From contig CACYHE010000012.1 of NCBI GenBank assembly GCA_902774185.1, positions 1 through 57,134 of the forward strand: 57,134 nucleotides of DNA, read 5' to 3'. A program made the translations under genes and the position numbers. This document shows positions 1 through 57,134 of this stretch, piece after piece. Source of the DNA: an uncultured Bacteroidales bacterium. GTDB lineage: Bacteria > Bacteroidota > Bacteroidia > Bacteroidales > Paludibacteraceae. The first letter of the stretch is position 1, and the number at the start of each line of letters is the position of its first letter. Below the pieces are notes generated by a model that had not been told where the DNA came from, did not search any database, and saw only the letters and a list, made by a program, of their open reading frames with translations.

Positions 1-50
1 CATCCGTTTGTCGGCAGCCAACTGTTTCTACGACACATTGCATTTTTCAT
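1..50 (-). CDS. 5' end of an unidentified gene cut by the left edge
   Basis: An open frame begins with ATG at 50 (or the ATG at 56) and runs off the window after about 16 codons. A purine-rich GGAGG lies a few bases upstream, which is unusual in Bacteroidota, where Shine-Dalgarno use is weak. The visible residues (start MKNAMCRRNSW) do not identify a family, and the frame is too short to be sure it is a gene. Confidence 0.3.
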   Translation of the reverse strand, partial: MKNAMCRRNSWLPTNG

Positions 51-87
51 AATCATTCCTCCAAATTTAGTTAAACGATGTTTAACG

Positions 88-134
88 TAGTTTGCGTAGC
101 TTACGTGTTTTGCGTAGTATGCGTAGTTGCGTTT
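88..134. repeat. 9-bp tandem repeat, about five units
   Basis: About five head-to-tail degenerate nonamers of type GCGTAGTTT lie between the left-edge gene and the ferredoxin-like pseudogene. They are the same unit length as the words forming the hairpin arms at 29.2-29.8 kb. The rest of this spacer (135-232) holds two loose copies of a TTGTCCATTT-type string and no recognisable gene. Confidence 0.7.
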
Positions 135-232
135 TCACCCTAAGAGAGGCAATAAACGTGCCAAGTCCCAAATCTCTGCCAATTTGTCCATTTTCATGCC
201 AAATTGTCCATTTCATGTCAGTTTGCAAAGGT

Positions 233-996
233 CTATCTTAGCAGCAGGTCTTTCAGTTTGACTTGCGGATGGCGGTACTGGCGTTCTTTGCGTGTCTCTT
301 GACCGTTCGTACGGAAAGCCTGTTGCGCACAGGCATGGACGCAAGCGAGACACACGGTACAATGGTCTCCGGTAATGGCTTTATTGTCCGTCAGGTGGAT
401 GTTCTCCATCGGGCAGACACGTACGCAAGTGCCACAACCGTTACACTTGTCCGCAATTACTTTCGGGCCCAGGCAATGAATCATACCTCTCTCTATTGCC
501 GGGCGGCCAAGGAGCCATGAGAGGAGGCCGAACCAACTATAGTGCAGCACGTGGCTTTCTTCCTCCAGTTCGCGGATGATTTGCTCCAAGCGAGCCGGCA
601 CGCGTTCGAACTTACCCAACTGTTTGTTGGGGTTACGTCCGAAAGCCAGCGCACTATTATCGGGCACACTCACTTTGTGGCTATATGCTAGTTCGATACC
701 TTTCTCGCGCAGAATGCGACGTAACACCCAGATGCAGTTGCCAGCCGCGCTTCCGCATGTGACGACCGCAAAGACATAAGATGTGGGAGAAATCTTCAAT
801 CGTGATATCATTTCGGGCATAGCGGGTGGCAGATTGAAATCGTAGGTCGGAAAGACCAGACCGATACGTTTCTCGTTCGTCAAGTCCTGCTGAACCGCTT
901 CAATCAGCGGCATGAGCTGCTCGTTCAGCCGTTCTGCCAGTTGTCGTGCAACGGCGCGGCGAGACTATTTCCTGTTGCTGAAAAATACAGAATCAT
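233..996 (-). pseudogene. EFR1-type ferrodoxin (flavodoxin + 2x[4Fe-4S]), frameshifted
   Basis: The family joins an N-terminal flavodoxin-like FMN domain to a C-terminal bacterial ferredoxin and is thought to move electrons in the cytoplasm. The ferredoxin part is intact, with two clusters (CNGCGTCVRVCP and CTVCLACVHAC, about 40-75 residues from the end). The flavodoxin start is in another frame: ATG at 996 gives MILYFSATGNSLA, the expected phosphate-binding loop, then the frame breaks. The second frame resumes as VARQLAERLNEQL and is open to 233. Between the matching parts lie five extra bases (953-957, within a GC-rich CGCCGCGCC string). The ORF starting at 913 alone would lack the FMN loop. 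The gene ends the SDR-EFR1 pair; the SDR stop is 12 bp upstream of the ATG. It may be a true mutation or a sequencing or assembly error. Confidence 0.75.
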
Positions 997-1008
997 ATAC
1001 GATAGGAT

Positions 1009-1845
1009 TTACATCAATTTACGTTTTCCCATGAGGCGAAGGAAGGCATCCCACCAGCGTGTCGGAAGCAACCAATGGAAGAAAACGATTGCGTTCGCCA
1101 TTCGCCCTATACGGTAACGGGTACAAGGACGATGTGCATTTACCGCACGAACAATCGCTTTGCGTACCACAGCCGGATCGGAGATCGTATTGGAAAGATA
1201 CATATTCCGCAGGTTGTTCGCCATCATCGTTCCTGTCTGTTCATAGGCAGTTCCTTTCGAGGACTCAATCAAGTGATCGGCGGCAATGATGCCCCAATTG
1301 GTTTTGATAGCACCCGGTTCGATGATGACCACATCGATGCCAAACGGTTTGAGTTCCATGCGCATCGCATCGCTAAGCGACTCCACGGCATACTTGGACA
1401 CATGATACCAACCGCCGTAATAGAAGACCGCCCTGCCTGCCACCGATGCCGTATTGATGATACGTCCGCTATGCTGTGCACGCATCGTCGGCAGCACTAA
1501 CTGACAAAGGCGAGCGAGGCCAAACACATTGACTTCTAACTGATTACGGGCATCATCCATCGGCACGTTCTCTACTGCTCCAAAATAACCATAGCCGGCG
1601 TTATTGATGAGCACATCGATGCGTCCTTCGGCATCCAAAAGCGTCTTCACGCCCTCCTTCATCGATGCTTCATCGGTCACGTCCATCTTCAGAGGCACGA
1701 TGCCGTACTGACGAAGAGGTTCCATGCGCTCAACACGACGAGCTGCTGCATACACTTTGTGTCCTTGTTGCGCCAGCGCAACCGCGGTGTCATAACCGAT
1801 GCCGCTACTTGCACCGGTAAGGAGAATTACTTTGTTACTTTTCAT
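1009..1845 (-). CDS. SDR family NAD(P)-dependent oxidoreductase
   Basis: A classical short-chain dehydrogenase/reductase, a cytoplasmic Rossmann-fold enzyme acting on an unknown alcohol or carbonyl substrate with NAD(P). Visible hallmarks are TGASSGIG (residues 10-17) for the cofactor, NNAG (81-84), Ser134 in NTAS, and the catalytic Tyr147 and Lys151 in YHVSK. The family's usual length is about 250 residues; the extra C-terminal part is typical of the retinol-dehydrogenase-like subgroup. An Arg-rich stretch after the first strand (AARRVERM) suggests NADP preference, an inference. It lies just upstream of the frameshifted ferredoxin in the same direction, 67 bp after the BASS transporter, so the three may form an operon. 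Confidence 0.88.
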   Translation of the reverse strand: MKSNKVILLTGASSGIGYDTAVALAQQGHKVYAAARRVERMEPLRQYGIVPLKMDVTDEASMKEGVKTLLDAEGRIDVLINNAGYGYFGAVENVPMDDARNQLEVNVFGLARLCQLVLPTMRAQHSGRIINTASVAGRAVFYYGGWYHVSKYAVESLSDAMRMELKPFGIDVVIIEPGAIKTNWGIIAADHLIESSKGTAYEQTGTMMANNLRNMYLSNTISDPAVVRKAIVRAVNAHRPCTRYRIGRMANAIVFFHWLLPTRWWDAFLRLMGKRKLM

Positions 1846-1911
1846 AGAGCTTATTTTTATTCAATTGTCCTGATTATTTTAGAGGTTGGGGCAGAAAAAT
1901 AATCATGAGTC

Positions 1912-2838
1912 CTATTTGCTGTGTCGTGAATAGATGCGTGCCATGATGGCACCGCTGATGTTATGCCAAACGCTGAAGACAGCTCCGGGAATAGTGGCTA
2001 AAGGGAATGCTGCAAAATGCATTACCGCCAGCGAGGTTGCCAAGCCGGAGTTCTGCATGCCGACTTCGATACTGAGTGCCACGCTTTTCGGACGTTGCAG
2101 ACGCAACAGTTGTCCGACCAGATAGCCGATGCCGAGTCCGAAGAGGTTATGAAGCATCACCACCAGCACGACTAGCAGACCTGCCGTCATCAGTCGGTCG
2201 GCGTTATGCGACACGACGATGCCGACCGTCAGCGCCACTGCGAGGGACGAGAAAGCAGGCAGGTAAGGCGTGACACGTTGCGTGAGTCTGGGAATAAAGC
2301 GCTGGCACAGCAAACCGCAGACAATAGGAAGAATAACGATATAAACGATGCTGAGTAACATTCCCGTGGTGTGTACATCGACCATCGTTCCCGCCAAGAG
2401 CCATACGAGTAGCGGTGTCAGTAGTGGCGCCAGCAAGGTCGATGCAGCAGTCATACCCACCGATAGCGCCAAGTCGCCTTTTGCCAGATAGGTGATGACA
2501 TTCGACGCCGTTCCGCCCGGGCAACAGCCGACGAGGATGACGCCTATCGCCAGTTCCTGCGGCAGCGAGAAAGCCTTGGTCAGTCCCCATGCCAACAGCG
2601 GCATGACGGTGAACTGCGTGAGGCAACCGATGAGGATATCTTTGGGACGACTCAGCACTATCTTGAGGTCATTCGCCGAAAGGGTCAGTCCCATGCCGAA
2701 CATGATAACGCCCAACATCGGATTGATGACCCACGTGCCTATCCACGCGAGCGAAGAGGGCACAAAAAGGCTCAGTGCTGCTACCATCAGCACTATCACA
2801 CCCATCCACTTGGCTATAAAATCACAGATTCGTTGCAT
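1912..2838 (-). CDS. Bile acid:sodium symporter (BASS) family transporter, copy 1
   Basis: An inner-membrane protein of about 308 residues with nine or ten hydrophobic segments, as usual for the BASS fold. The conserved family motif CPGGTASN is at residues 106-113, in the substrate/sodium-binding crossover region. An N-terminal loop reading MFGMGLTLSANDL is also typical. The substrate cannot be told; bacterial members move bile acids, pantoate, keto acids or sulfonates. It is the first of two BASS genes here (the other ends at 11163), which differ in sequence. It is followed by the SDR. No clear promoter is seen; the upstream 250 bp hold gene remnants. Confidence 0.87.
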   Translation of the reverse strand: MQRICDFIAKWMGVIVLMVAALSLFVPSSLAWIGTWVINPMLGVIMFGMGLTLSANDLKIVLSRPKDILIGCLTQFTVMPLLAWGLTKAFSLPQELAIGVILVGCCPGGTASNVITYLAKGDLALSVGMTAASTLLAPLLTPLLVWLLAGTMVDVHTTGMLLSIVYIVILPIVCGLLCQRFIPRLTQRVTPYLPAFSSLAVALTVGIVVSHNADRLMTAGLLVVLVVMLHNLFGLGIGYLVGQLLRLQRPKSVALSIEVGMQNSGLATSLAVMHFAAFPLATIPGAVFSVWHNISGAIMARIYSRHSK

Positions 2839-2868
2839 GTAGGTAATCGTAATACCAGAATGGCTCTA

Positions 2869-3044
2869 TCATACCCATTCAAAGTTCTCTTTGCCAGCAC
2901 CTATTTCGAAATGGTATTTGACGATACCGAGGTCGGTGTGGACATAGTTGCTGAATTCTTGTCGGGGTACTTGTCGGTCAAGTACCGCTCATAACTCTTG
3001 TCCACCACAAACTGACGGTTAAAATCCATAATCTGGTCTATCAT
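2869..3044 (-). pseudogene. Deletion scar: carbonic anhydrase N-terminus joined to the C-terminus of another gene
   Basis: From ATG at 3044 the frame reads MIDQIMDFNRQFVVDKSYER and continues LTDKYPDK, the usual start of the short beta-carbonic anhydrases of Firmicutes and Bacteroidota, and then loses homology before the zinc motif CMDTR. In the next frame, about 29 codons ending at TGA (2869-2871) read as a natural C-terminus: NYVHTDLGIVKYHFEIGAGK, then ENFEWV. It vaguely recalls nitroreductase-type C-termini, which I am not sure of. Thus only the first end of one gene and the last end of another survive. A matching carbonic anhydrase C-terminal remnant is at 9145-9227. Confidence 0.6.
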
Positions 3045-3093
3045 AGTGTTTCTATTTTTTTGTAACGTGTTGCAAATTACAAGTACATTGATA

Positions 3094-4074
3094 TTAAGGA
3101 TGCCAAATCAGCCACGTGACACCAAGTCCGAAGAAAGCGAAGTTCTTCGGACCGGACAGATAAGTCGCTGAGTTATAGAGGTTAAAGCCCGCATAAGCAT
3201 CCAACTGCACACGCGGATGAACGGCGTACGTAAGCCCGAAATCGAGGTTAATATCGTAATGCGTGTAATGTTTGTCTGTGGAGAAATTGACTGCATCTGT
3301 GTCGAAAATATTATACGATTCGACAAACAGCCCCAAGTGATCAGTCGGCTCAAAATTGATACTTAGCGAAGCGAATATATCCGGTGTGGGAGCCCATTTA
3401 TCCCAGTATGCGCCTATATCGTACCCCAAAGAGAGCCAATCGGTTACTTCATTCTCAAAGAGCAGATCCACAGAACCGGAGACAGGCATCATCCGGGCTA
3501 TCTCCTGAGTGAGCGGAACTCCCACATTGAGCAGTAAGGCGGTACGCGGAATCCATTTTTGGTTAAGTGAACCGCCATTATGGTCACAAAGCAGAATTTT
3601 GGCACCTATATTGAGAGGCGAAGGAACATAAGCGGGGCCTTCCGGGATTGCAGAAAGAGTGTCCGAACGATCGTTAATCTCCATAATACCACAATACTCC
3701 AGCCGCAACTCCACGCGTTTGTGTACACCGAAACGAAAAAGCGCAGAGGGAAGCGTCACAGAATGCAATCCCGGGAAATGAGCCGCCTCAAAGCCTGTCT
3801 CCCATTGGATAAACCCTCTGTTCAACACTTCTGAACCGGTTCCAAAACCGGGGCGGTCGGCACTCAGCCATATCTCATTCTGCTCCGAATGATGTTGCGC
3901 GTCTTTCTGATGAAAGAGCCAAAGGCTATCCGGAACAAGCTCTGCGCGCACGCTGTCCGACATGAAAACAGATAGGAATACCAAGGACAAGCATCGAGAC
4001 AAGACGCGCCAAGCCGAATGTTGACCGTGGCAGAACAGACGGATATCGTGATATTTGTCTTGCGAAGGATCCAT
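3094..4074 (-). CDS. Predicted outer-membrane beta-barrel protein (Phenol_MetA_deg-like transporter family)
   Basis: A 326-residue exported protein with a hydrophobic segment around residues 24-44 ending near a signal peptidase site (VRAEL), so the N-region is long. After it comes the family hallmark ADRPGFGTGSEVLNRGF, an early plug-like strand seen in the putative 'MetA pathway of phenol degradation' outer-membrane family, followed by alternating amphipathic strands rich in aromatic residues. Its real role is unknown; the name is historical. The ATG at 4074 directly abuts the stop codon of the PfkB kinase (4075-4077) with no gap, so the two are translationally close. It is the last gene of the operon starting at the promoter near 5833. 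Confidence 0.75.
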   Translation of the reverse strand: MDPSQDKYHDIRLFCHGQHSAWRVLSRCLSLVFLSVFMSDSVRAELVPDSLWLFHQKDAQHHSEQNEIWLSADRPGFGTGSEVLNRGFIQWETGFEAAHFPGLHSVTLPSALFRFGVHKRVELRLEYCGIMEINDRSDTLSAIPEGPAYVPSPLNIGAKILLCDHNGGSLNQKWIPRTALLLNVGVPLTQEIARMMPVSGSVDLLFENEVTDWLSLGYDIGAYWDKWAPTPDIFASLSINFEPTDHLGLFVESYNIFDTDAVNFSTDKHYTHYDINLDFGLTYAVHPRVQLDAYAGFNLYNSATYLSGPKNFAFFGLGVTWLIWHP

Positions 4075-4986
4075 TTATTCTTCAGGCGATTTTAACTGTG
4101 CGACCAACTCGTCGGATATGTTATTGCCTAACTGTCGGCATACATCCTGACTCCAGCGTTGCGCCATGGCGATGCGTTGCGCGGGTTTGTTAATGCCTTG
4201 GAGCTTCGCATAGATGTACCCGGCGTTGAAATTATCTCCGGCTCCCACCGTACTGACCGTCTCAATCGGCTGCACAGGATAGGTCTCGCAGCCTGCGGGT
4301 GAATAGAAGCGAATCTTCCGTGCGCCGTCTGTCAGAATCAAGGTCGGGCAGAATGGTCGTACGCGTTCGTAAATAGCATCTGCATCAGTCAGGTTGTACA
4401 AATACCCGAAATCCTCCATTGATCCGCGGATGATATTCGCCAGCCGCATGTTCTCTTCGATATTCTCCATTACATGAGGAATATCGGCGATGTGTGTCTT
4501 ACGGAAATTGATGTCATAATACAGCCACGCGCCCGCTTTTTGTGCCTCGCAAAGCATCGAACGCACGGCAGGACGGATAGCCGGGTTGATCGCAAAGAAG
4601 GAGCCGAAGAGCACGATGTCATCTGCCTGGACAGGAGGCAAGTCGCCTTCCAAAGCTGCAGAAACGTGATCTTTATAAAAGATATACTGAGCATCGTTGT
4701 GCTCGTCTAAAAACGCTAACGTGATATGCGATTTTGTTCCTTCGTGGCGGCGGACAAACTCATCCGAGACGCCGTTCTTGCGCAGATATTGACATGTCAG
4801 GTCACCAATATGGTCATCTCCGACTTCCGTTACCATGACGCAAGGCACACCGGCTCGTCCCAACGAAACGATACTATTAAACGCCGATCCGCCCGGAATG
4901 GCTTTCTGCGGCTGGTTATCCTTGAACAAGATGTCCAAAACCGTTTCTCCGATACCAATTACCCGCTGTTTCATAGGAATATTCAT
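4075..4986 (-). CDS. PfkB-family carbohydrate kinase (fructokinase-like)
   Basis: A cytoplasmic ribokinase-fold enzyme that transfers ATP phosphate to a sugar, probably fructose or a related ketose, judging from the length (303 residues) and the sugar-binding PGGSAFN motif near residue 31. The PfkB signature is present: TVGAGDNFNAGY near the C-terminal third, with the catalytic Asp in GAGD; a Val replaces the second Thr of the common DTTGAGD form. DINFRKT in the middle is also typical. Two possible starts (4986 and 4974) are close together. It lies between the DUF3667 membrane protein and the barrel protein; this mix gives no clear pathway. Confidence 0.88.
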   Translation of the reverse strand: MNIPMKQRVIGIGETVLDILFKDNQPQKAIPGGSAFNSIVSLGRAGVPCVMVTEVGDDHIGDLTCQYLRKNGVSDEFVRRHEGTKSHITLAFLDEHNDAQYIFYKDHVSAALEGDLPPVQADDIVLFGSFFAINPAIRPAVRSMLCEAQKAGAWLYYDINFRKTHIADIPHVMENIEENMRLANIIRGSMEDFGYLYNLTDADAIYERVRPFCPTLILTDGARKIRFYSPAGCETYPVQPIETVSTVGAGDNFNAGYIYAKLQGINKPAQRIAMAQRWSQDVCRQLGNNISDELVAQLKSPEE

Positions 4987-4995
4987 TTACTCCTT

Positions 4996-5802
4996 TTAAC
5001 TCTGCAAAAAAATCGGTATTAAACAGACCAAGGCTATCAGCAACAAGATAGTAAAACTCAGTGCAATACATATCGTCAGTCGCCACAACGTGCCCCAATA
5101 ACCGAAACCGAAAAGTTGCTTATACGCCATGTAATTATAACACAAAGTAAGGGCTGACGCAATGCCGCTATGCCCTACAAAGACGGAGTAAAAGATATAC
5201 GAGAGTATCGCCAGATATACCTGCAAATAGAACCCTTCCGGAATGGTGTGGTTCGGATAGTTCGGTGCTTTGCGAAAGAGGAACCATGTCGGCAAAATGA
5301 GCACACAACCGTTTAGTAATTCGCTGATATTCTGATGAGAGCCAAGCCAATCGGAAGCCAGATCCAGATACTTGAAACCGATTTGAGAAGGTTCAGGGTC
5401 AGGAACAGGAAAGAAATACCTCGCCAGCGTGACCACCGCCGCCAAGATGAAGAGCAGCTTCACCGGCGGATAGCTGACTTGCCTTTTGCCGCTGATGTAG
5501 TCGCGTACCAGATAGCCGGGACGCAGGAACAACTGCCACAAGGTATAAACGGCAGAACGCGATTCGATGCCCCATAACTGCGCTATTCCCTGCCACATGG
5601 CGAGCCATGTGATGCGGCCGTGACGCGCGGATTGCGAGCACACCGGGCAATAATTGCCACGGAAAGTATGTCCGCAGTTATTGCAGACATGCTCGCTCTT
5701 ATCCATCCGGTACGAGATCGGATGTTTCTGCCAAGCCCGGAAAGCTTGCCATTTGGCGGTTATGAGCGGACGCATTTTATCAAAAAAACGGTTGCGGGGC
5801 AT
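4996..5802 (-). CDS. DUF3667 family zinc-ribbon membrane protein
   Basis: A protein of unknown function, 268 residues, typical of Bacteroidota. The N-terminal part carries a zinc ribbon with Cys40, Cys43, Cys52 and Cys55 (CNNCGHTFRGNYCPVC), facing the cytoplasm by inference. The second half has four or so hydrophobic segments and a long YLVRDYISGKRQVSYPPVKL stretch, which is the conserved core of the family. It is the first gene of a minus-strand operon (DUF3667, PfkB, barrel protein): a good promoter ends at 5833, about 25 bp upstream of the start codon. Confidence 0.85.
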   Translation of the reverse strand: MPRNRFFDKMRPLITAKWQAFRAWQKHPISYRMDKSEHVCNNCGHTFRGNYCPVCSQSARHGRITWLAMWQGIAQLWGIESRSAVYTLWQLFLRPGYLVRDYISGKRQVSYPPVKLLFILAAVVTLARYFFPVPDPEPSQIGFKYLDLASDWLGSHQNISELLNGCVLILPTWFLFRKAPNYPNHTIPEGFYLQVYLAILSYIFYSVFVGHSGIASALTLCYNYMAYKQLFGFGYWGTLWRLTICIALSFTILLLIALVCLIPIFLQS

Positions 5803-5832
5803 TTTCTCTTTCGTTTATAACGATTTCGCTTG

Positions 5833-5863
5833 CAAAGGTATAAAAAAAATCCCACATGTGCAA
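5833..5863 (-). promoter_or_regulatory. Bacteroidota-type promoter for the DUF3667 operon
   Basis: Read on the minus strand, TTG (5861-5863) is the -33 element, followed by 20 bp and TACCTTTG (5833-5840) as the -7 element. The -33 box lies in the loop of the terminator hairpin of the neighbouring flavodoxin gene, so one short segment serves both jobs. Confidence 0.8.
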
Positions 5864-5882
5864 GTTTTTGTGGGATTTTTTG
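5843..5882. terminator. Hairpin terminator after the flavodoxin-like gene
   Basis: The stem AAATCCCACA pairs with TGTGGGATTT around a 12-base loop, with T-runs on both sides, so it can work in either direction. It ends the transcript of the minus-strand gene at 5902-6444 and overlaps the promoter of the next operon. Confidence 0.75.
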
Positions 5883-5901
5883 CTTTTATCGAGCGGTTTT
5901 A

Positions 5902-6444
5902 TCAGATATTTTTGCCTAATTCGTACGCTTCTTGGAGTTTGGCATTGCCGGAAATCTCTTTCGGATCATTCACGCCGCCGCAGAAAAGATGGGCTTTAAG
6001 CGAGCATTTTTCATAGCAGTCAATCCATCCTTGCAGACCGTTTTCGGCACGTTTGGGTGTGAACTCCTCGTCCTCGGCAGCAGTAGTCAGCAGGTAGATG
6101 TCGCGGAACTTATAATTCTTGGGATACATGGCGTTCATTCGGTCGATAAGCGTCTTCATCTGACCCGACATCTCATAGTAATAAATCGGCGTTGCCCAAC
6201 AGACGACATCCGCATTGAGCACACTCTCCATGATCGCCGGCACGTCATCTTTGAATACGCACGCACCTGTCTCCTGACATTTGAGGCAACCGATACAAAA
6301 CTTAATCTCCTTGCCGCGGAGCGAGATCAACTCCACTTCATGTCCGGCGCTCTTGGCACCTTCCGCAAACTGCTCCGCCAACTGATGACTGTTCGATCCC
6401 GCACGGAGAGAGGTAGAGATAACAACTACTTTTTTATTTGACAT
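5902..6444 (-). CDS. Flavodoxin family protein (NADPH-dependent FMN reductase / iron-sulfur flavoprotein type)
   Basis: A 180-residue cytoplasmic flavoprotein. The FMN phosphate loop STSLRAGSNSHQLA (residues 10-23) opens the protein, and a compact cysteine cluster follows: Cys50, Cys53, Cys56 and Cys62 in FCIGCLKCQETGAC. This is typical of iron-sulfur flavoproteins and related reductases that carry a [4Fe-4S] cluster. The WATPIYYYEMSGQMKTLIDR stretch is the usual second flavin-binding segment. The electron donor and substrate are unknown. The start codon lies inside a 7-bp repeat of type CAAATAT that covers the initiation region. It stands 25 bp after the hydrolase gene in the same direction. 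Confidence 0.88.
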   Translation of the reverse strand: MSNKKVVVISTSLRAGSNSHQLAEQFAEGAKSAGHEVELISLRGKEIKFCIGCLKCQETGACVFKDDVPAIMESVLNADVVCWATPIYYYEMSGQMKTLIDRMNAMYPKNYKFRDIYLLTTAAEDEEFTPKRAENGLQGWIDCYEKCSLKAHLFCGGVNDPKEISGNAKLQEAYELGKNI

Positions 6445-6468
6445 TGGATATTTGATATTTGAGATTTC
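6444..6468. repeat. 7-bp tandem array at the start codon of the flavodoxin-like gene
   Basis: Three to four degenerate CAAATAT units on the minus strand run directly into the ATG of the gene ending at 5902. This array fills the whole 25-bp gap to the hydrolase stop codon. Confidence 0.7.
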
Positions 6469-7395
6469 TTACTTTAGATTCTTATTGAAGAACTCCGCTA
6501 GTTTGTCCCAAGGAATCATATTCTTAGGTTCGCCTTGACCTGCCGGTTCGGTATAACCGCCGTCATAGAGATCGCAATGGGAAGCGTCCGGAATAATAAG
6601 CAGTTCTTTGTTCTCAGGACAGGGATTCGGAGCTACCACGGTCTTGTAGCCGTCCGCCTTGCCGTCCACCATGTAATGGTACGCCGCTTCACCGAAATAA
6701 CGGCTGTGCGCGTCCGCGCCGTGCATGATCAGAACAGCAGAACGGATCTCGTTGATGTAGTACAGGAAACGGCTGTTGGAATATGCCTGCGTGCCAATGA
6801 CGCGCCAACCGTCATTCGAGTTGCCGGAACGGGCGTGATAACCACGGGCGGTCTTGTAGTAATCGTGGTAGTCCTTGACGAACTGCGGTGCATCGTCCGG
6901 CAGTGGGTCTATCACGCCTCCTGCCATAGCAGCAGGGTCTGCAAGACGTTGTGCGGCGAGTGCCACACGCGCTTCGTGACGCGCCTCTTCGGTGTCAGCG
7001 GAATCGAAATAACCGTTGCCCGACACACGCGTCATGTCATACATCGTTGAAGCCACCGTCGCTTTGATACGCGTATCCGCTGCCGCCGCATTGAGTGCAA
7101 TACCTCCCCATCCGCAGATACCAATAATACCGATGCGGTTTGCGTCCACTTCGGGCAGTTTGGAAAGGAAATCCACCGCTGCCATGAAATCCTCGGTATT
7201 GATGTCCGGCGAAGCCGTCCGACGCGGTTCACCCGAACTCTCGCCGGTGAAAGACGGATCAAAAGCCAGCGCAATAAACCCGTGTTCCGCCATTTTCATG
7301 GCATACAGACCCGAACTCTGCTCTTTCGTTGCGCCGAAAGGACCACTGACGGCAAGCGCTGGACGCTTGCCATTTACCATTTGACCATTTACCAT
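6469..7395 (-). CDS. Alpha/beta hydrolase, dienelactone-hydrolase-like, missing its natural N-terminus
   Basis: The main part of an exported or lipid-anchored alpha/beta hydrolase. The nucleophile elbow is GICGWGG, with Cys in place of Ser as in dienelactone hydrolase; the acid is likely in MHGADAHSRY and the His in DASHCDLYDGGY. The ORF starts inside a repeat (MVNGQMVNGK), and homologues would begin upstream with a signal peptide and a short lead domain. Exactly that lead sequence is in the ORF at 7398-7595, in a different frame and ending 2 bp before this ATG. So the gene is either split by a frameshift or read by re-initiation at the repeat. The substrate is unknown. Confidence 0.8.
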   Translation of the reverse strand: MVNGQMVNGKRPALAVSGPFGATKEQSSGLYAMKMAEHGFIALAFDPSFTGESSGEPRRTASPDINTEDFMAAVDFLSKLPEVDANRIGIIGICGWGGIALNAAAADTRIKATVASTMYDMTRVSGNGYFDSADTEEARHEARVALAAQRLADPAAMAGGVIDPLPDDAPQFVKDYHDYYKTARGYHARSGNSNDGWRVIGTQAYSNSRFLYYINEIRSAVLIMHGADAHSRYFGEAAYHYMVDGKADGYKTVVAPNPCPENKELLIIPDASHCDLYDGGYTEPAGQGEPKNMIPWDKLAEFFNKNLK

Positions 7396-7398
7396 TTC
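7371..7398. repeat. 7/8-bp array at the hydrolase start
   Basis: Units of type AAATGGT on the minus strand cover the stop of the lipoprotein-like ORF and the ATG of the hydrolase, and are translated as the odd N-terminus MVNGQMVNGK. A related array is at 7497-7540 and a third at 11611-11652. Confidence 0.75.
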
Positions 7399-7595
7399 TA
7401 ATCTCCCTTCGGTCGAACGATCTGCTTCGCTGTATCGTACTGGGTCTTGAAGGATACCTTCTTATGGCTCACTTTCTCACTTAGCGGGAAGACCCCTGAC
7501 CATTTGTCCATTTGTTCATTTACCATTTGTTCATTTTGTTTATTGCAGGCAGCAAAACATAGTGCCGCGAGCATAAGAGTTAAAAACTTTCTCAT
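7398..7595 (-). pseudogene. Lipoprotein-type N-terminal piece of the split hydrolase
   Basis: The ORF begins MRKFLTLMLAALCFAACNK, a clear signal peptide II with lipobox FAAC, so the mature protein would be lipid-anchored in the envelope. It continues (after a repeat-derived NEQMVNEQMDKW) as VFPLSEKVSHKKVSFKTQY, which is the strand that precedes the catalytic domain in homologous hydrolases, then goes out of frame and stops at TAG (7398-7400). The bases around 7401-7440 look unlike hydrolase coding sequence in any frame and may be inserted. Its ATG overlaps the stop of a cupin remnant as TAATG, the sign of an old operon. Confidence 0.65.
7497..7540. repeat. 7-bp array inside the lipoprotein N-terminal piece
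   Basis: Degenerate AAATGAAC/AAATGGT units on the minus strand are translated in frame directly behind the lipobox cysteine region (NEQMVNEQMDKW). Confidence 0.7.
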
Positions 7596-7675
7596 TATTG
7601 TACGAAATTATACTGTGCATCGCTAACGGGTTCGAGCCATTCGTTTACAGGCCTCACGAGCGTCGTGATGATCAG
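7595..7675 (-). pseudogene. C-terminal remnant of a cupin protein
   Basis: About 22 codons with no start read TTLVRPVNEWLEPVSDAQYN followed by FVQ and a stop. The piece NEWLEPVSDAQYN is the usual end of small cupin proteins found beside flavodoxins and hydrolases in Bacteroidales. The stop shares a base with the next start codon (TAATG at 7593-7597). The rest of the gene is missing; upstream sequence is the end of the secreted protein gene at 7672. Confidence 0.5.
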
Positions 7676-9111
7676 TCCGCCTGCGTTCCGAAGATAGTGT
7701 ATGTTTTGTTTTCGCGTTGGATATAAATCTGTCCGTCCTTCACGAATTTACGAATGGACGATTGACGATTAGACGATTGTACATCTTCTATGCCTTCCTC
7801 ATCATCGCCGTCAAAGTCAATGACCCCGGAGAAATTGAAATTGTAGGTGTTGTAGTTCTCGCAGGTAATGAAACCGTTAATGGTGTAAAGACCGTTGGAC
7901 TTCGTGATGGTCATCTCGCCGGTCGTAGCGTATGAATAGTCCATATAATCTTCGCCGTATTGGAAGAAGGACTCGGTAGTCATGTTACCTTTCTCAATGG
8001 AGTAAGTGCCTACCAGAGCATGGTCGGTCTGCGTGTTGATGTCCAGCGTCAAGTAAATATCTTCATTCGTCTTATCCCAGATATAAAGCGAATACACATA
8101 TTTGCCGGCTTCTGATTCTTCCGGATCAAGTACTACGCTTGCCGTGTCGTAAACCAAGTTGATGGTTTCGGGATCAATCACCTCATTGTCCAGCGGATCG
8201 GGGTTCTCTTCAAAATACACCCTTGCACCGTAACAACTCAAGTTCTTGTCGCAGGTGATGGTCACGCTCATGTCGTTGATGTTACGGATGACCAGAACCG
8301 GATCACCCGCCATCTCGATATTCTCATCCGTGAGGAAAGAGATGAATCCACGGTCGCAACTTGCGCTGAAGTTTTTGCGCACGTTGCCGTTAATGGCAAT
8401 ACCTTTGATGACTTGAGTTGCTGTAAACGTGATCTTTTGATTCGCCATTACACCGAAATAAGCGTCTTCGGTTTTGGAGGCTTTTACGATCGAACCCGAG
8501 TCGCAATGAACGAGGATGTTGCCGTCAATGAAAGCATACTCCTTGTGGAAGATCTGCGTGTCCGGAACATGTATGTATTCCGGCTCTACGTACTCATAGC
8601 TCCAATCCAAGTCATTTTCCGTCGGCAACGGCTGTTCCGGATCTACTATCTCCACGAGGTCGCCGTTGACAACCAACTGCTTGATTCGGCGTTGGCCTTT
8701 GCCGGTTAATGTAAACACCACTTCTTTCGCCTCACCGGTCCATGTATCCACTTTCCAATCGTTCTTGTCGGCAGAAACACCTCCGGAATCCAATTTACCT
8801 GCGTTGGCGCTCAAATCCGCGTATTCCTTATTAGAAGCACTACTCTTGGCGCATACCAATTGAATATTCTTCAATGTCTCGGACGAAGAAACAGTAATGG
8901 TATTATTCAAATACAAACGCATTTCGGGGCTTTGTGTCTCGTAGTCTGTTTTTACTTCCGGTTCGCTTTGACCGTTACCTTGAGCAAGGACTACCGTTAC
9001 TCCGTCTTTCGTTTGATTCATGTCCGCTGCCGCGGTAAACGTAAACTCTGTTCCTGCCAACAGATTAACTGCGCAGAGAACCATCAAAATTGTAGAATAA
9101 ATCTTTTTCAT
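7672..9111 (-). CDS. Secreted protein of unknown function
   Basis: About 479 residues, beginning with a normal signal peptide MKKIYSTILMVLCAVNLLAG; an earlier in-frame ATG at 9144 would add 11 polar residues and is less likely. The mature part is beta-rich: an N-terminal 'TEFTFTAAADMNQTKDGVTV' domain is repeated in looser form near residue 200 (NQKITFTATQVIKGIAING). These resemble cell-surface beta-sandwich modules of Bacteroidales without a known ligand. The C-terminus FVKDGQIYIQRENKTYTIFG resembles the 'KFIxDGQLYI...YNxxG' tails of Bacteroidales surface proteins; whether it is a type IX sorting signal is not certain. An array at 7755-7779 is inserted just before that tail. A promoter lies at 9230-9260. 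Confidence 0.7.
   Translation of the reverse strand: MKKIYSTILMVLCAVNLLAGTEFTFTAAADMNQTKDGVTVVLAQGNGQSEPEVKTDYETQSPEMRLYLNNTITVSSSETLKNIQLVCAKSSASNKEYADLSANAGKLDSGGVSADKNDWKVDTWTGEAKEVVFTLTGKGQRRIKQLVVNGDLVEIVDPEQPLPTENDLDWSYEYVEPEYIHVPDTQIFHKEYAFIDGNILVHCDSGSIVKASKTEDAYFGVMANQKITFTATQVIKGIAINGNVRKNFSASCDRGFISFLTDENIEMAGDPVLVIRNINDMSVTITCDKNLSCYGARVYFEENPDPLDNEVIDPETINLVYDTASVVLDPEESEAGKYVYSLYIWDKTNEDIYLTLDINTQTDHALVGTYSIEKGNMTTESFFQYGEDYMDYSYATTGEMTITKSNGLYTINGFITCENYNTYNFNFSGVIDFDGDDEEGIEDVQSSNRQSSIRKFVKDGQIYIQRENKTYTIFGTQAD
7755..7779. repeat. 7/8-bp array inside the secreted protein gene
   Basis: Three GACGATT units, read on the minus strand as SSNRQSSIR in frame, sit between the globular part and the C-terminal tail. 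Confidence 0.65.
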
Positions 9112-9144
9112 ATTCAATCGGTCTAAATTGTTCCTGTTCTTCAT

Positions 9145-9227
9145 TTATACGATCTCCTGCAATTCGCCGGTTACGTAATCGATGATAAAGCCACGGACGG
9201 TGACGTCTATTTTATGTGCTTTTTCGA
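9145..9227 (-). pseudogene. Carbonic anhydrase C-terminal remnant
   Basis: In one frame the minus strand reads CIEKAHKIDVTVRGFIIDYV, then TGELQEIV and a stop at 9145. VRGFIIDxxTGEL is the characteristic end of short beta-carbonic anhydrases. The rest of the gene, including the zinc ligands, is absent: the remnant begins right at the -7 box of the promoter. The N-terminal remnant of such a gene is at 2869-3044, 6 kb further along the same strand. Confidence 0.6.
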
Positions 9228-9229
9228 TG

Positions 9230-9260
9230 CAAAGGTACTACTTTTTTTGAATATATCCAA
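9230..9260 (-). promoter_or_regulatory. Bacteroidota-type promoter for the secreted protein gene
   Basis: On the minus strand, TTG (9258-9260), 20 bp, then TACCTTTG (9230-9237). It now drives the carbonic anhydrase remnant and the secreted protein gene. Confidence 0.75.
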
Positions 9261-9308
9261 GAAAAATGCAAAGAAATTCCATTTATATGCTAAAATAGGG
9301 GGCAAAAA

Positions 9309-9340
9309 TTTGCATATGTTACGATTTTTTTGTATCTTTG
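9309..9340 (+). promoter_or_regulatory. Orphan Bacteroidota-type promoter
   Basis: TTTG (9309-9312), 20 bp, TATCTTTG (9333-9340) on the plus strand. No gene I can recognise follows. It faces away from the divergent promoter at 9230-9260. Confidence 0.7.
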
Positions 9341-9420
9341 CACACGATTTCTATAAGGCACAATAAAGCGACCTATTCTTGTGCGATTCTTGCAATTACA
9401 ATAAGGTGACGTTGGATGGA

Positions 9421-9464
9421 GCATCCATTCAGCACCCATTGAGCATCCATTCAGCATCCATTGG
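9421..9464. repeat. 11-bp tandem repeat, four units
   Basis: Four units of type GCATCCATTCA, with the last bases varying, lie in the gene-free stretch 9261-9790, downstream of an orphan promoter. Confidence 0.75.
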
Positions 9465-9622
9465 GATAAGGTGGAAACAAGGTGGCAAGTAGGCAATAAT
9501 TCCATTACCACATCCCGAACCATCATCTGCACGAAACCGAGTGCAAAGCCGAAAGTTAACAATCTTTTTTGCCAATAAAAGTACACTTAAGCGGGCTAAG
9601 GCCACTTTTTTCGCTAAAAATC

Positions 9623-9652
9623 TTGCAAGTATGGAAATTTGTAGTACCTTTG
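9623..9652 (+). promoter_or_regulatory. Second orphan promoter, same direction
   Basis: TTG (9623-9625), 19 bp, TACCTTTG (9645-9652) on the plus strand. About 130 bp follow before the end of the converging flavodoxin gene. They contain only broken short frames, for example one ending LYQWLKNKGVAQRHNEGFE before a stop at about 9783, which I cannot assign. The stretch 9261-9790 therefore holds two promoters, one repeat and possibly gene debris. Confidence 0.55.
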
Positions 9653-9790
9653 CACAAGAAGATCCGGACAGTATCACGTTTGTCAAGCCGGACAGGAGTT
9701 TGCATGCCGGTAAGCCGTGTGTGATATCGTGGCAGCGGAGAACTCGCAGATGCTATATCAGTGGTTGAAGAACAAAGGAGTTGCTCAACG

Positions 9791-10300
9791 TCATAACGAA
9801 GGATTTGAGTAATTGGTAGTATTCATCAGGATTCCTTTTTGCCAATTCAGGGTAGGGTAGGTCTTTTTGAGGTAGGCTTCCGCTTCCTCTATACCGCTGG
9901 AACCGCTGGTAGCAAACGGAATCATCGTCTTTCCTTCCAACTGCGGCAGGTTGTTATCGAGCCAGGAGTTGATAATACGCGGACAGATCCCCCACCAGAT
10001 AGGGAAACCGATATAAATCGTGTCGTACGGCGTGACGTCCGTGCATTGTTTGATCATCGGACGCTCTTCGGGGTCGTTCATCTCGAGCGACGAACGGGAC
10101 TTATCGTTCCGCCAATCAAGGTCAGCAGCGGTGTACGGTTCGGCAGGTACTATCTCCCATAAACGGGCACCGTGTTGTTGCGCCAGTTTTGTTGCTGCGC
10201 GTTTGGTGGTTCCCGTGGCAGAGAAATACGCCACTAATGTCTTTGCTTCGATAGATGTCATACAAGCGGCACAGATCAGTGCCAAAAGAATGTGTTTCAT
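9791..10300 (-). CDS. Exported flavodoxin
   Basis: A 169-residue flavodoxin with a signal peptide (MKHILLALICAACMTSIEA), the usual Bacteroidales form that acts in the periplasm or is lipid-bound. The FMN loop is YFSATGTTKRAA (about residues 25-36); GFPIWWGICPRIINSWLDN and FATSGSSGIEEAE are the second and third flavin-binding parts. The end (TTNYSNPSL) is shorter than in most relatives, so the last helix may have been lost into the debris region at 9653-9790. Its ATG overlaps the BASS stop by 4 bp, so the two are translationally coupled. Confidence 0.85.
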   Translation of the reverse strand: MKHILLALICAACMTSIEAKTLVAYFSATGTTKRAATKLAQQHGARLWEIVPAEPYTAADLDWRNDKSRSSLEMNDPEERPMIKQCTDVTPYDTIYIGFPIWWGICPRIINSWLDNNLPQLEGKTMIPFATSGSSGIEEAEAYLKKTYPTLNWQKGILMNTTNYSNPSL

Positions 10301-11163
10301 AATTTTTGTATTTTAGTGACTCCTACGTACGCCAGGAGTATGAGGTTCATCATCAACGCATAGATGATGGCTGGGATGGCGATGACCTCGTTGTTGAAGA
10401 TGAGCGGACTGCAGGCGATGGTGATCGCTTGTGCGGCATTCTGCATGCCGATCTCAATGACGAGGGTACGCCGTTCTTTGGTCGTCAGTTTCAAAAGCCA
10501 TGCGAGCAAGGCTCCGCAGCCGGTTGTTGTCAGAATAAGTGCGGTCATCGTCAGCCCCAAGGATGCGAACTCGTTCACGATGGTCTGCTTGTGTTGGAAG
10601 AAGAACACCGTTACCAATAACACCAATGCCGGCATGGCGATGCGTTTGAGTACGTTGTGTATTTTTTGTGCCGTCTGTTCGCGGAAGATATTCACCACAA
10701 ATCCGATGGAGATGGGAACGACCATCAGTACGATGTTTTGTATCAAGAGATTGCCGATAGGCAGATGGATGTCCGTTGTTTCTCCTACGCTATCCGTTAC
10801 CCACGCCATGATAAGCGGTAAGGTGAAGAGGGTGATGATACTGCTGCATGCGGTCAGTGTCACCGACAGTGCCACATCGCCCTTCGCCAACATTGAGAAG
10901 ACATTGCTTGAACTGCCGCCGGGACTGCATGCAACGAGCATGATGCCGATGATAAATAAAGATGAAAGATGAAAGTTGAAAGTTGAAAGGACTTCAATAA
11001 TTCCCCATGCGATGAGCGGCAACAGGATGATTTGCCCGATGAGGCCTATAAGCACCGGTTTCGGACGTTGCCCGATGAGTTTAAAATCCTGCGGCTTGAG
11101 CGTCAGGCCCAAGTCGAACATCAGTATTGTCAGTATCGGCAGGACAATAAATATCGCGTTCAT
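10297..11163 (-). CDS. BASS family transporter, copy 2
   Basis: A second bile acid:sodium symporter family protein (288 residues, nine or ten membrane segments). The CSPGGSSSNVF motif (about residues 78-88) matches the family crossover motif seen as CPGGTASN in copy 1. It starts at MNAIFIVLPILTILMFDLGL, lacking the first helix of copy 1, so it may have lost a short N-terminus. A 7-bp array is translated within a loop as VLSTFNFHLSS. Both ends overlap neighbours by 4 bp (ATGA): with the flavodoxin at 10297-10300 and with the small secreted protein at 11160-11163. The substrate is unknown. Confidence 0.85.
   Translation of the reverse strand: MNAIFIVLPILTILMFDLGLTLKPQDFKLIGQRPKPVLIGLIGQIILLPLIAWGIIEVLSTFNFHLSSLFIIGIMLVACSPGGSSSNVFSMLAKGDVALSVTLTACSSIITLFTLPLIMAWVTDSVGETTDIHLPIGNLLIQNIVLMVVPISIGFVVNIFREQTAQKIHNVLKRIAMPALVLLVTVFFFQHKQTIVNEFASLGLTMTALILTTTGCGALLAWLLKLTTKERRTLVIEIGMQNAAQAITIACSPLIFNNEVIAIPAIIYALMMNLILLAYVGVTKIQKL
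10961..10990. repeat. 7-bp array inside BASS copy 2
   Basis: Four units, GATGAAA twice then GTTGAAA twice, are translated in frame on the minus strand as STFNFHLSS in a membrane-protein loop where copy 1 has only SLPQE. Confidence 0.8.
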
Positions 11164-11603
11164 TGTTGTTCTTTATCCGAGAAGATATACTCGTACACCT
11201 TGACGGAGTAGAGTTTGCCATTAGGCAGGTAGTTATACTGCTTGGCTTTGGTCCCGTTCTCGTTCCACTCATATTTGCGGATACGCACAGGGCGATTACG
11301 GTCGTTGTACTCAACCTCTTCAATCACTTTGCCGGTGAGATCGTCATAGGTGCTGGTGACGCGCCATTTCTGACCATAGGTAGCGTACTCGATCTCTTCT
11401 ATACAACGACCTTGTTCGTCGTAGATCTTGATACGGTCCAACCAACGTGTTTTTGTTTTGGAGTCGGTGTTCCACTCTTTGACGGTGAGGTTCTTATGCC
11501 GTTCCCGTTTTGCTAACTGCTCAGGTGTTAACAGGCTCTGCGCGGAAAGTGAAAGGTGAAAAGTGAAAAGTGAAAGGACAAATATACTAATAAACCGTTT
11601 CAT
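11160..11603 (-). CDS. Small secreted protein with YD/MORN-like repeats
   Basis: A 147-residue exported protein. Its signal peptide (MKRFISIFVLSLFTFHLSLS) is partly made from a 7-bp repeat. The mature part has repeated short strands of type 'xxYDxxGRCIEEIEY', 'TYDDLTGKVIEEVEYN', 'EWNENGTKAKQYNYLPNGKL', as in YD/RHS-like or MORN-variant proteins of Bacteroidota. The function is unknown. Its end overlaps the BASS start by 4 bp. It follows the DUF4353 gene after a 40-bp array-filled gap and may be the distal end of that operon. Confidence 0.65.
   Translation of the reverse strand: MKRFISIFVLSLFTFHLSLSAQSLLTPEQLAKRERHKNLTVKEWNTDSKTKTRWLDRIKIYDEQGRCIEEIEYATYGQKWRVTSTYDDLTGKVIEEVEYNDRNRPVRIRKYEWNENGTKAKQYNYLPNGKLYSVKVYEYIFSDKEQQ
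11545..11577. repeat. 7-bp array inside a signal peptide
   Basis: Four to five GTGAAAG/GTGAAAA units form the minus-strand codons LFTFHLSLS of the small secreted protein's signal peptide. The hydrophobic core is thus repeat-made. Confidence 0.8.
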
Positions 11604-11610
11604 AACTTAT

Positions 11611-11652
11611 CAAATGATTAAATGGTAAATGACAAATGGTAAATGGTTAATG
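11611..11652. repeat. 7-bp array between genes
   Basis: AAATGGT-type units fill the space between the small secreted protein and the DUF4353 gene and contain the latter's stop codon (11647-11649). Confidence 0.75.
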
Positions 11653-13206
11653 TCCTCCGGGGCGGCCACCACCGCTATAGGACGAGAGTGTGACTTCAGA
11701 ACCGCCGCTATAGGAAGCAGGGTAGTACGCCATGCCGTTGAAGATGGCGGTTCCGGAAGGGCTGACGGATTTGTATAACTTAGGTTGGGATGCCCCGGAC
11801 ACGACGAGGGTAGAGGCATTGGAACTTGGGGTCTTGAAGGCAAAGGTGTTGTCTCCGACTTTCATCGCGAACCAGGTGTTCGAACTGCCGGAGGCTTGGT
11901 AACATGTCTGTGACAGGCTGGCACCGCCTTCGAGCGAACCGACCGCCACGATGGTACCTCCGGTGACATACAGTTTCTTTCCTTCTTCGGAATTGGCATC
12001 GATCGCCACTTCGGGGCTGCGTGAACCGATGGCATAGATCAGACCGCCTTTGATATAGCAGTTACCATTGGCATCGATACCGTCATTGCTTGTAGAGTAA
12101 GCGCAGACGTAACCGCCGGAGATGGTAAGGTCCCCGCCTGCATTGATGGCGTCGTCTGCCGATTGTGCATAGAGCGTACCACCGGTGATGGTGATTGTTC
12201 CTTTAGCTTCGATGGCTTCGGGACTGCTAGAGGAAGACGAACCTCCGCCCCACCAGTTATTGCCTCCGGGACCTCCACCTCCGGGACCTCCGCCGGAAGA
12301 CGCAGCGCCGGTACAGATGGCTTTGATTTCTCCGCCGGTGATACGCAGGTTAGCTTTGGACTTGATGCACTTGTACTCGCTACTGATGTTGATCGTTCCT
12401 CCGCTGATGAAGATACCGCCTGTTGAATCGACGATACCTTTGTCAGTTGCCGTGATGTTGAGTGTGCCGCCGGTGATGGAGATGATCGAGTCGGATTGCA
12501 AACCGTCGTTCCCTGCATTGATGGTAGCCGTACCTCCATAGATGTAGATACCGTCGTTGGCGTGCAGACCGTCGGTCGAGGCGGTGAGGTGAAGGGTGCC
12601 TGTCAGTTCTTCCGTCAGGTGGATATAGTCATCCGATGCCATGGCATGTTTGTAGTTGCCTTTGACGGTGAGCGAACCGGCTCCGGAAAGGACGATCTGT
12701 CCTTCGCTGAAGAAAGCCGCTTTGCGGTCAGCGTCTGTCGAAGAGGCATACGGCGAACCGTCCGTAAGGGTGTTCGTGCCGTTGATGACAAGGAAACATT
12801 TCTTATGGCACTGGTTGTTGATTGCGGGTCCGTTGGAGCAGGTCAGCGTCAGACCGTCCAAGGTGATGTTATGGCGGTACACACCGTAGATAGACAGTTG
12901 TCCCGTTCCGTTACCGGACAGGAGATAGACGATGTGTGTCTCCGTAACGGAAGAGTTGACGGTGACATAACCGTTGCTGTTGGTTATCTGAATACTATCA
13001 TGCGCTCCGGTGATGGTAGCAGACGCACCGTTCCATACGATCTGAATGGTGTCAGACCAGTTCTGTTCATCCACTTTATCGTCTTCGATACCGGTGTCTC
13101 CTTCGACATCCGTAGTGGTCGTATCGGTCGGTGTGTTCCGTTCCGTGCAGGCAAAAAAAGCCATCATCACTGCCACAAGGGGCAGTATAAACCAAAATTT
13201 TCTCAT
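11647..13206 (-). CDS. DUF4353 carbohydrate-binding-domain lipoprotein
   Basis: About 519 residues. The start is taken at 13206 (MRKFWFILPLVAVMMAFFAC) because it gives a clean signal peptide II with lipobox FFAC; the ATG at 13218 lies in a repeat. The mature protein is a right-handed beta-helix-like run of short turns (ITGGTLxI, ISGGxI, TKGGxI, from about residue 60 to 420), broken by a Gly/Pro/Ser linker (GPGGGGPGGNNWWGGG, near residue 315). It is annotated in databases as a carbohydrate-binding domain protein without a proven ligand. It is the last clear gene of the cluster with VTC, DUF4956 and DUF2490, which recurs together in Bacteroidota and, in related form, in Firmicutes. Confidence 0.85.
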   Translation of the reverse strand: MRKFWFILPLVAVMMAFFACTERNTPTDTTTTDVEGDTGIEDDKVDEQNWSDTIQIVWNGASATITGAHDSIQITNSNGYVTVNSSVTETHIVYLLSGNGTGQLSIYGVYRHNITLDGLTLTCSNGPAINNQCHKKCFLVINGTNTLTDGSPYASSTDADRKAAFFSEGQIVLSGAGSLTVKGNYKHAMASDDYIHLTEELTGTLHLTASTDGLHANDGIYIYGGTATINAGNDGLQSDSIISITGGTLNITATDKGIVDSTGGIFISGGTINISSEYKCIKSKANLRITGGEIKAICTGAASSGGGPGGGGPGGNNWWGGGSSSSSSPEAIEAKGTITITGGTLYAQSADDAINAGGDLTISGGYVCAYSTSNDGIDANGNCYIKGGLIYAIGSRSPEVAIDANSEEGKKLYVTGGTIVAVGSLEGGASLSQTCYQASGSSNTWFAMKVGDNTFAFKTPSSNASTLVVSGASQPKLYKSVSPSGTAIFNGMAYYPASYSGGSEVTLSSYSGGGRPGGH

Positions 13207-13227
13207 TTCAAATTTCAAATATCAATT
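13204..13227. repeat. 7-bp array at the DUF4353 gene start
   Basis: Three to four units of type TTTGAAA/TTGATAT on the minus strand lead into the start codon region (MKFEMRKF). Confidence 0.65.
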
Positions 13228-13231
13228 TTTT

Positions 13232-14110
13232 TTAGTCTTTATCTGCAAAATGATAACTGATACCGATAAGGTGCATCAAGGTGCGCTGTTCGGTCAGATG
13301 GATCGTTTGTTTCTTGGGTTTGACATTGATGTCTCGGTCATACCTATATTGGAAACGATAGGAGAAATCCAAGGAGTTACGCCTATCTAACCGCCAGGTC
13401 ACGCCGATACCTGTTCGGATATACCGGATATACTGACGACCGGTATTGGCGGTGTTATTGGCGGCGTAGTATTGTTGGAGAGGGTTCGCGTTGAGCGTGT
13501 TCTCCAATTCACACCACAGGTAGGGTTTGAGCGGTTTGCTTACTGCATGGTACGCCACTTCGATCTTCGATCGCAGGTACCAGTTGGCGCGGTTATCTTC
13601 GTAATACCCTGTTTCCGTATGTTGGTCCAGATTGTCCATGCGGATCTCCGTCAACACGCGTTCACGCAAACCGAAGGACCAGTTCTCATAGCGGTAGGAA
13701 CCATGCAGACTGAAGAACGCACGATGCCGCATGAACTGCTTGACGGCCAGCGTATCTTTGTTGGTCAGTTTGAGCGTATAACCTATATCGCCTTTGAGAT
13801 ACGCGAACTGCGGATGCTTGTAACTAAGCGTGAGGGTAGTGTAGGACTTGTTAAAACGCGGTCCTGTCAACGAAGTGGTGGTAGCCGAAGCGGTCTCTTT
13901 GGTCACATTAGAGACCATGTCAAAACGGAGATCTTCGGCTAAACGCAAACCCAAACCGTTCTTCCACTTCTTACCATAGCTCGCCTCTACCCGCAGTTGG
14001 GCTGCGTGTTTGTCCTTATTCTGCGTGGAGCTATAGTCCCAGGCGTGCGCAGGTACAGAGCACAGAATACAGAACACAGAACACAGACCGATAATGGATA
14101 CGCGTCTCAT
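13232..14110 (-). CDS. DUF2490 outer-membrane protein
   Basis: A 292-residue exported protein with alternating strands rich in Tyr, Trp and Arg (WYLRSKIEVAYHAV, LSYKHPQFAYLKGDIGYTLK), expected to be an outer-membrane beta-barrel. Its signal peptide MRRVSIIGLCSVFCILCSVP contains the ACAGAAC-type repeat array in place of ordinary hydrophobic codons. Such barrels accompany VTC/DUF4956 genes. The start overlaps the DUF4956 stop by 4 bp. The role is unknown; a surface partner for the DUF4353 lipoprotein is an inference from position only. Confidence 0.78.
   Translation of the reverse strand: MRRVSIIGLCSVFCILCSVPAHAWDYSSTQNKDKHAAQLRVEASYGKKWKNGLGLRLAEDLRFDMVSNVTKETASATTTSLTGPRFNKSYTTLTLSYKHPQFAYLKGDIGYTLKLTNKDTLAVKQFMRHRAFFSLHGSYRYENWSFGLRERVLTEIRMDNLDQHTETGYYEDNRANWYLRSKIEVAYHAVSKPLKPYLWCELENTLNANPLQQYYAANNTANTGRQYIRYIRTGIGVTWRLDRRNSLDFSYRFQYRYDRDINVKPKKQTIHLTEQRTLMHLIGISYHFADKD
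14054..14089. repeat. 7-bp array, ACAGAAC family, in a signal peptide
   Basis: Five units run from AGAGCACAGA to CACAGACC. The same two ends delimit related copies in thiL (26191-26231) and nrnA (51885-51918). Confidence 0.8.
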
Positions 14111-14862
14111 TTGAATTTCGTTATTTGGTCAATACTGTTGACGGTTTTACCTTTCTCTAACGGATAGGTCATCTTGATATACGCCACGTCCCGAAGGAAG
14201 TCGATATGGCCTATCTCGATGTCCAGCACTTTGAGTCCGGTACGCTCTTCGAGGTCAGCAATGAGGGCTGCACGGTTCTCGGGTTTGATGTTCTCTATCT
14301 TCTCATAGAGGATGATCTTCGTGGAGATCCGTTTGCGTCCCTGCCATGCTTCGAAACCGAGCGCCAAGAGGAGTATGACGATATTGGCGAACAGCAACAA
14401 ATACCATGCCAGACCGTCCGCTTTAAGGCTGAGTGAGTTGATGACCGACACGGCGATGATGAGGAACATATAGTTCATCTCCCTGATAGGTACGGTCTCG
14501 GTGCGGTAACGGATCATGCCGAAGATAGCGAACAGACCGAGTACGAAGCCCGTCTGGATGTCCAAGATTTGCATCAACCACAGCAGTACAAACATGCCCG
14601 ATGAGAAGAGCATGAACTGTACATAGTAATCACGACGACGCGAATAGCGATAGTAGATACCGTAGATGAGGATCCACGTCACCAGCAGGTTGAATAGGAA
14701 CATCAAGGGCATGGTGATCAGGTTCTCACTCACATGCAGGAAATCCGCAATATTGTGCATCAGATACGAGATACTGTCGCTGGTACCAAAACGCGCAGCG
14801 ATGTCCGGATCGTTCTCAAGGAACTCCAAAGTCGGGTTGGCTAAATCAACTTGAAATAACAT
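14107..14862 (-). CDS. DUF4956 membrane protein
   Basis: A 251-residue protein with three to four membrane segments in the first 150 residues (near LMFLFNLLVTWILIYGIYY, FVLLWLMQI, YMFLIIAVSVINSL, WYLLLFANIVILLLAL) and a cytoplasmic C-terminal domain (IENIKPENRAALIADLEERTG). FGMIRYRTETVPIREMNYMF is the family's conserved region. The family sits beside VTC polyphosphate-polymerase-domain genes in many phyla, so it may help polymer handling or export; this is not proven. A repeat array is just upstream of the ATG. Confidence 0.83.
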   Translation of the reverse strand: MLFQVDLANPTLEFLENDPDIAARFGTSDSISYLMHNIADFLHVSENLITMPLMFLFNLLVTWILIYGIYYRYSRRRDYYVQFMLFSSGMFVLLWLMQILDIQTGFVLGLFAIFGMIRYRTETVPIREMNYMFLIIAVSVINSLSLKADGLAWYLLLFANIVILLLALGFEAWQGRKRISTKIILYEKIENIKPENRAALIADLEERTGLKVLDIEIGHIDFLRDVAYIKMTYPLEKGKTVNSIDQITKFK

Positions 14863-14878
14863 ATTATTTACGATTTAA

Positions 14879-14925
14879 ACATTTACCATGTACCATTTAT
14901 TGGGCCATTTAGTCATTTAGTAATT
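14879..14925. repeat. 7-bp array between VTC and DUF4956 genes
   Basis: Degenerate AAATGGT/AAATGAC units fill the gap, from just after the VTC stop to about 16 bp before the DUF4956 start codon. Confidence 0.65.
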
Positions 14926-15697
14926 TTTCTATTAAGCGGATCTTTTTCTTGAACCGGTTGGCTTTTATGCCATGGGTAGTGAGGGCAGTACCGATACAGT
15001 ACTTACTGATTTTAAACGGGTGGATACGGTGGTCCAGCATGATATGCGTCATCTTGGAAGGTACGTTGCCGTCCCGTTTGAGTTCGATGATGACGAGTTC
15101 GCTGTAGGTCTTCTTCTCGCCGCTCACCATATTGTCCCATACTAAGTCCATGTCGATGGTCAGCCGTTCGGTCTTGGCTTTGTTGACCAGCGTGATGCGG
15201 TGAAACATTGTGCGCAGTTTCGGACTTAACTCACTCCATACGTACCTGCTCTTTGCCTCTATATAATCCGCTACGCTCCATAGGGAATGCCTGCTTTGTC
15301 CGAATGTCTCTCCGTTGATGTCGAACCCCGGTACGGAGATCCGTTTCTTCTTCGTACGCCCTTTGTTGTTCTTGCGTTTGATCTCCAAGAACGTGAGGTT
15401 GCTATCCACATACTGCCGTACCCGTATCTTCTGCCGAACGAGTTGCCTGTCGTGATGGCGGATGTACATATCGAGTGTGTCGGTATCGTAGTATATCGTG
15501 TCATAGGATGCGATCCGTTTGCCGTCTATCTCCTGCACGTAGTAATCGGCTTTGGCGGCCTGTAAGATAAGCGGAAGAACCGCCATCGGCACGACGTACT
15601 TCGTGTCGATACGGTTCATTAGTTTTACTCCCTCCATTTGCGCCAGACTAATCGGCTCAAAGGATTGGACTATGTGTGCGATATCTTGCATCGTCAT
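14909..15697 (-). CDS. Polyphosphate polymerase (VTC) domain protein
   Basis: About 262 residues, a cytoplasmic triphosphate-tunnel enzyme; in yeast Vtc4 this fold makes polyphosphate from ATP. Tunnel residues typical of the family are visible: NRIDTKYVVP near the start, KIRVRQYVDSNLTFLEIKRK in the middle, and ELVIIELKRDG near the end. Of three start codons (15709, 15703, 15697) the last is preferred because it overlaps the DUF1294 stop as ATGA. The product and acceptor in this organism are unknown. Gene order DUF1294, VTC, DUF4956, DUF2490, DUF4353 suggests an envelope polymer system. Confidence 0.85.
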   Translation of the reverse strand: MTMQDIAHIVQSFEPISLAQMEGVKLMNRIDTKYVVPMAVLPLILQAAKADYYVQEIDGKRIASYDTIYYDTDTLDMYIRHHDRQLVRQKIRVRQYVDSNLTFLEIKRKNNKGRTKKKRISVPGFDINGETFGQSRHSLWSVADYIEAKSRYVWSELSPKLRTMFHRITLVNKAKTERLTIDMDLVWDNMVSGEKKTYSELVIIELKRDGNVPSKMTHIMLDHRIHPFKISKYCIGTALTTHGIKANRFKKKIRLIEKLLND

Positions 15698-15978
15698 CCC
15701 CATCTCCAATAAATGAATACTCCCACCATCATCAGTTGTGCAATCAGGATGGCGGGCACACCGTAACGGAACTTCTTATGCAATGTCTTATGATGCCAAA
15801 TCTTCATTCCCAACAGCGCTCCTATACTTCCTCCGAACACTGCCCACCATAGTAAGGTGGCCTCCTCTATACGCCATTTGGACCGTTTGGCTTTCCATTT
15901 GTCAATGCCGTACAGAAAGAATGTCACAACATTTATGACCACCAGATAAACAAGGGCAATATAGACCAAGTTTTCCAT
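15694..15978 (-). CDS. DUF1294 small membrane protein
   Basis: A 94-residue inner-membrane protein with two or three helices; the conserved core is YGIDKWKAKRSKWRIEEATL followed by GGSIGALLGMKIWHHKT. The start MENLVYIALV at 15978 is chosen because it lies 23 bp inside the transcript of the promoter at 16001-16031; earlier in-frame ATGs fall upstream of it. The function is unknown. It is the first gene of the VTC operon, with a 4-bp overlap to the next gene. Confidence 0.83.
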   Translation of the reverse strand: MENLVYIALVYLVVINVVTFFLYGIDKWKAKRSKWRIEEATLLWWAVFGGSIGALLGMKIWHHKTLHKKFRYGVPAILIAQLMMVGVFIYWRWG

Positions 15979-16000
15979 CCTTGCACGTCCATTTTGCGTG

Positions 16001-16031
16001 CAAAGATACGATTTTTCTATCATATATGCAA
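16001..16031 (-). promoter_or_regulatory. Promoter of the VTC operon
   Basis: On the minus strand, TTG (16029-16031), 20 bp, TATCTTTG (16001-16008). It is divergent from the tRNA-Arg promoter, 27 bp away. Confidence 0.82.
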
Positions 16032-16057
16032 TTTTTTTGCATTTTTTTGTTAAAAAA

Positions 16058-16089
16058 TTTGCGTATGTCAAAAAAAAGCAGTACCTTTG
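16058..16089 (+). promoter_or_regulatory. Strong promoter of tRNA-Arg
   Basis: TTTG (16058-16061), 20 bp, TACCTTTG (16082-16089), ending with an A-run and GCAG before the -7 box. The same version drives rpmB (52144) and tRNA-Lys (56397), pointing to a house form for stable, high expression. Confidence 0.87.
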
Positions 16090-16110
16090 CACGCTTTTTT
16101 GAAGAAAGAG

Positions 16111-16184
16111 GGTCCATTAGCTCAACTGAATAGAGTACCACACTACGGATGTGGGGGTTGCAGGTTTGAATCCTGCATGGATCA
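16111..16184 (+). tRNA. tRNA-Arg (anticodon ACG)
   Basis: The acceptor GGTCCAT pairs with ATGGATC (one G-T pair), the anticodon stem CCACA/TGTGG encloses loop CTACGGA, and the T arm is GCAGG TTTGAAT CCTGC. Discriminator A; CCA is not encoded. Length 74. An ACG anticodon would be edited to ICG by TadA to read CGU/CGC/CGA. Confidence 0.95.
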
Positions 16185-16186
16185 CA

Positions 16187-16224
16187 AAAACAGGTACAAT
16201 TGAAAGGTTGTACCTGTTTTATTT
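16187..16224 (+). terminator. Terminator after tRNA-Arg
   Basis: Stem AACAGGTACAA pairs perfectly with TTGTACCTGTT around an 8-base loop, then a T-rich tail. Confidence 0.85.
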
Positions 16225-16247
16225 GTAATTGGTAATTGGTGATTTAG
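16225..16247. repeat. 7-bp array before dtd
   Basis: Three AATTGGT/GATTTAG units end 2 bp before the dtd start codon, right after the tRNA terminator. Confidence 0.7.
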
Positions 16248-16248
16248 T

Positions 16249-16698
16249 ATGCGTGTAGTTATTCAACGTTGTTTGCGTGCGGAAGTGCGTATAGACGGAA
16301 CGGTAGTGGGAGCTATCGGTCGCGGATTCATGCTGCTGGTTGGAGTAACGGACGGAGACACCCAAACGGAGGCAGCGTTGTTGGCGAAGAAAGTAGCACA
16401 GATGCGTGTGTTTGAAGATGCAGAAGGAAAGATGAACCTCGGTCTGAAAGAGGTAGGCGGTGCCATACTCAGTATCTCGCAGTTTACGCTCTATGCCGAT
16501 TGCAAGAAAGGTAACCGACCTTCGTTCATCAAGGCGGCTCGACCGGAAACGGCGGCACCGCTGTATGATTATTTCAACGAGTTACTGCGAAAGGAATATG
16601 GACTGCAGGTAGAGACAGGTCGTTTCGGCGCCGACATGAAGGTTGATTTTATCAATGACGGTCCGGTGACGATCCTATTGGATACTGCCGAACTCTAA
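16249..16698 (+). CDS. dtd: D-aminoacyl-tRNA deacylase
   Basis: A cytoplasmic proofreading enzyme that removes D-amino acids (and glycine) from mischarged tRNA. The 149-residue length is normal. The two catalytic motifs are present: [10 protein letters not shown] (SQxxT, about residues 77-86) and the Gly-cisPro motif in [10 protein letters not shown] near the C-terminus. The start [13 protein letters not shown] is standard. There is no separate promoter visible between the tRNA-Arg terminator and the gene; only a 7-bp array precedes it. It converges with the NadR-like gene, overlapping by 4 bp at the stop codons. Confidence 0.95.
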
Positions 16699-17168
16699 GC
16701 GTGCTTGATGATGTAATAGGGGATATCCAAAGCCCGGATCTCGGCTTCGTAGCGTTGAAAGAGTTCCATACGGATGGCATCAGAACCGTTGGAACGGGCA
16801 GGGTCGGGAATCCAAGGCAGATCAGGATAGGTTAACAGATAGACGTCCATCGGATAACGATGGATGTTTTCATTTAACCATTCGGGTACACGCCCAAATG
16901 CATAATCGAACCATACCTTGGTTACGAGTAGTTCGGTGTCGAAGAAGATGGTTTGAGATGGTTCGATGTTGTTTGAAATGGTTTGAAGTTGTTCGATCTG
17001 ATATTTCGCAATGTCGCATAACTCATCCCACGTGACCTCTGTCGTACCTTTCCGCTCCACGTACGTACGCGCATACTCAGGCACGTACGTACCTTTGTAT
17101 CTACGCGCAAGGTAACGAGCCAGCGTACTCTTGCCCGTACTCTCAGGACCGATTATTCCGACTCTCAT
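16695..17168 (-). CDS. NadR-like nucleotide/riboside kinase (AAA domain)
   Basis: A P-loop protein of 157 residues similar to the C-terminal ribosylnicotinamide kinase domain of NadR. Walker A is GPESTGKST (residues 7-15); [11 protein letters not shown] and [18 protein letters not shown] are the conserved substrate regions, and [14 protein letters not shown] closes the active site. It probably makes NMN from nicotinamide riboside; this is by family only. The segment [12 protein letters not shown] in the middle is translated from a 10-bp repeat array (16949-17000), where relatives have a shorter loop. The start overlaps the sprA stop by 4 bp, so it is the last gene of the ruvA-sprA operon. Confidence 0.82.
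16949..17000. repeat. 10-bp tandem array inside the NadR-like kinase gene
   Basis: Five 10-bp units of type GTTTGAGATG/GTTCGATGTT, in frame. Related 10-bp units occur in sprA (24570-24612) and at 52918-52961. Confidence 0.8.
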
Positions 17169-20100
17169 CGTGTCAGCATGAGTTTGATGTTCAAACCGAT
17201 GTTATCGGCTTTGACAGGGTAGGAAGATGAGATGAGCGGGGTAGTGCCTTGGTGGTCGTAGAAGAGCTGGAGGTTCACCTTCTGACTGAGCACATAGTCT
17301 GCTGACACTTTGATTGCCAGCACACGGTTACCGCTGGACGCTTGTGTGATACCCCGATCCAGTTCGGTGGAGTTAGCGACATAGAAATCCGTCGGCACTT
17401 TGCGGAGTAACATCTTGACATCCTTATACGACACATCGACCTGCAGTTTGAGGTCATTGCTTACCCGTCTCTGTCCACCGTCTTTCTTCTTGGCGATGAA
17501 GCCGAGGTTCTTGATGGTATAACCTGCACCGACCACAAACTCTTTGGTATGTCCTTCTGTCAGTTGTACGGAGGTGACGTTAAGCGCCAGGTTACGCTGT
17601 TGACGGTACTCGGTCTTGAAGGAGAGCGAGTTCTTCATCGTCAGGTTGAGACCGATGAGCGGAGAGAAGGCTTCGGTGATGGTGACATTGGAGATGTCGT
17701 ACGCCGAAGAGGGGCTGGGTGTATCGTTGGTGACGTCCCGCACGAAGCCGACCTGTTTGTTCGAACCATCGACACCGACCCATGTGGAGTAGGAACCGAA
17801 GGAGCCGATGGCGTATTTACAGGTGTAAGCATGGGTGAGTGTGACAGACTTGAAGTGATCCCGCATCCAAGGCAGTTTGCCCAGACCGTCATACGTGACG
17901 GACCAGTTAGGCAGTATCTTCAGGATACCCAAGAAGGGGTTGAGACTGATCTTGTTGGCGCTCTGTCCGGTGTAGGCAGCAAGGAACGCCGGGATGAGGA
18001 CGTCGGCAGAGTTATTGCTGACGCGTCCGTGTTTGCGCGGGTCATACTTGGTGCCTGTCGGTATATTACTCATGAAACCGGAAGAAGGCAAGGTGACACC
18101 CGTGTATTGGTTCTGCACACGTCCGGTGAGCGTGACACGGTTCGCCAGGAACGCATCGTAAGCACTGTTACTGAAGTTCTCATCCTGTGAACCGACACGG
18201 CTGAAGATGGTTCCGATAGCCACTTGGGTAATGTTGAACGAACCTGTCATGTTCTCCTGCAGATCCCCGTAACTATAGGTGATGGACGACGACTGCGCCA
18301 TGTAGCGTTTACCGTTCAACTGCACTTTGAGTCCCGGCAGGGGTTCGAGGGTCAGTTTGATATCGAGGTCCGAAGTATGGGCTCTGGTGGCAGGTTGCAC
18401 GATAGAGGTATCGCCGGAGAGCCATAGGTTCTTTTGTGCCCGCTCCATCATGTTATTGGGGATGAAACCGAAGGCGAAGTCAAAGCCCGGCGCATAGATG
18501 CCGTTGGTTCGTCTCTGTCCCATGAATCCGGCTTCCGGCATAAAGCCCGGAATGGTCATGGAGTTAGTCTCCCGATAGGTGACTTGTACGCGACGGAACA
18601 TCGTACCGACATAGGCGAACATGTCTGCCGTGATCTGCTTACCGTTCCGCTGGTTAGGATCCCGTGTGGTGACGGTGATGACAGCTTGTGCGCAGTCCGC
18701 CTTCGGCGTGATGCTCACTTTGGTGTTTCCGGCAGGTTGGAAGGTGACCGGAATCGACTTACCGGTTGTATCGGCTACGGTGACGGTGAGCAGTTCGCTA
18801 TTCAGACGGTGGGTCACTTCGACTGCCTGTCCCTTGGTAAGGGCAACGGTCTGGGTGTAGGTCTTGGGTTTGAACGTCCGTCGTGACCCCCGACCGGTGT
18901 AGTACTGGGTCATCGTCTTCCAATATTTGGATTTACCGTACCAGGTCTCGAAATTAATACCTCCGTCCACTTGCCAGGACTGCAATGAACTGACGGTGTT
19001 ACCCCGGTCGATACCGGCTGTGGTAGAAGCTGTTCGGGTCCAGTTATAGGTGGCATTATAGGAAGCGTTACCGGTAAGTGCATCTAATCCCGGAACCCGG
19101 TTGAACGGCACGTTCCATGACGCAGTGAAGACCTGCTGGTAGGTATAAGGCGAACCCCATTTGGCGAGGGATCGCTGGATGGTATCTTTCCATGCCTCGT
19201 AATGGTCATGGTTGAACTCCGCATCGAAATAACGGCCGTTGAGGATCTCCGGCGTGTAGGCTCCTTCGTCTATGGTCGCGTTCATAGCGGACTGGAAGGA
19301 GAACTTCATGTTCTTCGTCAGGTCAAACTTGATGTCCACATTTCGATCCCATGTGAAGTCTTTGCTGAAGGTCAGATCCATCACATCGCCGGCATCGCCG
19401 GTCAGGTCACGCATCTTCATATGGCTGAAGGTGCGGTGCATATTCGTATTGAACGCCCAGGACTGCGGCAGGTAGTAGAAGTTCATCTCTTTGAGGATCT
19501 TCACCTTGCTCACTTTCTCCACTTTAGCGAAGGGTTCCCATGGTTTTGGGTTGAAGTTATAAGCATACTGGAAGCTACCCTTATGGTCCGTGGTGAGGTT
19601 GGTTTCCATCTCCGGCGAGTGTTCGGACTGCTTGTTATAGGACGCGGATATCGAGAAGTTCGCCGGGTCGTAGAACATATCTTTCTTCTTGGAGTGGATG
19701 TTGACCTTGAGGTTACTTACGCTGAAGGACGTGGACTCATGTACGGTGTTGGACATCTGCCGGATGGAGTCTTTCTCCTCCTTGGTGTTATAGGTCTCCA
19801 GGGTCTCTTTGAGTTTGACGTCGGTGTCCAGCGGGTCGTAGTCCGGGCTGGTCGTCTCATTGCTATAGGAGACATAAAGCGGCATCTGTATCTTCGCTTT
19901 CTCGGGGAAGAGACGTCCGGCTTCGAGTGCTGCGCTGACGGAGAGTTGGTAGAAGTTCTCCATGTTACGGTCGAGCACGTTGGACTCGATGGAACCGTAT
20001 CCGGCAGTCTCCATACGTCCGGCTACGTTGACCTGTGCGATGTCACTGATGGCAAGGGAAGCGTTCGCCATCGCTGCCACACCGCCTTGCTCGTTAAACT

Positions 20101-23100
20101 GACTCAACCGCAGTTCGTTCACCCATACCTCACCGCTGGCGTCATGTTGACCGTTGTTACGGACACCGATCATGATGGACGATACCTCTTCAAGGGTAGG
20201 ATTACCGAGGACGGTGATCTTATTCTGCGATTTGCCGGACTCGTCATCATAGATGACGTACGGGATGGTGTTGCTTATGCCTTCGTTACCGGCGCGTTTG
20301 GCTTTGTTACGTTGTACCTTGGCTTTGGTAAGTGATTGTAGGGGCACATCGAACATGTTCTCTTGCGGCCACACTTTCGCGCGGTCATCGGCAGAGTTGT
20401 TGTTATATATTCCCGCAGGTGTCAGATGAAGCGGGATCTCATATTCGTAGTAGTTATTGCGCAGGTCAGAACCCAAGCGGATGAAGCAGGTGAGGTCTCC
20501 GTCTTTGAGGTTCGGATCATCGGCTTCCATCTTCTCCGCATGGACGAACATCTGCAGGTTCTTATACTGCCGCATATCGTATCCGGTGTTCTTGTACATA
20601 GCGCGCGCGTCTCTCGGACTGAGGTTACGCACCCGCAGAACCATCGCCTGTTCGTTCTGGGCGATGAGTTGGGCTTGTCCCGGATCGGTCTGCCGGCTGA
20701 CACCCGGAGGCAGGACGTAGTTAACCGGCGTACGGGTACTGTTCTCTTCGATATTGACGGTCTGCACGTCGATGGAAGCACCGGTGTTGACAGGAACACC
20801 GACAGGTGCCAGATCCCGTGTGTACTGTCTCCAGTCGCCACGCACAAGGTCCAAGGTGGCAAAACGAAGATGGGTCTCTTTGGTACAGCCCGTGAGGTAC
20901 ATACGCATGAAACGGATGGACTTCCAGTTGCGGATAGAACCGATCTTCTGCATGGTTGCACTGTCCCCTTTGAGAGGTATCTTGAACTGATACCAAGTCA
21001 CATCGACCGTCTCACCGTTACGCAGCGTGACCCGTTTGATCTTCTTCTCGGTGATATGCTGGCGTCCTACCTCCATCATGTCGGGACGAAGGATAACTTT
21101 GTACTGGTAATATTTCTCGTATTCGTTGAGGGTGTTGTCCTGGTTGATATCTTCGATATCGGGGTTGAGGGTGGACGCCGTACCGTAACTCTCCGTCTGC
21201 TGTTCGGTAGCAGGGGAGTTGCCTTCGGTACCGTTGAAGTGTTTGTAACGCTCCAAGATGGGCACTTGTGCCTCATCGAAGTCGGAACCGCGATAGTAAT
21301 GGTAATCATCGCCGGCAGGGTCATTGCGGGGTGAGAAACGGTCATTGATCCATTCGTTCCATACGGTACGGGAGACACGACCTTGCAGGTCGGTCAAGAA
21401 GGACTGATACGCAGGCCAGGTCTTCTCGGTCTCACTATTGATACCGTTCAAACCCACATCCTGCATCTGTCGTGCGCCTTGTTCGTTGCTGAAGGCGACA
21501 ACGGTACTGGTGGTACGCGGTACGTATCCCCAGACGGTGGAATCCACACGTCCTTTATCTTCAGCACTGACGGGCAGACCATGCTCGAAGGCTTTCTTTC
21601 CGTCCCGTAAAATATCCTCGCTGATATCCCCAAGGTTGATGTAGAGCTCGCCTTCATACCCGTTCGGGTTGGTAAGGGCAGGATCCATCAACCAGAACTG
21701 GATATACTCGATGTTCGCTTTCTCGAAATCGGTGTTATCCAATCGCCGCATGATACCGCCCCAACGTTGTTTGGGGTTTGTCAGATGACCTTCGCTGTTG
21801 AACTGGTCGGCGTTGATGTTATATTGACCGCGTTCCTCGGGATAGAAAGCGAGGTTGAGAATCGGTAACTTGGTATCGACGTTGCTTGCCTCCTGACGGT
21901 TGGGATATATCTCATCCTGATAGACGATACGTGTGCGATGATCACTCATGGCGTTGAGGTCATTGCGGATATCTGCCGGGGTGTTGGTCTGCGGATAACC
22001 GAAGATCGGATCGACAGCGAACCAGGAGAGGTGCGCACGGTTCTTGTTATAGGTCACTTTACCCACATCTTTGGACTCATCGAAGACGGTTGGCGTCGAA
22101 GCCAGGAACCAGTAACTGGGGTAATGGACATCGATATTGGTGGTCGTTGTTTCGAAGTCATCGATATAAGCGGTACCTACGGAACCTACGTCCCGTGTGT
22201 GTCCCGGAATGAGGTGGGCGAACTCTGCGCTTATCTGGAACGTGGACGGTGCGGTAGCCGTGATCCATGGGATCTTATCGATGGCATTGGTTAACCACTG
22301 CATCTCGGTTTTCCAACTACCGTTGACGCCCCAGATGGTGTTGGCAAGGGGTTCGGAACCGGTGTTCACTTTGGTCGTGAGCGGTCTTTCGCGCAGGTGC
22401 ATGATAGTACCGCCGACCAACAGGTCTTTGTTGAACTCGTATTCGAGGTGCGCACCGAAGAGGGACTTCCGCTGCATGGAGAAGGTCGATTGGTTCTCCA
22501 GTTTGACATCGACGTTCGTTCCCGATTCGAGGATAGAGGTGTTGAGAATCGTAACCGTACCCATCGTATAATCGACGGTGTAATCGACGTTTTCGATGAG
22601 GGTGGCACCTCCGGCTGTGACGGTGACCGAACCACGTGGCACGTTCATCGCTCCCAGACGTATCTCACTACCGTTCGTGCCTTTGTACTTACCGGTGAGG
22701 TGGAACTTGTTCTTCTCGCTGAACTCCTGTGCCACGACAAGGGTGGAGTCGTACAGGATCTGATAGCAGTATTTCTTCGCCAAGGCAGTCTCGGAACCGC
22801 CTAAGAGGTTAGCCAGGTGGGAACCGAAGGGTTCGAGCACTGGGAAGATGATCTTACCGGAGGACGCATAGATTGTCAGTCCTTCAATGAAGTCAAACCG
22901 TCCGTCAGGGTGGGCGTTATTCTTCTGATCAAGTCGGTCCAGATTCATGACGCGCAACAGTTGTTTGCCGCTGATAGGTCCTTCATTGAAATACTGGATG
23001 TCGGTTCCGACGGAGTCGTTCCGGTAGGAGACATAGAGTTCGAACTTCTCCTGGTTGATACTGGTAGCACCGAGGGAGTAGATATTCTTCATCATCAGGT

Positions 23101-24763
23101 CCCATGTACCCCGTCCTTTCTTATCGGGTGCGTTGGCACTGGACTTGACCATTTTAAGAGCCAAAGCATTGGGTGTACGCAGTTCGTCGCTACCATCGGT
23201 AGAGAACTCACCGACTTGATAGACTTTACCGTTATAGGTGTATTCGTATGCGACCGCAAGCACTTCGTCCTGATTGAGGGCACTCTTGAGGGAGATGTAA
23301 CCCAAAGCACTGTTAAGTGTATATTCGCTGCTGGTGAGTAGTCGTGCCGATTCGATCTTCTCGAAGTCCACTCCGCCTTCCATGCCGTTAAGTCCTTCGA
23401 GGGCCGCACTGGTCGTTTGCAGATCACGGAAAGCGGTGGTACGGATGGTTGCATAGAGGTCGTTGGCACTGTTGTCAGGTGCGGCATTGACACTACCCAT
23501 CCATGCTTCGTTCTGGGTGTGGGTGACACTCTCGCCCAAGTCGGTGAAGGCAACGATGTTACGTGCCTGCTCGTAGTTACCGCGTTTATTGGTGATCCAT
23601 ACTTCGATCTTGTTGATGGTGAATCCGCTGGCGATATATGGCGCGGTTTGCATCGCTTCCTCATAATGATCCCGGAAGAAATGGGAGAGGAAGAAATGTC
23701 GGTTCTCATCGTAGGCATCACCGCTGATGTCGAACTTCGTCATCTGTGCACCGCCTTGACTGCTGACAGTCTGCGCCTCGCTGTTCTGCTGACTGACGAG
23801 GGCTTGGATACGGAACTTACCGAACTTGAGGTTGGTCTTGATACCGAAGAGCGCTTTGCTACCCCGTATAAGGGAGGAAGGAAGGTCCATGGTGACGTTT
23901 CCCGCCTCAATAGATTGGATGATGTCGTCCTCTTCGCCTTTGTAGTTCAGTTTGAGGTTCTGCTGGTCAAAGGAGAACGATGCCTCGGTATTATAGGACA
24001 GGTTGAAGTTGAGACGTGTACCCACTTTACCTTGGATGCTGGCTTGTATCTTCTCGTCGAAATCGAAGATGTTGTTGTTGCGTGCGCGTGCAGTAAGCGA
24101 AGGGTTGGCGATATACTGGTGTTTGAATCCGAAGAGCAGTTCAGCCGAACCTTGCATCTTGAGTTGCACACCGCCGGGACCGAACACTTTATCGGCAGGA
24201 CCGATGTTAAACTTCATATCGGTGATGTCGAATTTCGATTCGTTGTTATGCTCCACTTCGCCTATCTTCTGCTGCCAGTAACGGTGCATGAGTTGGCGCT
24301 CGGCATAACGGTTGTATTCCTCCTGCGTGAGCATGTACGGCGTTGTGACGTCGGTATCGCCCATCTTGGTCCGGATGATATAGGTTCCCGTTTGTGGTTG
24401 GTACTCTACGGTCGTGGTGATGTTGGATGGGTCGTTGAGGTCCAATGAACTGACGGCTTGCGTGAGTTCATCATAGTCTTTTGCGCCCAGTTGCTTGACG
24501 TGGGTAGGCGCCCAGATGGCGCTATCTGTTTCGGTAACGATGTCGGCTACTTCTTCGGGAGAAGTAGGTGTTTGAGATTGTTTGGGGTCGTTTGATGTTG
24601 TTTGAGATTGTTTTTTCGACTCCTTCGCCGCTTTCTCCTCTTCTTTCGCCTGCTTCTCTGCCTCTTTCTGTGCTTTCTCTTCGGCTATCAGTTCTTTGAG
24701 CGTCTTGGGCTTAGACGGCGTAGTCTGAGCTACCACCGTCACCGGTAGCAGCACAAGAAGCAA
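17165..24763 (-). CDS. sprA: SprA/Sov, type IX secretion outer-membrane translocon
   Basis: The giant 36-strand outer-membrane barrel through which type IX cargo passes. At about 2530 residues it has the usual length. The N-terminal half has the family landmarks: PADKVFGPGGVQLKMQGSAE, FNFDFDEKIQASIQGKVG-type plug strands, and TAYIDDFETTTTNIDVHYPS; the C-terminus is a barrel ending in [12 protein letters not shown] Lys/Glu-rich linker (EEKAQKEAEKQAKEEEKAAK) follows the signal peptide, then an in-frame 10-bp array. No ATG start exists. TTG at 24763 would give MLLVLLPVTVVAQ; in-frame upstream codons read KHYLYIL preceded by ATT (24782-24784) in a repeat, so the ancestral start was probably ATG there. 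Downstream of ruvA, upstream of a NadR-like kinase. Confidence 0.93.
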   Translation of the reverse strand: MLLVLLPVTVVAQTTPSKPKTLKELIAEEKAQKEAEKQAKEEEKAAKESKKQSQTTSNDPKQSQTPTSPEEVADIVTETDSAIWAPTHVKQLGAKDYDELTQAVSSLDLNDPSNITTTVEYQPQTGTYIIRTKMGDTDVTTPYMLTQEEYNRYAERQLMHRYWQQKIGEVEHNNESKFDITDMKFNIGPADKVFGPGGVQLKMQGSAELLFGFKHQYIANPSLTARARNNNIFDFDEKIQASIQGKVGTRLNFNLSYNTEASFSFDQQNLKLNYKGEEDDIIQSIEAGNVTMDLPSSLIRGSKALFGIKTNLKFGKFRIQALVSQQNSEAQTVSSQGGAQMTKFDISGDAYDENRHFFLSHFFRDHYEEAMQTAPYIASGFTINKIEVWITNKRGNYEQARNIVAFTDLGESVTHTQNEAWMGSVNAAPDNSANDLYATIRTTAFRDLQTTSAALEGLNGMEGGVDFEKIESARLLTSSEYTLNSALGYISLKSALNQDEVLAVAYEYTYNGKVYQVGEFSTDGSDELRTPNALALKMVKSSANAPDKKGRGTWDLMMKNIYSLGATSINQEKFELYVSYRNDSVGTDIQYFNEGPISGKQLLRVMNLDRLDQKNNAHPDGRFDFIEGLTIYASSGKIIFPVLEPFGSHLANLLGGSETALAKKYCYQILYDSTLVVAQEFSEKNKFHLTGKYKGTNGSEIRLGAMNVPRGSVTVTAGGATLIENVDYTVDYTMGTVTILNTSILESGTNVDVKLENQSTFSMQRKSLFGAHLEYEFNKDLLVGGTIMHLRERPLTTKVNTGSEPLANTIWGVNGSWKTEMQWLTNAIDKIPWITATAPSTFQISAEFAHLIPGHTRDVGSVGTAYIDDFETTTTNIDVHYPSYWFLASTPTVFDESKDVGKVTYNKNRAHLSWFAVDPIFGYPQTNTPADIRNDLNAMSDHRTRIVYQDEIYPNRQEASNVDTKLPILNLAFYPEERGQYNINADQFNSEGHLTNPKQRWGGIMRRLDNTDFEKANIEYIQFWLMDPALTNPNGYEGELYINLGDISEDILRDGKKAFEHGLPVSAEDKGRVDSTVWGYVPRTTSTVVAFSNEQGARQMQDVGLNGINSETEKTWPAYQSFLTDLQGRVSRTVWNEWINDRFSPRNDPAGDDYHYYRGSDFDEAQVPILERYKHFNGTEGNSPATEQQTESYGTASTLNPDIEDINQDNTLNEYEKYYQYKVILRPDMMEVGRQHITEKKIKRVTLRNGETVDVTWYQFKIPLKGDSATMQKIGSIRNWKSIRFMRMYLTGCTKETHLRFATLDLVRGDWRQYTRDLAPVGVPVNTGASIDVQTVNIEENSTRTPVNYVLPPGVSRQTDPGQAQLIAQNEQAMVLRVRNLSPRDARAMYKNTGYDMRQYKNLQMFVHAEKMEADDPNLKDGDLTCFIRLGSDLRNNYYEYEIPLHLTPAGIYNNNSADDRAKVWPQENMFDVPLQSLTKAKVQRNKAKRAGNEGISNTIPYVIYDDESGKSQNKITVLGNPTLEEVSSIMIGVRNNGQHDASGEVWVNELRLSQFNEQGGVAAMANASLAISDIAQVNVAGRMETAGYGSIESNVLDRNMENFYQLSVSAALEAGRLFPEKAKIQMPLYVSYSNETTSPDYDPLDTDVKLKETLETYNTKEEKDSIRQMSNTVHESTSFSVSNLKVNIHSKKKDMFYDPANFSISASYNKQSEHSPEMETNLTTDHKGSFQYAYNFNPKPWEPFAKVEKVSKVKILKEMNFYYLPQSWAFNTNMHRTFSHMKMRDLTGDAGDVMDLTFSKDFTWDRNVDIKFDLTKNMKFSFQSAMNATIDEGAYTPEILNGRYFDAEFNHDHYEAWKDTIQRSLAKWGSPYTYQQVFTASWNVPFNRVPGLDALTGNASYNATYNWTRTASTTAGIDRGNTVSSLQSWQVDGGINFETWYGKSKYWKTMTQYYTGRGSRRTFKPKTYTQTVALTKGQAVEVTHRLNSELLTVTVADTTGKSIPVTFQPAGNTKVSITPKADCAQAVITVTTRDPNQRNGKQITADMFAYVGTMFRRVQVTYRETNSMTIPGFMPEAGFMGQRRTNGIYAPGFDFAFGFIPNNMMERAQKNLWLSGDTSIVQPATRAHTSDLDIKLTLEPLPGLKVQLNGKRYMAQSSSITYSYGDLQENMTGSFNITQVAIGTIFSRVGSQDENFSNSAYDAFLANRVTLTGRVQNQYTGVTLPSSGFMSNIPTGTKYDPRKHGRVSNNSADVLIPAFLAAYTGQSANKISLNPFLGILKILPNWSVTYDGLGKLPWMRDHFKSVTLTHAYTCKYAIGSFGSYSTWVGVDGSNKQVGFVRDVTNDTPSPSSAYDISNVTITEAFSPLIGLNLTMKNSLSFKTEYRQQRNLALNVTSVQLTEGHTKEFVVGAGYTIKNLGFIAKKKDGGQRRVSNDLKLQVDVSYKDVKMLLRKVPTDFYVANSTELDRGITQASSGNRVLAIKVSADYVLSQKVNLQLFYDHQGTTPLISSSYPVKADNIGLNIKLMLTR
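24570..24612. repeat. 10-bp array inside the sprA 5' region
   Basis: Four 10-bp units TTTGANNTTG, translated on the minus strand as SQTTSNDPKQSQT, extend the charged linker after the signal peptide. Confidence 0.8.
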
Positions 24764-24773
24764 TATGTAAAGG

Positions 24774-24822
24774 TAATGTTTAATGTTTAATGTTTAATGT
24801 TGAACGATTAACGATTAGTGAT
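24774..24822. repeat. 7-bp array between ruvA and sprA
   Basis: Seven heptads: four CATTAAA-type, then GTTCAAC/GTTAATC-type on the minus strand. The array covers the whole gap and replaces the expected ATG of sprA by ATT. Confidence 0.85.
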
Positions 24823-25430
24823 TAGAGCATGGTGAGGGCTTGTCGAATGACGGCTTCCACTTTGAGAGTAGGATCGGCTTTAAGGATCTTATCCACCGCC
24901 TTACCGCTTGCGGTTGCATTGAAACCGAGCATGGTGAGGGCACTGACGGCTTCCACTTTGACACCGCTGTCGGCAGGATCGTCAAACGCCATCGGCAGTT
25001 CGGTAGGATCTCCGCCAAGGTCGAGTTTGAGGGCTTTGTCCTTGAGGTCCACGATGATACGTTGGGCAGTTTTGGGACCGAGTCCTTTCACTTTCGCCAT
25101 GCCTTTGGAGTTACCGGTAGCGATGAGCATACGCAGTTCTTCCGCCGTGAAAGCGGACAGGATCATACGTGCTGTAGCTGCTCCGACACCGCTGACAGTC
25201 ATCAGTAGTTCGAACAGTTGTCGTTCGGCACGGACGGTAAAACCGTAAATCTCATGGGTATCTTCACGAATGATTTCCGTGACAAAGAGTTTCACTTCTT
25301 TGTCTTCATTCCCGATCAAAGCGGAGTAGGTAGGCAATGTGATGGCAAGTGCGTAGCCGACGCCTGCCGCCTCTATCACCGCTTGTGTCGGGTTCAAATC
25401 TGTCAGTATTCCTTTAATGTATTCTATCAT
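24822..25430 (-). CDS. ruvA: Holliday junction branch migration protein RuvA
   Basis: RuvA binds Holliday junctions as a tetramer and loads the RuvB motor. From the ATG at 25430 (MIEYIKGILTDLNPTQAVIE) the protein has 202 residues, the normal size; an OB domain comes first, then two helix-hairpin-helix motifs (LMTVSGVGAATARMIL and VKGLGPKTAQRIIVDLKDK) and a C-terminal RuvB-binding domain. The longer ORF to 25586 passes the promoter and is rejected. Gene order ruvA-sprA is common in Bacteroidales. It is the first gene of the ruvA-sprA-kinase transcript. Confidence 0.95.
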   Translation of the reverse strand: MIEYIKGILTDLNPTQAVIEAAGVGYALAITLPTYSALIGNEDKEVKLFVTEIIREDTHEIYGFTVRAERQLFELLMTVSGVGAATARMILSAFTAEELRMLIATGNSKGMAKVKGLGPKTAQRIIVDLKDKALKLDLGGDPTELPMAFDDPADSGVKVEAVSALTMLGFNATASGKAVDKILKADPTLKVEAVIRQALTML

Positions 25431-25448
25431 AAATCCACAAAAAGCCCG

Positions 25449-25479
25449 CAAAGATACAACATTTTTTTTACATACGCAA
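25449..25479 (-). promoter_or_regulatory. Promoter of ruvA-sprA
   Basis: On the minus strand TTG (25477-25479), 20 bp, TATCTTTG (25449-25456). The -33 box lies in a 15-bp string (25470-25484) that occurs again at 50910-50924. Confidence 0.82.
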
Positions 25480-25536
25480 GCGCGTACGCTTTTTTCCTTA
25501 AAAAAGGGTGTATTTTCGTAATTTTTTCTCTTTTTG

Positions 25537-25568
25537 TTTGAGTATTTCAATAAATTTGAGTACTTTTG
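25537..25568 (+). promoter_or_regulatory. Promoter of thiL
   Basis: TTTG (25537-25540), 20 bp, TACTTTTG (25561-25568). It fixes the thiL start downstream: ATG 25577 would be too near the start point, so ATG 25589 is used. Confidence 0.8.
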
Positions 25569-25588
25569 CGTGCTAATTGTATGCATTT

Positions 25589-26698
25589 ATGGCAAGAACA
25601 GAGATTTCAACGATGGGTGAGTTTGGTTTGATCAAGCATCTGACCAAGGAAATGAAGCCGGTTCAACCGAGTACGAAGAAGGCGGTTGGCGATGACTGTG
25701 CGGTGATGGACTATAATCAAATTAAAAATGAAAAATTAAAAATTAAAAATGCCTCAGATGTTCGTGTGCTGATGACCACCGATATGTTGCTCGAAGGGAT
25801 CCATTTTAACTTGGAGTACGTGCCGCTCAAGCATCTGGGATACAAGGCGGCGGTGGTCAATTTCTCGGATATCTACGCGATGAACGGAACGCCGACACAG
25901 ATCACCGTGAGTCTGGGTATCAGTAAGCGTTTTTCGGTGGAAGATATCGAGGAGTTGTATTCGGGTATCCGTCTGGCGTGTGAGCGTTACGGGGTGGATA
26001 TCGTAGGCGGTGATACCTGTGCGTCCATGACGGGTTTGACGATCTCGATCACTTGTCTGGGTGTGGCGAAAGAGGAAGATATCGTTTATCGGAACGGGGC
26101 GAAGTTGAATGACTTGATTTGTGTGAGCGGTAACTTAGGTACGGCGTATATGGGCCTTCAACTTCTTGAACGGGAACGGATTGCGCATGAGAGCACAGAC
26201 CGCTTTGCAGACAGAACACAGAACACAGACCTAATTAGTGCCTTCGAGGGAAGGGAATATTTGTTAGAGCGGCAGTTGAAACCGGAAGCACGTCGGGATA
26301 TCTTGGTGAGTTTGCGTAAGGCTGGCGTGAAACCGACCGCAATGATGGATGTGAGCGACGGGTTATCGTCCGAGTTGATGCATATATGCAGTCAGTCGGG
26401 TGTGGGATGTTGTATCTATGAGGATAAGTTACCGATTGACTATGAGGCTGCGGCTTTGGCCGAAGAGATGAACCTGAATATCGTGACCTGCGCATTGAAC
26501 GGTGGCGAGGATTATGAGTTGTTGTTTACTTGTTCGCTGGATGACTATGAGAAACTGATTCCGGTAGAGGATTTGTATATCATCGGTCATATTACGAAAC
26601 CCGAATACGGATGTAACTTGATTGGTAGAAACGGCGAGGAATTGCCTTTAAAAGCACAAGGTTGGAATGCGTTTTCGCGTTCGGCAACAAAGTCGTGA
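25589..26698 (+). CDS. thiL: Thiamine-monophosphate kinase
   Basis: A cytoplasmic enzyme that phosphorylates thiamine monophosphate to the active cofactor thiamine pyrophosphate. The start MARTEISTMGEFGLI is the family's standard. Metal and ATP-binding motifs are present: GDDCAVMD, TTDMLLEGIHF, GGDTCAS, DVSDGLSSELMHI and GGEDYELLF near the C-terminus. It is longer than usual (369 residues) because two repeat pieces are translated in frame: KIKNEKLKIKN after GDDCAVMDYNQ (25719-25750), identical at DNA level to a copy in the ispD gene, and ESTDRFADRTQNTD (26191-26231), related to copies in nrnA. Both lie in loops between motifs, so the enzyme probably works. Confidence 0.93.
   Translation: MARTEISTMGEFGLIKHLTKEMKPVQPSTKKAVGDDCAVMDYNQIKNEKLKIKNASDVRVLMTTDMLLEGIHFNLEYVPLKHLGYKAAVVNFSDIYAMNGTPTQITVSLGISKRFSVEDIEELYSGIRLACERYGVDIVGGDTCASMTGLTISITCLGVAKEEDIVYRNGAKLNDLICVSGNLGTAYMGLQLLERERIAHESTDRFADRTQNTDLISAFEGREYLLERQLKPEARRDILVSLRKAGVKPTAMMDVSDGLSSELMHICSQSGVGCCIYEDKLPIDYEAAALAEEMNLNIVTCALNGGEDYELLFTCSLDDYEKLIPVEDLYIIGHITKPEYGCNLIGRNGEELPLKAQGWNAFSRSATKS
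25719..25750. repeat. 7-bp array in thiL, identical to one in ispD
   Basis: A 32-bp string of ATTAAAA/ATGAAAA heptads, identical base for base to 27753-27784 and read in the same frame (KIKNEKLKIKN). Confidence 0.92.
26191..26231. repeat. ACAGAAC-family array in thiL
   Basis: It begins AGAGCACAGA and ends CACAGACC like the copy in the DUF2490 signal peptide, with an extra ACCGCTTTGCAG piece that matches the second nrnA copy (51545-51580). Confidence 0.85.
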
Positions 26699-26818
26699 TG
26701 TCGATACCGCTCCGCTAAATCGACGGGACGATTTGTGCCTCCGCTCTCCCCACCACAAATACTCCGTTGGTTTGCGTCGGGGGTCCCAATAATTGAACAA
26801 AAATCGAACAAAGAAATA

Positions 26819-27307
26819 ATGAATATTAGATTGTTTTTAACGGATGTGGATGGTTGCCTGACGGATGGAGGTATGTACTACACCGCGGAAGGCGAGACGA
26901 TGAAACGTTTCTGCGTCTATGACGGTATGGGGATGGTTTGTCTGCAACAGGCAGGGATCCCATGTGGTATCTTGACATCGGAGAACTCGCCTATCGTGAA
27001 GGCGCGGGCAGAGAAGTTGAAGCTGCAATATCTCTATCTGGGGGTAGGCAGTAAGGTCAATCCGAATTGTCTGACGAAACTACAGGCGGCAGAGCAGATA
27101 TGCGACGAGTTGGGTATCACGTTGGAGGAGGTGTGTTTTGTGGGCGATGACATCAATGATGTGGAATTGTTGCAAGCAGTAGGTTATCCCTGTTGCCCGC
27201 CTAATGCCCGTCCGGAAGTGAAGGCTATCAAAGGAATCAAAGTGCTTAAAACCCCTGGCGGTCAAGGCGCGGTGCGAGAGATTGCAGATGCAATTCTCGC
27301 AATTTGA
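26819..27307 (+). CDS. kdsC: KDO 8-phosphate phosphatase (HAD family)
   Basis: A HAD phosphatase of 162 residues that removes phosphate from 3-deoxy-D-manno-octulosonate 8-phosphate in the Kdo pathway for lipopolysaccharide. The catalytic Asp pair is in LFLTDVDGCLTDGG (DxD), motif II in ILTSENS, motif III in FVGDDINDVELL. The small C0-type size, without cap domain, fits KdsC tetramers. ATG at 26819 is used because the homologous sequence starts there; the upstream codons are not conserved. The 120 bp before it hold only repeat-like debris. It shares the operon with the Kdo pathway isomerase kdsD. Confidence 0.9.
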   Translation: MNIRLFLTDVDGCLTDGGMYYTAEGETMKRFCVYDGMGMVCLQQAGIPCGILTSENSPIVKARAEKLKLQYLYLGVGSKVNPNCLTKLQAAEQICDELGITLEEVCFVGDDINDVELLQAVGYPCCPPNARPEVKAIKGIKVLKTPGGQGAVREIADAILAI

Positions 27308-27328
27308 AATATGAAATTTGAAATTGTG
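27300..27328. repeat. 7-bp array over the ispD start codon
   Basis: Degenerate TTTGAAA units pass through the 3-bp gap after kdsC and the first codons of the next gene (MKFEIVK). Confidence 0.7.
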
Positions 27329-28033
27329 AAACATATCGCTATCATATTAGCAGGCGGAATGGGTAGCCGGGTAGGAGGGAAGACTCCGAAACAGTTGTTG
27401 CCTTTGGCGGACGGGCGTTCGATATTAGAGCACTCGGTGGATGCATTTGAACAGGCGGCATGTATCGATGAGATCGCCGTAGTGATGCACCCTGATTGGA
27501 TGGAAGAAGCGCGGGAATTATGCGAACGGAACAACTGGAGCAAGGTGAAGATGATCATCCCGGGAGGTAGCGAACGTTGGGAGTCTTCTTGGCATGCTAT
27601 CTTAGCATACATGGACGAGACGGATGCTGCGCTTTGGCTGCACGATGCGGCACGACCGTTTGTCAGTCAACGGATATTAACGGACGTAGCTGAGGCTTTG
27701 GAGACACACGAAGCGGTGACAGTAGCCGTACCGGTGACGGACACCTTGTATAAAATTAAAAATGAAAAATTAAAAATTAAAAATTCCATAGAACTGAACC
27801 CTGTAGTGGAGAGTGTGCCTTTGCGAAGCGAATATATGCGGGCACAGACGCCGCAGGCTTTTCATATAGACGTAGTGACAAGTGCCTATATGAAGGCGAT
27901 GGAAGCGGATGATTCGATGGCAACAGACGATGTGGGTATCGTAAGGAAGTACGAGCCGAGACATCCGATTTTTATTGTGGCGGGCGAAGAGGCGAATCGA
28001 AAGATAACGTATGTGGAAGATATAAAATGGTGA
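27311..28033 (+). CDS. ispD: 2-C-methyl-D-erythritol 4-phosphate cytidylyltransferase (IspD-like)
   Basis: A cytidylyltransferase of 240 residues. The CTP loop is IILAGGMGSRVGGKTPKQLL; HDAARPFVS, RAQTPQAF and the acidic TDD near the end complete the IspD signature, so it likely makes CDP-methylerythritol in isoprenoid synthesis. TarI-type ribitol transferases share the fold, and a role in surface polymer cannot be excluded. The loop after AVPVTDTLY contains the same 11-residue insert KIKNEKLKIKN seen in ThiL, from an identical 32-bp array; IspD relatives have a short loop here. The gene is between kdsC and kdsD. Confidence 0.85.
   Translation: MKFEIVKHIAIILAGGMGSRVGGKTPKQLLPLADGRSILEHSVDAFEQAACIDEIAVVMHPDWMEEARELCERNNWSKVKMIIPGGSERWESSWHAILAYMDETDAALWLHDAARPFVSQRILTDVAEALETHEAVTVAVPVTDTLYKIKNEKLKIKNSIELNPVVESVPLRSEYMRAQTPQAFHIDVVTSAYMKAMEADDSMATDDVGIVRKYEPRHPIFIVAGEEANRKITYVEDIKW
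27753..27784. repeat. 7-bp array in ispD
   Basis: Same 32 bases as at 25719-25750 in thiL, 2 kb away, in the same strand and frame. Confidence 0.92.
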
Positions 28034-28058
28034 AATGATGCGAATGGTGAAATGATGG
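28024..28058. repeat. 8-bp-type array before kdsD
   Basis: Two longer units built on GGTGAAATGATG span the ispD stop and the kdsD start codons. Confidence 0.6.
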
Positions 28059-29032
28059 AAAAAGAGACAATGATACTTCAAAGAGCTGCAGAGTGCCTGC
28101 AATGTGAGGCAGCATCTGTGTTGGCTTTGGTGCCACGTTTGGACGAATCTTTTGTTCGTGCCGTACAACTGATTCATGACTGCAAAGGGAAAGTGGTTGT
28201 GACGGGTGTTGGCAAGTCCGGACATATCGGAAGTAAGATTGCTGCAACCTTGGCGAGTACAGGAACACCGGCATTCTTCTTGAATCCGCTGGATGCGTAT
28301 CACGGCGATCTGGGTATGTTAGGGGAAGGCGATCTGGTGTTGGCGATTTCTTATTCAGGTGCGACGGAAGAGTTATTGCGTTTTCTGCCGTTGATACAAG
28401 CAAAACATATCCCTATTATCGCGATGTCGTCTAATCCGGAGAGTCTGTTAGCGCAGAATGCCGATGTGCATCTGAATATCGCTGTGGAGAAAGAGGCGGA
28501 TCCGCTGAACCTGGTGCCTACTTCTTCGACGACGGTGACGTTGGCATTGGGAGACGCGTTGGCCTGTGCGCTTATTGAAGCGGCACATTTCCAACCGACA
28601 GATTTTGCGATGTTGCACCCCGGAGGAGATTTGGGACGAAAGTTACTGGCGAAAGTGGAAGATGTGATGTTTACGGAGAACCTGCCGTTCCTGACGCCGA
28701 ACATGCCGCTGAGTGAGGCGATCGAGATCGTGACGAATGGAAAGTTAGGTATCGGTATTGTGGTGGAGAACGAGAGGCTGGTAGGTATCATCACCGACGG
28801 CGATATCCGTCGAGCCATGCAACGTTTGGGACAGGAGTTTTTCGCTACGCCGGTGAAAGATGTCATGGCATGCCATCCGAAGACCATTTCCCGTTCCGCC
28901 AAGATCGTGGAAGCCGGCGAGACGATGAACCATCACTCGATTCATTCGCTTATTGTGCTGGATGACGCGTCCCATGTGTGCGGTGTGATTGACTCGTTCT
29001 CATGTTTGCCGGGCACGCGATTTTACCATTGA
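28052..29032 (+). CDS. kdsD: Arabinose-5-phosphate isomerase (KdsD/KpsF)
   Basis: It converts ribulose 5-phosphate to arabinose 5-phosphate, the first step to Kdo. The 326-residue protein has the N-terminal SIS domain (VVVTGVGKSGHIGSKIAATL, then DAYHGDLGML and SYSGATEELL) and two CBS domains from about residue 205 (VEDVMFTENLPFL and VKDVMACHPKTIS). Full length and motif set are standard. The ATG at 28052 is followed by a second at 28055; both lie in the array. Its stop is followed by an 11-bp repeat and a gene-free 785-bp region. Confidence 0.93.
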   Translation: MMEKETMILQRAAECLQCEAASVLALVPRLDESFVRAVQLIHDCKGKVVVTGVGKSGHIGSKIAATLASTGTPAFFLNPLDAYHGDLGMLGEGDLVLAISYSGATEELLRFLPLIQAKHIPIIAMSSNPESLLAQNADVHLNIAVEKEADPLNLVPTSSTTVTLALGDALACALIEAAHFQPTDFAMLHPGGDLGRKLLAKVEDVMFTENLPFLTPNMPLSEAIEIVTNGKLGIGIVVENERLVGIITDGDIRRAMQRLGQEFFATPVKDVMACHPKTISRSAKIVEAGETMNHHSIHSLIVLDDASHVCGVIDSFSCLPGTRFYH

Positions 29033-29054
29033 GGGTAGGTGATAGGAAGGGTAA

Positions 29055-29098
29055 TGATTAAGGAATCGTTAAGGAATATATAAGGAATCACTAAGGTT
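29055..29098. repeat. 11-bp tandem repeat downstream of kdsD
   Basis: Four units of AAGGAATCGTT type, starting within 25 bp of the kdsD stop. Confidence 0.75.
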
Positions 29099-29110
29099 TT
29101 GATCTTTCTG

Positions 29111-29133
29111 TATTATATACTATGTATATAATA
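29111..29133. other. AT-rich palindrome after kdsD
   Basis: ATTATATAC pairs with GTATATAAT around TAT. It might end the kdsD transcript, though no T-run follows. Confidence 0.5.
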
Positions 29134-29160
29134 CTATGTAGAAAGAGAGATATTGTATAA

Positions 29161-29797
29161 AAATGCATTGGCGAAGTTGACGATATTGGCGATATCGCCA
29201 AAAACGACAATATCGCCATGCAAAAAAATAACATGAGAAAAGTGAGAATTCTTAGCCACAAGGGCACGATATTTTCTCAGAATTCTTAAAAATCTCAGTG
29301 CAAAAATTTAATGTCGGATACCATCCGATGCAACAAACATAGAAAAAATGACATTGCACTATGTGCACTATTTGCACTTTGATGGTGAAAGTGCAGAAAG
29401 TGCAAAAAGTGCAGAGCAAAAAATGACGTGAGACAGTTGAGATAGTTGAGACAGTTGGAGACGAAGTGTCTCAAGAGTCTCAAGAATCTCATGCAAAAAA
29501 ATGCATGAGAAAAGTGAGAAAAGTGAGAATTTGAGCGGTAAATTCTTAGCCACAAAGGCACGATAATTCCTCAAAATTCTCAAAATTCTCAATGCAAATT
29601 TTTATGTCGGATATATCCGACGCAATGAACAAAGAAAAATGACATGACAAAGTTGACAAAGTTGACCAAGTTAGAATAGAAGTTTGTCAAGATGGTCAAC
29701 TTAGTCATGCAAAAAATGACATGGCACAAATGGCACTATTGGCACTATGAAGCCGGAAAGTGCCAATAGTGTCAAAAGTGCCAAGCAAATTTTTAGA
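29161..29797. repeat. Array of about seven hairpin cassettes made of 9-bp words
   Basis: No gene is here. Each cassette has about three tandem 9-bp words, a spacer, and about three words complementary to them, so each folds as a long imperfect hairpin. Approximate positions: 29165-29219 (word TTGGCGATA), 29233-29299 (TGAGAAAAG), 29352-29415 (TGCACTATG), 29428-29492 (TGAGACAGT), 29506-29592 (TGAGAAAAG again), 29643-29707 (TTGACAAAG), 29721-29785 (TGGCACTAT). The edges are shared: ATGACA or ATGAGA at the left, TGCAAAAA or GCAAATTTTT at the right. Cassettes 2 and 5 also share a spacer with TTAGCCACAARGGCACGATA and are each followed by a small TGTCGGAT...ATCCGA hairpin. The word differs between most cassettes while the geometry does not. 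Confidence 0.9.
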
Positions 29798-29817
29798 AAG
29801 AAACAAAATAGGTTGAT

Positions 29818-30414
29818 ATGAAGATACTTTTTGATTTAGATGGAACAGTAACGGCGCAAGAGACTTTGCCAGTTATAGCTCAGCATTTTGGTGTTGAGGA
29901 AAAGATAGCAGAGTTAACGGCACAAACCGTTCAAGGCAATGTGCCTTTTATCGAGAGTTTCATACGTCGAGTGAATATTTTAGGCGATTTACCGGTATCT
30001 AAGATTTCGGAGTTATTGGATCAGGTGCCCTTATATCCACAATTGTATGCGTTTATTCAGGCTCATAGAGACGATTGCGTGATTGTTACAGGCAATCTCT
30101 CTTGTTGGTGTGAAGGCTTGCATAATAAGATTCAATGTAAGACCTACTGCTCGGAGGCAGAAGTGGTGGATAATCGAGTCGTTAAGTTAAAGTCTATATT
30201 GCGAAAGGAGCAGATTGTAGATTTATATAAGGCTGCTGGTGAACAAGTGGTTTTTGTTGGTGACGGTAATAATGATTTGGAAGCAATGCGTCATGCAGAC
30301 ATATCTATTGCAACGGGATTGACCCATAATCCGGCACGTAGTTTATATGCTATATGCGATTATATAATTTTTAATGAGAATGCGTTATGTCGGCAATTAA
30401 ATCAGTTGTTATAA
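29818..30414 (+). CDS. HAD family phosphatase (SerB-like)
   Basis: A 198-residue HAD hydrolase: motif I MKILFDLDGTVTAQETLP, motif II IVTGNLS, motif III VFVGDGNNDLEAMRHADISIA. The layout resembles phosphoserine phosphatase, but the substrate is unknown. It opens a four-gene, AT-rich operon, and its 3' end overlaps the next gene by 28 bp. In this setting it may dephosphorylate a polyol or sugar phosphate before or after activation by the nucleotidyltransferase; this is an inference. No standard promoter is seen between it and the hairpin array. Confidence 0.82.
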   Translation: MKILFDLDGTVTAQETLPVIAQHFGVEEKIAELTAQTVQGNVPFIESFIRRVNILGDLPVSKISELLDQVPLYPQLYAFIQAHRDDCVIVTGNLSCWCEGLHNKIQCKTYCSEAEVVDNRVVKLKSILRKEQIVDLYKAAGEQVVFVGDGNNDLEAMRHADISIATGLTHNPARSLYAICDYIIFNENALCRQLNQLL

Positions 30415-31025
30415 GTTGTGCGGGAATAGGTTCTCGTTTAGGTTTAGGATTGACGAAGGCTCTCGTCAAAATCAATAATCGTTCTCTTATCTCATGGCAG
30501 TTAGAGTTATTTAAGGATGTAGAGGACGTACGAATTGTTGTAGGATTTCAGGCCAATGACATCATTGAAGAGGTGCTCAAATATCGTAAAGATGTAACGT
30601 TTATTTTTAATCACCGATATTTTGAGACGAAGACAGGTGCAAGTTTCTATTTGGGCGCTCGTCATGCATATGATCATGTGTTGGAGTGGGATGGCGATTT
30701 ATTGGTTCATCCAGATGATGTGAAGATGATTTTGGAGCAAGAAGGTGAATTTATTTGTTATGCAGATAAGACATCTGAAGAGGCAGTGTTTGTTAAGACG
30801 GATGAAAAAGGCAATGTGTTGGAGTTTTCTCGTGAGTGCGGAGATTATGAATGGACTGGTCCCGCATGTCTTAGCAAGGAGCATCTCGCATATTGTTCCA
30901 ATAACGTGTATAATATGTTTGAACCCTTCCTTCCTATGAGGGGGATCAAGGTTAGGGCATATGATATAGATACATATCAAGATTATATGCGTGTTAGTGA
31001 GATTGTAAAAGACTGGAAAATATGA
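30387..31025 (+). CDS. NTP transferase domain protein (sugar/polyol-phosphate nucleotidyltransferase)
   Basis: A Rossmann-like nucleotidyltransferase of 212 residues. The signature is CAGIGSRLGLGLTKALVKIN, where the family normally has AAGxGxRL...PK; WDGDLLVHPDD carries the metal-binding Asp. It is of the LicC/MobA-like small type that uses CTP or another NTP. It starts within the phosphatase gene (28-bp overlap) and its stop overlaps the racemase start by 4 bp, so the operon is tightly coupled. Beside a CDP-glycerol-type transferase, CTP use is the best guess. Confidence 0.8.
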   Translation: MSAIKSVVISCAGIGSRLGLGLTKALVKINNRSLISWQLELFKDVEDVRIVVGFQANDIIEEVLKYRKDVTFIFNHRYFETKTGASFYLGARHAYDHVLEWDGDLLVHPDDVKMILEQEGEFICYADKTSEEAVFVKTDEKGNVLEFSRECGDYEWTGPACLSKEHLAYCSNNVYNMFEPFLPMRGIKVRAYDIDTYQDYMRVSEIVKDWKI

Positions 31026-31744
31026 TAGGTGTTATAGGTGGTAATGGTGTCGCGGCAACAAATCGTTTAGCCATTATAATAGAGGAAAAAGGAGTCAAAG
31101 CCGGCGCTTTTCGTGATGCGCATCATCCGGAAATGCTTATTTGGCAAGCCACACAAGTGCCATCAAGAAGTATGTATCTTGAAGGTCGTGGCCCCAGTTT
31201 TATAGAGGATTATGTCCGTATCGGAAAGCAACTAAAAGCGTGCGGATGTACGGAACTATGTATGTGTTGTAATACGGCTCACTATGCGGTGGATGAATTA
31301 TCAGAGAAGATAGGTTTGCCGTTTATCAATATTATAGACGAGGTTGCCAAGCGAGTGACAGAACGGGGCTTTGCAAAGGCTTTAATAATGTGCTCGGACG
31401 GATGCCGCAAGACGAAGTTGTACGAGAAGAGTTTTGCTAAATTTGCACCCAATACTTCAATTTGTTATCCAACGGAAGAAGAGCAGAAATTGGTGACTAA
31501 AGGAATATGTAATGCTAAAAACATACATCGTTATGATGATGGGGACAGTGCTGAAAATCCACACACGATATACTCTCAACTAGTGGCATCGTTTAGGGAG
31601 CGATATAAAAATGAGACTGGACTCTGTATAATAGGAGGTTGTACGGATATTAACAATGTGTTTGTCGATAATAATGATGATTATATTGATAGTCTGGAAA
31701 CATTAGCTGAAGTTATTTTCGAACGAGCAGAAAAGAATTATTAA
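31022..31744 (+). CDS. Aspartate/glutamate racemase family protein
   Basis: A 240-residue Asp/Glu racemase fold. The opening GVIGGNGVAATN corresponds to GGMGPxAT; the two catalytic cysteines are likely those in MCCNTAHYAVDEL (near residue 83) and IIGGCTDINNV (near residue 200). The last motif usually reads GCTE, so the Asp in place of Glu may change specificity. A racemase within a surface-polymer operon hints at a D-amino-acid substituent. The ATG overlaps the preceding stop by 4 bp. Confidence 0.82.
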   Translation: MIGVIGGNGVAATNRLAIIIEEKGVKAGAFRDAHHPEMLIWQATQVPSRSMYLEGRGPSFIEDYVRIGKQLKACGCTELCMCCNTAHYAVDELSEKIGLPFINIIDEVAKRVTERGFAKALIMCSDGCRKTKLYEKSFAKFAPNTSICYPTEEEQKLVTKGICNAKNIHRYDDGDSAENPHTIYSQLVASFRERYKNETGLCIIGGCTDINNVFVDNNDDYIDSLETLAEVIFERAEKNY

Positions 31745-31750
31745 GAATAG

Positions 31751-33085
31751 ATGATTCAACGTATAAAGGACAAATTAAGTCAATTAATAGGTATCTCATT
31801 TTGGGATAGTATCTATAAGACGCTTACTTATCGTGACTTTTTTATTGCGGCTTTCCCATTCTGTATGCGTATAAGACTACAGAAAGTTAGAAAAGCGCAG
31901 CAAAAGAAGATAGAACAACTTCATAATCAAGATAAATGTAGTGTAGTATTCTTTCTTCAAACGCCGTCCGTATGGAAATATGATGCGCTATATCGGAAGT
32001 TAGAAGCATCTACAGAGTTTGAGCCGATAATAGTGATTTCTCCCTATAATGTGCATATTAACTACGATAAACAGGAATGTTTCAGAGTGATGCACCAAAC
32101 AGAGGAGTTTGCACAAAAGATGGGGTATCACTATGTGAGTGCGTATAATTGGGAGAAAAATAGATGGAGAGATATTAAAAAGGAATACCATCCAGATATT
32201 GTTTTCTTTACTAAGCCCTATAAAGATACACTTCCTCAGTACCATATATATAATTATGGAGATGCTTTGACGCTGTATTTGCCATATGGTTTCTTCGGGT
32301 CTCGGTTGTTTCATAACAACTTTGGTTTGCCGTTTCATTCTCTACTATGGAAATCTATGTTAGAAACCGATTTATACATTCCATATGCGAAGCAATATGG
32401 AAAGAGTCATGGGGATAACGTGGAAATTGTCGGTGCGTTAGGAATGGAAAATTTAATGAATCCAGATTATAACGCAAAAGATGTATGGAAACAGCAGGCG
32501 AAGAAAAAGAAACGAATTATATGGGCTCCTCATCACACAATAGACTATCTCTTTAATAGTTCTAACTTCTTGGGATATTGCGATGATATGTTGCGTTTGG
32601 CAGAGAAGTATCATGACCAGATACAGATTGCCTTCAAGCCGCATCCTGTGTTGAAATTCAAGTTGATTAATGTATGGGGAATAGAGCGGACGGAAGAGTA
32701 TTATCAACGATGGACGAACTTATCGAATGGGCAGTTAGAGCAAGGGGATTATATTGACCTTTTTAAGACTTCAGACGCAATGATTCACGATAGTATTTCG
32801 TTCATGGCTGAATACCTTTATGCGCAAAAGCCGGTATTATTCCAGATTCGGGATGAGAAAGTGAAAGAGGAATTCAATTCGTTCGGGCAGATGTGTTTGG
32901 ATCAACACTATCTGGCTTATTCGATTGAAGAGACGGAGAAGTTTATACGCGAAGTAGTGATCGCCGGAAAAGACCCGAAAAAAGCAGAACGAGAACAATT
33001 CTACAAGCAATACCTCTATCCGAAAGACGGCATTATGCCTTCGGAGAAGATATTTAACATACTGAAAAATGCGCTTGGAGTGTAA
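31751..33085 (+). CDS. CDP-glycerol glycerophosphotransferase family protein
   Basis: 444 residues, predicted GT-B-like enzyme of the TagF/TarF family, which joins polyol phosphates from CDP-glycerol or CDP-ribitol. The C-terminal half carries typical parts: IWAPHHTIDYLF, IAFKPHPVLKFKL, DLFKTSDAMIHDSISFMAEYLYAQKPVLF. The N-terminal basic region may bind the membrane. In Gram-negative Bacteroidota such enzymes decorate capsule or O-antigen rather than making teichoic acid. It is the last gene of the AT-rich operon. Confidence 0.85.
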   Translation: MIQRIKDKLSQLIGISFWDSIYKTLTYRDFFIAAFPFCMRIRLQKVRKAQQKKIEQLHNQDKCSVVFFLQTPSVWKYDALYRKLEASTEFEPIIVISPYNVHINYDKQECFRVMHQTEEFAQKMGYHYVSAYNWEKNRWRDIKKEYHPDIVFFTKPYKDTLPQYHIYNYGDALTLYLPYGFFGSRLFHNNFGLPFHSLLWKSMLETDLYIPYAKQYGKSHGDNVEIVGALGMENLMNPDYNAKDVWKQQAKKKKRIIWAPHHTIDYLFNSSNFLGYCDDMLRLAEKYHDQIQIAFKPHPVLKFKLINVWGIERTEEYYQRWTNLSNGQLEQGDYIDLFKTSDAMIHDSISFMAEYLYAQKPVLFQIRDEKVKEEFNSFGQMCLDQHYLAYSIEETEKFIREVVIAGKDPKKAEREQFYKQYLYPKDGIMPSEKIFNILKNALGV

Positions 33086-33099
33086 AAATGCTGTTTTTT

Positions 33100-33181
33100 A
33101 TTGAAAAGTGTAAAAAATATTTGCATAATTCAATTGAAAAGTGTAATTTTGTAGCGTGAAAAAGTATTGAAAAGTGTAAAA
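33100..33181 (+). promoter_or_regulatory. Three operator-like repeats phased at 33 bp, with a promoter
   Basis: ATTGAAAAGTGTAA occurs at 33100, 33133 and 33166, each start exactly 33 bp after the last, about three helical turns. The middle copy includes the -7 box TAATTTTG (33144-33151); a TTTG at 33120-33123 can be its -33 box. The third ends 5 bp before the ATPase start codon. A protein binding the same face of DNA, perhaps the ATPase itself, is the simple idea. Confidence 0.7.
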
Positions 33182-33185
33182 GCGT

Positions 33186-34553
33186 ATGTTGTACCGCAAG
33201 ATTTCGGGATATTTGGATGAGTATCTGCGTTCGGAGAATGACAAGATACTAATCATAGAAGGTGCACGACAGATAGGGAAGTCGTTCATCATTCGTGAGG
33301 TGGGTAAGCAAGTGTACAAGCACTTCATCGAAGTGAACTTTGTGCAAGACGATGAGGGGCCACAACTGTTCAAGAACATCCACGACGTGAATGATTTCTA
33401 TTTTGCGTTGAGTTCGGTAGCAGGGAACGAGCTGCATGACTACAGCGACACGTTGGTGTTTCTGGACGAGATTCAGCATTATCCGCAATATCTGACATTG
33501 CTAAAATTCTTCCGGCAAGACAAACGGTTCCGGTTCATTGCGAGTGGGAGTTTGTTAGGCTTGACGCTGAAGAAGACGAAGTCAATACCGGTGGGGAGTG
33601 TGATCCGTAAGCGGATGTATCAGTTGGATTTTGAGGAATGGCTGATAGCGAACGGTTATGGCGATGAGGCACTGCGGCGACTGCGTGAGGCGTACGACAA
33701 GAAGGAGAGTTTGAGCAAGGAGCAGCATGAGTACGTGTTGTCGCTATTCAAGCGGTATCTGCTGGTGGGAGGACTGCCGGATGTGGTGAATGAGTATTTG
33801 GGGACGCATAACATCGCGAAGGTGCGTGAGGTGCAGAATGCGATAATGGACCTGTACAAGCAGGATGCGGTGCAGTACGAGGAGGCAGCGGACAAGAAAC
33901 TGTATATCCAGCGGATCTACGACATGATACCGAGTCAGATGGAGAACAAGAAGAAGCGCGTGGTGGTGAAGGATATCCAAGAAAAGAAAGGAGATCGGTT
34001 CGACAACTACAAGGAAGAGTTTGATTATCTGGTGTTTGCGGGAGTAGCGTTGGCAGTGCATGCGATATCGAATCCGCATTATCCTCTGTCGGAGTCGCTG
34101 CAGAAGAACTTGCTGAAGCTGTATCTGAACGACGTGGGACTGCTGACGAGTCTGCTGTACGGGTTGTCAATCAAGGCCGTGATGGAGACGGAGAAGAGCG
34201 TGAACCTGGGTGCGGTATATGAGAGTGCGGTGGCACAGGAGTTGGCTGCGCACGGACATAAGCTGTTCTACTACGACAACCGATCGAAGGGCGAGGTGGA
34301 TTATATGATCGATGATACGGAGAATTGTCGCGTGATGCCGGTGGAGGTGAAGTCCGGCAAGGATTATACGGTGCACAGCGCGCTGACTAATTTTGTGACG
34401 AATCCGGATTATAAGATTGAGGACGCGGTAGTGTTGTCGAATGAGCGTGAAGTGAAGCGCGAGGGGAAGATATGGTATCTGCCTGTGTATTTCACGATGT
34501 TCATGCATGCGATAGAGGCGTCGGAGATGGACGAGGAGGATTTGATGTTTTGA
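33186..34553 (+). CDS. AAA ATPase with DUF4143 domain
   Basis: A 455-residue ATPase. Walker A is GARQIGKSF (near residue 30), Walker B LVFLDEIQ (near 95), followed by ASGSLLGL; the C-terminal DUF4143 part (from about 200) ends with the nuclease-like KGEVDYMI and PVEVKSGKDY pieces. Such proteins are abundant in Bacteroidales, often many copies per genome, with uncertain roles. It is expressed from its own promoter within the 33-bp-phased repeats, is GC-richer than the operon before it, and codes in the same direction as YfhO. Confidence 0.88.
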   Translation: MLYRKISGYLDEYLRSENDKILIIEGARQIGKSFIIREVGKQVYKHFIEVNFVQDDEGPQLFKNIHDVNDFYFALSSVAGNELHDYSDTLVFLDEIQHYPQYLTLLKFFRQDKRFRFIASGSLLGLTLKKTKSIPVGSVIRKRMYQLDFEEWLIANGYGDEALRRLREAYDKKESLSKEQHEYVLSLFKRYLLVGGLPDVVNEYLGTHNIAKVREVQNAIMDLYKQDAVQYEEAADKKLYIQRIYDMIPSQMENKKKRVVVKDIQEKKGDRFDNYKEEFDYLVFAGVALAVHAISNPHYPLSESLQKNLLKLYLNDVGLLTSLLYGLSIKAVMETEKSVNLGAVYESAVAQELAAHGHKLFYYDNRSKGEVDYMIDDTENCRVMPVEVKSGKDYTVHSALTNFVTNPDYKIEDAVVLSNEREVKREGKIWYLPVYFTMFMHAIEASEMDEEDLMF

Positions 34554-34569
34554 AATAAAATATTAAACT

Positions 34570-36984
34570 ATGAATAAAATTGATTGGAAACAGATTTGGC
34601 AGAACTTATGGCCGCATATCGTGGCGATTGTTGCCTTTGTGTTGATCAGCGTGATCTATTTTGCACCGGAGTTCTTTGAGAACAAACAACTGCCGCAGGG
34701 CGATGTGCAGAGCGGTATAGGTATGGGGCATGATGCGCGGCTGTATCATGAGAAGACAGGTGAGTATGCGGATTGGTCGAATGCGATGTTCAGCGGTATG
34801 CCGCATAACTATGCTTATTCGCAGCCGTCCAAGAGTATCTTCCGATGGGTGGAGAATATCGTGCGTGTGGGTCTTCCGAATCATACTGCTGCTCCGCTGT
34901 TTTTGTATTTGCTGGGTTTTTACATCTTCATGCTATGCGTGGGATGCAGTCCGTGGATGAGTATTGTGGGAGCGATCGCTTTTGCGTTGGCATCTTATAA
35001 TATTATTATCATTGATGCCGGACATATCAATAAATGCTATGTGATAGCAACGATGCCGGCTATCCTTGGCGGTATCATGCTCTGTTACCGTAAACGCTAT
35101 GTGGTAGGTATTATTGTGACGCTTCTTTCTTTGGGACTGAATGTCTATTGGAACCATCAGCAGATATCTTATTACCTGTTGTTGATGATTATTCCTTTGG
35201 TGATTGCCTATTTCATCGTGGCGATATGCAAGAAGACCATGAAGGATTTCTTTATTGCTTCATTTGTACTATTGGCAGTAGCGGCATTGGCAATTATGCC
35301 GGCGGCGGACAAGTTGATTCCGACGATGGATTACACCAAAGAGACGATGCGAGGTGGAGCGGTGTTGCATGGAGCGGCAGATAGTGAGGCCGGTAAGTCG
35401 GGTTTGAATAGAGACTATGCCTTTCAATGGAGCTATGGAGTAGAAGAGACGATGACGCTGATGATTCCAAATTTCTATGGTGGAAGCAGTAATTATCCGT
35501 TGGGAGAGAAGAGCGAGACGTACAAGATTGTTAAGAAATATGCGGGTGCATCGCAGGCGAAGCAGTTCGTGAAATCGGTTCCTACGTATTGGGGTGACCA
35601 GCCGTTCACTTCGGGTCCGGTTTATGCAGGTGCGATTATCTGTTTCCTATTCGTGTTAGGTCTGATGGTTGTTCCTCACAAGGAGCGTTGGTGGTTGCTG
35701 GCTGCGGCTATCATCGGTATTGAGTTGTCGTGGGGACGCAATTATCCATTGTTGAATAACTGGTTGTTTGATCATCTGCCGCTATATAACAAGTTCCGCA
35801 CACCGAGTATGGCATTGGTGATGACGACAACGGCGATGGCGATCATGGCGATGTTGACGCTGAAAGAGGTAGTGGAGCGCAGAGTGATCATGCGCAAGGT
35901 GATGATTGCTGCCGGAATAACCGCCGGTACGTGTCTCATATTTGCGATCTTCCCTTCTTTGGCAGGTTCGTTTACCGGTTCGGTGGACGCACAATTGCCG
36001 GAATGGTTGAGAGATGCAGTTATTGCAGACCGTCGCCATATGTTAACGGCTGACGCATGGCGTTCGATAGCGTTCATCGTTTTGGTTGCTGCGGGAATAG
36101 TGACCTATATCAAAGTGGATAAATTCAAGAGTTGGATCTTGATTACTATCTTGGCGGTGTTGACATTGTTTGATTTGTGGGCGGTGGATAAGCATTTCCT
36201 GAATGACGACCATTTCATTCCGAAGAAACAAAAGGTATGGACGCCGTCGGAAGCCGACAAACAAATCATGGCCGATACCGATCCGGACTATCGCGTGCTG
36301 AATTTGACATCTAATACATTCAACGAATCAAGAACGTCGTATTACCACAAGTCGATAGGTGGGTATAGCCCGGCAAAATTGCGCAGGTATCAGGATATTA
36401 TTGACTATTATCTGTCAAGCCGCATCAATATGAATGTGCTGAATATGCTGAATACGCGCTATATCATCACCCGTGAAGGTGCACAGTATAATCCGGATGC
36501 GTTCGGAAATGCATGGTTTGTGCGCGACGTCGCATGGGTAAATACGCCTAACGAAGAAATCGAGGCAATAGGCGATGCCGACTTGAAGACAGTAGCGTTC
36601 ATGGATACATGCTGGCGGAATAAGGTCAAAGGTGAAGTAGCGATGAGTCAACCGGCGAAGATCGAGTTGACGCGTTATGCGAATCCCGGCAATATCTTCT
36701 ATGAGAGCGAGAGCGAAGAAGCCGGTTTGGCTGTATTCTCTGAGGTTTATTACAAGACCTGGCGTGCGTTTATTGATGGCGAAGAAGTGCCGGTATTACG
36801 TGCGAACTATATCTTACGCGCTATTGAGATTCCAGCAGGTAAGCATGTGATTGAGTTTAGATGCAAGGATGAGTTGTTGCAGAAGGCGCAAGTCGTGACC
36901 ATCGTGGCGTCTATACTAATAGTGCTTGTTATTCTATCAATATTGGTTGTATGGGGATACAAAAAGAGTAGAAAAGAAGAATGA
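34570..36984 (+). CDS. YfhO family membrane protein
   Basis: An 804-residue inner-membrane protein with about 12 hydrophobic segments in two groups and a large soluble C-terminal domain ahead of the last helix (IVASILIVLVILSILVVWGY). In Firmicutes YfhO is linked to glycosylation of lipoteichoic acid; by analogy it could be a lipid-linked glycosyltransferase of GT-C type. The start MNKIDWKQIWQNLWPHIVAI is typical. The stop overlaps the next glycosyltransferase by 4 bp, which supports a glycan role. Confidence 0.9.
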   Translation: MNKIDWKQIWQNLWPHIVAIVAFVLISVIYFAPEFFENKQLPQGDVQSGIGMGHDARLYHEKTGEYADWSNAMFSGMPHNYAYSQPSKSIFRWVENIVRVGLPNHTAAPLFLYLLGFYIFMLCVGCSPWMSIVGAIAFALASYNIIIIDAGHINKCYVIATMPAILGGIMLCYRKRYVVGIIVTLLSLGLNVYWNHQQISYYLLLMIIPLVIAYFIVAICKKTMKDFFIASFVLLAVAALAIMPAADKLIPTMDYTKETMRGGAVLHGAADSEAGKSGLNRDYAFQWSYGVEETMTLMIPNFYGGSSNYPLGEKSETYKIVKKYAGASQAKQFVKSVPTYWGDQPFTSGPVYAGAIICFLFVLGLMVVPHKERWWLLAAAIIGIELSWGRNYPLLNNWLFDHLPLYNKFRTPSMALVMTTTAMAIMAMLTLKEVVERRVIMRKVMIAAGITAGTCLIFAIFPSLAGSFTGSVDAQLPEWLRDAVIADRRHMLTADAWRSIAFIVLVAAGIVTYIKVDKFKSWILITILAVLTLFDLWAVDKHFLNDDHFIPKKQKVWTPSEADKQIMADTDPDYRVLNLTSNTFNESRTSYYHKSIGGYSPAKLRRYQDIIDYYLSSRINMNVLNMLNTRYIITREGAQYNPDAFGNAWFVRDVAWVNTPNEEIEAIGDADLKTVAFMDTCWRNKVKGEVAMSQPAKIELTRYANPGNIFYESESEEAGLAVFSEVYYKTWRAFIDGEEVPVLRANYILRAIEIPAGKHVIEFRCKDELLQKAQVVTIVASILIVLVILSILVVWGYKKSRKEE

Positions 36985-38192
36985 ACCTACTTACCATAAA
37001 TAGTTTTGATTGTTCAGCACAGGCTTCCGGTGGAGTTAACCAAACGACAGTCGCGCTCACAACTTATTTCACACAAAAGTGTAAAATAAACTGCTATTTG
37101 GGCTTTTTTGAGAATATTCCGAAGAAGTTTGAACCTTTACCGCTTTTTAAAGGACGTATCTTGCTGAATCGTCATTTTGATAAAGAGGCTTTTGCTGATT
37201 TTCTTAAGACGAACCATATTGATATTGTACAGGTAAACTTCTTAAAGAAGCATAATCTGACCGTGATGCCGCAACTTTATGAGACAGCACATCAGTGTGG
37301 AGCCAAAGTGATTTATGCTTTTCATATGTGTCCGGGATTTCAGTTGCATACGTATGGATCGTACGAGCGCACCAAATACGGATGGTTGCATCATGATAAT
37401 GCGTTGGCGGAAACGAAGAAATGGTTCTTAACCGCTATGCAAACTATCTGGAAACTAATCGGCAGGCGGATGCTGCAGAGCAAGTATCGTATTCCGTACG
37501 AGCATTGTGATAGGGCGGTAGTGCTTTCAAAATACTATTTTGAGCTGTATCTATATTATGCGGGTCTTCATCAAAGTGATAAGATGACGGCTATATGTAA
37601 TGCGCTTCGTTTTGATCAATTCGCTACAGACGCAGATATCGCAGCCAAAGAGAACACCGTAATTGTTGTGGCACGTTTTGATGAAGACACGAAACGACTC
37701 TCTTTGGCGTTACGTGCATGGCGCGAAATTGAGCAAGACGCACGTCTTAAAGAGTGGAAGTTACAACTTGTCGGAGATGGTCGTGATATGCCGTTTTACC
37801 GATATTTGGTAGATAAATGGCATCTGCAACGTGTTGAATTTACGGGACAACAAAATCCGTTGGAGTATTATCGCAAGGCATCTTTGTTTTTGATGACCAG
37901 TACGGCAGAAGGTTGGCCGTTAGTGCTGTCGGAAGCCATGCAAATGGGGACTCCTGTTGTTGCTATGGATTCATTCGGTTCGTTGCATGATCTTGTTACG
38001 GACGGTCAGAACGGAAGGATAGTGCCCAATAATGACATAAAAGCCTTTGCGGGTGCGATGAAAGAGATAATGTGCGAGTCCGATTTGCGTAAGGCGATGT
38101 CAATTTGTGCTGTTGAGAGTACGCATGAGTTTGAGATGAAACATGTTGCCGCAAAATGGCTTGCATTGTTTGATGAAATACAGAAGTTTTAA
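36981..38192 (+). CDS. Glycosyltransferase, GT4-like
   Basis: A cytoplasmic GT-B enzyme of 403 residues. The acceptor domain begins with MNLLTINSFDCSAQASGGVN; the nucleotide-sugar-binding half has VVARFDEDTKRLSLAL, LVGDGRDMPFYRYL and the conserved FLMTSTAEGWPLVLSEAMQMGTPVV stretch with the catalytic Glu. Sugar specificity is unknown. It overlaps yfhO by 4 bp at the start and precedes a GT2 gene by 1 bp. Confidence 0.87.
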   Translation: MNLLTINSFDCSAQASGGVNQTTVALTTYFTQKCKINCYLGFFENIPKKFEPLPLFKGRILLNRHFDKEAFADFLKTNHIDIVQVNFLKKHNLTVMPQLYETAHQCGAKVIYAFHMCPGFQLHTYGSYERTKYGWLHHDNALAETKKWFLTAMQTIWKLIGRRMLQSKYRIPYEHCDRAVVLSKYYFELYLYYAGLHQSDKMTAICNALRFDQFATDADIAAKENTVIVVARFDEDTKRLSLALRAWREIEQDARLKEWKLQLVGDGRDMPFYRYLVDKWHLQRVEFTGQQNPLEYYRKASLFLMTSTAEGWPLVLSEAMQMGTPVVAMDSFGSLHDLVTDGQNGRIVPNNDIKAFAGAMKEIMCESDLRKAMSICAVESTHEFEMKHVAAKWLALFDEIQKF

Positions 38193-38193
38193 G

Positions 38194-38928
38194 ATGATCT
38201 CAATTATTACTATCACATATAATGCCGAACAGTGGTTGGAGCGGACGATGAAGAGTGTGCTCGGGCAGACGTGCAAGGAGTACGAGTATATCATCGTGGA
38301 CGGCGGATCGAAAGACGGGACGGTGGGTATCATCAAACGTATGGAACCGCTGTTTGAGGGACGGTTGTCGTGGAAATCGGAACCGGATAAGGGGTTGTAT
38401 GATGCGATGAACAAAGGTATCCAGCGGGCAAAGGGCGATTTTGTATGGTTCATCAATGCGGGCGATGAGATCTATGCGCCGGATACCTTGACGCATGTTG
38501 TGGCAGCGGCCAAGGGCGATACGGATATCGTCTATGGCAAGGCATGTATCGTGAATGCGGAAGGAGAAAAAGTGAGTGAACATCATAAGGTGACGCCGCC
38601 CGACTTGCAGCGCAAGCATTTTCTTTACGGGTTGGTAGTGAGTCATCAGGCGATATTAGTACGCCGTTCGATAGCAGGTTTATATGATACGAACTATCGC
38701 ATTTCGGCAGATTATGATTGGTGTGTACGCGCTGTAACGGTTTCGCGTAAGAATACGTATCTGGATGAGTATGTATGCAAGTTCTTGACCGAAGGCGTGA
38801 GCCAGAAACAAAGAAAACGCTCGTGGATGGAGCGTTTTAAAATCATGCGCAAGCATTTCGGATTATGTGCGACGCTTTGGGCACATGTGCTGATTGTGCT
38901 TAAGTATCCGTTCTCAATCAAGTACTGA
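38194..38928 (+). CDS. Glycosyltransferase family 2 (WcaA-like)
   Basis: A 244-residue GT-A enzyme. The start at 38194 gives the family opening MISIITITYNAEQWLERTMK; the DXD-like metal site is probably in WFINAGDEIY, and KGLYDAMNKGIQRAKGDF is a typical acceptor loop. The earlier ATG (38143) lies inside the preceding gene. It is separated from that gene's stop by one base. It faces the minus-strand GT2 gene with no gap: the stops abut at 38928/38929. Confidence 0.87.
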   Translation: MISIITITYNAEQWLERTMKSVLGQTCKEYEYIIVDGGSKDGTVGIIKRMEPLFEGRLSWKSEPDKGLYDAMNKGIQRAKGDFVWFINAGDEIYAPDTLTHVVAAAKGDTDIVYGKACIVNAEGEKVSEHHKVTPPDLQRKHFLYGLVVSHQAILVRRSIAGLYDTNYRISADYDWCVRAVTVSRKNTYLDEYVCKFLTEGVSQKQRKRSWMERFKIMRKHFGLCATLWAHVLIVLKYPFSIKY

Positions 38929-39951
38929 TTACTTGTAGAAATTCTTTCTAAAAGCTTGGAAATCGGTCTCCTTGCGAATCAAGCAATGCCAAACGGCACG
39001 GAGGAAGCCGGTTCCGTAACCCATCAGTTGCACAAAAGCAGCCACGATAGCAAGGCATCCGACACGGATGCTTTTGCTTTGTATTGTTGCATCAATGAAC
39101 AAACCGAGGCAGTATGCCAGCAAGCAGCCGAGCGGTGTCCATGTGAGCCATGCGATATGCAAGCATGCGCCGAGGATACTTAGTGCGATGAGCACGAAGA
39201 CCCCCAGCGTAAAGACAGTAGGCAAAAGGTGTACCGGTTTGAGGGTCTTCGGGTATTTCTGAAACAAGTGAATACGGGCGATGCCGGAGTTATGCACCTG
39301 TTTGAAGAATTGCCGGAAGGTACTGCGGCGTTTATGATAAACCCATGCTTTTGGAAATAGTCGGCAGCGGTATTGGTTGGCGAAGATACGAATGGAGAAG
39401 TCAATGTCCTCTCCGAAACGCATCGTGGTATCGAAGCCGTGCAAGGCTTGGAAGACCTCTCGCTTGACGCCCAAATTGAAACTGCGCGGATAGAATTTAT
39501 CCATCTTCTTCTTTCCGCCCCGAATGCCTCCGGTGGTAAGGAAAGAAGTCATCGAATAACTGATGGCTTTCTGTATCGGACTAAAATCCGGGTGCGCAGC
39601 GTCCGGTCCGCCGAACGCGTCAGCAGGTTCATGTTGCAGTTCGTTCTTCACCTCTTCCAGATAAGTGTCCGGCGCAATAATATCGCTATCGAGGATAAGC
39701 AGGTATTCGCCTTGCGCATGCTCCGCTCCGTAGTTGCGTGCCGCACTGGGTCCGCCATTGGTTTTGACCAGATAACGGATGTCCAATTGGTCCGCATAAC
39801 GTTTGCAGATGTCATCACAAGGAACGGACGAACCATCTTCCACTATGACGACTTCGAAGTCCTTCACCGTCTGTCGGCACAACGATGCCAGCAGTTCGTC
39901 TATCTCTTGCGGACGGTTATATACGGGAACGATGATACTGAACAACATCAC
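38929..39951 (-). CDS. Glycosyltransferase family 2 with C-terminal membrane segment
   Basis: A 340-residue membrane-bound GT2 enzyme. FSIIVPVYNRPQEIDELLAS opens the GT-A domain, with the metal site in LLILDSDIIAPD and the acceptor-region motif RFGEDIDFSIRI. Two or three helices near residues 240-310 (FVLIALSILGACL and LGCLLAYCLGLFI) anchor it. It overlaps the MerR gene start-to-stop by 4 bp and is the last gene of the minus-strand series. Confidence 0.87.
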   Translation of the reverse strand: MMLFSIIVPVYNRPQEIDELLASLCRQTVKDFEVVIVEDGSSVPCDDICKRYADQLDIRYLVKTNGGPSAARNYGAEHAQGEYLLILDSDIIAPDTYLEEVKNELQHEPADAFGGPDAAHPDFSPIQKAISYSMTSFLTTGGIRGGKKKMDKFYPRSFNLGVKREVFQALHGFDTTMRFGEDIDFSIRIFANQYRCRLFPKAWVYHKRRSTFRQFFKQVHNSGIARIHLFQKYPKTLKPVHLLPTVFTLGVFVLIALSILGACLHIAWLTWTPLGCLLAYCLGLFIDATIQSKSIRVGCLAIVAAFVQLMGYGTGFLRAVWHCLIRKETDFQAFRKNFYK

Positions 39952-40274
39952 TTTATCATTTTGCGGATTTCACAGAGTTCGTCTTTGACGCGAAGAAGGA
40001 TGTCGAGGGCGGCTTGGCGTTGGTCGGAGTGCTTCTCGTTGGCGCGCAGTTCCTTGCGGATGGCTTCGATACGCGTGATCTTCAGTTCGTCACGGATATA
40101 TTTGATGCGCTTGATGACGTCCTGATCTTCGCGTGTGTAGTAACGATTCCCATGCCCGTCTTTACGCGGGTTGAGTTGCTCGAACTGCTTCTCCCAATAA
40201 CGCAAAGTAGAAGCCGGAACGCCTGTCTCCTGTTCCGTCTCACGCAAGGAATAATATATCTTGGAATCAACCAT
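39948..40274 (-). CDS. MerR family transcriptional regulator
   Basis: A short MerR regulator of 108 residues. The winged helix is at residues 6-60 (YYSLRETEQETGVPASTLRY...NRYYTREDQDVIKRIKYI), followed by a helix for dimer formation. There is no effector domain or cysteine cluster. Such regulators next to parAB/transglycosylase genes are common in Bacteroidales; the target is unknown. Confidence 0.88.
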   Translation of the reverse strand: MVDSKIYYSLRETEQETGVPASTLRYWEKQFEQLNPRKDGHGNRYYTREDQDVIKRIKYIRDELKITRIEAIRKELRANEKHSDQRQAALDILLRVKDELCEIRKMIK

Positions 40275-40308
40275 TTATGATTTCTTATTTAGTAAACTAA
40301 AACGATTA

Positions 40309-40334
40309 CTTCAAATTTCAAATTTATGATTTAT
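40309..40334. repeat. 7-bp array around the transglycosylase stop codon
   Basis: TTTGAAA/ATAAATC-type units fill the gap between the MerR and transglycosylase genes and reach the latter's stop codon (40331-40333). Confidence 0.6.
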
Positions 40335-41665
40335 TTGCAGATCTTCAGTTTTTTACCTTCGCGAATATTATCGCTCGTCAAGTTATTCCATTGCTTGAGT
40401 TGCTTAACGGTACAGTGGAATTTCTTGGCGATGCCGCTCAGTGTGTCGCCTTTCTTAATGGTGTAATAGGTTACTCCGTTCACGCGATACGCGCCATTGA
40501 TAGAGGTCACTTTGGCGAGATCTATCTCTGCCCGACGGTTATTGATCAGACTGTCCGCTTTGTATGCGATGATGGCTTCTTCCTGATCGATGAACAGTCC
40601 CACTTTCTCTGACGGCAGACAAAGGGCATAGGCGGTTCCGCCGGGTAAGATATCCCGTGAATACTGCGGGTTGAGACGACGCAGTTCGTTCATGTCGATG
40701 TCCAAGTTCTGACTCAACTGCTGCAGGTGCATGCGACGGGTCGTAAGGATGGTGTCGGTCAGCATCGTCTTCTCGATAGGCGCTTTGCAGATGCCGTGTT
40801 CCTGTCCGTAGTTCATCGCATAGTTAGCAGCGATGAAGATAGGTACATAGTTACGCGTCTCACGTGGCAGGTACGGATAGATGGACCAGAAATCACGTTT
40901 GCCTCCGGCACGACGGATGGCTTTATTCACATTTCCGGCACCGCAGTTATAGGCTGCGATGACCAAGTTCCAGTCGTGATAGATGGCATACATGCTGCTT
41001 AGGAAACGGCAGGCGGCTTCGGTCGATTTGACCGGATCCATTCGTTCGTCCACCAGTGAGTTGACTTCCAGACCGTACAGTTTGGCGGTACCGGGCATGA
41101 ACTGCCAAAGACCTGCTGCTCCGACATGCGAACGAGCCATCGGGTTAAGCGCAGACTCGATGACCGGCAGGTTTTCCAGTTCGTAGGGAAGATTATAACG
41201 ACCTAAGGTCTCTTCGAATAGCGGGAAATAATACTCGCTCATGCGCATCATACGCGCCACCTGTTTGGGGTTCCGTTTGACGTACCTTAATATGAACGCG
41301 CGCACGCGCTCGTTGTAGGGCAACTCGATAACGCAGGGTAAGGCTTGCAGGCGGGCCTTATAAACGGAGTCGGGTAGGGCGGTCGTATCATGCGTGACAA
41401 CGCAGTCGGTGGTGTCTAACCATCTCAAACTCCAATCCAAGGCGCGCATCTCGATATCGGTCAGGTCACTGTCGTTCCATAGTTTGTAATAAGGGATGAT
41501 AGGAGGAATCGTATCTTCGATCGCCTCCAGACTATCTAACATCTGAGGAACCATCAGACTGTCCATCGAGAGACTGTCCGGCAGCTGAACCTCAATGCTG
41601 TCTGCTGTTTGTGCTTGCGCCATCAGGGCGCAGCAGGTCATCAATATCAATAAACTCTTTTTCAA
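40331..41665 (-). CDS. Membrane-bound lytic murein transglycosylase with LysM (MltD-like)
   Basis: It cuts glycan strands of peptidoglycan in the periplasm. The 444-residue protein has a signal peptide (MKKSLLILMTCCALMAQAQ), a family 1 SLT domain with the catalytic Glu in VIESALNPMARS and GAAGLWQFMPGTAKLYGL, and one C-terminal LysM domain (YYTIKKGDTLSGIAKKFHCT...IREGKKLKI). The gene lies behind parAB and DUF5683, an order widely found in Bacteroidales, and overlaps DUF5683 by 4 bp. Confidence 0.92.
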   Translation of the reverse strand: MKKSLLILMTCCALMAQAQTADSIEVQLPDSLSMDSLMVPQMLDSLEAIEDTIPPIIPYYKLWNDSDLTDIEMRALDWSLRWLDTTDCVVTHDTTALPDSVYKARLQALPCVIELPYNERVRAFILRYVKRNPKQVARMMRMSEYYFPLFEETLGRYNLPYELENLPVIESALNPMARSHVGAAGLWQFMPGTAKLYGLEVNSLVDERMDPVKSTEAACRFLSSMYAIYHDWNLVIAAYNCGAGNVNKAIRRAGGKRDFWSIYPYLPRETRNYVPIFIAANYAMNYGQEHGICKAPIEKTMLTDTILTTRRMHLQQLSQNLDIDMNELRRLNPQYSRDILPGGTAYALCLPSEKVGLFIDQEEAIIAYKADSLINNRRAEIDLAKVTSINGAYRVNGVTYYTIKKGDTLSGIAKKFHCTVKQLKQWNNLTSDNIREGKKLKICK

Positions 41666-42252
41666 AACTGTATCGCTAATTTTAGTTCAGCACTCTTCTG
41701 TTGCTGCTGGATGTCATAATAAATCTGCGGTTCGATGTTAAGGGATAGGTTAGGCGATATGTCATAGTCGAACAGCTGTGCGTCCACATAGGCATCAATC
41801 ATGGATAGCGCATAAACGAGGACGGTAGCAAGGATCGAATAATCGCGGTACCGACGGTATATACTCTGCTGATTCTTAAGCGTACTCTCCCATCGGGCAG
41901 CTCCGCCTACGCGCTCCAGGTTATAACCTTCGGGAATGACGGCTATATAACTCTTGCTCGGATCTTCGCTCACCGTTCCGGCTTTGCGGTCGTTATACAG
42001 ATCCAAGTACGCTGTCTTATAACCGGTGTAGCGGTTATTGGTCCATCCGATGGCGTATCCGCAACCCATGAACGCACCATAGACGATAGGCAGTTTCCAG
42101 TACGAACCGTTGTAAATCTGTCCGGCACCGGGTACGATGGCTCCTAACCACACGGCTTTACCGGCATCGGGTTTACGATACGGGATACTGTCCTGCTGCG
42201 CATGCACTAAAAGCGGGATAAGCAGTAATATGATCAGAAAACGGCGTTTCAA
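41662..42252 (-). CDS. DUF5683 family protein
   Basis: A 196-residue exported protein of unknown function common in Bacteroidota. It begins MKRRFLIILLLIPLLVHAQ (signal peptide) and has the conserved AVWLGAIVPGAGQIYNGSYW region with two short hydrophobic helices. The start and stop both overlap neighbours by 4 bp (parB and the transglycosylase). Confidence 0.87.
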   Translation of the reverse strand: MKRRFLIILLLIPLLVHAQQDSIPYRKPDAGKAVWLGAIVPGAGQIYNGSYWKLPIVYGAFMGCGYAIGWTNNRYTGYKTAYLDLYNDRKAGTVSEDPSKSYIAVIPEGYNLERVGGAARWESTLKNQQSIYRRYRDYSILATVLVYALSMIDAYVDAQLFDYDISPNLSLNIEPQIYYDIQQQQKSAELKLAIQF

Positions 42253-43079
42253 CCTATACGTTCGATGATGCGGTTTAACTCCTGTTCATCGGCAAAAGCA
42301 ATGGTCATTTTGCCGTTTTGTATCTTGATGTTCCAACCCGTCTTTGCACTCAGCGTTTTCTGCAAAGCAGCGTAGGGGTTCGTTTTCTTATCCTTGCCTT
42401 TGGCATCCTGTTTGGACTCCTGTGCCAATTCTTCCACTTTACGAACGGACAGGCCTTCCCGTAAGATACGCTGGTAAAGGGCTAATTGCCGTTCGGCAGA
42501 AGGGCTTGCTAAGATGGCACGGGCGTGACCCATATCGATCTTCTTCTCTTTGATACCGACCTGTATCTCTGCCGGCAGTTTGAGCAGACGCAGATAGTTG
42601 GCCACGGTGGCACGTTTCTTACCTACGCGTTCCGCCATGCGTTCTTGCGTCAAGTCATAATCGTCCATCAGGCGCTGGTATGCCAAAGCGATCTCGATGG
42701 CGTCGAGGTCTTCGCGTTGGATATTTTCAATGAGCGCCCATTCCATCACCTGTTCGTCCTTCGCCGTACGGATATAGGCGGGGATACGTTCCAAACCGGC
42801 TATCTTGCTGGCACGGAAACGACGTTCACCAGCGATGATCATATAGGTGCCGTCACCGTTGTCACGCAAGGTGATCGGGGAGATCACACCATGCTCCCGA
42901 ATGGAATCCGCCAACTCTTGCAGCGCCTCTTCATCAAAGGTGCGACGTGGTTGGTCGGGGTTAGCTACGATAGCGCTTATCTCGATCTCAGAGATCGAAC
43001 TGCCTCCGTTGGTATCTACATGAGAGGTGTCAATCAATGCGTCGAGACCTCGTCCTAAACCTGTTTTTTTCATGTTCAT
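42249..43079 (-). CDS. parB: Chromosome partitioning protein ParB
   Basis: A CTPase clamp that loads at parS sites and spreads along DNA. Domains in order: CTP-binding part with GERRFRASKIAG and ENIQREDLDAIEIA, the helix-turn-helix (LTQERMAERVGKKRATVANYLRLL), and the C-terminal dimer domain (MTIAFADEQELNRIIERI). 276 residues is normal. The ATG at 43079 overlaps the parA stop (ATGA). The window shows no parS cluster that I can be sure of. Confidence 0.95.
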   Translation of the reverse strand: MNMKKTGLGRGLDALIDTSHVDTNGGSSISEIEISAIVANPDQPRRTFDEEALQELADSIREHGVISPITLRDNGDGTYMIIAGERRFRASKIAGLERIPAYIRTAKDEQVMEWALIENIQREDLDAIEIALAYQRLMDDYDLTQERMAERVGKKRATVANYLRLLKLPAEIQVGIKEKKIDMGHARAILASPSAERQLALYQRILREGLSVRKVEELAQESKQDAKGKDKKTNPYAALQKTLSAKTGWNIKIQNGKMTIAFADEQELNRIIERIG

Positions 43080-43846
43080 TTCTGTTTGTTGCGTACGATC
43101 ACTTCTCTTGCCAAAGCGGTATAGTTCTGCGCGCCCTTCGAATGGGGATCATATTCCAAAACGGATACGCCATGCGAAGGTGCTTCGCTCAGACGCACAT
43201 TACGTGAGATGACGGTATTGAAGACCAAATCTCCGAAATGGCGTTTCACCTCTTCGTACACCTGATTACTCAGACGCAAGCGATTGTCGTACATAGTAAG
43301 TAAGAATCCTTCTATTTTCAATTGCGGGTTGAGTTTGGACTTGATGATCTTAATCGTGTTCAGCAGTTTGGCGATACCTTCGAGTGCAAAGAACTCACAT
43401 TGCACCGGAATGATGACGCTGTCACTGGCCGTCAAGGCATTGATGGTGATCAGACCTAAAGACGGACTGCAGTCGATTAAGATGAAGTCATAATCGTCCC
43501 GTATGGGTTGGATGATTTTTTTGAGCAACTGCTCACGATGCTCCATATTCAGCATCTCTATCTCTGCGCCCACCAAGTCGATATGACTCGGGATGACGAA
43601 CAGATTCTCCATGCTGGTTTCAACGATCGCCGTGTGCGGGTCAATGCCGTTCACCAGACATTCGTAGATGGTGCTTTCCAATTCGCGAATGTCGATACCC
43701 AAACCCGACGAGGTGTTGGCCTGCGGGTCGGCATCAATGAGCAACACGCGTTTGCCTAATTTGGCTAAAGCAGCTGCCAGATTGATGGAGGTGGTTGTTT
43801 TGCCTACGCCTCCTTTTTGGTTTGCCAATGAAATAATTTTTGTCAT
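43076..43846 (-). CDS. parA: Chromosome partitioning ATPase ParA
   Basis: A deviant Walker A ATPase of 256 residues: KGGVGKTTTSINLAAAL (residues 10-26), Walker A' in LLIDADPQANTSSGLG, and FILIDCSPSLGLITINAL. It dimerises on DNA with ATP and moves ParB complexes. It overlaps both the GT9 gene (ATGA at 43843-43846) and parB, so it is made in a series with envelope genes. Confidence 0.95.
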   Translation of the reverse strand: MTKIISLANQKGGVGKTTTSINLAAALAKLGKRVLLIDADPQANTSSGLGIDIRELESTIYECLVNGIDPHTAIVETSMENLFVIPSHIDLVGAEIEMLNMEHREQLLKKIIQPIRDDYDFILIDCSPSLGLITINALTASDSVIIPVQCEFFALEGIAKLLNTIKIIKSKLNPQLKIEGFLLTMYDNRLRLSNQVYEEVKRHFGDLVFNTVISRNVRLSEAPSHGVSVLEYDPHSKGAQNYTALAREVIVRNKQK

Positions 43847-44835
43847 ATATGCTGTAAAATATTTTCTGCTTCTATCTGCCGGCAGGCAAAATTACCGTAC
43901 CGGCAATGGTTCGTACCGTGACAGGTACAGGGTCGGCAGCGTAAGTCATGTCGCTGCACGATATCTTCGGTCTTCTGTTTCCAACCCATGAATCCGATTA
44001 TCGGATGGGTAGCGCACCATACGCTGATCGCTCTTAGTCCCACCAGACCGGACAGATGTTGGTTGGCGCTGTCCATACAGATCATCAGGTCCAACTGCCT
44101 CATCAGTTCCAGCTCCTCCTCCAGTTTCAGTTTACCTGCCACGCTTAGGGTGTTGGGGAAGACGGTTGCCCATTGGCGTAACATCTCGCACTCGATGACA
44201 CCGGCACCGAAGAGGAAAATACGGGTGTCGGGTTCGTTGCTCAAGCGCTCAATGATATCTTTGGTCACGCGGTAAGGGAGCATGTTCGACCGGGACTTGG
44301 CGAACGGAGCCATGCCTATCCAACGTCCCGTTTTCTTTCCGGTCATAGTGCGTACGGCTTTGGCGGCTTCTTTATTGACCGGCAAGGCTTTGAACGAGTT
44401 GTCGGTCTCCAGACCGGCACGCCGGAAAGCGTTGTGATAACGGTCAAACTCAGAGGGTAGGGCATGTCGCTTACCTATTCCCCACACGGTGATCAGATGT
44501 TTGCGTATCCGACCGTAATGCACCCGGGTGACCCGCCTGCCGCTCAGTTTCATCAGCGTACCTAATACGCGTGTACGGAGAACGGCTTGTAGGTCAATCA
44601 TCGCATCGATCTTATCCCGCCATGTTTTCCAAAACGTCCACACCCCTTTCCAGTCCAAGTGGTTATCCACTTCGCAAAACTCCACATTGGGCATGGAGGC
44701 GAACATGGCGCCTAAGTTCTTCTTACTGGCGACAATAAACCGATCATTCGGATAATGACGACTAAGCGAAGCAATGACAGGAACCGTCATCGCCACGTTA
44801 CCGATAGTTGCCAACCGAACAATCAGATAGGTCAT
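43843..44835 (-). CDS. Glycosyltransferase family 9 (heptosyltransferase-like)
   Basis: About 330 residues, a GT-B enzyme of lipopolysaccharide core synthesis type. The opening YLIVRLATIGNVAMTVPVIASL holds the family loop, and MAPFAKSRSNMLPYRV and DLMICMDSANQHLSGLVGLRAI form the ADP-heptose-binding half. The start 44835 is preferred to 44862, as it overlaps the previous stop as ATGA. A cysteine group at the end (RCRPCTCHGTNHCRYGNFACR) recalls core heptosyltransferase ends of Bacteroidetes. Confidence 0.88.
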   Translation of the reverse strand: MTYLIVRLATIGNVAMTVPVIASLSRHYPNDRFIVASKKNLGAMFASMPNVEFCEVDNHLDWKGVWTFWKTWRDKIDAMIDLQAVLRTRVLGTLMKLSGRRVTRVHYGRIRKHLITVWGIGKRHALPSEFDRYHNAFRRAGLETDNSFKALPVNKEAAKAVRTMTGKKTGRWIGMAPFAKSRSNMLPYRVTKDIIERLSNEPDTRIFLFGAGVIECEMLRQWATVFPNTLSVAGKLKLEEELELMRQLDLMICMDSANQHLSGLVGLRAISVWCATHPIIGFMGWKQKTEDIVQRHDLRCRPCTCHGTNHCRYGNFACRQIEAENILQHI

Positions 44836-45518
44836 TTGTCTTTGTATTTTTTGAATCGCCACATATAGGCGAGGTTAATACTCAAATCCATCGGACCTGC
44901 CACCCGAAAATGGTCCGTCACTTTCGTGCTGTAGATACCGCCGAAGGAGTAGTCAAACCGTGCTTCAAGTTGGAAGACACCGGCTTTCTTCGTTTGGAAG
45001 TATAATCCCGTGCCCACCAATAATCCCCAGTCGAAGGCATTGTCAAGCGGTTGATATTCCACTTGTCCGGCTCCGTTCACCAGTACTCCGCTGTTCCCTT
45101 CATCCTTGACGCAGTAACCGATCTGCGGACCGAGGTTCAAGAACCACCGGCACAGGTTACTGCCGAAGTTGAGGTTCATCAGGATAGGCACCTCCATGTA
45201 GTGGAGATTACGCTGATAGACACCTACTTCGCTCTTCTCTGCCCAACCGCGATGCAGGTAGTTCAGTTCCATCTGGAACGCGCAGTACTTATGCCCGGCA
45301 TAACGGAAGACCAAACCGCCGTTCGCGCCTAAGACGCACGCGTCGGGGATAGGTGTCATGTTCTCCACCGCAGGGGTGAACTTAACGGTGCTCGCACTGA
45401 CGCCGCCGTGTACGCCCACCCAGTATTCGGGGTTACGCAAACGCGGTTGAGCCTGTGCAAGTACGATGCCTGTCAGGCAAAAGATCCAAACAATACTATG
45501 TCGTTTCAAACGTTCCAA
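44832..45518 (-). CDS. PorT-like outer-membrane beta-barrel protein
   Basis: A 228-residue exported barrel of the family that includes PorT, a type IX secretion accessory. It has a signal peptide (ending in VLAQAQ) and eight or so alternating strands, with WVGVHGGVSASTVKF near the start and DHFRVAGPMDLSINLAYMWRFK at the end. Identity as PorT itself is likely but not certain from sequence alone. It stands downstream of GldG and the LysM protein in the same series of genes. Confidence 0.75.
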   Translation of the reverse strand: MERLKRHSIVWIFCLTGIVLAQAQPRLRNPEYWVGVHGGVSASTVKFTPAVENMTPIPDACVLGANGGLVFRYAGHKYCAFQMELNYLHRGWAEKSEVGVYQRNLHYMEVPILMNLNFGSNLCRWFLNLGPQIGYCVKDEGNSGVLVNGAGQVEYQPLDNAFDWGLLVGTGLYFQTKKAGVFQLEARFDYSFGGIYSTKVTDHFRVAGPMDLSINLAYMWRFKKYKDK

Positions 45519-45527
45519 ACGGTTTCT

Positions 45528-46991
45528 TTATTTCTCAATCACTTTGACTACGGCGTTCTGCCAACCGCCTTCTCCCACTTGTTCCCAACGGATAGCGGAC
45601 TGCAGACCGATCGACTCCCGCTCACCTTGTAACCAACCGACCAAAGCTTTCATCAGGTCGTAACCCAACAGGTCATAACGTGGTGTCTCACTCACGTGCT
45701 CGTTCACATAGTGTTTCTGCCACAAGGCATCATAGTCGGCAGGAATCGTGTCCGCCGTGAAGACGGACGTATAGATTTGGGGTAAGCCGATCTGCTCTTT
45801 CTGCCAGGAGTACTGACTGATCAAACGAAGACGATAACCCTGTTCTTGCAATTTGTTCAGATGCGGCAGTAACATGCGCACATGTTGGAAACGGTCACTA
45901 TGGAGAATGATCAAGTTCTCTTTGGCGGTGTCCAATGCGTACGCAGCGGAGTCGTTCAGCAGGTCACGAAGTACCAGCGATGTGGAGTTGATCTTATACG
46001 TCTTCATCTGTTTGCGCAATACCCGCATGGAGGAAGCCAGATCGGACTCTTTGACATCGATCGTCACACATTGCATGCTGTCTCCTTGGGCGATGATCCA
46101 ATTACACAGACTGTCGGCTTCCTGCAGGTCCGTGGAGTTGAACTGTAGTACGGCTGGACGACTGTTCAAGACGATATCGTCGCTGAAAGGCAGTAAGAGC
46201 GGAACCTGATGAACGGCGCACCATTCGGACATCACCTCTATCTGTACCGGATAGACGAGACCCAACACCGCCTGAACGGAATCCAGTTCGGTCGTGTCGC
46301 ATAACGCCCGTACACGCCGTTCGTCCCGCTCCGTGTCATAGACACGCAGACGGTAGATGAGGCTATCGTTCTGCAGGTCGTGCAAAGCTAATAAAGCCCC
46401 TTGATAGAACTCTAACATGCGTGCTGCGTTACCGCTTCGTTTGGTCTGTTGCTGACTCTCAAACGGTAATAACAAAGCCAGTTCGATAACCGGTTTGCCG
46501 TCCGGATTCAGTTCAGCCAACCGCTGCTCCATCGGAACCGCTGCAGGTATAGTGTCCAAGGCGATAGAGTCTATCGAAAAGGTGTCAATCGGCAACGTGT
46601 CAATCGGCAACGTATCTGCCGGCACGATCGTATCTGCTACAATCGAAGCAACGCTATCTTGTACCACAGCAACGGTATCCGCTTTTATCTCCTCTTGCGG
46701 TACCGGTTTCGGATTCTTAACCACCGGTCGGCCTGTCGGGATAAGCAGTACTTCGTCAAAATGTACGCCCCGTTCCCGTAACTGCGGATTCAATCGGATG
46801 ATGTCGCTTTGCTTTACGTCAAAATTGACACCGATACGGTACAGACCGATACTCCGCTCAACGCGATACCGGTACACCTCTTCTCCGTTGATGGTATCTA
46901 ACGGATAGGGTTTCAAATCCTGTGCCTTTGCTTGAATAAAGAGCAAAGAACATAGCGCAAGAACCCCAAACTTTAAACTTTTACCTATCAT
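45528..46991 (-). CDS. LysM protein with a periplasmic-binding-protein-like domain
   Basis: 487 residues, with signal peptide (MIGKSLKFGVLALCSLLFIQ), a LysM domain (YRVERSIGLYRIGVNFDVKQ to VLLIPTGRP) that binds peptidoglycan, a Thr/Asp/Pro-rich linker (ADTLPIDTLPIDTFSIDSI), and a type 1 binding-protein fold (ELALLLPFESQQQ...LLPFSDDIV). The type is known in Bacteroidota as a LysM/ABC-substrate-binding-like protein with no known ligand. It begins 6 bp after gldG ends. The PID(T/S)LPIDT motif is a coding repeat. Confidence 0.8.
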   Translation of the reverse strand: MIGKSLKFGVLALCSLLFIQAKAQDLKPYPLDTINGEEVYRYRVERSIGLYRIGVNFDVKQSDIIRLNPQLRERGVHFDEVLLIPTGRPVVKNPKPVPQEEIKADTVAVVQDSVASIVADTIVPADTLPIDTLPIDTFSIDSIALDTIPAAVPMEQRLAELNPDGKPVIELALLLPFESQQQTKRSGNAARMLEFYQGALLALHDLQNDSLIYRLRVYDTERDERRVRALCDTTELDSVQAVLGLVYPVQIEVMSEWCAVHQVPLLLPFSDDIVLNSRPAVLQFNSTDLQEADSLCNWIIAQGDSMQCVTIDVKESDLASSMRVLRKQMKTYKINSTSLVLRDLLNDSAAYALDTAKENLIILHSDRFQHVRMLLPHLNKLQEQGYRLRLISQYSWQKEQIGLPQIYTSVFTADTIPADYDALWQKHYVNEHVSETPRYDLLGYDLMKALVGWLQGERESIGLQSAIRWEQVGEGGWQNAVVKVIEK

Positions 46992-46993
46992 CT

Positions 46994-47037
46994 TCTTTCA
47001 ACTTTCAACTTTCAACTTTCCACTTTCAACTTTCAAA
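46994..47037. repeat. 7-bp array at the gldG end
   Basis: Six TTTCAAC-type heptads cover the gldG 3' end; the tail ALKVESGKLKVES and the stop codon are repeat-made. The nrnA tail (VKVES) is similar. Confidence 0.88.
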
Positions 47038-48674
47038 GCATACTTACGTTTTCTTATAACAAAGACCATGCCTCCGATGAGTGCCAGAACCGCAATCGGA
47101 CAGATGATACTGATCAGTTCCACTTTGGTGCGTTCCTGGTAAGCACGTTTGGTGTTCAGCATGCGCAGGGGAATGATCTTCTCCCGCAAACGGATCAAAC
47201 CGTCTTCATCTGTCAACCATAACATGGCGTTGGTGATAAAATCGCGATTACTGTACAACCGTCCGGTTACCGGATCGAAGCCGATGGCTTGTATCTGATT
47301 TTGATTGGCGTTATTCATCAGCACGCTACCGGAACCGATGACGATCTGTCGGGTAGGGGTGCTTTGTTTGATCACGGGTTCGTTGGCAATAACTCCTTCC
47401 GGTATCATACGATGCGCATAGACGCTCGGGAAGACACCTTCCATCGATGCGGCTACCGGCACGTTGGCGTATTCGTAACTGTTCCAGTCCTGCTCGTTAC
47501 CGCTTAAGTTCACCTCATTCGGACAACGGGTCACTTTGGTTGCCGTACTGGTGTAAAGCAACACGAATTTCTCGATACCGTCCTCATCGTTCACGGCACG
47601 AATAGGACTGACGAACGTACTCATGATGGCCCCGATGTCATGTGTGATAGGATGGTAGGGATTACTCTGTAATAACGGGGCATAGGTCCAGGGAATCAAC
47701 ACATGCGACTGTTTGGAACTGCTCGGTGCTTGCACCGGAATCTTCAGACACTGCACGTCTTGCACCAAGGCCGGATCGATGCAGATACCGTATCGGAACA
47801 ACATATCTTTAATACCGATCTCATGCTCGATGATGGGGGTGAAACCTTCGGTATGTAACATGTCATCGCTGAATCGTACACCGTCCACGGCCCATAGTAC
47901 CTTACCGCCTCGCATGATATACTGGTCGATGATATACCGCTCCACCTCACCGAAGCTGCTTTGCGGGTTGGCGATGATGATGGCTTGATAGTCATCCAAG
48001 ATATGCAGATCAACACCCTCTCCGTTGATGGAACCCCGATCAACTTGGAAATAATCGCTCAGCGTCTTCTCCAGATCGTAGGTGTATTGTTCTTCGGCTT
48101 CGTCGTGCCCTTCCAGAATAGCGACCCTTGGCGTTGTGCTGCGTTGCATCAGATAGAGTGGTTCCAGCAAGTTGTATTCCAACTGCTCGATACCGGCGTT
48201 CGTCACCTCTTCCTCCGTCTGCCCGGAACCCGACAACAGGTTCACGATGGCTTCCTTGTCATGATAACGCAGGATGACATAGGGATAGGTTCGTATCTCG
48301 ACGGTCTTACCGCTGTGCTCCACAATCGTGTTACGGGTAGGGATGAAACCTTTCTGCTCCATCTCTTGCAGTGCCTTGTTATCCAAGGTGTTGAGGTCCA
48401 GATAGTCGATCCGGATCCCATGCGCATAGACGCGCATCTCTTCCAAGGTCTCTATCGTGGCTTTGCGCAGGCGTTTGAAACCGGCACTCAGGTCACCATT
48501 CAGAAGTATCGTCACTTCGATAGGCGCATCGGTCTGATCCAGTAGGGCTTTGGACGCATCGCTCAGACTGTAGCGTTTGTCGTCCGTCAAGTCCCAACGG
48601 AACACATGCAACTGTACCAGCACGTTTGCCAGCACAATGCCTGCCAATACTATGATCAGATTCCGAACTTTCAC
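46998..48674 (-). CDS. gldG: Gliding motility-associated protein GldG
   Basis: A 558-residue inner-membrane and periplasmic protein of the GldG family (DUF4350/ABC-type). It starts with a membrane helix (RNLIIVLAGIVLANVLVQL), then the periplasmic part with WDLTDDKRYSLSDASKALL and DLSAGFKRLRKATIETLEEM, and ends with a second helix (ISIICPIAVLALIGGMVFVI). GldG usually accompanies the permease GldF and ATPase GldA, not present here. The start codon is GTG inside a 7-bp array, and the stop is in another array. It follows a parvulin. Confidence 0.88.
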   Translation of the reverse strand: MKVRNLIIVLAGIVLANVLVQLHVFRWDLTDDKRYSLSDASKALLDQTDAPIEVTILLNGDLSAGFKRLRKATIETLEEMRVYAHGIRIDYLDLNTLDNKALQEMEQKGFIPTRNTIVEHSGKTVEIRTYPYVILRYHDKEAIVNLLSGSGQTEEEVTNAGIEQLEYNLLEPLYLMQRSTTPRVAILEGHDEAEEQYTYDLEKTLSDYFQVDRGSINGEGVDLHILDDYQAIIIANPQSSFGEVERYIIDQYIMRGGKVLWAVDGVRFSDDMLHTEGFTPIIEHEIGIKDMLFRYGICIDPALVQDVQCLKIPVQAPSSSKQSHVLIPWTYAPLLQSNPYHPITHDIGAIMSTFVSPIRAVNDEDGIEKFVLLYTSTATKVTRCPNEVNLSGNEQDWNSYEYANVPVAASMEGVFPSVYAHRMIPEGVIANEPVIKQSTPTRQIVIGSGSVLMNNANQNQIQAIGFDPVTGRLYSNRDFITNAMLWLTDEDGLIRLREKIIPLRMLNTKRAYQERTKVELISIICPIAVLALIGGMVFVIRKRKYALKVESGKLKVES

Positions 48675-48713
48675 CTTTCACCTTTCACCTTTCACTTTTC
48701 ACCTTTCACCTTT
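48668..48713. repeat. 7-bp array joining the parvulin stop to the gldG start
   Basis: About six TTTCACC heptads. The parvulin tail (KVKGEK, stop 48692-48694) and the gldG GTG start (48672-48674) are both part of the array. Confidence 0.9.
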
Positions 48714-50746
48714 ATTTCCGCCCAAACGTCTTTGTTCAGTACCACCGGATATTTAGCACGCAGTTGTTTGATCCACTCGGCCTCCAAATAGTCCTGATAG
48801 TCCGTAGTCACTTTGCCTTTCTCATCGGTCCATACAGCCGGTGCTTTGAGTTTCTGTCCCACGCACTCTACAATCGGGAACTCTTCGCTCGGCGTGAACT
48901 CGGCATTCTTCAACTTGAAACCGAACTTATCCACTGCAGCGTTCTTGTTCTGTTCCCACAGACCGTGTTGCACTTTGACATACTTGATGCTGTCACTGTT
49001 GACGCGAGAGTTGATGTAACTCTGAATCGAGTCGGGTGTAGCACTCTTGACGATCGCCTTGGCAGCTTTCATACTGTTCTTGTCCTTCGCCTGGATGACA
49101 TACCCTTTCCAACGCGGTTGCTCCCAGGTGTAGTTCTTCTTGTTGGCGGCGAAGAATGCTTCCAAACCTGCCGTATCTTTGGCTGCTTTGTCCCATACCT
49201 CATGCAGCGATACTTCGAACAGCAGAATACCGTCGTGGTACTCTTGTACCAGATGTCGTAACTCCGGATATTTCTCCTCCAGGTGCTCGTCTGCGTATGC
49301 TTTCACTTCCGCATCGCTCATCTCTGCCGGCAGGTTATACTCGGCACGTGTCTTGCGGATGAAACTCTTGTCTGCCTCCTGTGCACGCTCGTCACGCATC
49401 ACCTGACGATGGATACCGCTACGCATCGAGTCAAGCGGTTGGATACCACGCTCGTCTTCCTTATAGATAATATGCCAACCGTACTGCGAACGAATCGGCG
49501 CACTGATCTGGCCTACTTGCAGCGCAAAAGCGGCATCTTCGAAAGGTTTCACCATCATGCCTTTGCCGAACCAACCCAACGAACCGCCACGCATACTGCT
49601 ACCACGGTCTTCGGACTCTTCGGCAGCTACCTCGGCAAAATTCGCCGGGGTCAGGATAGCAGCGATACTGTCGATCAACGCACGTTTGGGTGCGTCCAGA
49701 CTGTCTGCCGGAACCATCTTCATGATATGACTTGCTTTGACCTCTACATGGTCACGCTCTTCTTCCACCAGCACGATATGAAAACCGTACTGGGTGCGGA
49801 AGACCGGACTGATCTGACCGATCTCCGTGTTATAAACCGCCTCTTCCAAGGGATAGACATAACGGAACGGAGTGATCCAACCCAACTCACCGCCTGTCTC
49901 TTGTACACTGGGGTCGCTGCTCAATTCACGTGCTACCACCTCAAACGCTTCTTTCCCGACCGTCACACGTTGATGCGCCTCGTTGATCTTTGCCAAGGCG
50001 TCCGCCTCTTCTTCGGCACTCGCATTATGCGAACATTGGATAGCGATATGCGCAGCACGACGGTCTTTGGCCATATGACGCCAACTCATCTCAATCAGAC
50101 TGTCCATCGCGCTCTCGTCTTGCAGGTATTTGGGCGTAGCCTGCGCACGGTAACCCTTCAACTCTTTCTTGAAACTCTCGGTGGTGTCGATACCTTGGGC
50201 TTCGGCTTCCGCTACTTTGAGCTTGAAGTTGATGAACATATCCAGATACTCGTCCATCGTCTTCGGATCCAACGCACCGGCTTGGTTGTTCTTCTCGTAG
50301 ATATACAGGAACTCCTCTGCCGTAACGGCTTTGCCGTTGATGGTCATCAGCACCGGACTCTGTTTGACCTCTGCCTTCTGAACGGGCTCTTTCTTCGGCT
50401 CCTGTTTGGGCTCTTGTTTGGGTTCAACAACCGGTTGAGGCTCCTGTTCCGGTTCTACAACTGGCTGCGGCTCCTGTTCCGGTTCTACAACCGGCTGCGG
50501 CTTACGTTTGGGTTGCGTCTTAACCGGTGTAGGCTGCGCCTGAACGGTCTCTGCCGGTTCAACGGCAACTACCGTTTCAACAACCTCCTCTTCCTGATTT
50601 GCTTCTTGGGCAACTACCTCGTTTTCTTCTGTTTCCACAACCACCGGTTGCTCTTCGACGGTTGCCTTCTCTTGTTGGCTCGCTTTGTTGCATCCGACCA
50701 ATACCAATGCGGATGCGGCAAGACTAAAAATAAGTGTACGTTTCAT
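48692..50746 (-). CDS. Lipoprotein with two parvulin (PpiC) domains
   Basis: A periplasmic peptidyl-prolyl isomerase/chaperone of about 684 residues. The start at 50746 (MKRTLIFSLAASALVLVGCNK) gives lipobox VGCN and lies just inside the transcript from the promoter ending at 50789; the ATG at 50791 is upstream of that. A long linker with EPEQEPQPVV repeats (residues 75-120) leads to a SurA-like helical part, then two PpiC domains (GGELGWITPFRYVYPLEEAV...GFHIVLVEEE and GGSLGWFGKGMMVKPFEDAA...GWHIIYKEDE). It probably helps outer-membrane proteins such as SprA or PorT-like barrels to fold. It heads the gene series leading to GldG. Confidence 0.87.
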   Translation of the reverse strand: MKRTLIFSLAASALVLVGCNKASQQEKATVEEQPVVVETEENEVVAQEANQEEEVVETVVAVEPAETVQAQPTPVKTQPKRKPQPVVEPEQEPQPVVEPEQEPQPVVEPKQEPKQEPKKEPVQKAEVKQSPVLMTINGKAVTAEEFLYIYEKNNQAGALDPKTMDEYLDMFINFKLKVAEAEAQGIDTTESFKKELKGYRAQATPKYLQDESAMDSLIEMSWRHMAKDRRAAHIAIQCSHNASAEEEADALAKINEAHQRVTVGKEAFEVVARELSSDPSVQETGGELGWITPFRYVYPLEEAVYNTEIGQISPVFRTQYGFHIVLVEEERDHVEVKASHIMKMVPADSLDAPKRALIDSIAAILTPANFAEVAAEESEDRGSSMRGGSLGWFGKGMMVKPFEDAAFALQVGQISAPIRSQYGWHIIYKEDERGIQPLDSMRSGIHRQVMRDERAQEADKSFIRKTRAEYNLPAEMSDAEVKAYADEHLEEKYPELRHLVQEYHDGILLFEVSLHEVWDKAAKDTAGLEAFFAANKKNYTWEQPRWKGYVIQAKDKNSMKAAKAIVKSATPDSIQSYINSRVNSDSIKYVKVQHGLWEQNKNAAVDKFGFKLKNAEFTPSEEFPIVECVGQKLKAPAVWTDEKGKVTTDYQDYLEAEWIKQLRAKYPVVLNKDVWAEIKVKGEK

Positions 50747-50788
50747 TGTTGCGATATATGTTTTTATTGTTTGCATACAAAAAGCGTG

Positions 50789-50820
50789 CAAAATTACAAA
50801 AAAAAATCTGAATGTGCAAA
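50789..50820 (-). promoter_or_regulatory. Promoter of the parvulin-gldG-par series
   Basis: On the minus strand, TTTG (50817-50820), 20 bp, TAATTTTG (50789-50796). Confidence 0.83.
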
Positions 50821-50900
50821 TAAAATTTATTTTATTTTATCATTTGCAAGATTTTTTATGTAATTTCGGTGGGAACCCTTTGGGAGGACCGACGTTACAA

Positions 50901-50938
50901 AAAAAAATGACATACGCAAGCGCGCGTGTCATTTTTTT
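50901..50938. terminator. Perfect inverted repeat ending nrnA
   Basis: AAAAAAATGACA and TGTCATTTTTTT pair exactly over 12 bp with a 14-base loop, terminating nrnA on the minus strand and able to work both ways. The loop holds the 15-bp string shared with 25470-25484. Confidence 0.82.
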
Positions 50939-50945
50939 GAAAAAA

Positions 50946-52056
<1,111 letters not shown>

Positions 52057-52075
52057 AATTCAATCAAAAGTGTTG

Positions 52076-52106
52076 CAAAATTACTATAAAATTTGCATAT
52101 ATGCAA
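52076..52106 (-). promoter_or_regulatory. Promoter of nrnA
   Basis: On the minus strand TTG (52104-52106), 20 bp, TAATTTTG (52076-52083), 20 bp before the start codon. Confidence 0.8.
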
Positions 52107-52143
52107 GAAAAATGATTTTTTTTCGCATTTTTTTCTAAAAATA

Positions 52144-52175
52144 TTTGCTTATCTCAAAAAAAAGCAGTACCTTTG
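52144..52175 (+). promoter_or_regulatory. Promoter of rpmB-rpmG
   Basis: TTTG (52144-52147), 20 bp, TACCTTTG (52168-52175), with the same A-run and GCAG before the -7 box as the two tRNA promoters. Confidence 0.88.
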
Positions 52176-52242
52176 CACGCTTTTTCGTGTAAATATGCGA
52201 AAAATGCCTTGATTTGGAGAAAAATATAAAATATATACTACA

Positions 52243-52479
52243 ATGTCAAAGATTTGTCAAATTACAGGCAAGAAAGCCATGGGCGGATGCAACGTTTCGC
52301 ACTCGAAGCGTCACACCAAACGCACGTTTGATGTGAACCTTTTCCGCCGCAAGTTCTACTGGGTAGAACAGGATGTATGGATCGAGCTGAACGTGAGTGC
52401 AGCCGGTCTGAGAACAATTAACAAGATCGGTCTCGACAACGCACTGAAACAGGCTGCGGAGAAGGGCTATCTCTATTAA
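52243..52479 (+). CDS. rpmB: 50S ribosomal protein L28
   Basis: A 78-residue ribosomal protein ([20 protein letters not shown]...[19 protein letters not shown]...GYLY), with no zinc-finger CxxC pairs, so it is the zinc-free type or nearly so. It is the first gene of the L28-L33-DUF4295 operon with a leader of about 60 bp, served by a strong promoter. Confidence 0.97.
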
Positions 52480-52495
52480 AGAAAGGAGCTGAACA

Positions 52496-52684
52496 ATGGC
52501 AAAGAAGCAAAAAGAGGCCCGCGTTCAAGTTATCCTTGAATGCACCGAGCAGAAGAACAGCGGTGTTCCCGGAATGAGCCGTTACATCACGACTAAGAAC
52601 CGCAAGAACACACCGGATCGTTTGGAACTCATGAAGTACAATCCCTATTTGAAGAAATATACGCTTCACAAGGAGATTAAGTAA
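52496..52684 (+). CDS. rpmG: 50S ribosomal protein L33
   Basis: A 62-residue ribosomal protein ([20 protein letters not shown]...[31 protein letters not shown]). One cysteine only, so it is the zinc-independent form. It begins 16 bp after rpmB; GAAAGGAG lies upstream. Confidence 0.97.
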
Positions 52685-52715
52685 TTAACACCTATTTTTA
52701 GAAAGGCTTAGAACT

Positions 52716-52868
52716 ATGGCAAAGAAAGCGGTTGCAACCCTTCAAACCGGTAACTCCGGACGCGCGCACTCTAAGTGCATTAAGATGGTTAAGTCGCCTA
52801 AAACAGGTGCTTACGTCTTCCAAGAGGAAATCGTACTGAACGAGAAAGTACAAGAGTTCTTCAAGTAA
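52716..52868 (+). CDS. DUF4295 family small protein
   Basis: A 50-residue basic protein (MAKKAVATLQTGNSGRAHSK...CIKMVKSPKTGAYVFQEEIV) found after rpmB and rpmG in Bacteroidota. The function is unknown, but the position and charge suggest a ribosome-linked role. It ends 15 bp before a clear terminator. Confidence 0.93.
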   Translation: MAKKAVATLQTGNSGRAHSKCIKMVKSPKTGAYVFQEEIVLNEKVQEFFK

Positions 52869-52882
52869 AAAACCTAAAAATT

Positions 52883-52915
52883 AGCGCACTGTGGTTTCAT
52901 GGTGCGCTTTTTTTA
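52883..52915 (+). terminator. Terminator of the ribosomal operon
   Basis: AGCGCAC pairs with GTGCGCT around a 12-base loop, then seven T residues. Confidence 0.92.
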
Positions 52916-52917
52916 TT

Positions 52918-53030
52918 GTTTGACGTTGTTTGATTTTGTTTGATGTCGTTTGACATTGTTCTTGTTTCGTTTCACGAGAACGATTAATTCAAACCCTCAA
53001 ACTATCTCAAACCTTCAAACGATTTCAAAC
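52918..53030. repeat. 10-bp arrays before the lipid kinase gene
   Basis: Two blocks: 52918-52961 with four TTTGANNTTG units, and 52988-53030 with TCAAAC-type units of about 10 bp reaching 2 bp from the start codon. No promoter or gene is seen between the terminator and the kinase. Confidence 0.8.
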
Positions 53031-53031
53031 C

Positions 53032-53955
53032 ATGTTAGGAATCATCATTAATCCCAAGTCGGGTAAGAAAGCTTTTCGTGCGCAGCGTATCTATCTATGG
53101 CATCTGCTGCGCAAACGCCATCAACCTTTCGCATACCGTGTCACCCAGTTCGCCGGTCATGCGATCGAATTGGCGCGTGAGTTAGTGGAGAAGGGATACG
53201 ACGAGATACTGATTCTGGGCGGAGATGGAACGCTCTCCGAAGCCATCAACGGTATCATGCGGGCGAACCTGACGGAGGAACAACGGGCGAAGATACAAGT
53301 GGGACTCATGCCGCGTGGCACGGGTAACGATTGGAGTAGGTTCTGGGGACTGACCAAGAACCACAAAGAGAGTCTTCGGCGGTTCTTCGAAGGTACAGGG
53401 CATCCGATTGATATCGGTTGCGTCACCTATTGGCGTAATAACATCGAGCACCACCGTTACTTCATCAATTCCGTCGGTTTCGGTGTGGATCCCCTCTGCT
53501 GTCAGAAGGCAGAGAAACTGAAATACTATATCGGTTCGCATCATGTGAACTATGTCATCGGTCTCATCGGGGCTATCGCGCAGCACAAAGCGCAGCATAT
53601 GATCCTTACCGTCGATGGCAAGCAGACCGTGAACGACCGTCTCTTCACGATGAATATCGGTAACGGACCCTTCTCGGGTGGCGGTATCCGTCAGAATCCG
53701 GACGCCGATCCTTCCGATGGCGTCTTTCATGCGATGTTCGTGTGCAAACCTACCTTCAAGCAGATATGTAAGGCGCTGCCGAACCTGTTCAACGGTAAAC
53801 TGACCGAACTGCCGTTCGTCTATCCGATCATCGGCAAAGAGATAGAGATCACCTATCGCAAGCACCTGATGTTCGAAGCGGATGGTATCCTCGAAAATAT
53901 CATTGCGCCATGCAAGATAACCTGTATCCACAACGCCCTGCAGTTTAGATGCTAA
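53032..53955 (+). CDS. Diacylglycerol/lipid kinase (YegS/DgkB type)
   Basis: A 307-residue kinase that phosphorylates a membrane lipid such as diacylglycerol. The nucleotide motif is ILGGDGTLSEAINGIM, followed by MPRGTGNDWSRF; the C-terminal domain is beta-rich. INPKSGKKAFRAQRIYLWHLL at the start fits the family. The natural lipid is not evident. It is followed by a repeat-filled gap of about 37 bp and the kinase-RapZ fusion. Confidence 0.9.
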   Translation: MLGIIINPKSGKKAFRAQRIYLWHLLRKRHQPFAYRVTQFAGHAIELARELVEKGYDEILILGGDGTLSEAINGIMRANLTEEQRAKIQVGLMPRGTGNDWSRFWGLTKNHKESLRRFFEGTGHPIDIGCVTYWRNNIEHHRYFINSVGFGVDPLCCQKAEKLKYYIGSHHVNYVIGLIGAIAQHKAQHMILTVDGKQTVNDRLFTMNIGNGPFSGGGIRQNPDADPSDGVFHAMFVCKPTFKQICKALPNLFNGKLTELPFVYPIIGKEIEITYRKHLMFEADGILENIIAPCKITCIHNALQFRC

Positions 53956-53992
53956 TTTTTAATTTTTAATTTTTAATTTTTAATTCTTAATT
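53953..53992. repeat. 7-bp array before the kinase-RapZ fusion gene
   Basis: Five TTTTTAA units end at the start codon; this is the reverse complement of the ATTAAAA type in thiL and ispD. Confidence 0.85.
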
Positions 53993-55363
53993 ATGCCTAA
54001 GCTGCAAGGGTCCAATAGAATCTATACCCGTGAGACCGACGAGAACGGTCGTTCCGTCATTCGGGTGGTAGGTACGAACCGCGATGAGAACCGTGCGTTC
54101 ATCTATATGGCGCGGCATTTTCATGCCTTGGGTCTGCCCGTTCCGGAGATCTATTGGGTAAGCGACGATGAGATGAGTTATACCCAGGAAGACTTAGGCG
54201 ATACGCTCCTCTTCGATAACCTCGATCCTACCTTATTAGAACGCGCAATACGCGCACTCGCACACGTGCAGGTGATAGGCGCACAGGACTTCGATTGGTC
54301 GTATTGCTTCCCCGTTCCCGCTTTCGACGAACGCTCTATCCGTTGGGACCTCAATTACTTCAAATACTGCTTCCTCAAAGGCACCAAGCTCGAGTTCTCC
54401 GAACCCAAACTCGAAGATGATTTTGATACGCTGGTAAAGAATCTTCTCTCAACTCTCAACTCTCAACTCTCAACTTTCTTATACCGCGACTTCCAAAGCC
54501 GCAACGTCATGATCAAGGACGGCCAACCCTATTTCATTGATTTCCAAGGTGGTCGTAAAGGCCCGACCCAATACGATGTGGCGTCCTTCCTCTGGCAAGC
54601 AAAAGCCAACTTCTCTACCGAATTACGCGAACATCTCATCGACGCCTATCTCGATGAGTTGGAGAAGGTACTTTCTACTTCTAACTCTCCAACTTCTCTA
54701 AACTCTAAACTCTCAACTCTCAACTGGAAGGCCGCCTTGCCGCATTTCGTCCTCTTCCGCACTCTCCAAGTCCTCGGCGCCTATGGCTACCGCGGTTATT
54801 TCGAGCGCAAACCCCATTTCTTGGAGTCCATCCCTCTTGCCCTCAAGAACCTCCGCGATATCCTTGCCGACCTGCCCGATTATCCGTACTTAAAAGAGTT
54901 GGCAGAGAATCTGTCAGGCGAAAATCGCGAAGCGTTAATCGTGCCCTTGGGCAAAGAAGCCGGTCTTATTGTCACGATTTACTCCTTCTCATTTAAGAAG
55001 GGTCTTCCCATAGATGATTCCGGCAACGGAGGCGGTTACGTCTTCGACTGCCGTTCTACCCACAACCCGGGCAAATACGAGCAGTATAAGTCCCTCACCG
55101 GACTCGATCAACCCGTCATCGACTTCCTTGAGCAAGACGGCGAGATCCTCACCTTCCTGAACTCCGTCTATACCCTTGTGGATCATCATGTCGAGCGCTT
55201 CATCGAACGCGACTTCACCAACCTCCAAGTCTCCTTCGGCTGTACCGGCGGTCAGCATCGTTCCGTCTATTGTGCCGAGCGTCTGGCAAAGCATCTGAAA
55301 GAGAAATACGGTGTCCGCATCCACCTCATCCACCGTGAACGTGGCATTGAGAAAGAGTTATAA
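53993..55363 (+). CDS. Aminoglycoside-phosphotransferase-fold kinase fused to a RapZ C-terminal domain
   Basis: 456 residues in two parts. Residues 1-320 are an APH-fold small-molecule kinase like AmgK (anomeric MurNAc/GlcNAc kinase): the catalytic segment is FLYRDFQSRNVMI (HxDxxxxN form with Tyr for His) and the metal segment FIDFQGGRKGPTQYDVASFL. Residues 330-456 match the RapZ C-terminal domain: VTIYSFSFKKGLPIDDSGNG, then FDCRSTHNPG, ...VSFGCTGGQHRSVYCAERLA. In E. coli that domain senses glucosamine 6-phosphate and binds RNA. Two TCTCAAC arrays are translated in loops (54444-54477 as STLNSQLST; 54671-54725). The MurU-like gene follows, so the pair fits cell-wall sugar salvage. Confidence 0.85.
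   Translation: MPKLQGSNRIYTRETDENGRSVIRVVGTNRDENRAFIYMARHFHALGLPVPEIYWVSDDEMSYTQEDLGDTLLFDNLDPTLLERAIRALAHVQVIGAQDFDWSYCFPVPAFDERSIRWDLNYFKYCFLKGTKLEFSEPKLEDDFDTLVKNLLSTLNSQLSTFLYRDFQSRNVMIKDGQPYFIDFQGGRKGPTQYDVASFLWQAKANFSTELREHLIDAYLDELEKVLSTSNSPTSLNSKLSTLNWKAALPHFVLFRTLQVLGAYGYRGYFERKPHFLESIPLALKNLRDILADLPDYPYLKELAENLSGENREALIVPLGKEAGLIVTIYSFSFKKGLPIDDSGNGGGYVFDCRSTHNPGKYEQYKSLTGLDQPVIDFLEQDGEILTFLNSVYTLVDHHVERFIERDFTNLQVSFGCTGGQHRSVYCAERLAKHLKEKYGVRIHLIHRERGIEKEL
54444..54477. repeat. TCTCAAC heptad array in the fusion gene, copy 1
   Basis: Four heptads, translated NLLSTLNSQLSTF, placed just before the catalytic YRDFQSRN segment. Confidence 0.88.
54671..54725. repeat. TCTCAAC-type array in the fusion gene, copy 2
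   Basis: About seven degenerate heptads, in frame, translated LSTSNSPTSLNSKLSTLN. Confidence 0.82.
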
Positions 55364-55384
55364 AAACTTTATTTATGTTTATGG

Positions 55385-55505
55385 CTGATTATTTATAGGA
55401 ATTTGCAAAATTCAGGAAGATTTGTTGAAGTGAGCCATGTTAAATTTATTTATAAATGGGTCAGTTAAACAAATATTCGAAGTACGTAGTACTATAAATA
55501 ATCAG
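55385..55505. mobile_element. 121-bp AT-rich element with 14-bp perfect terminal inverted repeats
   Basis: CTGATTATTTATAG (55385-55398) is matched perfectly by its complement at 55492-55505. It has no coding capacity and separates the fusion gene from its MurU-like partner. No clear target duplication is visible. It may be a MITE-like element or a long hairpin; the mobile nature is inferred. Confidence 0.5.
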
Positions 55506-55534
55506 TGTTTTATCTGTTTTTTTTTTTCTACTAT

Positions 55535-56317
55535 ATGAAAGGAATGATTTTCTGCGCCGGTCTCGGCACGCGCCTCAAACCCCTTACCGACACGATGCCC
55601 AAAGCCCTGGTACCCCTTGCAGGCAAGCCTCTCCTTCAATGGCAGGTGGAGCGTCTTCGTGATGCCGGTATCACGGATATCATCGTCAATGTGCATCATT
55701 TTCCCGATATGATCATCGACACCGTCCGTCGTAATAACGGTTGGGGTTGTAACATCCTCATCTCCGACGAACGCGATCAACTCCTCGACACCGGTGGCGG
55801 ACTGCGTAAAGCTAAATTTGAAATCATAAATCACAAATCACAAATGGCAAACGAGCCTATCCTCGCTTGCAACGTCGATATCCTTTCCAACATCGATCTC
55901 CGTGCCTTCATAGACAATTACCAATCTCCAATGAGTCTCCTCGTTGTCAGTCAACGAGAGACGCAACGTTATCTCTGTTTTGATGAGCAGGATAGGCTCT
56001 GCGGCTGGACCAATATCAAAACCGGTGAGGTGCGCCCTGCATCATTGCATCATTCCATCATTCCATCATTGAGAAAGTTGGCTTTCTCCGGTATGCAGAT
56101 CCTCTCGCCGGACATCTTGTCCCTCCTTTCGCAGATGCCGCAAGACAAGTTCTCCCTCATTGATTTCTATATGGCTATCTGCGAAAAAAAACAAATGACC
56201 AATGACCAATCACCAATCACAAATCTGAAAGCGTTCATCCCTAACGCTTTCAGAATGATGGATGTCGGTAAAATCGACCAGATCGAGCAAGCGGAAGTTT
56301 TTGCGCAAAATTTATAA
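55535..56317 (+). CDS. MurU-like nucleotidyltransferase
   Basis: 260 residues of a sugar-1-phosphate nucleotidyltransferase. The start at 55535 gives MKGMIFCAGLGTRLKPLTDT, then MPKALVPLAGKPLLQW and DTGGGLRKAK, the signature of N-acetylmuramate 1-phosphate uridylyltransferase (MurU) and relatives. With an AmgK-like kinase next to it, it would make UDP-MurNAc from recycled MurNAc without the de novo pathway. Three arrays are translated in loops: 55815-55847, 56039-56073 and 56190-56225. The ATG at 55505 lies in the terminal repeat of the element and is rejected. Confidence 0.85.
   Translation: MKGMIFCAGLGTRLKPLTDTMPKALVPLAGKPLLQWQVERLRDAGITDIIVNVHHFPDMIIDTVRRNNGWGCNILISDERDQLLDTGGGLRKAKFEIINHKSQMANEPILACNVDILSNIDLRAFIDNYQSPMSLLVVSQRETQRYLCFDEQDRLCGWTNIKTGEVRPASLHHSIIPSLRKLAFSGMQILSPDILSLLSQMPQDKFSLIDFYMAICEKKQMTNDQSPITNLKAFIPNAFRMMDVGKIDQIEQAEVFAQNL
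55815..55847. repeat. 7-bp array in the MurU-like gene, copy 1
   Basis: Four AAATCAC units translated FEIINHKSQMAN, after the DTGGGLRKAK motif. Confidence 0.82.
56039..56073. repeat. 8-bp array in the MurU-like gene, copy 2
   Basis: Four GCATCATT/CCATCATT units, translated ASLHHSIIPSL. Confidence 0.82.
56190..56225. repeat. 7-bp array in the MurU-like gene, copy 3
   Basis: Five CCAATGA/CCAATCA units, translated QMTNDQSPITN near the C-terminus. Confidence 0.85.
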
Positions 56318-56396
56318 TCTTTTTGGGCGCATTTGGGGCTTTTGGGGACCAATAAATAAAAAAATGACCCCCTAAATGCATTTTTTTGCATTTTTA

Positions 56397-56428
56397 TTTG
56401 GTCAATTCAAAAAAAAGCAGTACCTTTG
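56397..56428 (+). promoter_or_regulatory. Strong promoter of tRNA-Lys
   Basis: TTTG (56397-56400), 20 bp, TACCTTTG (56421-56428). Unlike tRNA-Arg, the tRNA lies about 140 bp downstream. Confidence 0.85.
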
Positions 56429-56576
56429 CACCCGCTTTTCGAAAAAATAACGTTTTTGCTGTCTTTTTTCCTCGGGATGTAAACCAGCGAAGCGTTTGCA
56501 GACCGAAGAGCGTAGCACAACACGTAGCACTCTACAAGCGCAAGGCGCGCAGTCGTGCGAGTGTTAGTGCAAGCGA

Positions 56577-56649
56577 GTCTCCCTAGCTCAGTTGGTAGAG
56601 CAACTGACTCTTAATCAGTGGGTCGAGAGTTCGAGCCTCTCGGGGGACA
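56577..56649 (+). tRNA. tRNA-Lys (anticodon CTT)
   Basis: Acceptor GTCTCCC pairs with GGGGGAC (one T-G pair), anticodon arm CTGA CTCTTAA TCAG, T arm GAGAG TTCGAGC CTCTC, discriminator A, no encoded CCA. The 5' leader from the promoter (about 56436-56576) is unusually long and contains no recognisable gene. Confidence 0.95.
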
Positions 56650-56653
56650 CAAA

Positions 56654-56682
56654 GCAGACGCCCATCGGCGTCTGTTTGTGTT
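56654..56682 (+). terminator. Terminator after tRNA-Lys
   Basis: CAGACGCC pairs with GGCGTCTG around a short CATC loop, then a T-rich tail. Confidence 0.85.
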
Positions 56683-56814
56683 TAATATCCCTCCCTTCTT
56701 CGTCCTTTTCCCGCAATTGCCCACTTGGCGGCGGGTTCGTTCATTTCCGGAAATTTCATTCTGGGGCAATTTTGCATGAAAAATCCATTTTTCTTCATTT
56801 CCCGTGCCAAAAAA

Positions 56815-56846
56815 TTTGCATAGTTCAAAAATTTTTTGTATCTTTG
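56815..56846 (+). promoter_or_regulatory. Promoter for the right-edge gene
   Basis: TTTG (56815-56818), 20 bp, TATCTTTG (56839-56846). Confidence 0.82.
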
Positions 56847-56854
56847 CACCCGAT

Positions 56855-56999
56855 TTCAGAGATAGGCATGCCTCCTAAGCCGCCGCAAATACTGCCCAAG
56901 GGTAGTCACCTGGTTTCGTCGGGGTCTGAGCCTATCCTGCACCACCTTATATATACTTTGTATATATCCCGTGATTTAAAAACACCAAACACACAAAAC
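56855..56999 (+). ncRNA. Structured 5' leader of about 145 nt, unassigned
   Basis: The transcript from the promoter above has a closing helix GATAGGC (56873-56879) with GCCTATC (56931-56937). Inside are a CTGCC-CAAG-GGTAG hairpin and a second possible hairpin (ACCTG with CGGGGT). A strong AT hairpin, TATATATAC with GTATATAT, follows at 56949-56969, and an A/C-rich stretch leads to the start codon. I do not match it to a known riboswitch or regulatory RNA family. The exact boundaries are estimates. Confidence 0.45.
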
Positions 57000-57134
57000 A
57001 TGAAAAACCAACGCCGCAAATCCAACCATTGTAAGATCGATCCGATCCTTTACGATTTCTATCTCGCCCTCAACAACCGAATCGGGGCGACGATAGTGCA
57101 TCGCCGTAAGCGTCCCACCTCCACTTGTATCGAG
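57000..57134 (+). CDS. 5' end of an unidentified gene cut by the right edge
   Basis: ATG at 57000 opens a frame that is still open after 45 codons: basic, starting MKNQRRKSNHCKIDPILYDF. There is no signal peptide, and I do not recognise the family. It lies after a long structured leader, which suggests controlled expression. Confidence 0.6.
   Translation, partial: MKNQRRKSNHCKIDPILYDFYLALNNRIGATIVHRRKRPTSTCIE

Follow-up and report, generated by a model that had tools for sequence, protein, structure and literature searches.

A dispersed family of short non-coding DNA cassettes built from direct and inverted 6-bp words, nearly confined to one genus of Bacteroidales

Short non-coding DNA cassettes make up the hairpin array of the window and belong to a dispersed family that is nearly confined to one genus. 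In the typical cassette a single 6-bp word occurs six times, three times in direct and three times in inverted orientation, with one copy per 9 bp. Palindrome families dispersed in bacteria usually hold to a single sequence; in this one the geometry is kept and the word changes at all six positions together. The cassettes lie on the seams of kpsF loci, and the flanking DNA of related loci differs at them. They are best read as non-autonomous sites that may act as, or ride on, joints between gene modules, which is a candidate role. The window denotes the whole 57,134-nt stretch of DNA analysed; C labels refer to contigs of its own metagenome-assembled genome (MAG), and L and G labels to the loci and genomes compared.

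The array and the architecture of its cassettes

A strict detector requiring tandem words plus the inverted complement of the same words returned five period-9 matches in the window, every one within 29181-29783. At other periods, three matches were found elsewhere at period 7, and none at 8, 10, 11 or 12. Application of this detector to 20 Markov shuffles gave 1, 0, 0 and 0 matches at periods 8, 9, 10 and 11, respectively. A looser 6-mer detector returned seven period-9 matches (six merged, spanning 29168-29784, and one spurious at 13421), one match at period 10 and none at the remaining periods of 6 to 15; the mean at period 9 over 10 shuffles was 0.0. The 641-nt array was folded at -225.2 kcal/mol, vs -130.6 (sd 6.6) in 20 dinucleotide shuffles (z -14.4). 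A covariance model (R1) was built from 33 oriented copies, some of them the window's own cassettes, and placed seven plus-strand cassettes across 29157-29795. The original prediction of about seven hairpin cassettes with about three words per arm and a 9-bp period is thus borne out by the detectors, the shuffles, the fold and R1, with periodicity and complementarity clearly above shuffled sequence. Its description of common edges, changing words and short spacers was also right, as was the placement of the array on a seam between core genes and an A+T-rich acquired operon: a kpsF-like gene lies upstream, and G+C drops at the array from 0.499 to 0.381 between adjoining 2-kb windows. The features of this region were as follows.

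28052..29032, plus strand: kpsF/kdsD-like core-side gene with SIS and CBS domains (Pfam PF01380, PF00571)
29059..29096, plus strand: a degenerate 11-bp repeat TAAGGAATNNN in three copies 5' of the array, from a dispersed repeat family also present before other cassettes
29111..29133, unstranded: A+T-rich palindrome TATTATATAC-TAT-GTATATAATA, read by eye; possible promoter or operator
29157..29230, plus strand: cassette 1, word class TGGCGA (TTGGCGATA), loop ATAT; R1 score 70.6 bits; included in alignment A1
29222..29310, plus strand: cassette 2, word class TGAGAA, partly decayed, with the TTCTTAGCC string in its loop; R1 score 43.8 bits
29248..29270, plus strand: spacer string ATTCTTAGCCACAAGGGCACGAT inside cassette 2; similar strings without cassettes on C17 and C5
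29314..29328, unstranded: mini-hairpin TCGGAT-ACC-ATCCGA, a dispersed repeat with variants on C16
29342..29426, plus strand: cassette 3, word class TGCACT; R1 score 73.3 bits
29417..29503, plus strand: cassette 4, word class TGAGAC; R1 score 73.2 bits
29494..29604, plus strand: cassette 5, word class TGAGAA, kin to cassette 2 and aligned with it; R1 score 61.6 bits
29542..29564, plus strand: spacer string in the loop of cassette 5, of the same repeat family as the string in cassette 2
29607..29620, unstranded: mini-hairpin TCGGAT-AT-ATCCGA, 3' of cassette 5, of the same repeat family as 29314..29328
29633..29719, plus strand: cassette 6, word class TGACAA/TGACCA; R1 score 63.8 bits
29710..29795, plus strand: cassette 7, word class TGGCAC, ending in CCAAGCAAATTTTTA; R1 score 95.3 bits, the highest
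29790..29817, plus strand: TTTTTAGAAAGAAACAAAATAGGTTGAT leader reaching the first ATG of the acquired operon; similar leaders before unrelated genes in relatives
29818..30414, plus strand: first gene of the A+T-rich operon, a HAD-type phosphatase (Pfam PF12710)

Cassettes 2 and 5 have a 64-nt block in common (86% identical). The shared word, spacer string and mini-hairpin, from which one had been taken for a copy of the other, were all confirmed, but the block is a composite, because the spacer string and mini-hairpin are also found without cassettes elsewhere in the genome. As had been stated, the array is not a CRISPR: words and loops both vary and only short edges are near-constant, and with no constant repeat alternating with unique spacers this candidate was rejected. 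A search of the window against Rfam at gathering scores returned two tRNAs only and no family for the array. On C28 and C22, arrays are likewise adjoined by palindromes similar to that at 29111..29133. The minus strand carries a 2532-aa open reading frame at 17165-24763, approximately 4 kb upstream of the array region.

Several further repeats were noted around the cassettes. Tandem 11-bp repeats (TAAGGAATNNN / AATAACTAACG) constitute a separate dispersed repeat, often beside cassettes and frequently soon after a stop codon; they precede cassettes in L031, L032, L034, L035, L073, L076 and L089, and the motif adjoins own-genome arrays on C28, C22, C33 and C20. The mini-hairpin TCGGAT(n)ATCCGA and its tail GCAATGAACATAGA form an independent dispersed repeat, tandem variants of which occur without cassettes on C16 (L037, L038). 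The string TTCTTAGCC(A/G)CAAGGGCACGAT occurs in cassette loops, in both orientations, and alone elsewhere, as if inserted into loops; its sites comprise 29248-29270, 29542-29564, L089 (reverse), L098, C17 and C5. Related hairpins with an 8-bp period (e.g. GTGTCGCT) were seen at L087:7685-7781 and approximately 2.1 kb into loci L051 and L065.

Architecture was described from three sets. Alignment A1 comprised 33 of 38 listed reference copies. The detector set comprised 106 period-9 matches, of which 64 were parsable and 58 distinct. For the third set, 150 of 197 model matches were aligned and then collapsed to 112 nonredundant copies. Cassettes are approximately 63-136 bp long. Typically an A-run, a T and a few further bases lead into three 6-bp cores and their 3-nt linkers; a loop of free sequence and the inverted cores come next, and then GCAAA, followed 3' by a T-run or by the remainder of the next cassette's A-run. 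The 3' ends of the 112 copies read AAATTTT in 46, CAAAAA in 50 and otherwise in 16. The only invariant parts of A1 are a left AAAA and a right GCAAA; the commonest edge forms are TGACATG and CATGC, and the consensus is AAAAAATGnCATG ... CATGCAAA. Edges and geometry are near-constant over word classes and species in this alignment, and the same architecture is found in nine word classes with five or more members. The leading classes among the 112 copies are TGAGAC, TGACCA, TGGCGA, TGCACT, TGACCG, TGAGAA, TGGCAC and TGTCAG. Left cores begin with T in 322 of the 332 counted and have G second in 289. Within a class, arms are alike across species and loops differ.

The repeat unit had been described as a whole 9-bp word. 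The period of 9 bp stood, but the unit is better taken as a 6-bp core plus a 3-nt linker, and only the cores are complementary. In A1, cores were paired between arms in 92.6% of 571 cells (33 copies), vs 69.8% when shuffled, with a core covariation of 0.542 vs 0.168. The linkers were paired in 54.5% vs 53.1% when shuffled, with no covariation between arms. A copying process that makes both arms together, which the original prediction had offered as one origin, does not agree with these values, since the linkers would then match too. Cores were less divergent than left linkers in eight of the nine classes with at least five members (TGAGAC, 0.054 vs 0.272; TGGCGA, 0.129 vs 0.462; the exception being TGTCAG) and less divergent than the outer right linker in eight of nine (exception TGACCG); core conservation is biased upward in these comparisons, as the detector, the class labels and the model all use cores and the members of one class share ancestry.

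Selection for a fold, the other origin offered, also fared poorly. Of the signature of a structured RNA (compensatory change, with G-U tolerated), the covariation of cores was present, but neither an excess of G.T mismatches nor partner-specific matching was found. Mismatches of the G.T and A.C types numbered 24 vs 20 in the 33 copies and 70 vs 67 in the 112 copies, or 17 vs 23 when counted as distinct states. Words matched their pairing partner better than a non-partner in 3, equally in 17 and worse in 13 of 33 comparisons; a larger test, limited to the first two core pairs, gave 4, 46 and 11 of 61. Because G.T is not in excess of A.C and partners match no better than non-partners, the word itself appears to be what is kept. 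Constraint seems to act on the word and not on RNA base pairing, as with repeated DNA-binding sites, and the complementarity of the arms would be a consequence of three word copies being inverted.

Spread of the family and its position relative to genes

BLAST searches with the array identified relatives on further contigs of the own MAG and in sister species, with matches in 18 of 61 genomes at E <= 1e-6, all of one genus. R1 found 14 copies in the own 2.19-Mb MAG, seven of them in the window array, and at E <= 1e-5 matched 25 of the 61 sampled same-genus genomes, which upholds the proposed element family with further genomic copies of equal geometry; genome counts are lower bounds, as part of the first-look candidates was scored and MAGs are incomplete. 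Order-wide, R1 matched 2 of 149 genomes: the own genome and, among the 148 others, G089, with a lone, weak match. G089 belongs to another family and is the sole genome of its genus in the set; its element (L233:1508-1588), present as a single copy in the genome, is a 9-bp-word hairpin with TGGCATTTG words and GCACG/CGTGC edges. Over the loci examined, the 6-mer detector gave 106 nonredundant matches at period 9, compared with 3-20 at every one of the remaining periods between 6 and 15.

Near-complete genomes of the genus include some with no R1 match (97-98% complete; e.g. G011, G014, G017, G028, G033) and some with matches (e.g. G034, G073). When genomes were grouped by phosphoglucomutase identity, carriers made up 22 of 31 at >=90%, 2 of 24 below that value and 1 of 6 with no match, so the cassettes are mostly a trait of one subgroup. 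Named kpsF relatives were from Paludibacteraceae and other Bacteroidales, mostly ruminant MAGs. A phage origin was rejected: viral contigs yielded 57 stretches fitting a 17-base pattern with 15 specified positions, near the chance level by our own estimate, and 0 matches to the TGGCGA palindrome. No account of such cassettes was found in the open-access literature, which is not proof of absence.

For the kpsF survey, 80 loci (957 kb) were searched with R1 at E <= 0.01. This gave 43 distinct matches in 29 loci, none of them farther than 2.7 kb from kpsF and all on its 3' side; the scoring strand is that of kpsF for 40, and three are listed on the other strand alone. In L078 and L091, which are without cassettes, the next gene starts approximately 10 bp after the kpsF stop codon. 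In other kpsF loci the gap holds cassettes, sometimes together with RhuM or DUF1016 genes (Pfam). A kpsF tree with 64 labelled loci requires at least 17 changes of cassette presence or absence (shuffled mean 21.4), at least five of them forced by well-supported branches; the labels exclude five loci whose downstream DNA was short, and L087 and L104 were labelled negative yet hold cassettes missed by the model. Subject to such missed cassettes among the negatives, turnover appears rapid.

Positions relative to genes were counted for the 112 copies, whose loci were chosen mostly for holding cassettes. The cassette was on the strand of the upstream gene in 79 of the 108 cases having one, and 16 of these 79 overlapped or abutted the upstream stop codon. 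Intergenic settings were same-strand, convergent and divergent in 77, 19 and 6 cases, vs a baseline of 190, 31 and 33. Adjacent copies were in like orientation in 15 of 21 cases, by best model strand. In several DUF3987 genes the stop codon is the element's first TGA, and the word class differs between copies. One and the same gene bears different cassettes from species to species, and word choice is not tied to one neighbour gene. The leader TTTTTAGAAAGAAA, with an ATG soon after, was found 3' of arrays before unrelated genes at 13 of 30 element loci, vs 1 of 35 loci with no model match.

Differences between related loci at cassettes

Closely related kpsF loci differ 3' of kpsF by whole modules. 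Between L092 and L093, identity is 91.6% across the 7.6 kb that lead up to the array start; beyond it L093 has a different first cassette and a RhuM gene, after which the two loci share a two-cassette array plus leader (92.3% over 155 bp) and are followed by different genes. Identity between L109 and L131 is 93% as far as 7 bp beyond the kpsF match and once more on the far side of the module, and the DNA between the shared parts measures 0.12 kb vs 2.8 kb, respectively.

In genome G083, a TGACCG cassette is present at seven loci examined. L238 and L239 have 359 bp in common, ending at the end of this cassette. L237 and L239 have 433 bp in common, starting just before it, and a further 95 bp to the left at an offset of approximately 100 bp, so their left sides are only partly different. 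An outer TGGCAA element in this genome is split by one or two complete inner cassettes, and in L238, L240 and L234 complete cassettes are nested in another cassette's loop. The interval from the outer arm, which is of the same kind in both loci, to the TGACCG unit contains one additional unit in L234 relative to L238. A-runs flank cassettes on both sides, and arrays differ by single units. Among the loci compared, no clean case of a single-cassette empty site at base resolution was found.

Proposed explanation and alternatives

We tentatively favour a reading in which the cassettes are word-specific DNA sites of several specificities. The words would be the sites of a sequence-specific DNA-binding factor, with the word classes corresponding to its several specificities. 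This factor, or recombination between like cassettes, would spread the cassettes through the genome and turn them into joints where accessory modules, those for surface polysaccharides among them, are exchanged. New units may enter at the A-run plus the TGACAT edge common to neighbouring units, by which array length would rise or fall one unit at a time. The capacity to form hairpins would then follow incidentally from arrays of inverted sites, or may act at the DNA level. Both word-specific binding and a part for the cassettes in exchange are what we infer from sequence comparison. Against this reading, flank exchange could be ordinary homologous recombination between repeats, words have no link to one neighbour gene, only 15 of 21 adjacent copies are in like orientation, and the use of cores by detector, labels and model inflates core conservation within classes of shared ancestry. 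The cassettes also prefer gene 3' ends and avoid divergent promoters, as RNA-level elements would. No cognate binding protein or recombinase was identified; Y1 transposases and the integron integrase do not fit.

It is rather doubtful that the cassettes are recombination or transposition sites of several specificities on a 9-bp scaffold, read by paralogous enzymes and serving as joints for polysaccharide and accessory modules in the genus. A serine recombinase is a weak lead as a partner. Its gene is near arrays in 4 of 22 neighbourhoods, two of them found through the array (L274, L275, L351 and L352 in G015, G030, G079 and G021; beside or within approximately 3.5 kb of arrays), and cassettes were present in 2 of 20 serine recombinase neighbourhoods examined. 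The gene occurs in 45 of 61 genomes, comprising 21 of 25 with cassettes and 24 of 36 without. All 13 genomes with its closest relatives (>=76% identity) carry cassettes; in a phosphoglucomutase control from the same genome, 10 of the first 13 genomes were cassette-bearers, so kinship explains most of the link.

The main alternative, in which the cassettes are RNA elements that act in a transcribed 5' leader or 3' end as attenuator, terminator or mRNA protector and tolerate many words because the fold alone counts, is unlikely but is kept in consideration because of cassette orientation and position. The preference for the upstream gene's strand, the scarcity of divergent settings and the cases at stop codons all agree with it, as do the strong fold and the purine-rich loops (A 0.35, G 0.29 in the 112 copies). 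A gap of 22 bp separates the end of the window's last cassette from the next ATG, which makes transcription of the operon through this cassette probable. The mismatch counts speak against this alternative, and folding energy is similar on both strands, with the lower value on the plus strand in 59 of 112. The case for a general role as terminator is weak: bidirectional intrinsic terminators resemble the cassettes in having an A-run, hairpin and T-run (46 of 112 copies), but 50 of 112 have no T-run, the stem is long and mismatched, the arrays are serial, and tandem words are not needed for a terminator. An intrinsic terminator scan gave no plus-strand site in the array and only two small minus-strand sites. 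It is improbable that the cassettes are a functionless mutational product, with words and arms made by replication slippage and template switching in hairpins. Such a process would suit the near-identity of words within a cassette, the tandem and inverted period-9 structure and the freely varying loops, but linkers are not common to both arms and are more variable than cores in most classes, edges and geometry are near-constant over word classes and species, and the family is almost confined to one genus. The cassettes resemble iteron-like or arm-type recombinase binding arrays in having several direct and inverted short sites with free linkers, and differ in that a single scaffold accommodates many word classes and its copies are scattered through the genome. 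They are similar to MITEs (a kind mentioned in PMC3733652) in being non-coding and dispersed with inverted ends and nested copies, and the A-run on both sides could be a target duplication. Terminal inverted repeats are present, at the core pairing given above, but they consist of short arrays of words, which are replaced entirely from one class to the next. Neither a parent transposon nor a long-range arm pair around a transposase was recognised among the 104 of 332 arms flagged as unpaired in the loci examined, many of these flags being out-of-phase readings of complete cassettes.

A chance as small as that of the mutational product is given to an integron-like system, in which each cassette would be a folded single-strand site 3' of a mobile gene, joined by a tyrosine recombinase. 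Integron attC sites carry paired R and L boxes, GTTRRRY and RYYYAAC. Like attC sites (a subject of PMC3053210), the cassettes are imperfect hairpins of variable sequence and fixed geometry, and some lie at stop codons and between exchangeable gene modules; single-gene modules (RhuM, DUF1016) with cassettes are found between kpsF or kdsC and the sugar operon. They differ in their six repeated words, in the existence of arrays without genes and in the different cassettes borne by the same gene in different species. The integron candidate was rejected: the integrase model TIGR02249 scored above its cut-off in 0 of 61 genomes, and sub-threshold matches were also obtained in all 14 control genomes. 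Movement of REP/BIME-type repeats by a RAYT (Y1) transposase is very improbable. Cassettes resemble REP/BIME and REPtrons, as described in PMC3733652 and PMC6006769, in being clustered, short, intergenic imperfect palindromes near gene 3' ends, with several copies and several families of similar geometry per genome. REP repeats are given there as 20-65 bp, vs the length of the cassettes stated above, whose arms are built of 9-bp units and whose 33-copy consensus is without a GTAG/GTRG foot. Y1 genes (PF01797) occur in 22 of the 61 genus genomes at 1e-3, 18 of them over the cut-off, including cassette-bearing G009 and G068. The suggested link to a RAYT/Y1-type transposase was not obtained. PF01797 was absent from the own genome and from the element-rich G015, G021 and G083, and did not track the cassettes (10 of 25 genomes with, 12 of 36 without), and for these reasons RAYT was set aside; absence from the own genome is not in itself proof, because the MAG is 87% complete. 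The nearest kinds are thus REP repeats, MITEs and attC sites, of which MITEs are a candidate match; as REP and attC each fail a defining feature that was tested, the cassettes are classed as a dispersed intergenic palindromic repeat, which is a known kind, and they differ from described REP and attC.

The family raises the question of what reads words of TG plus four bases every 9 bp, and whether there is a word code. The cassettes of kpsF loci closely mark where surface-sugar operons differ between uncultured rumen Bacteroidales, and could help to trace or explain the exchange of these operons.
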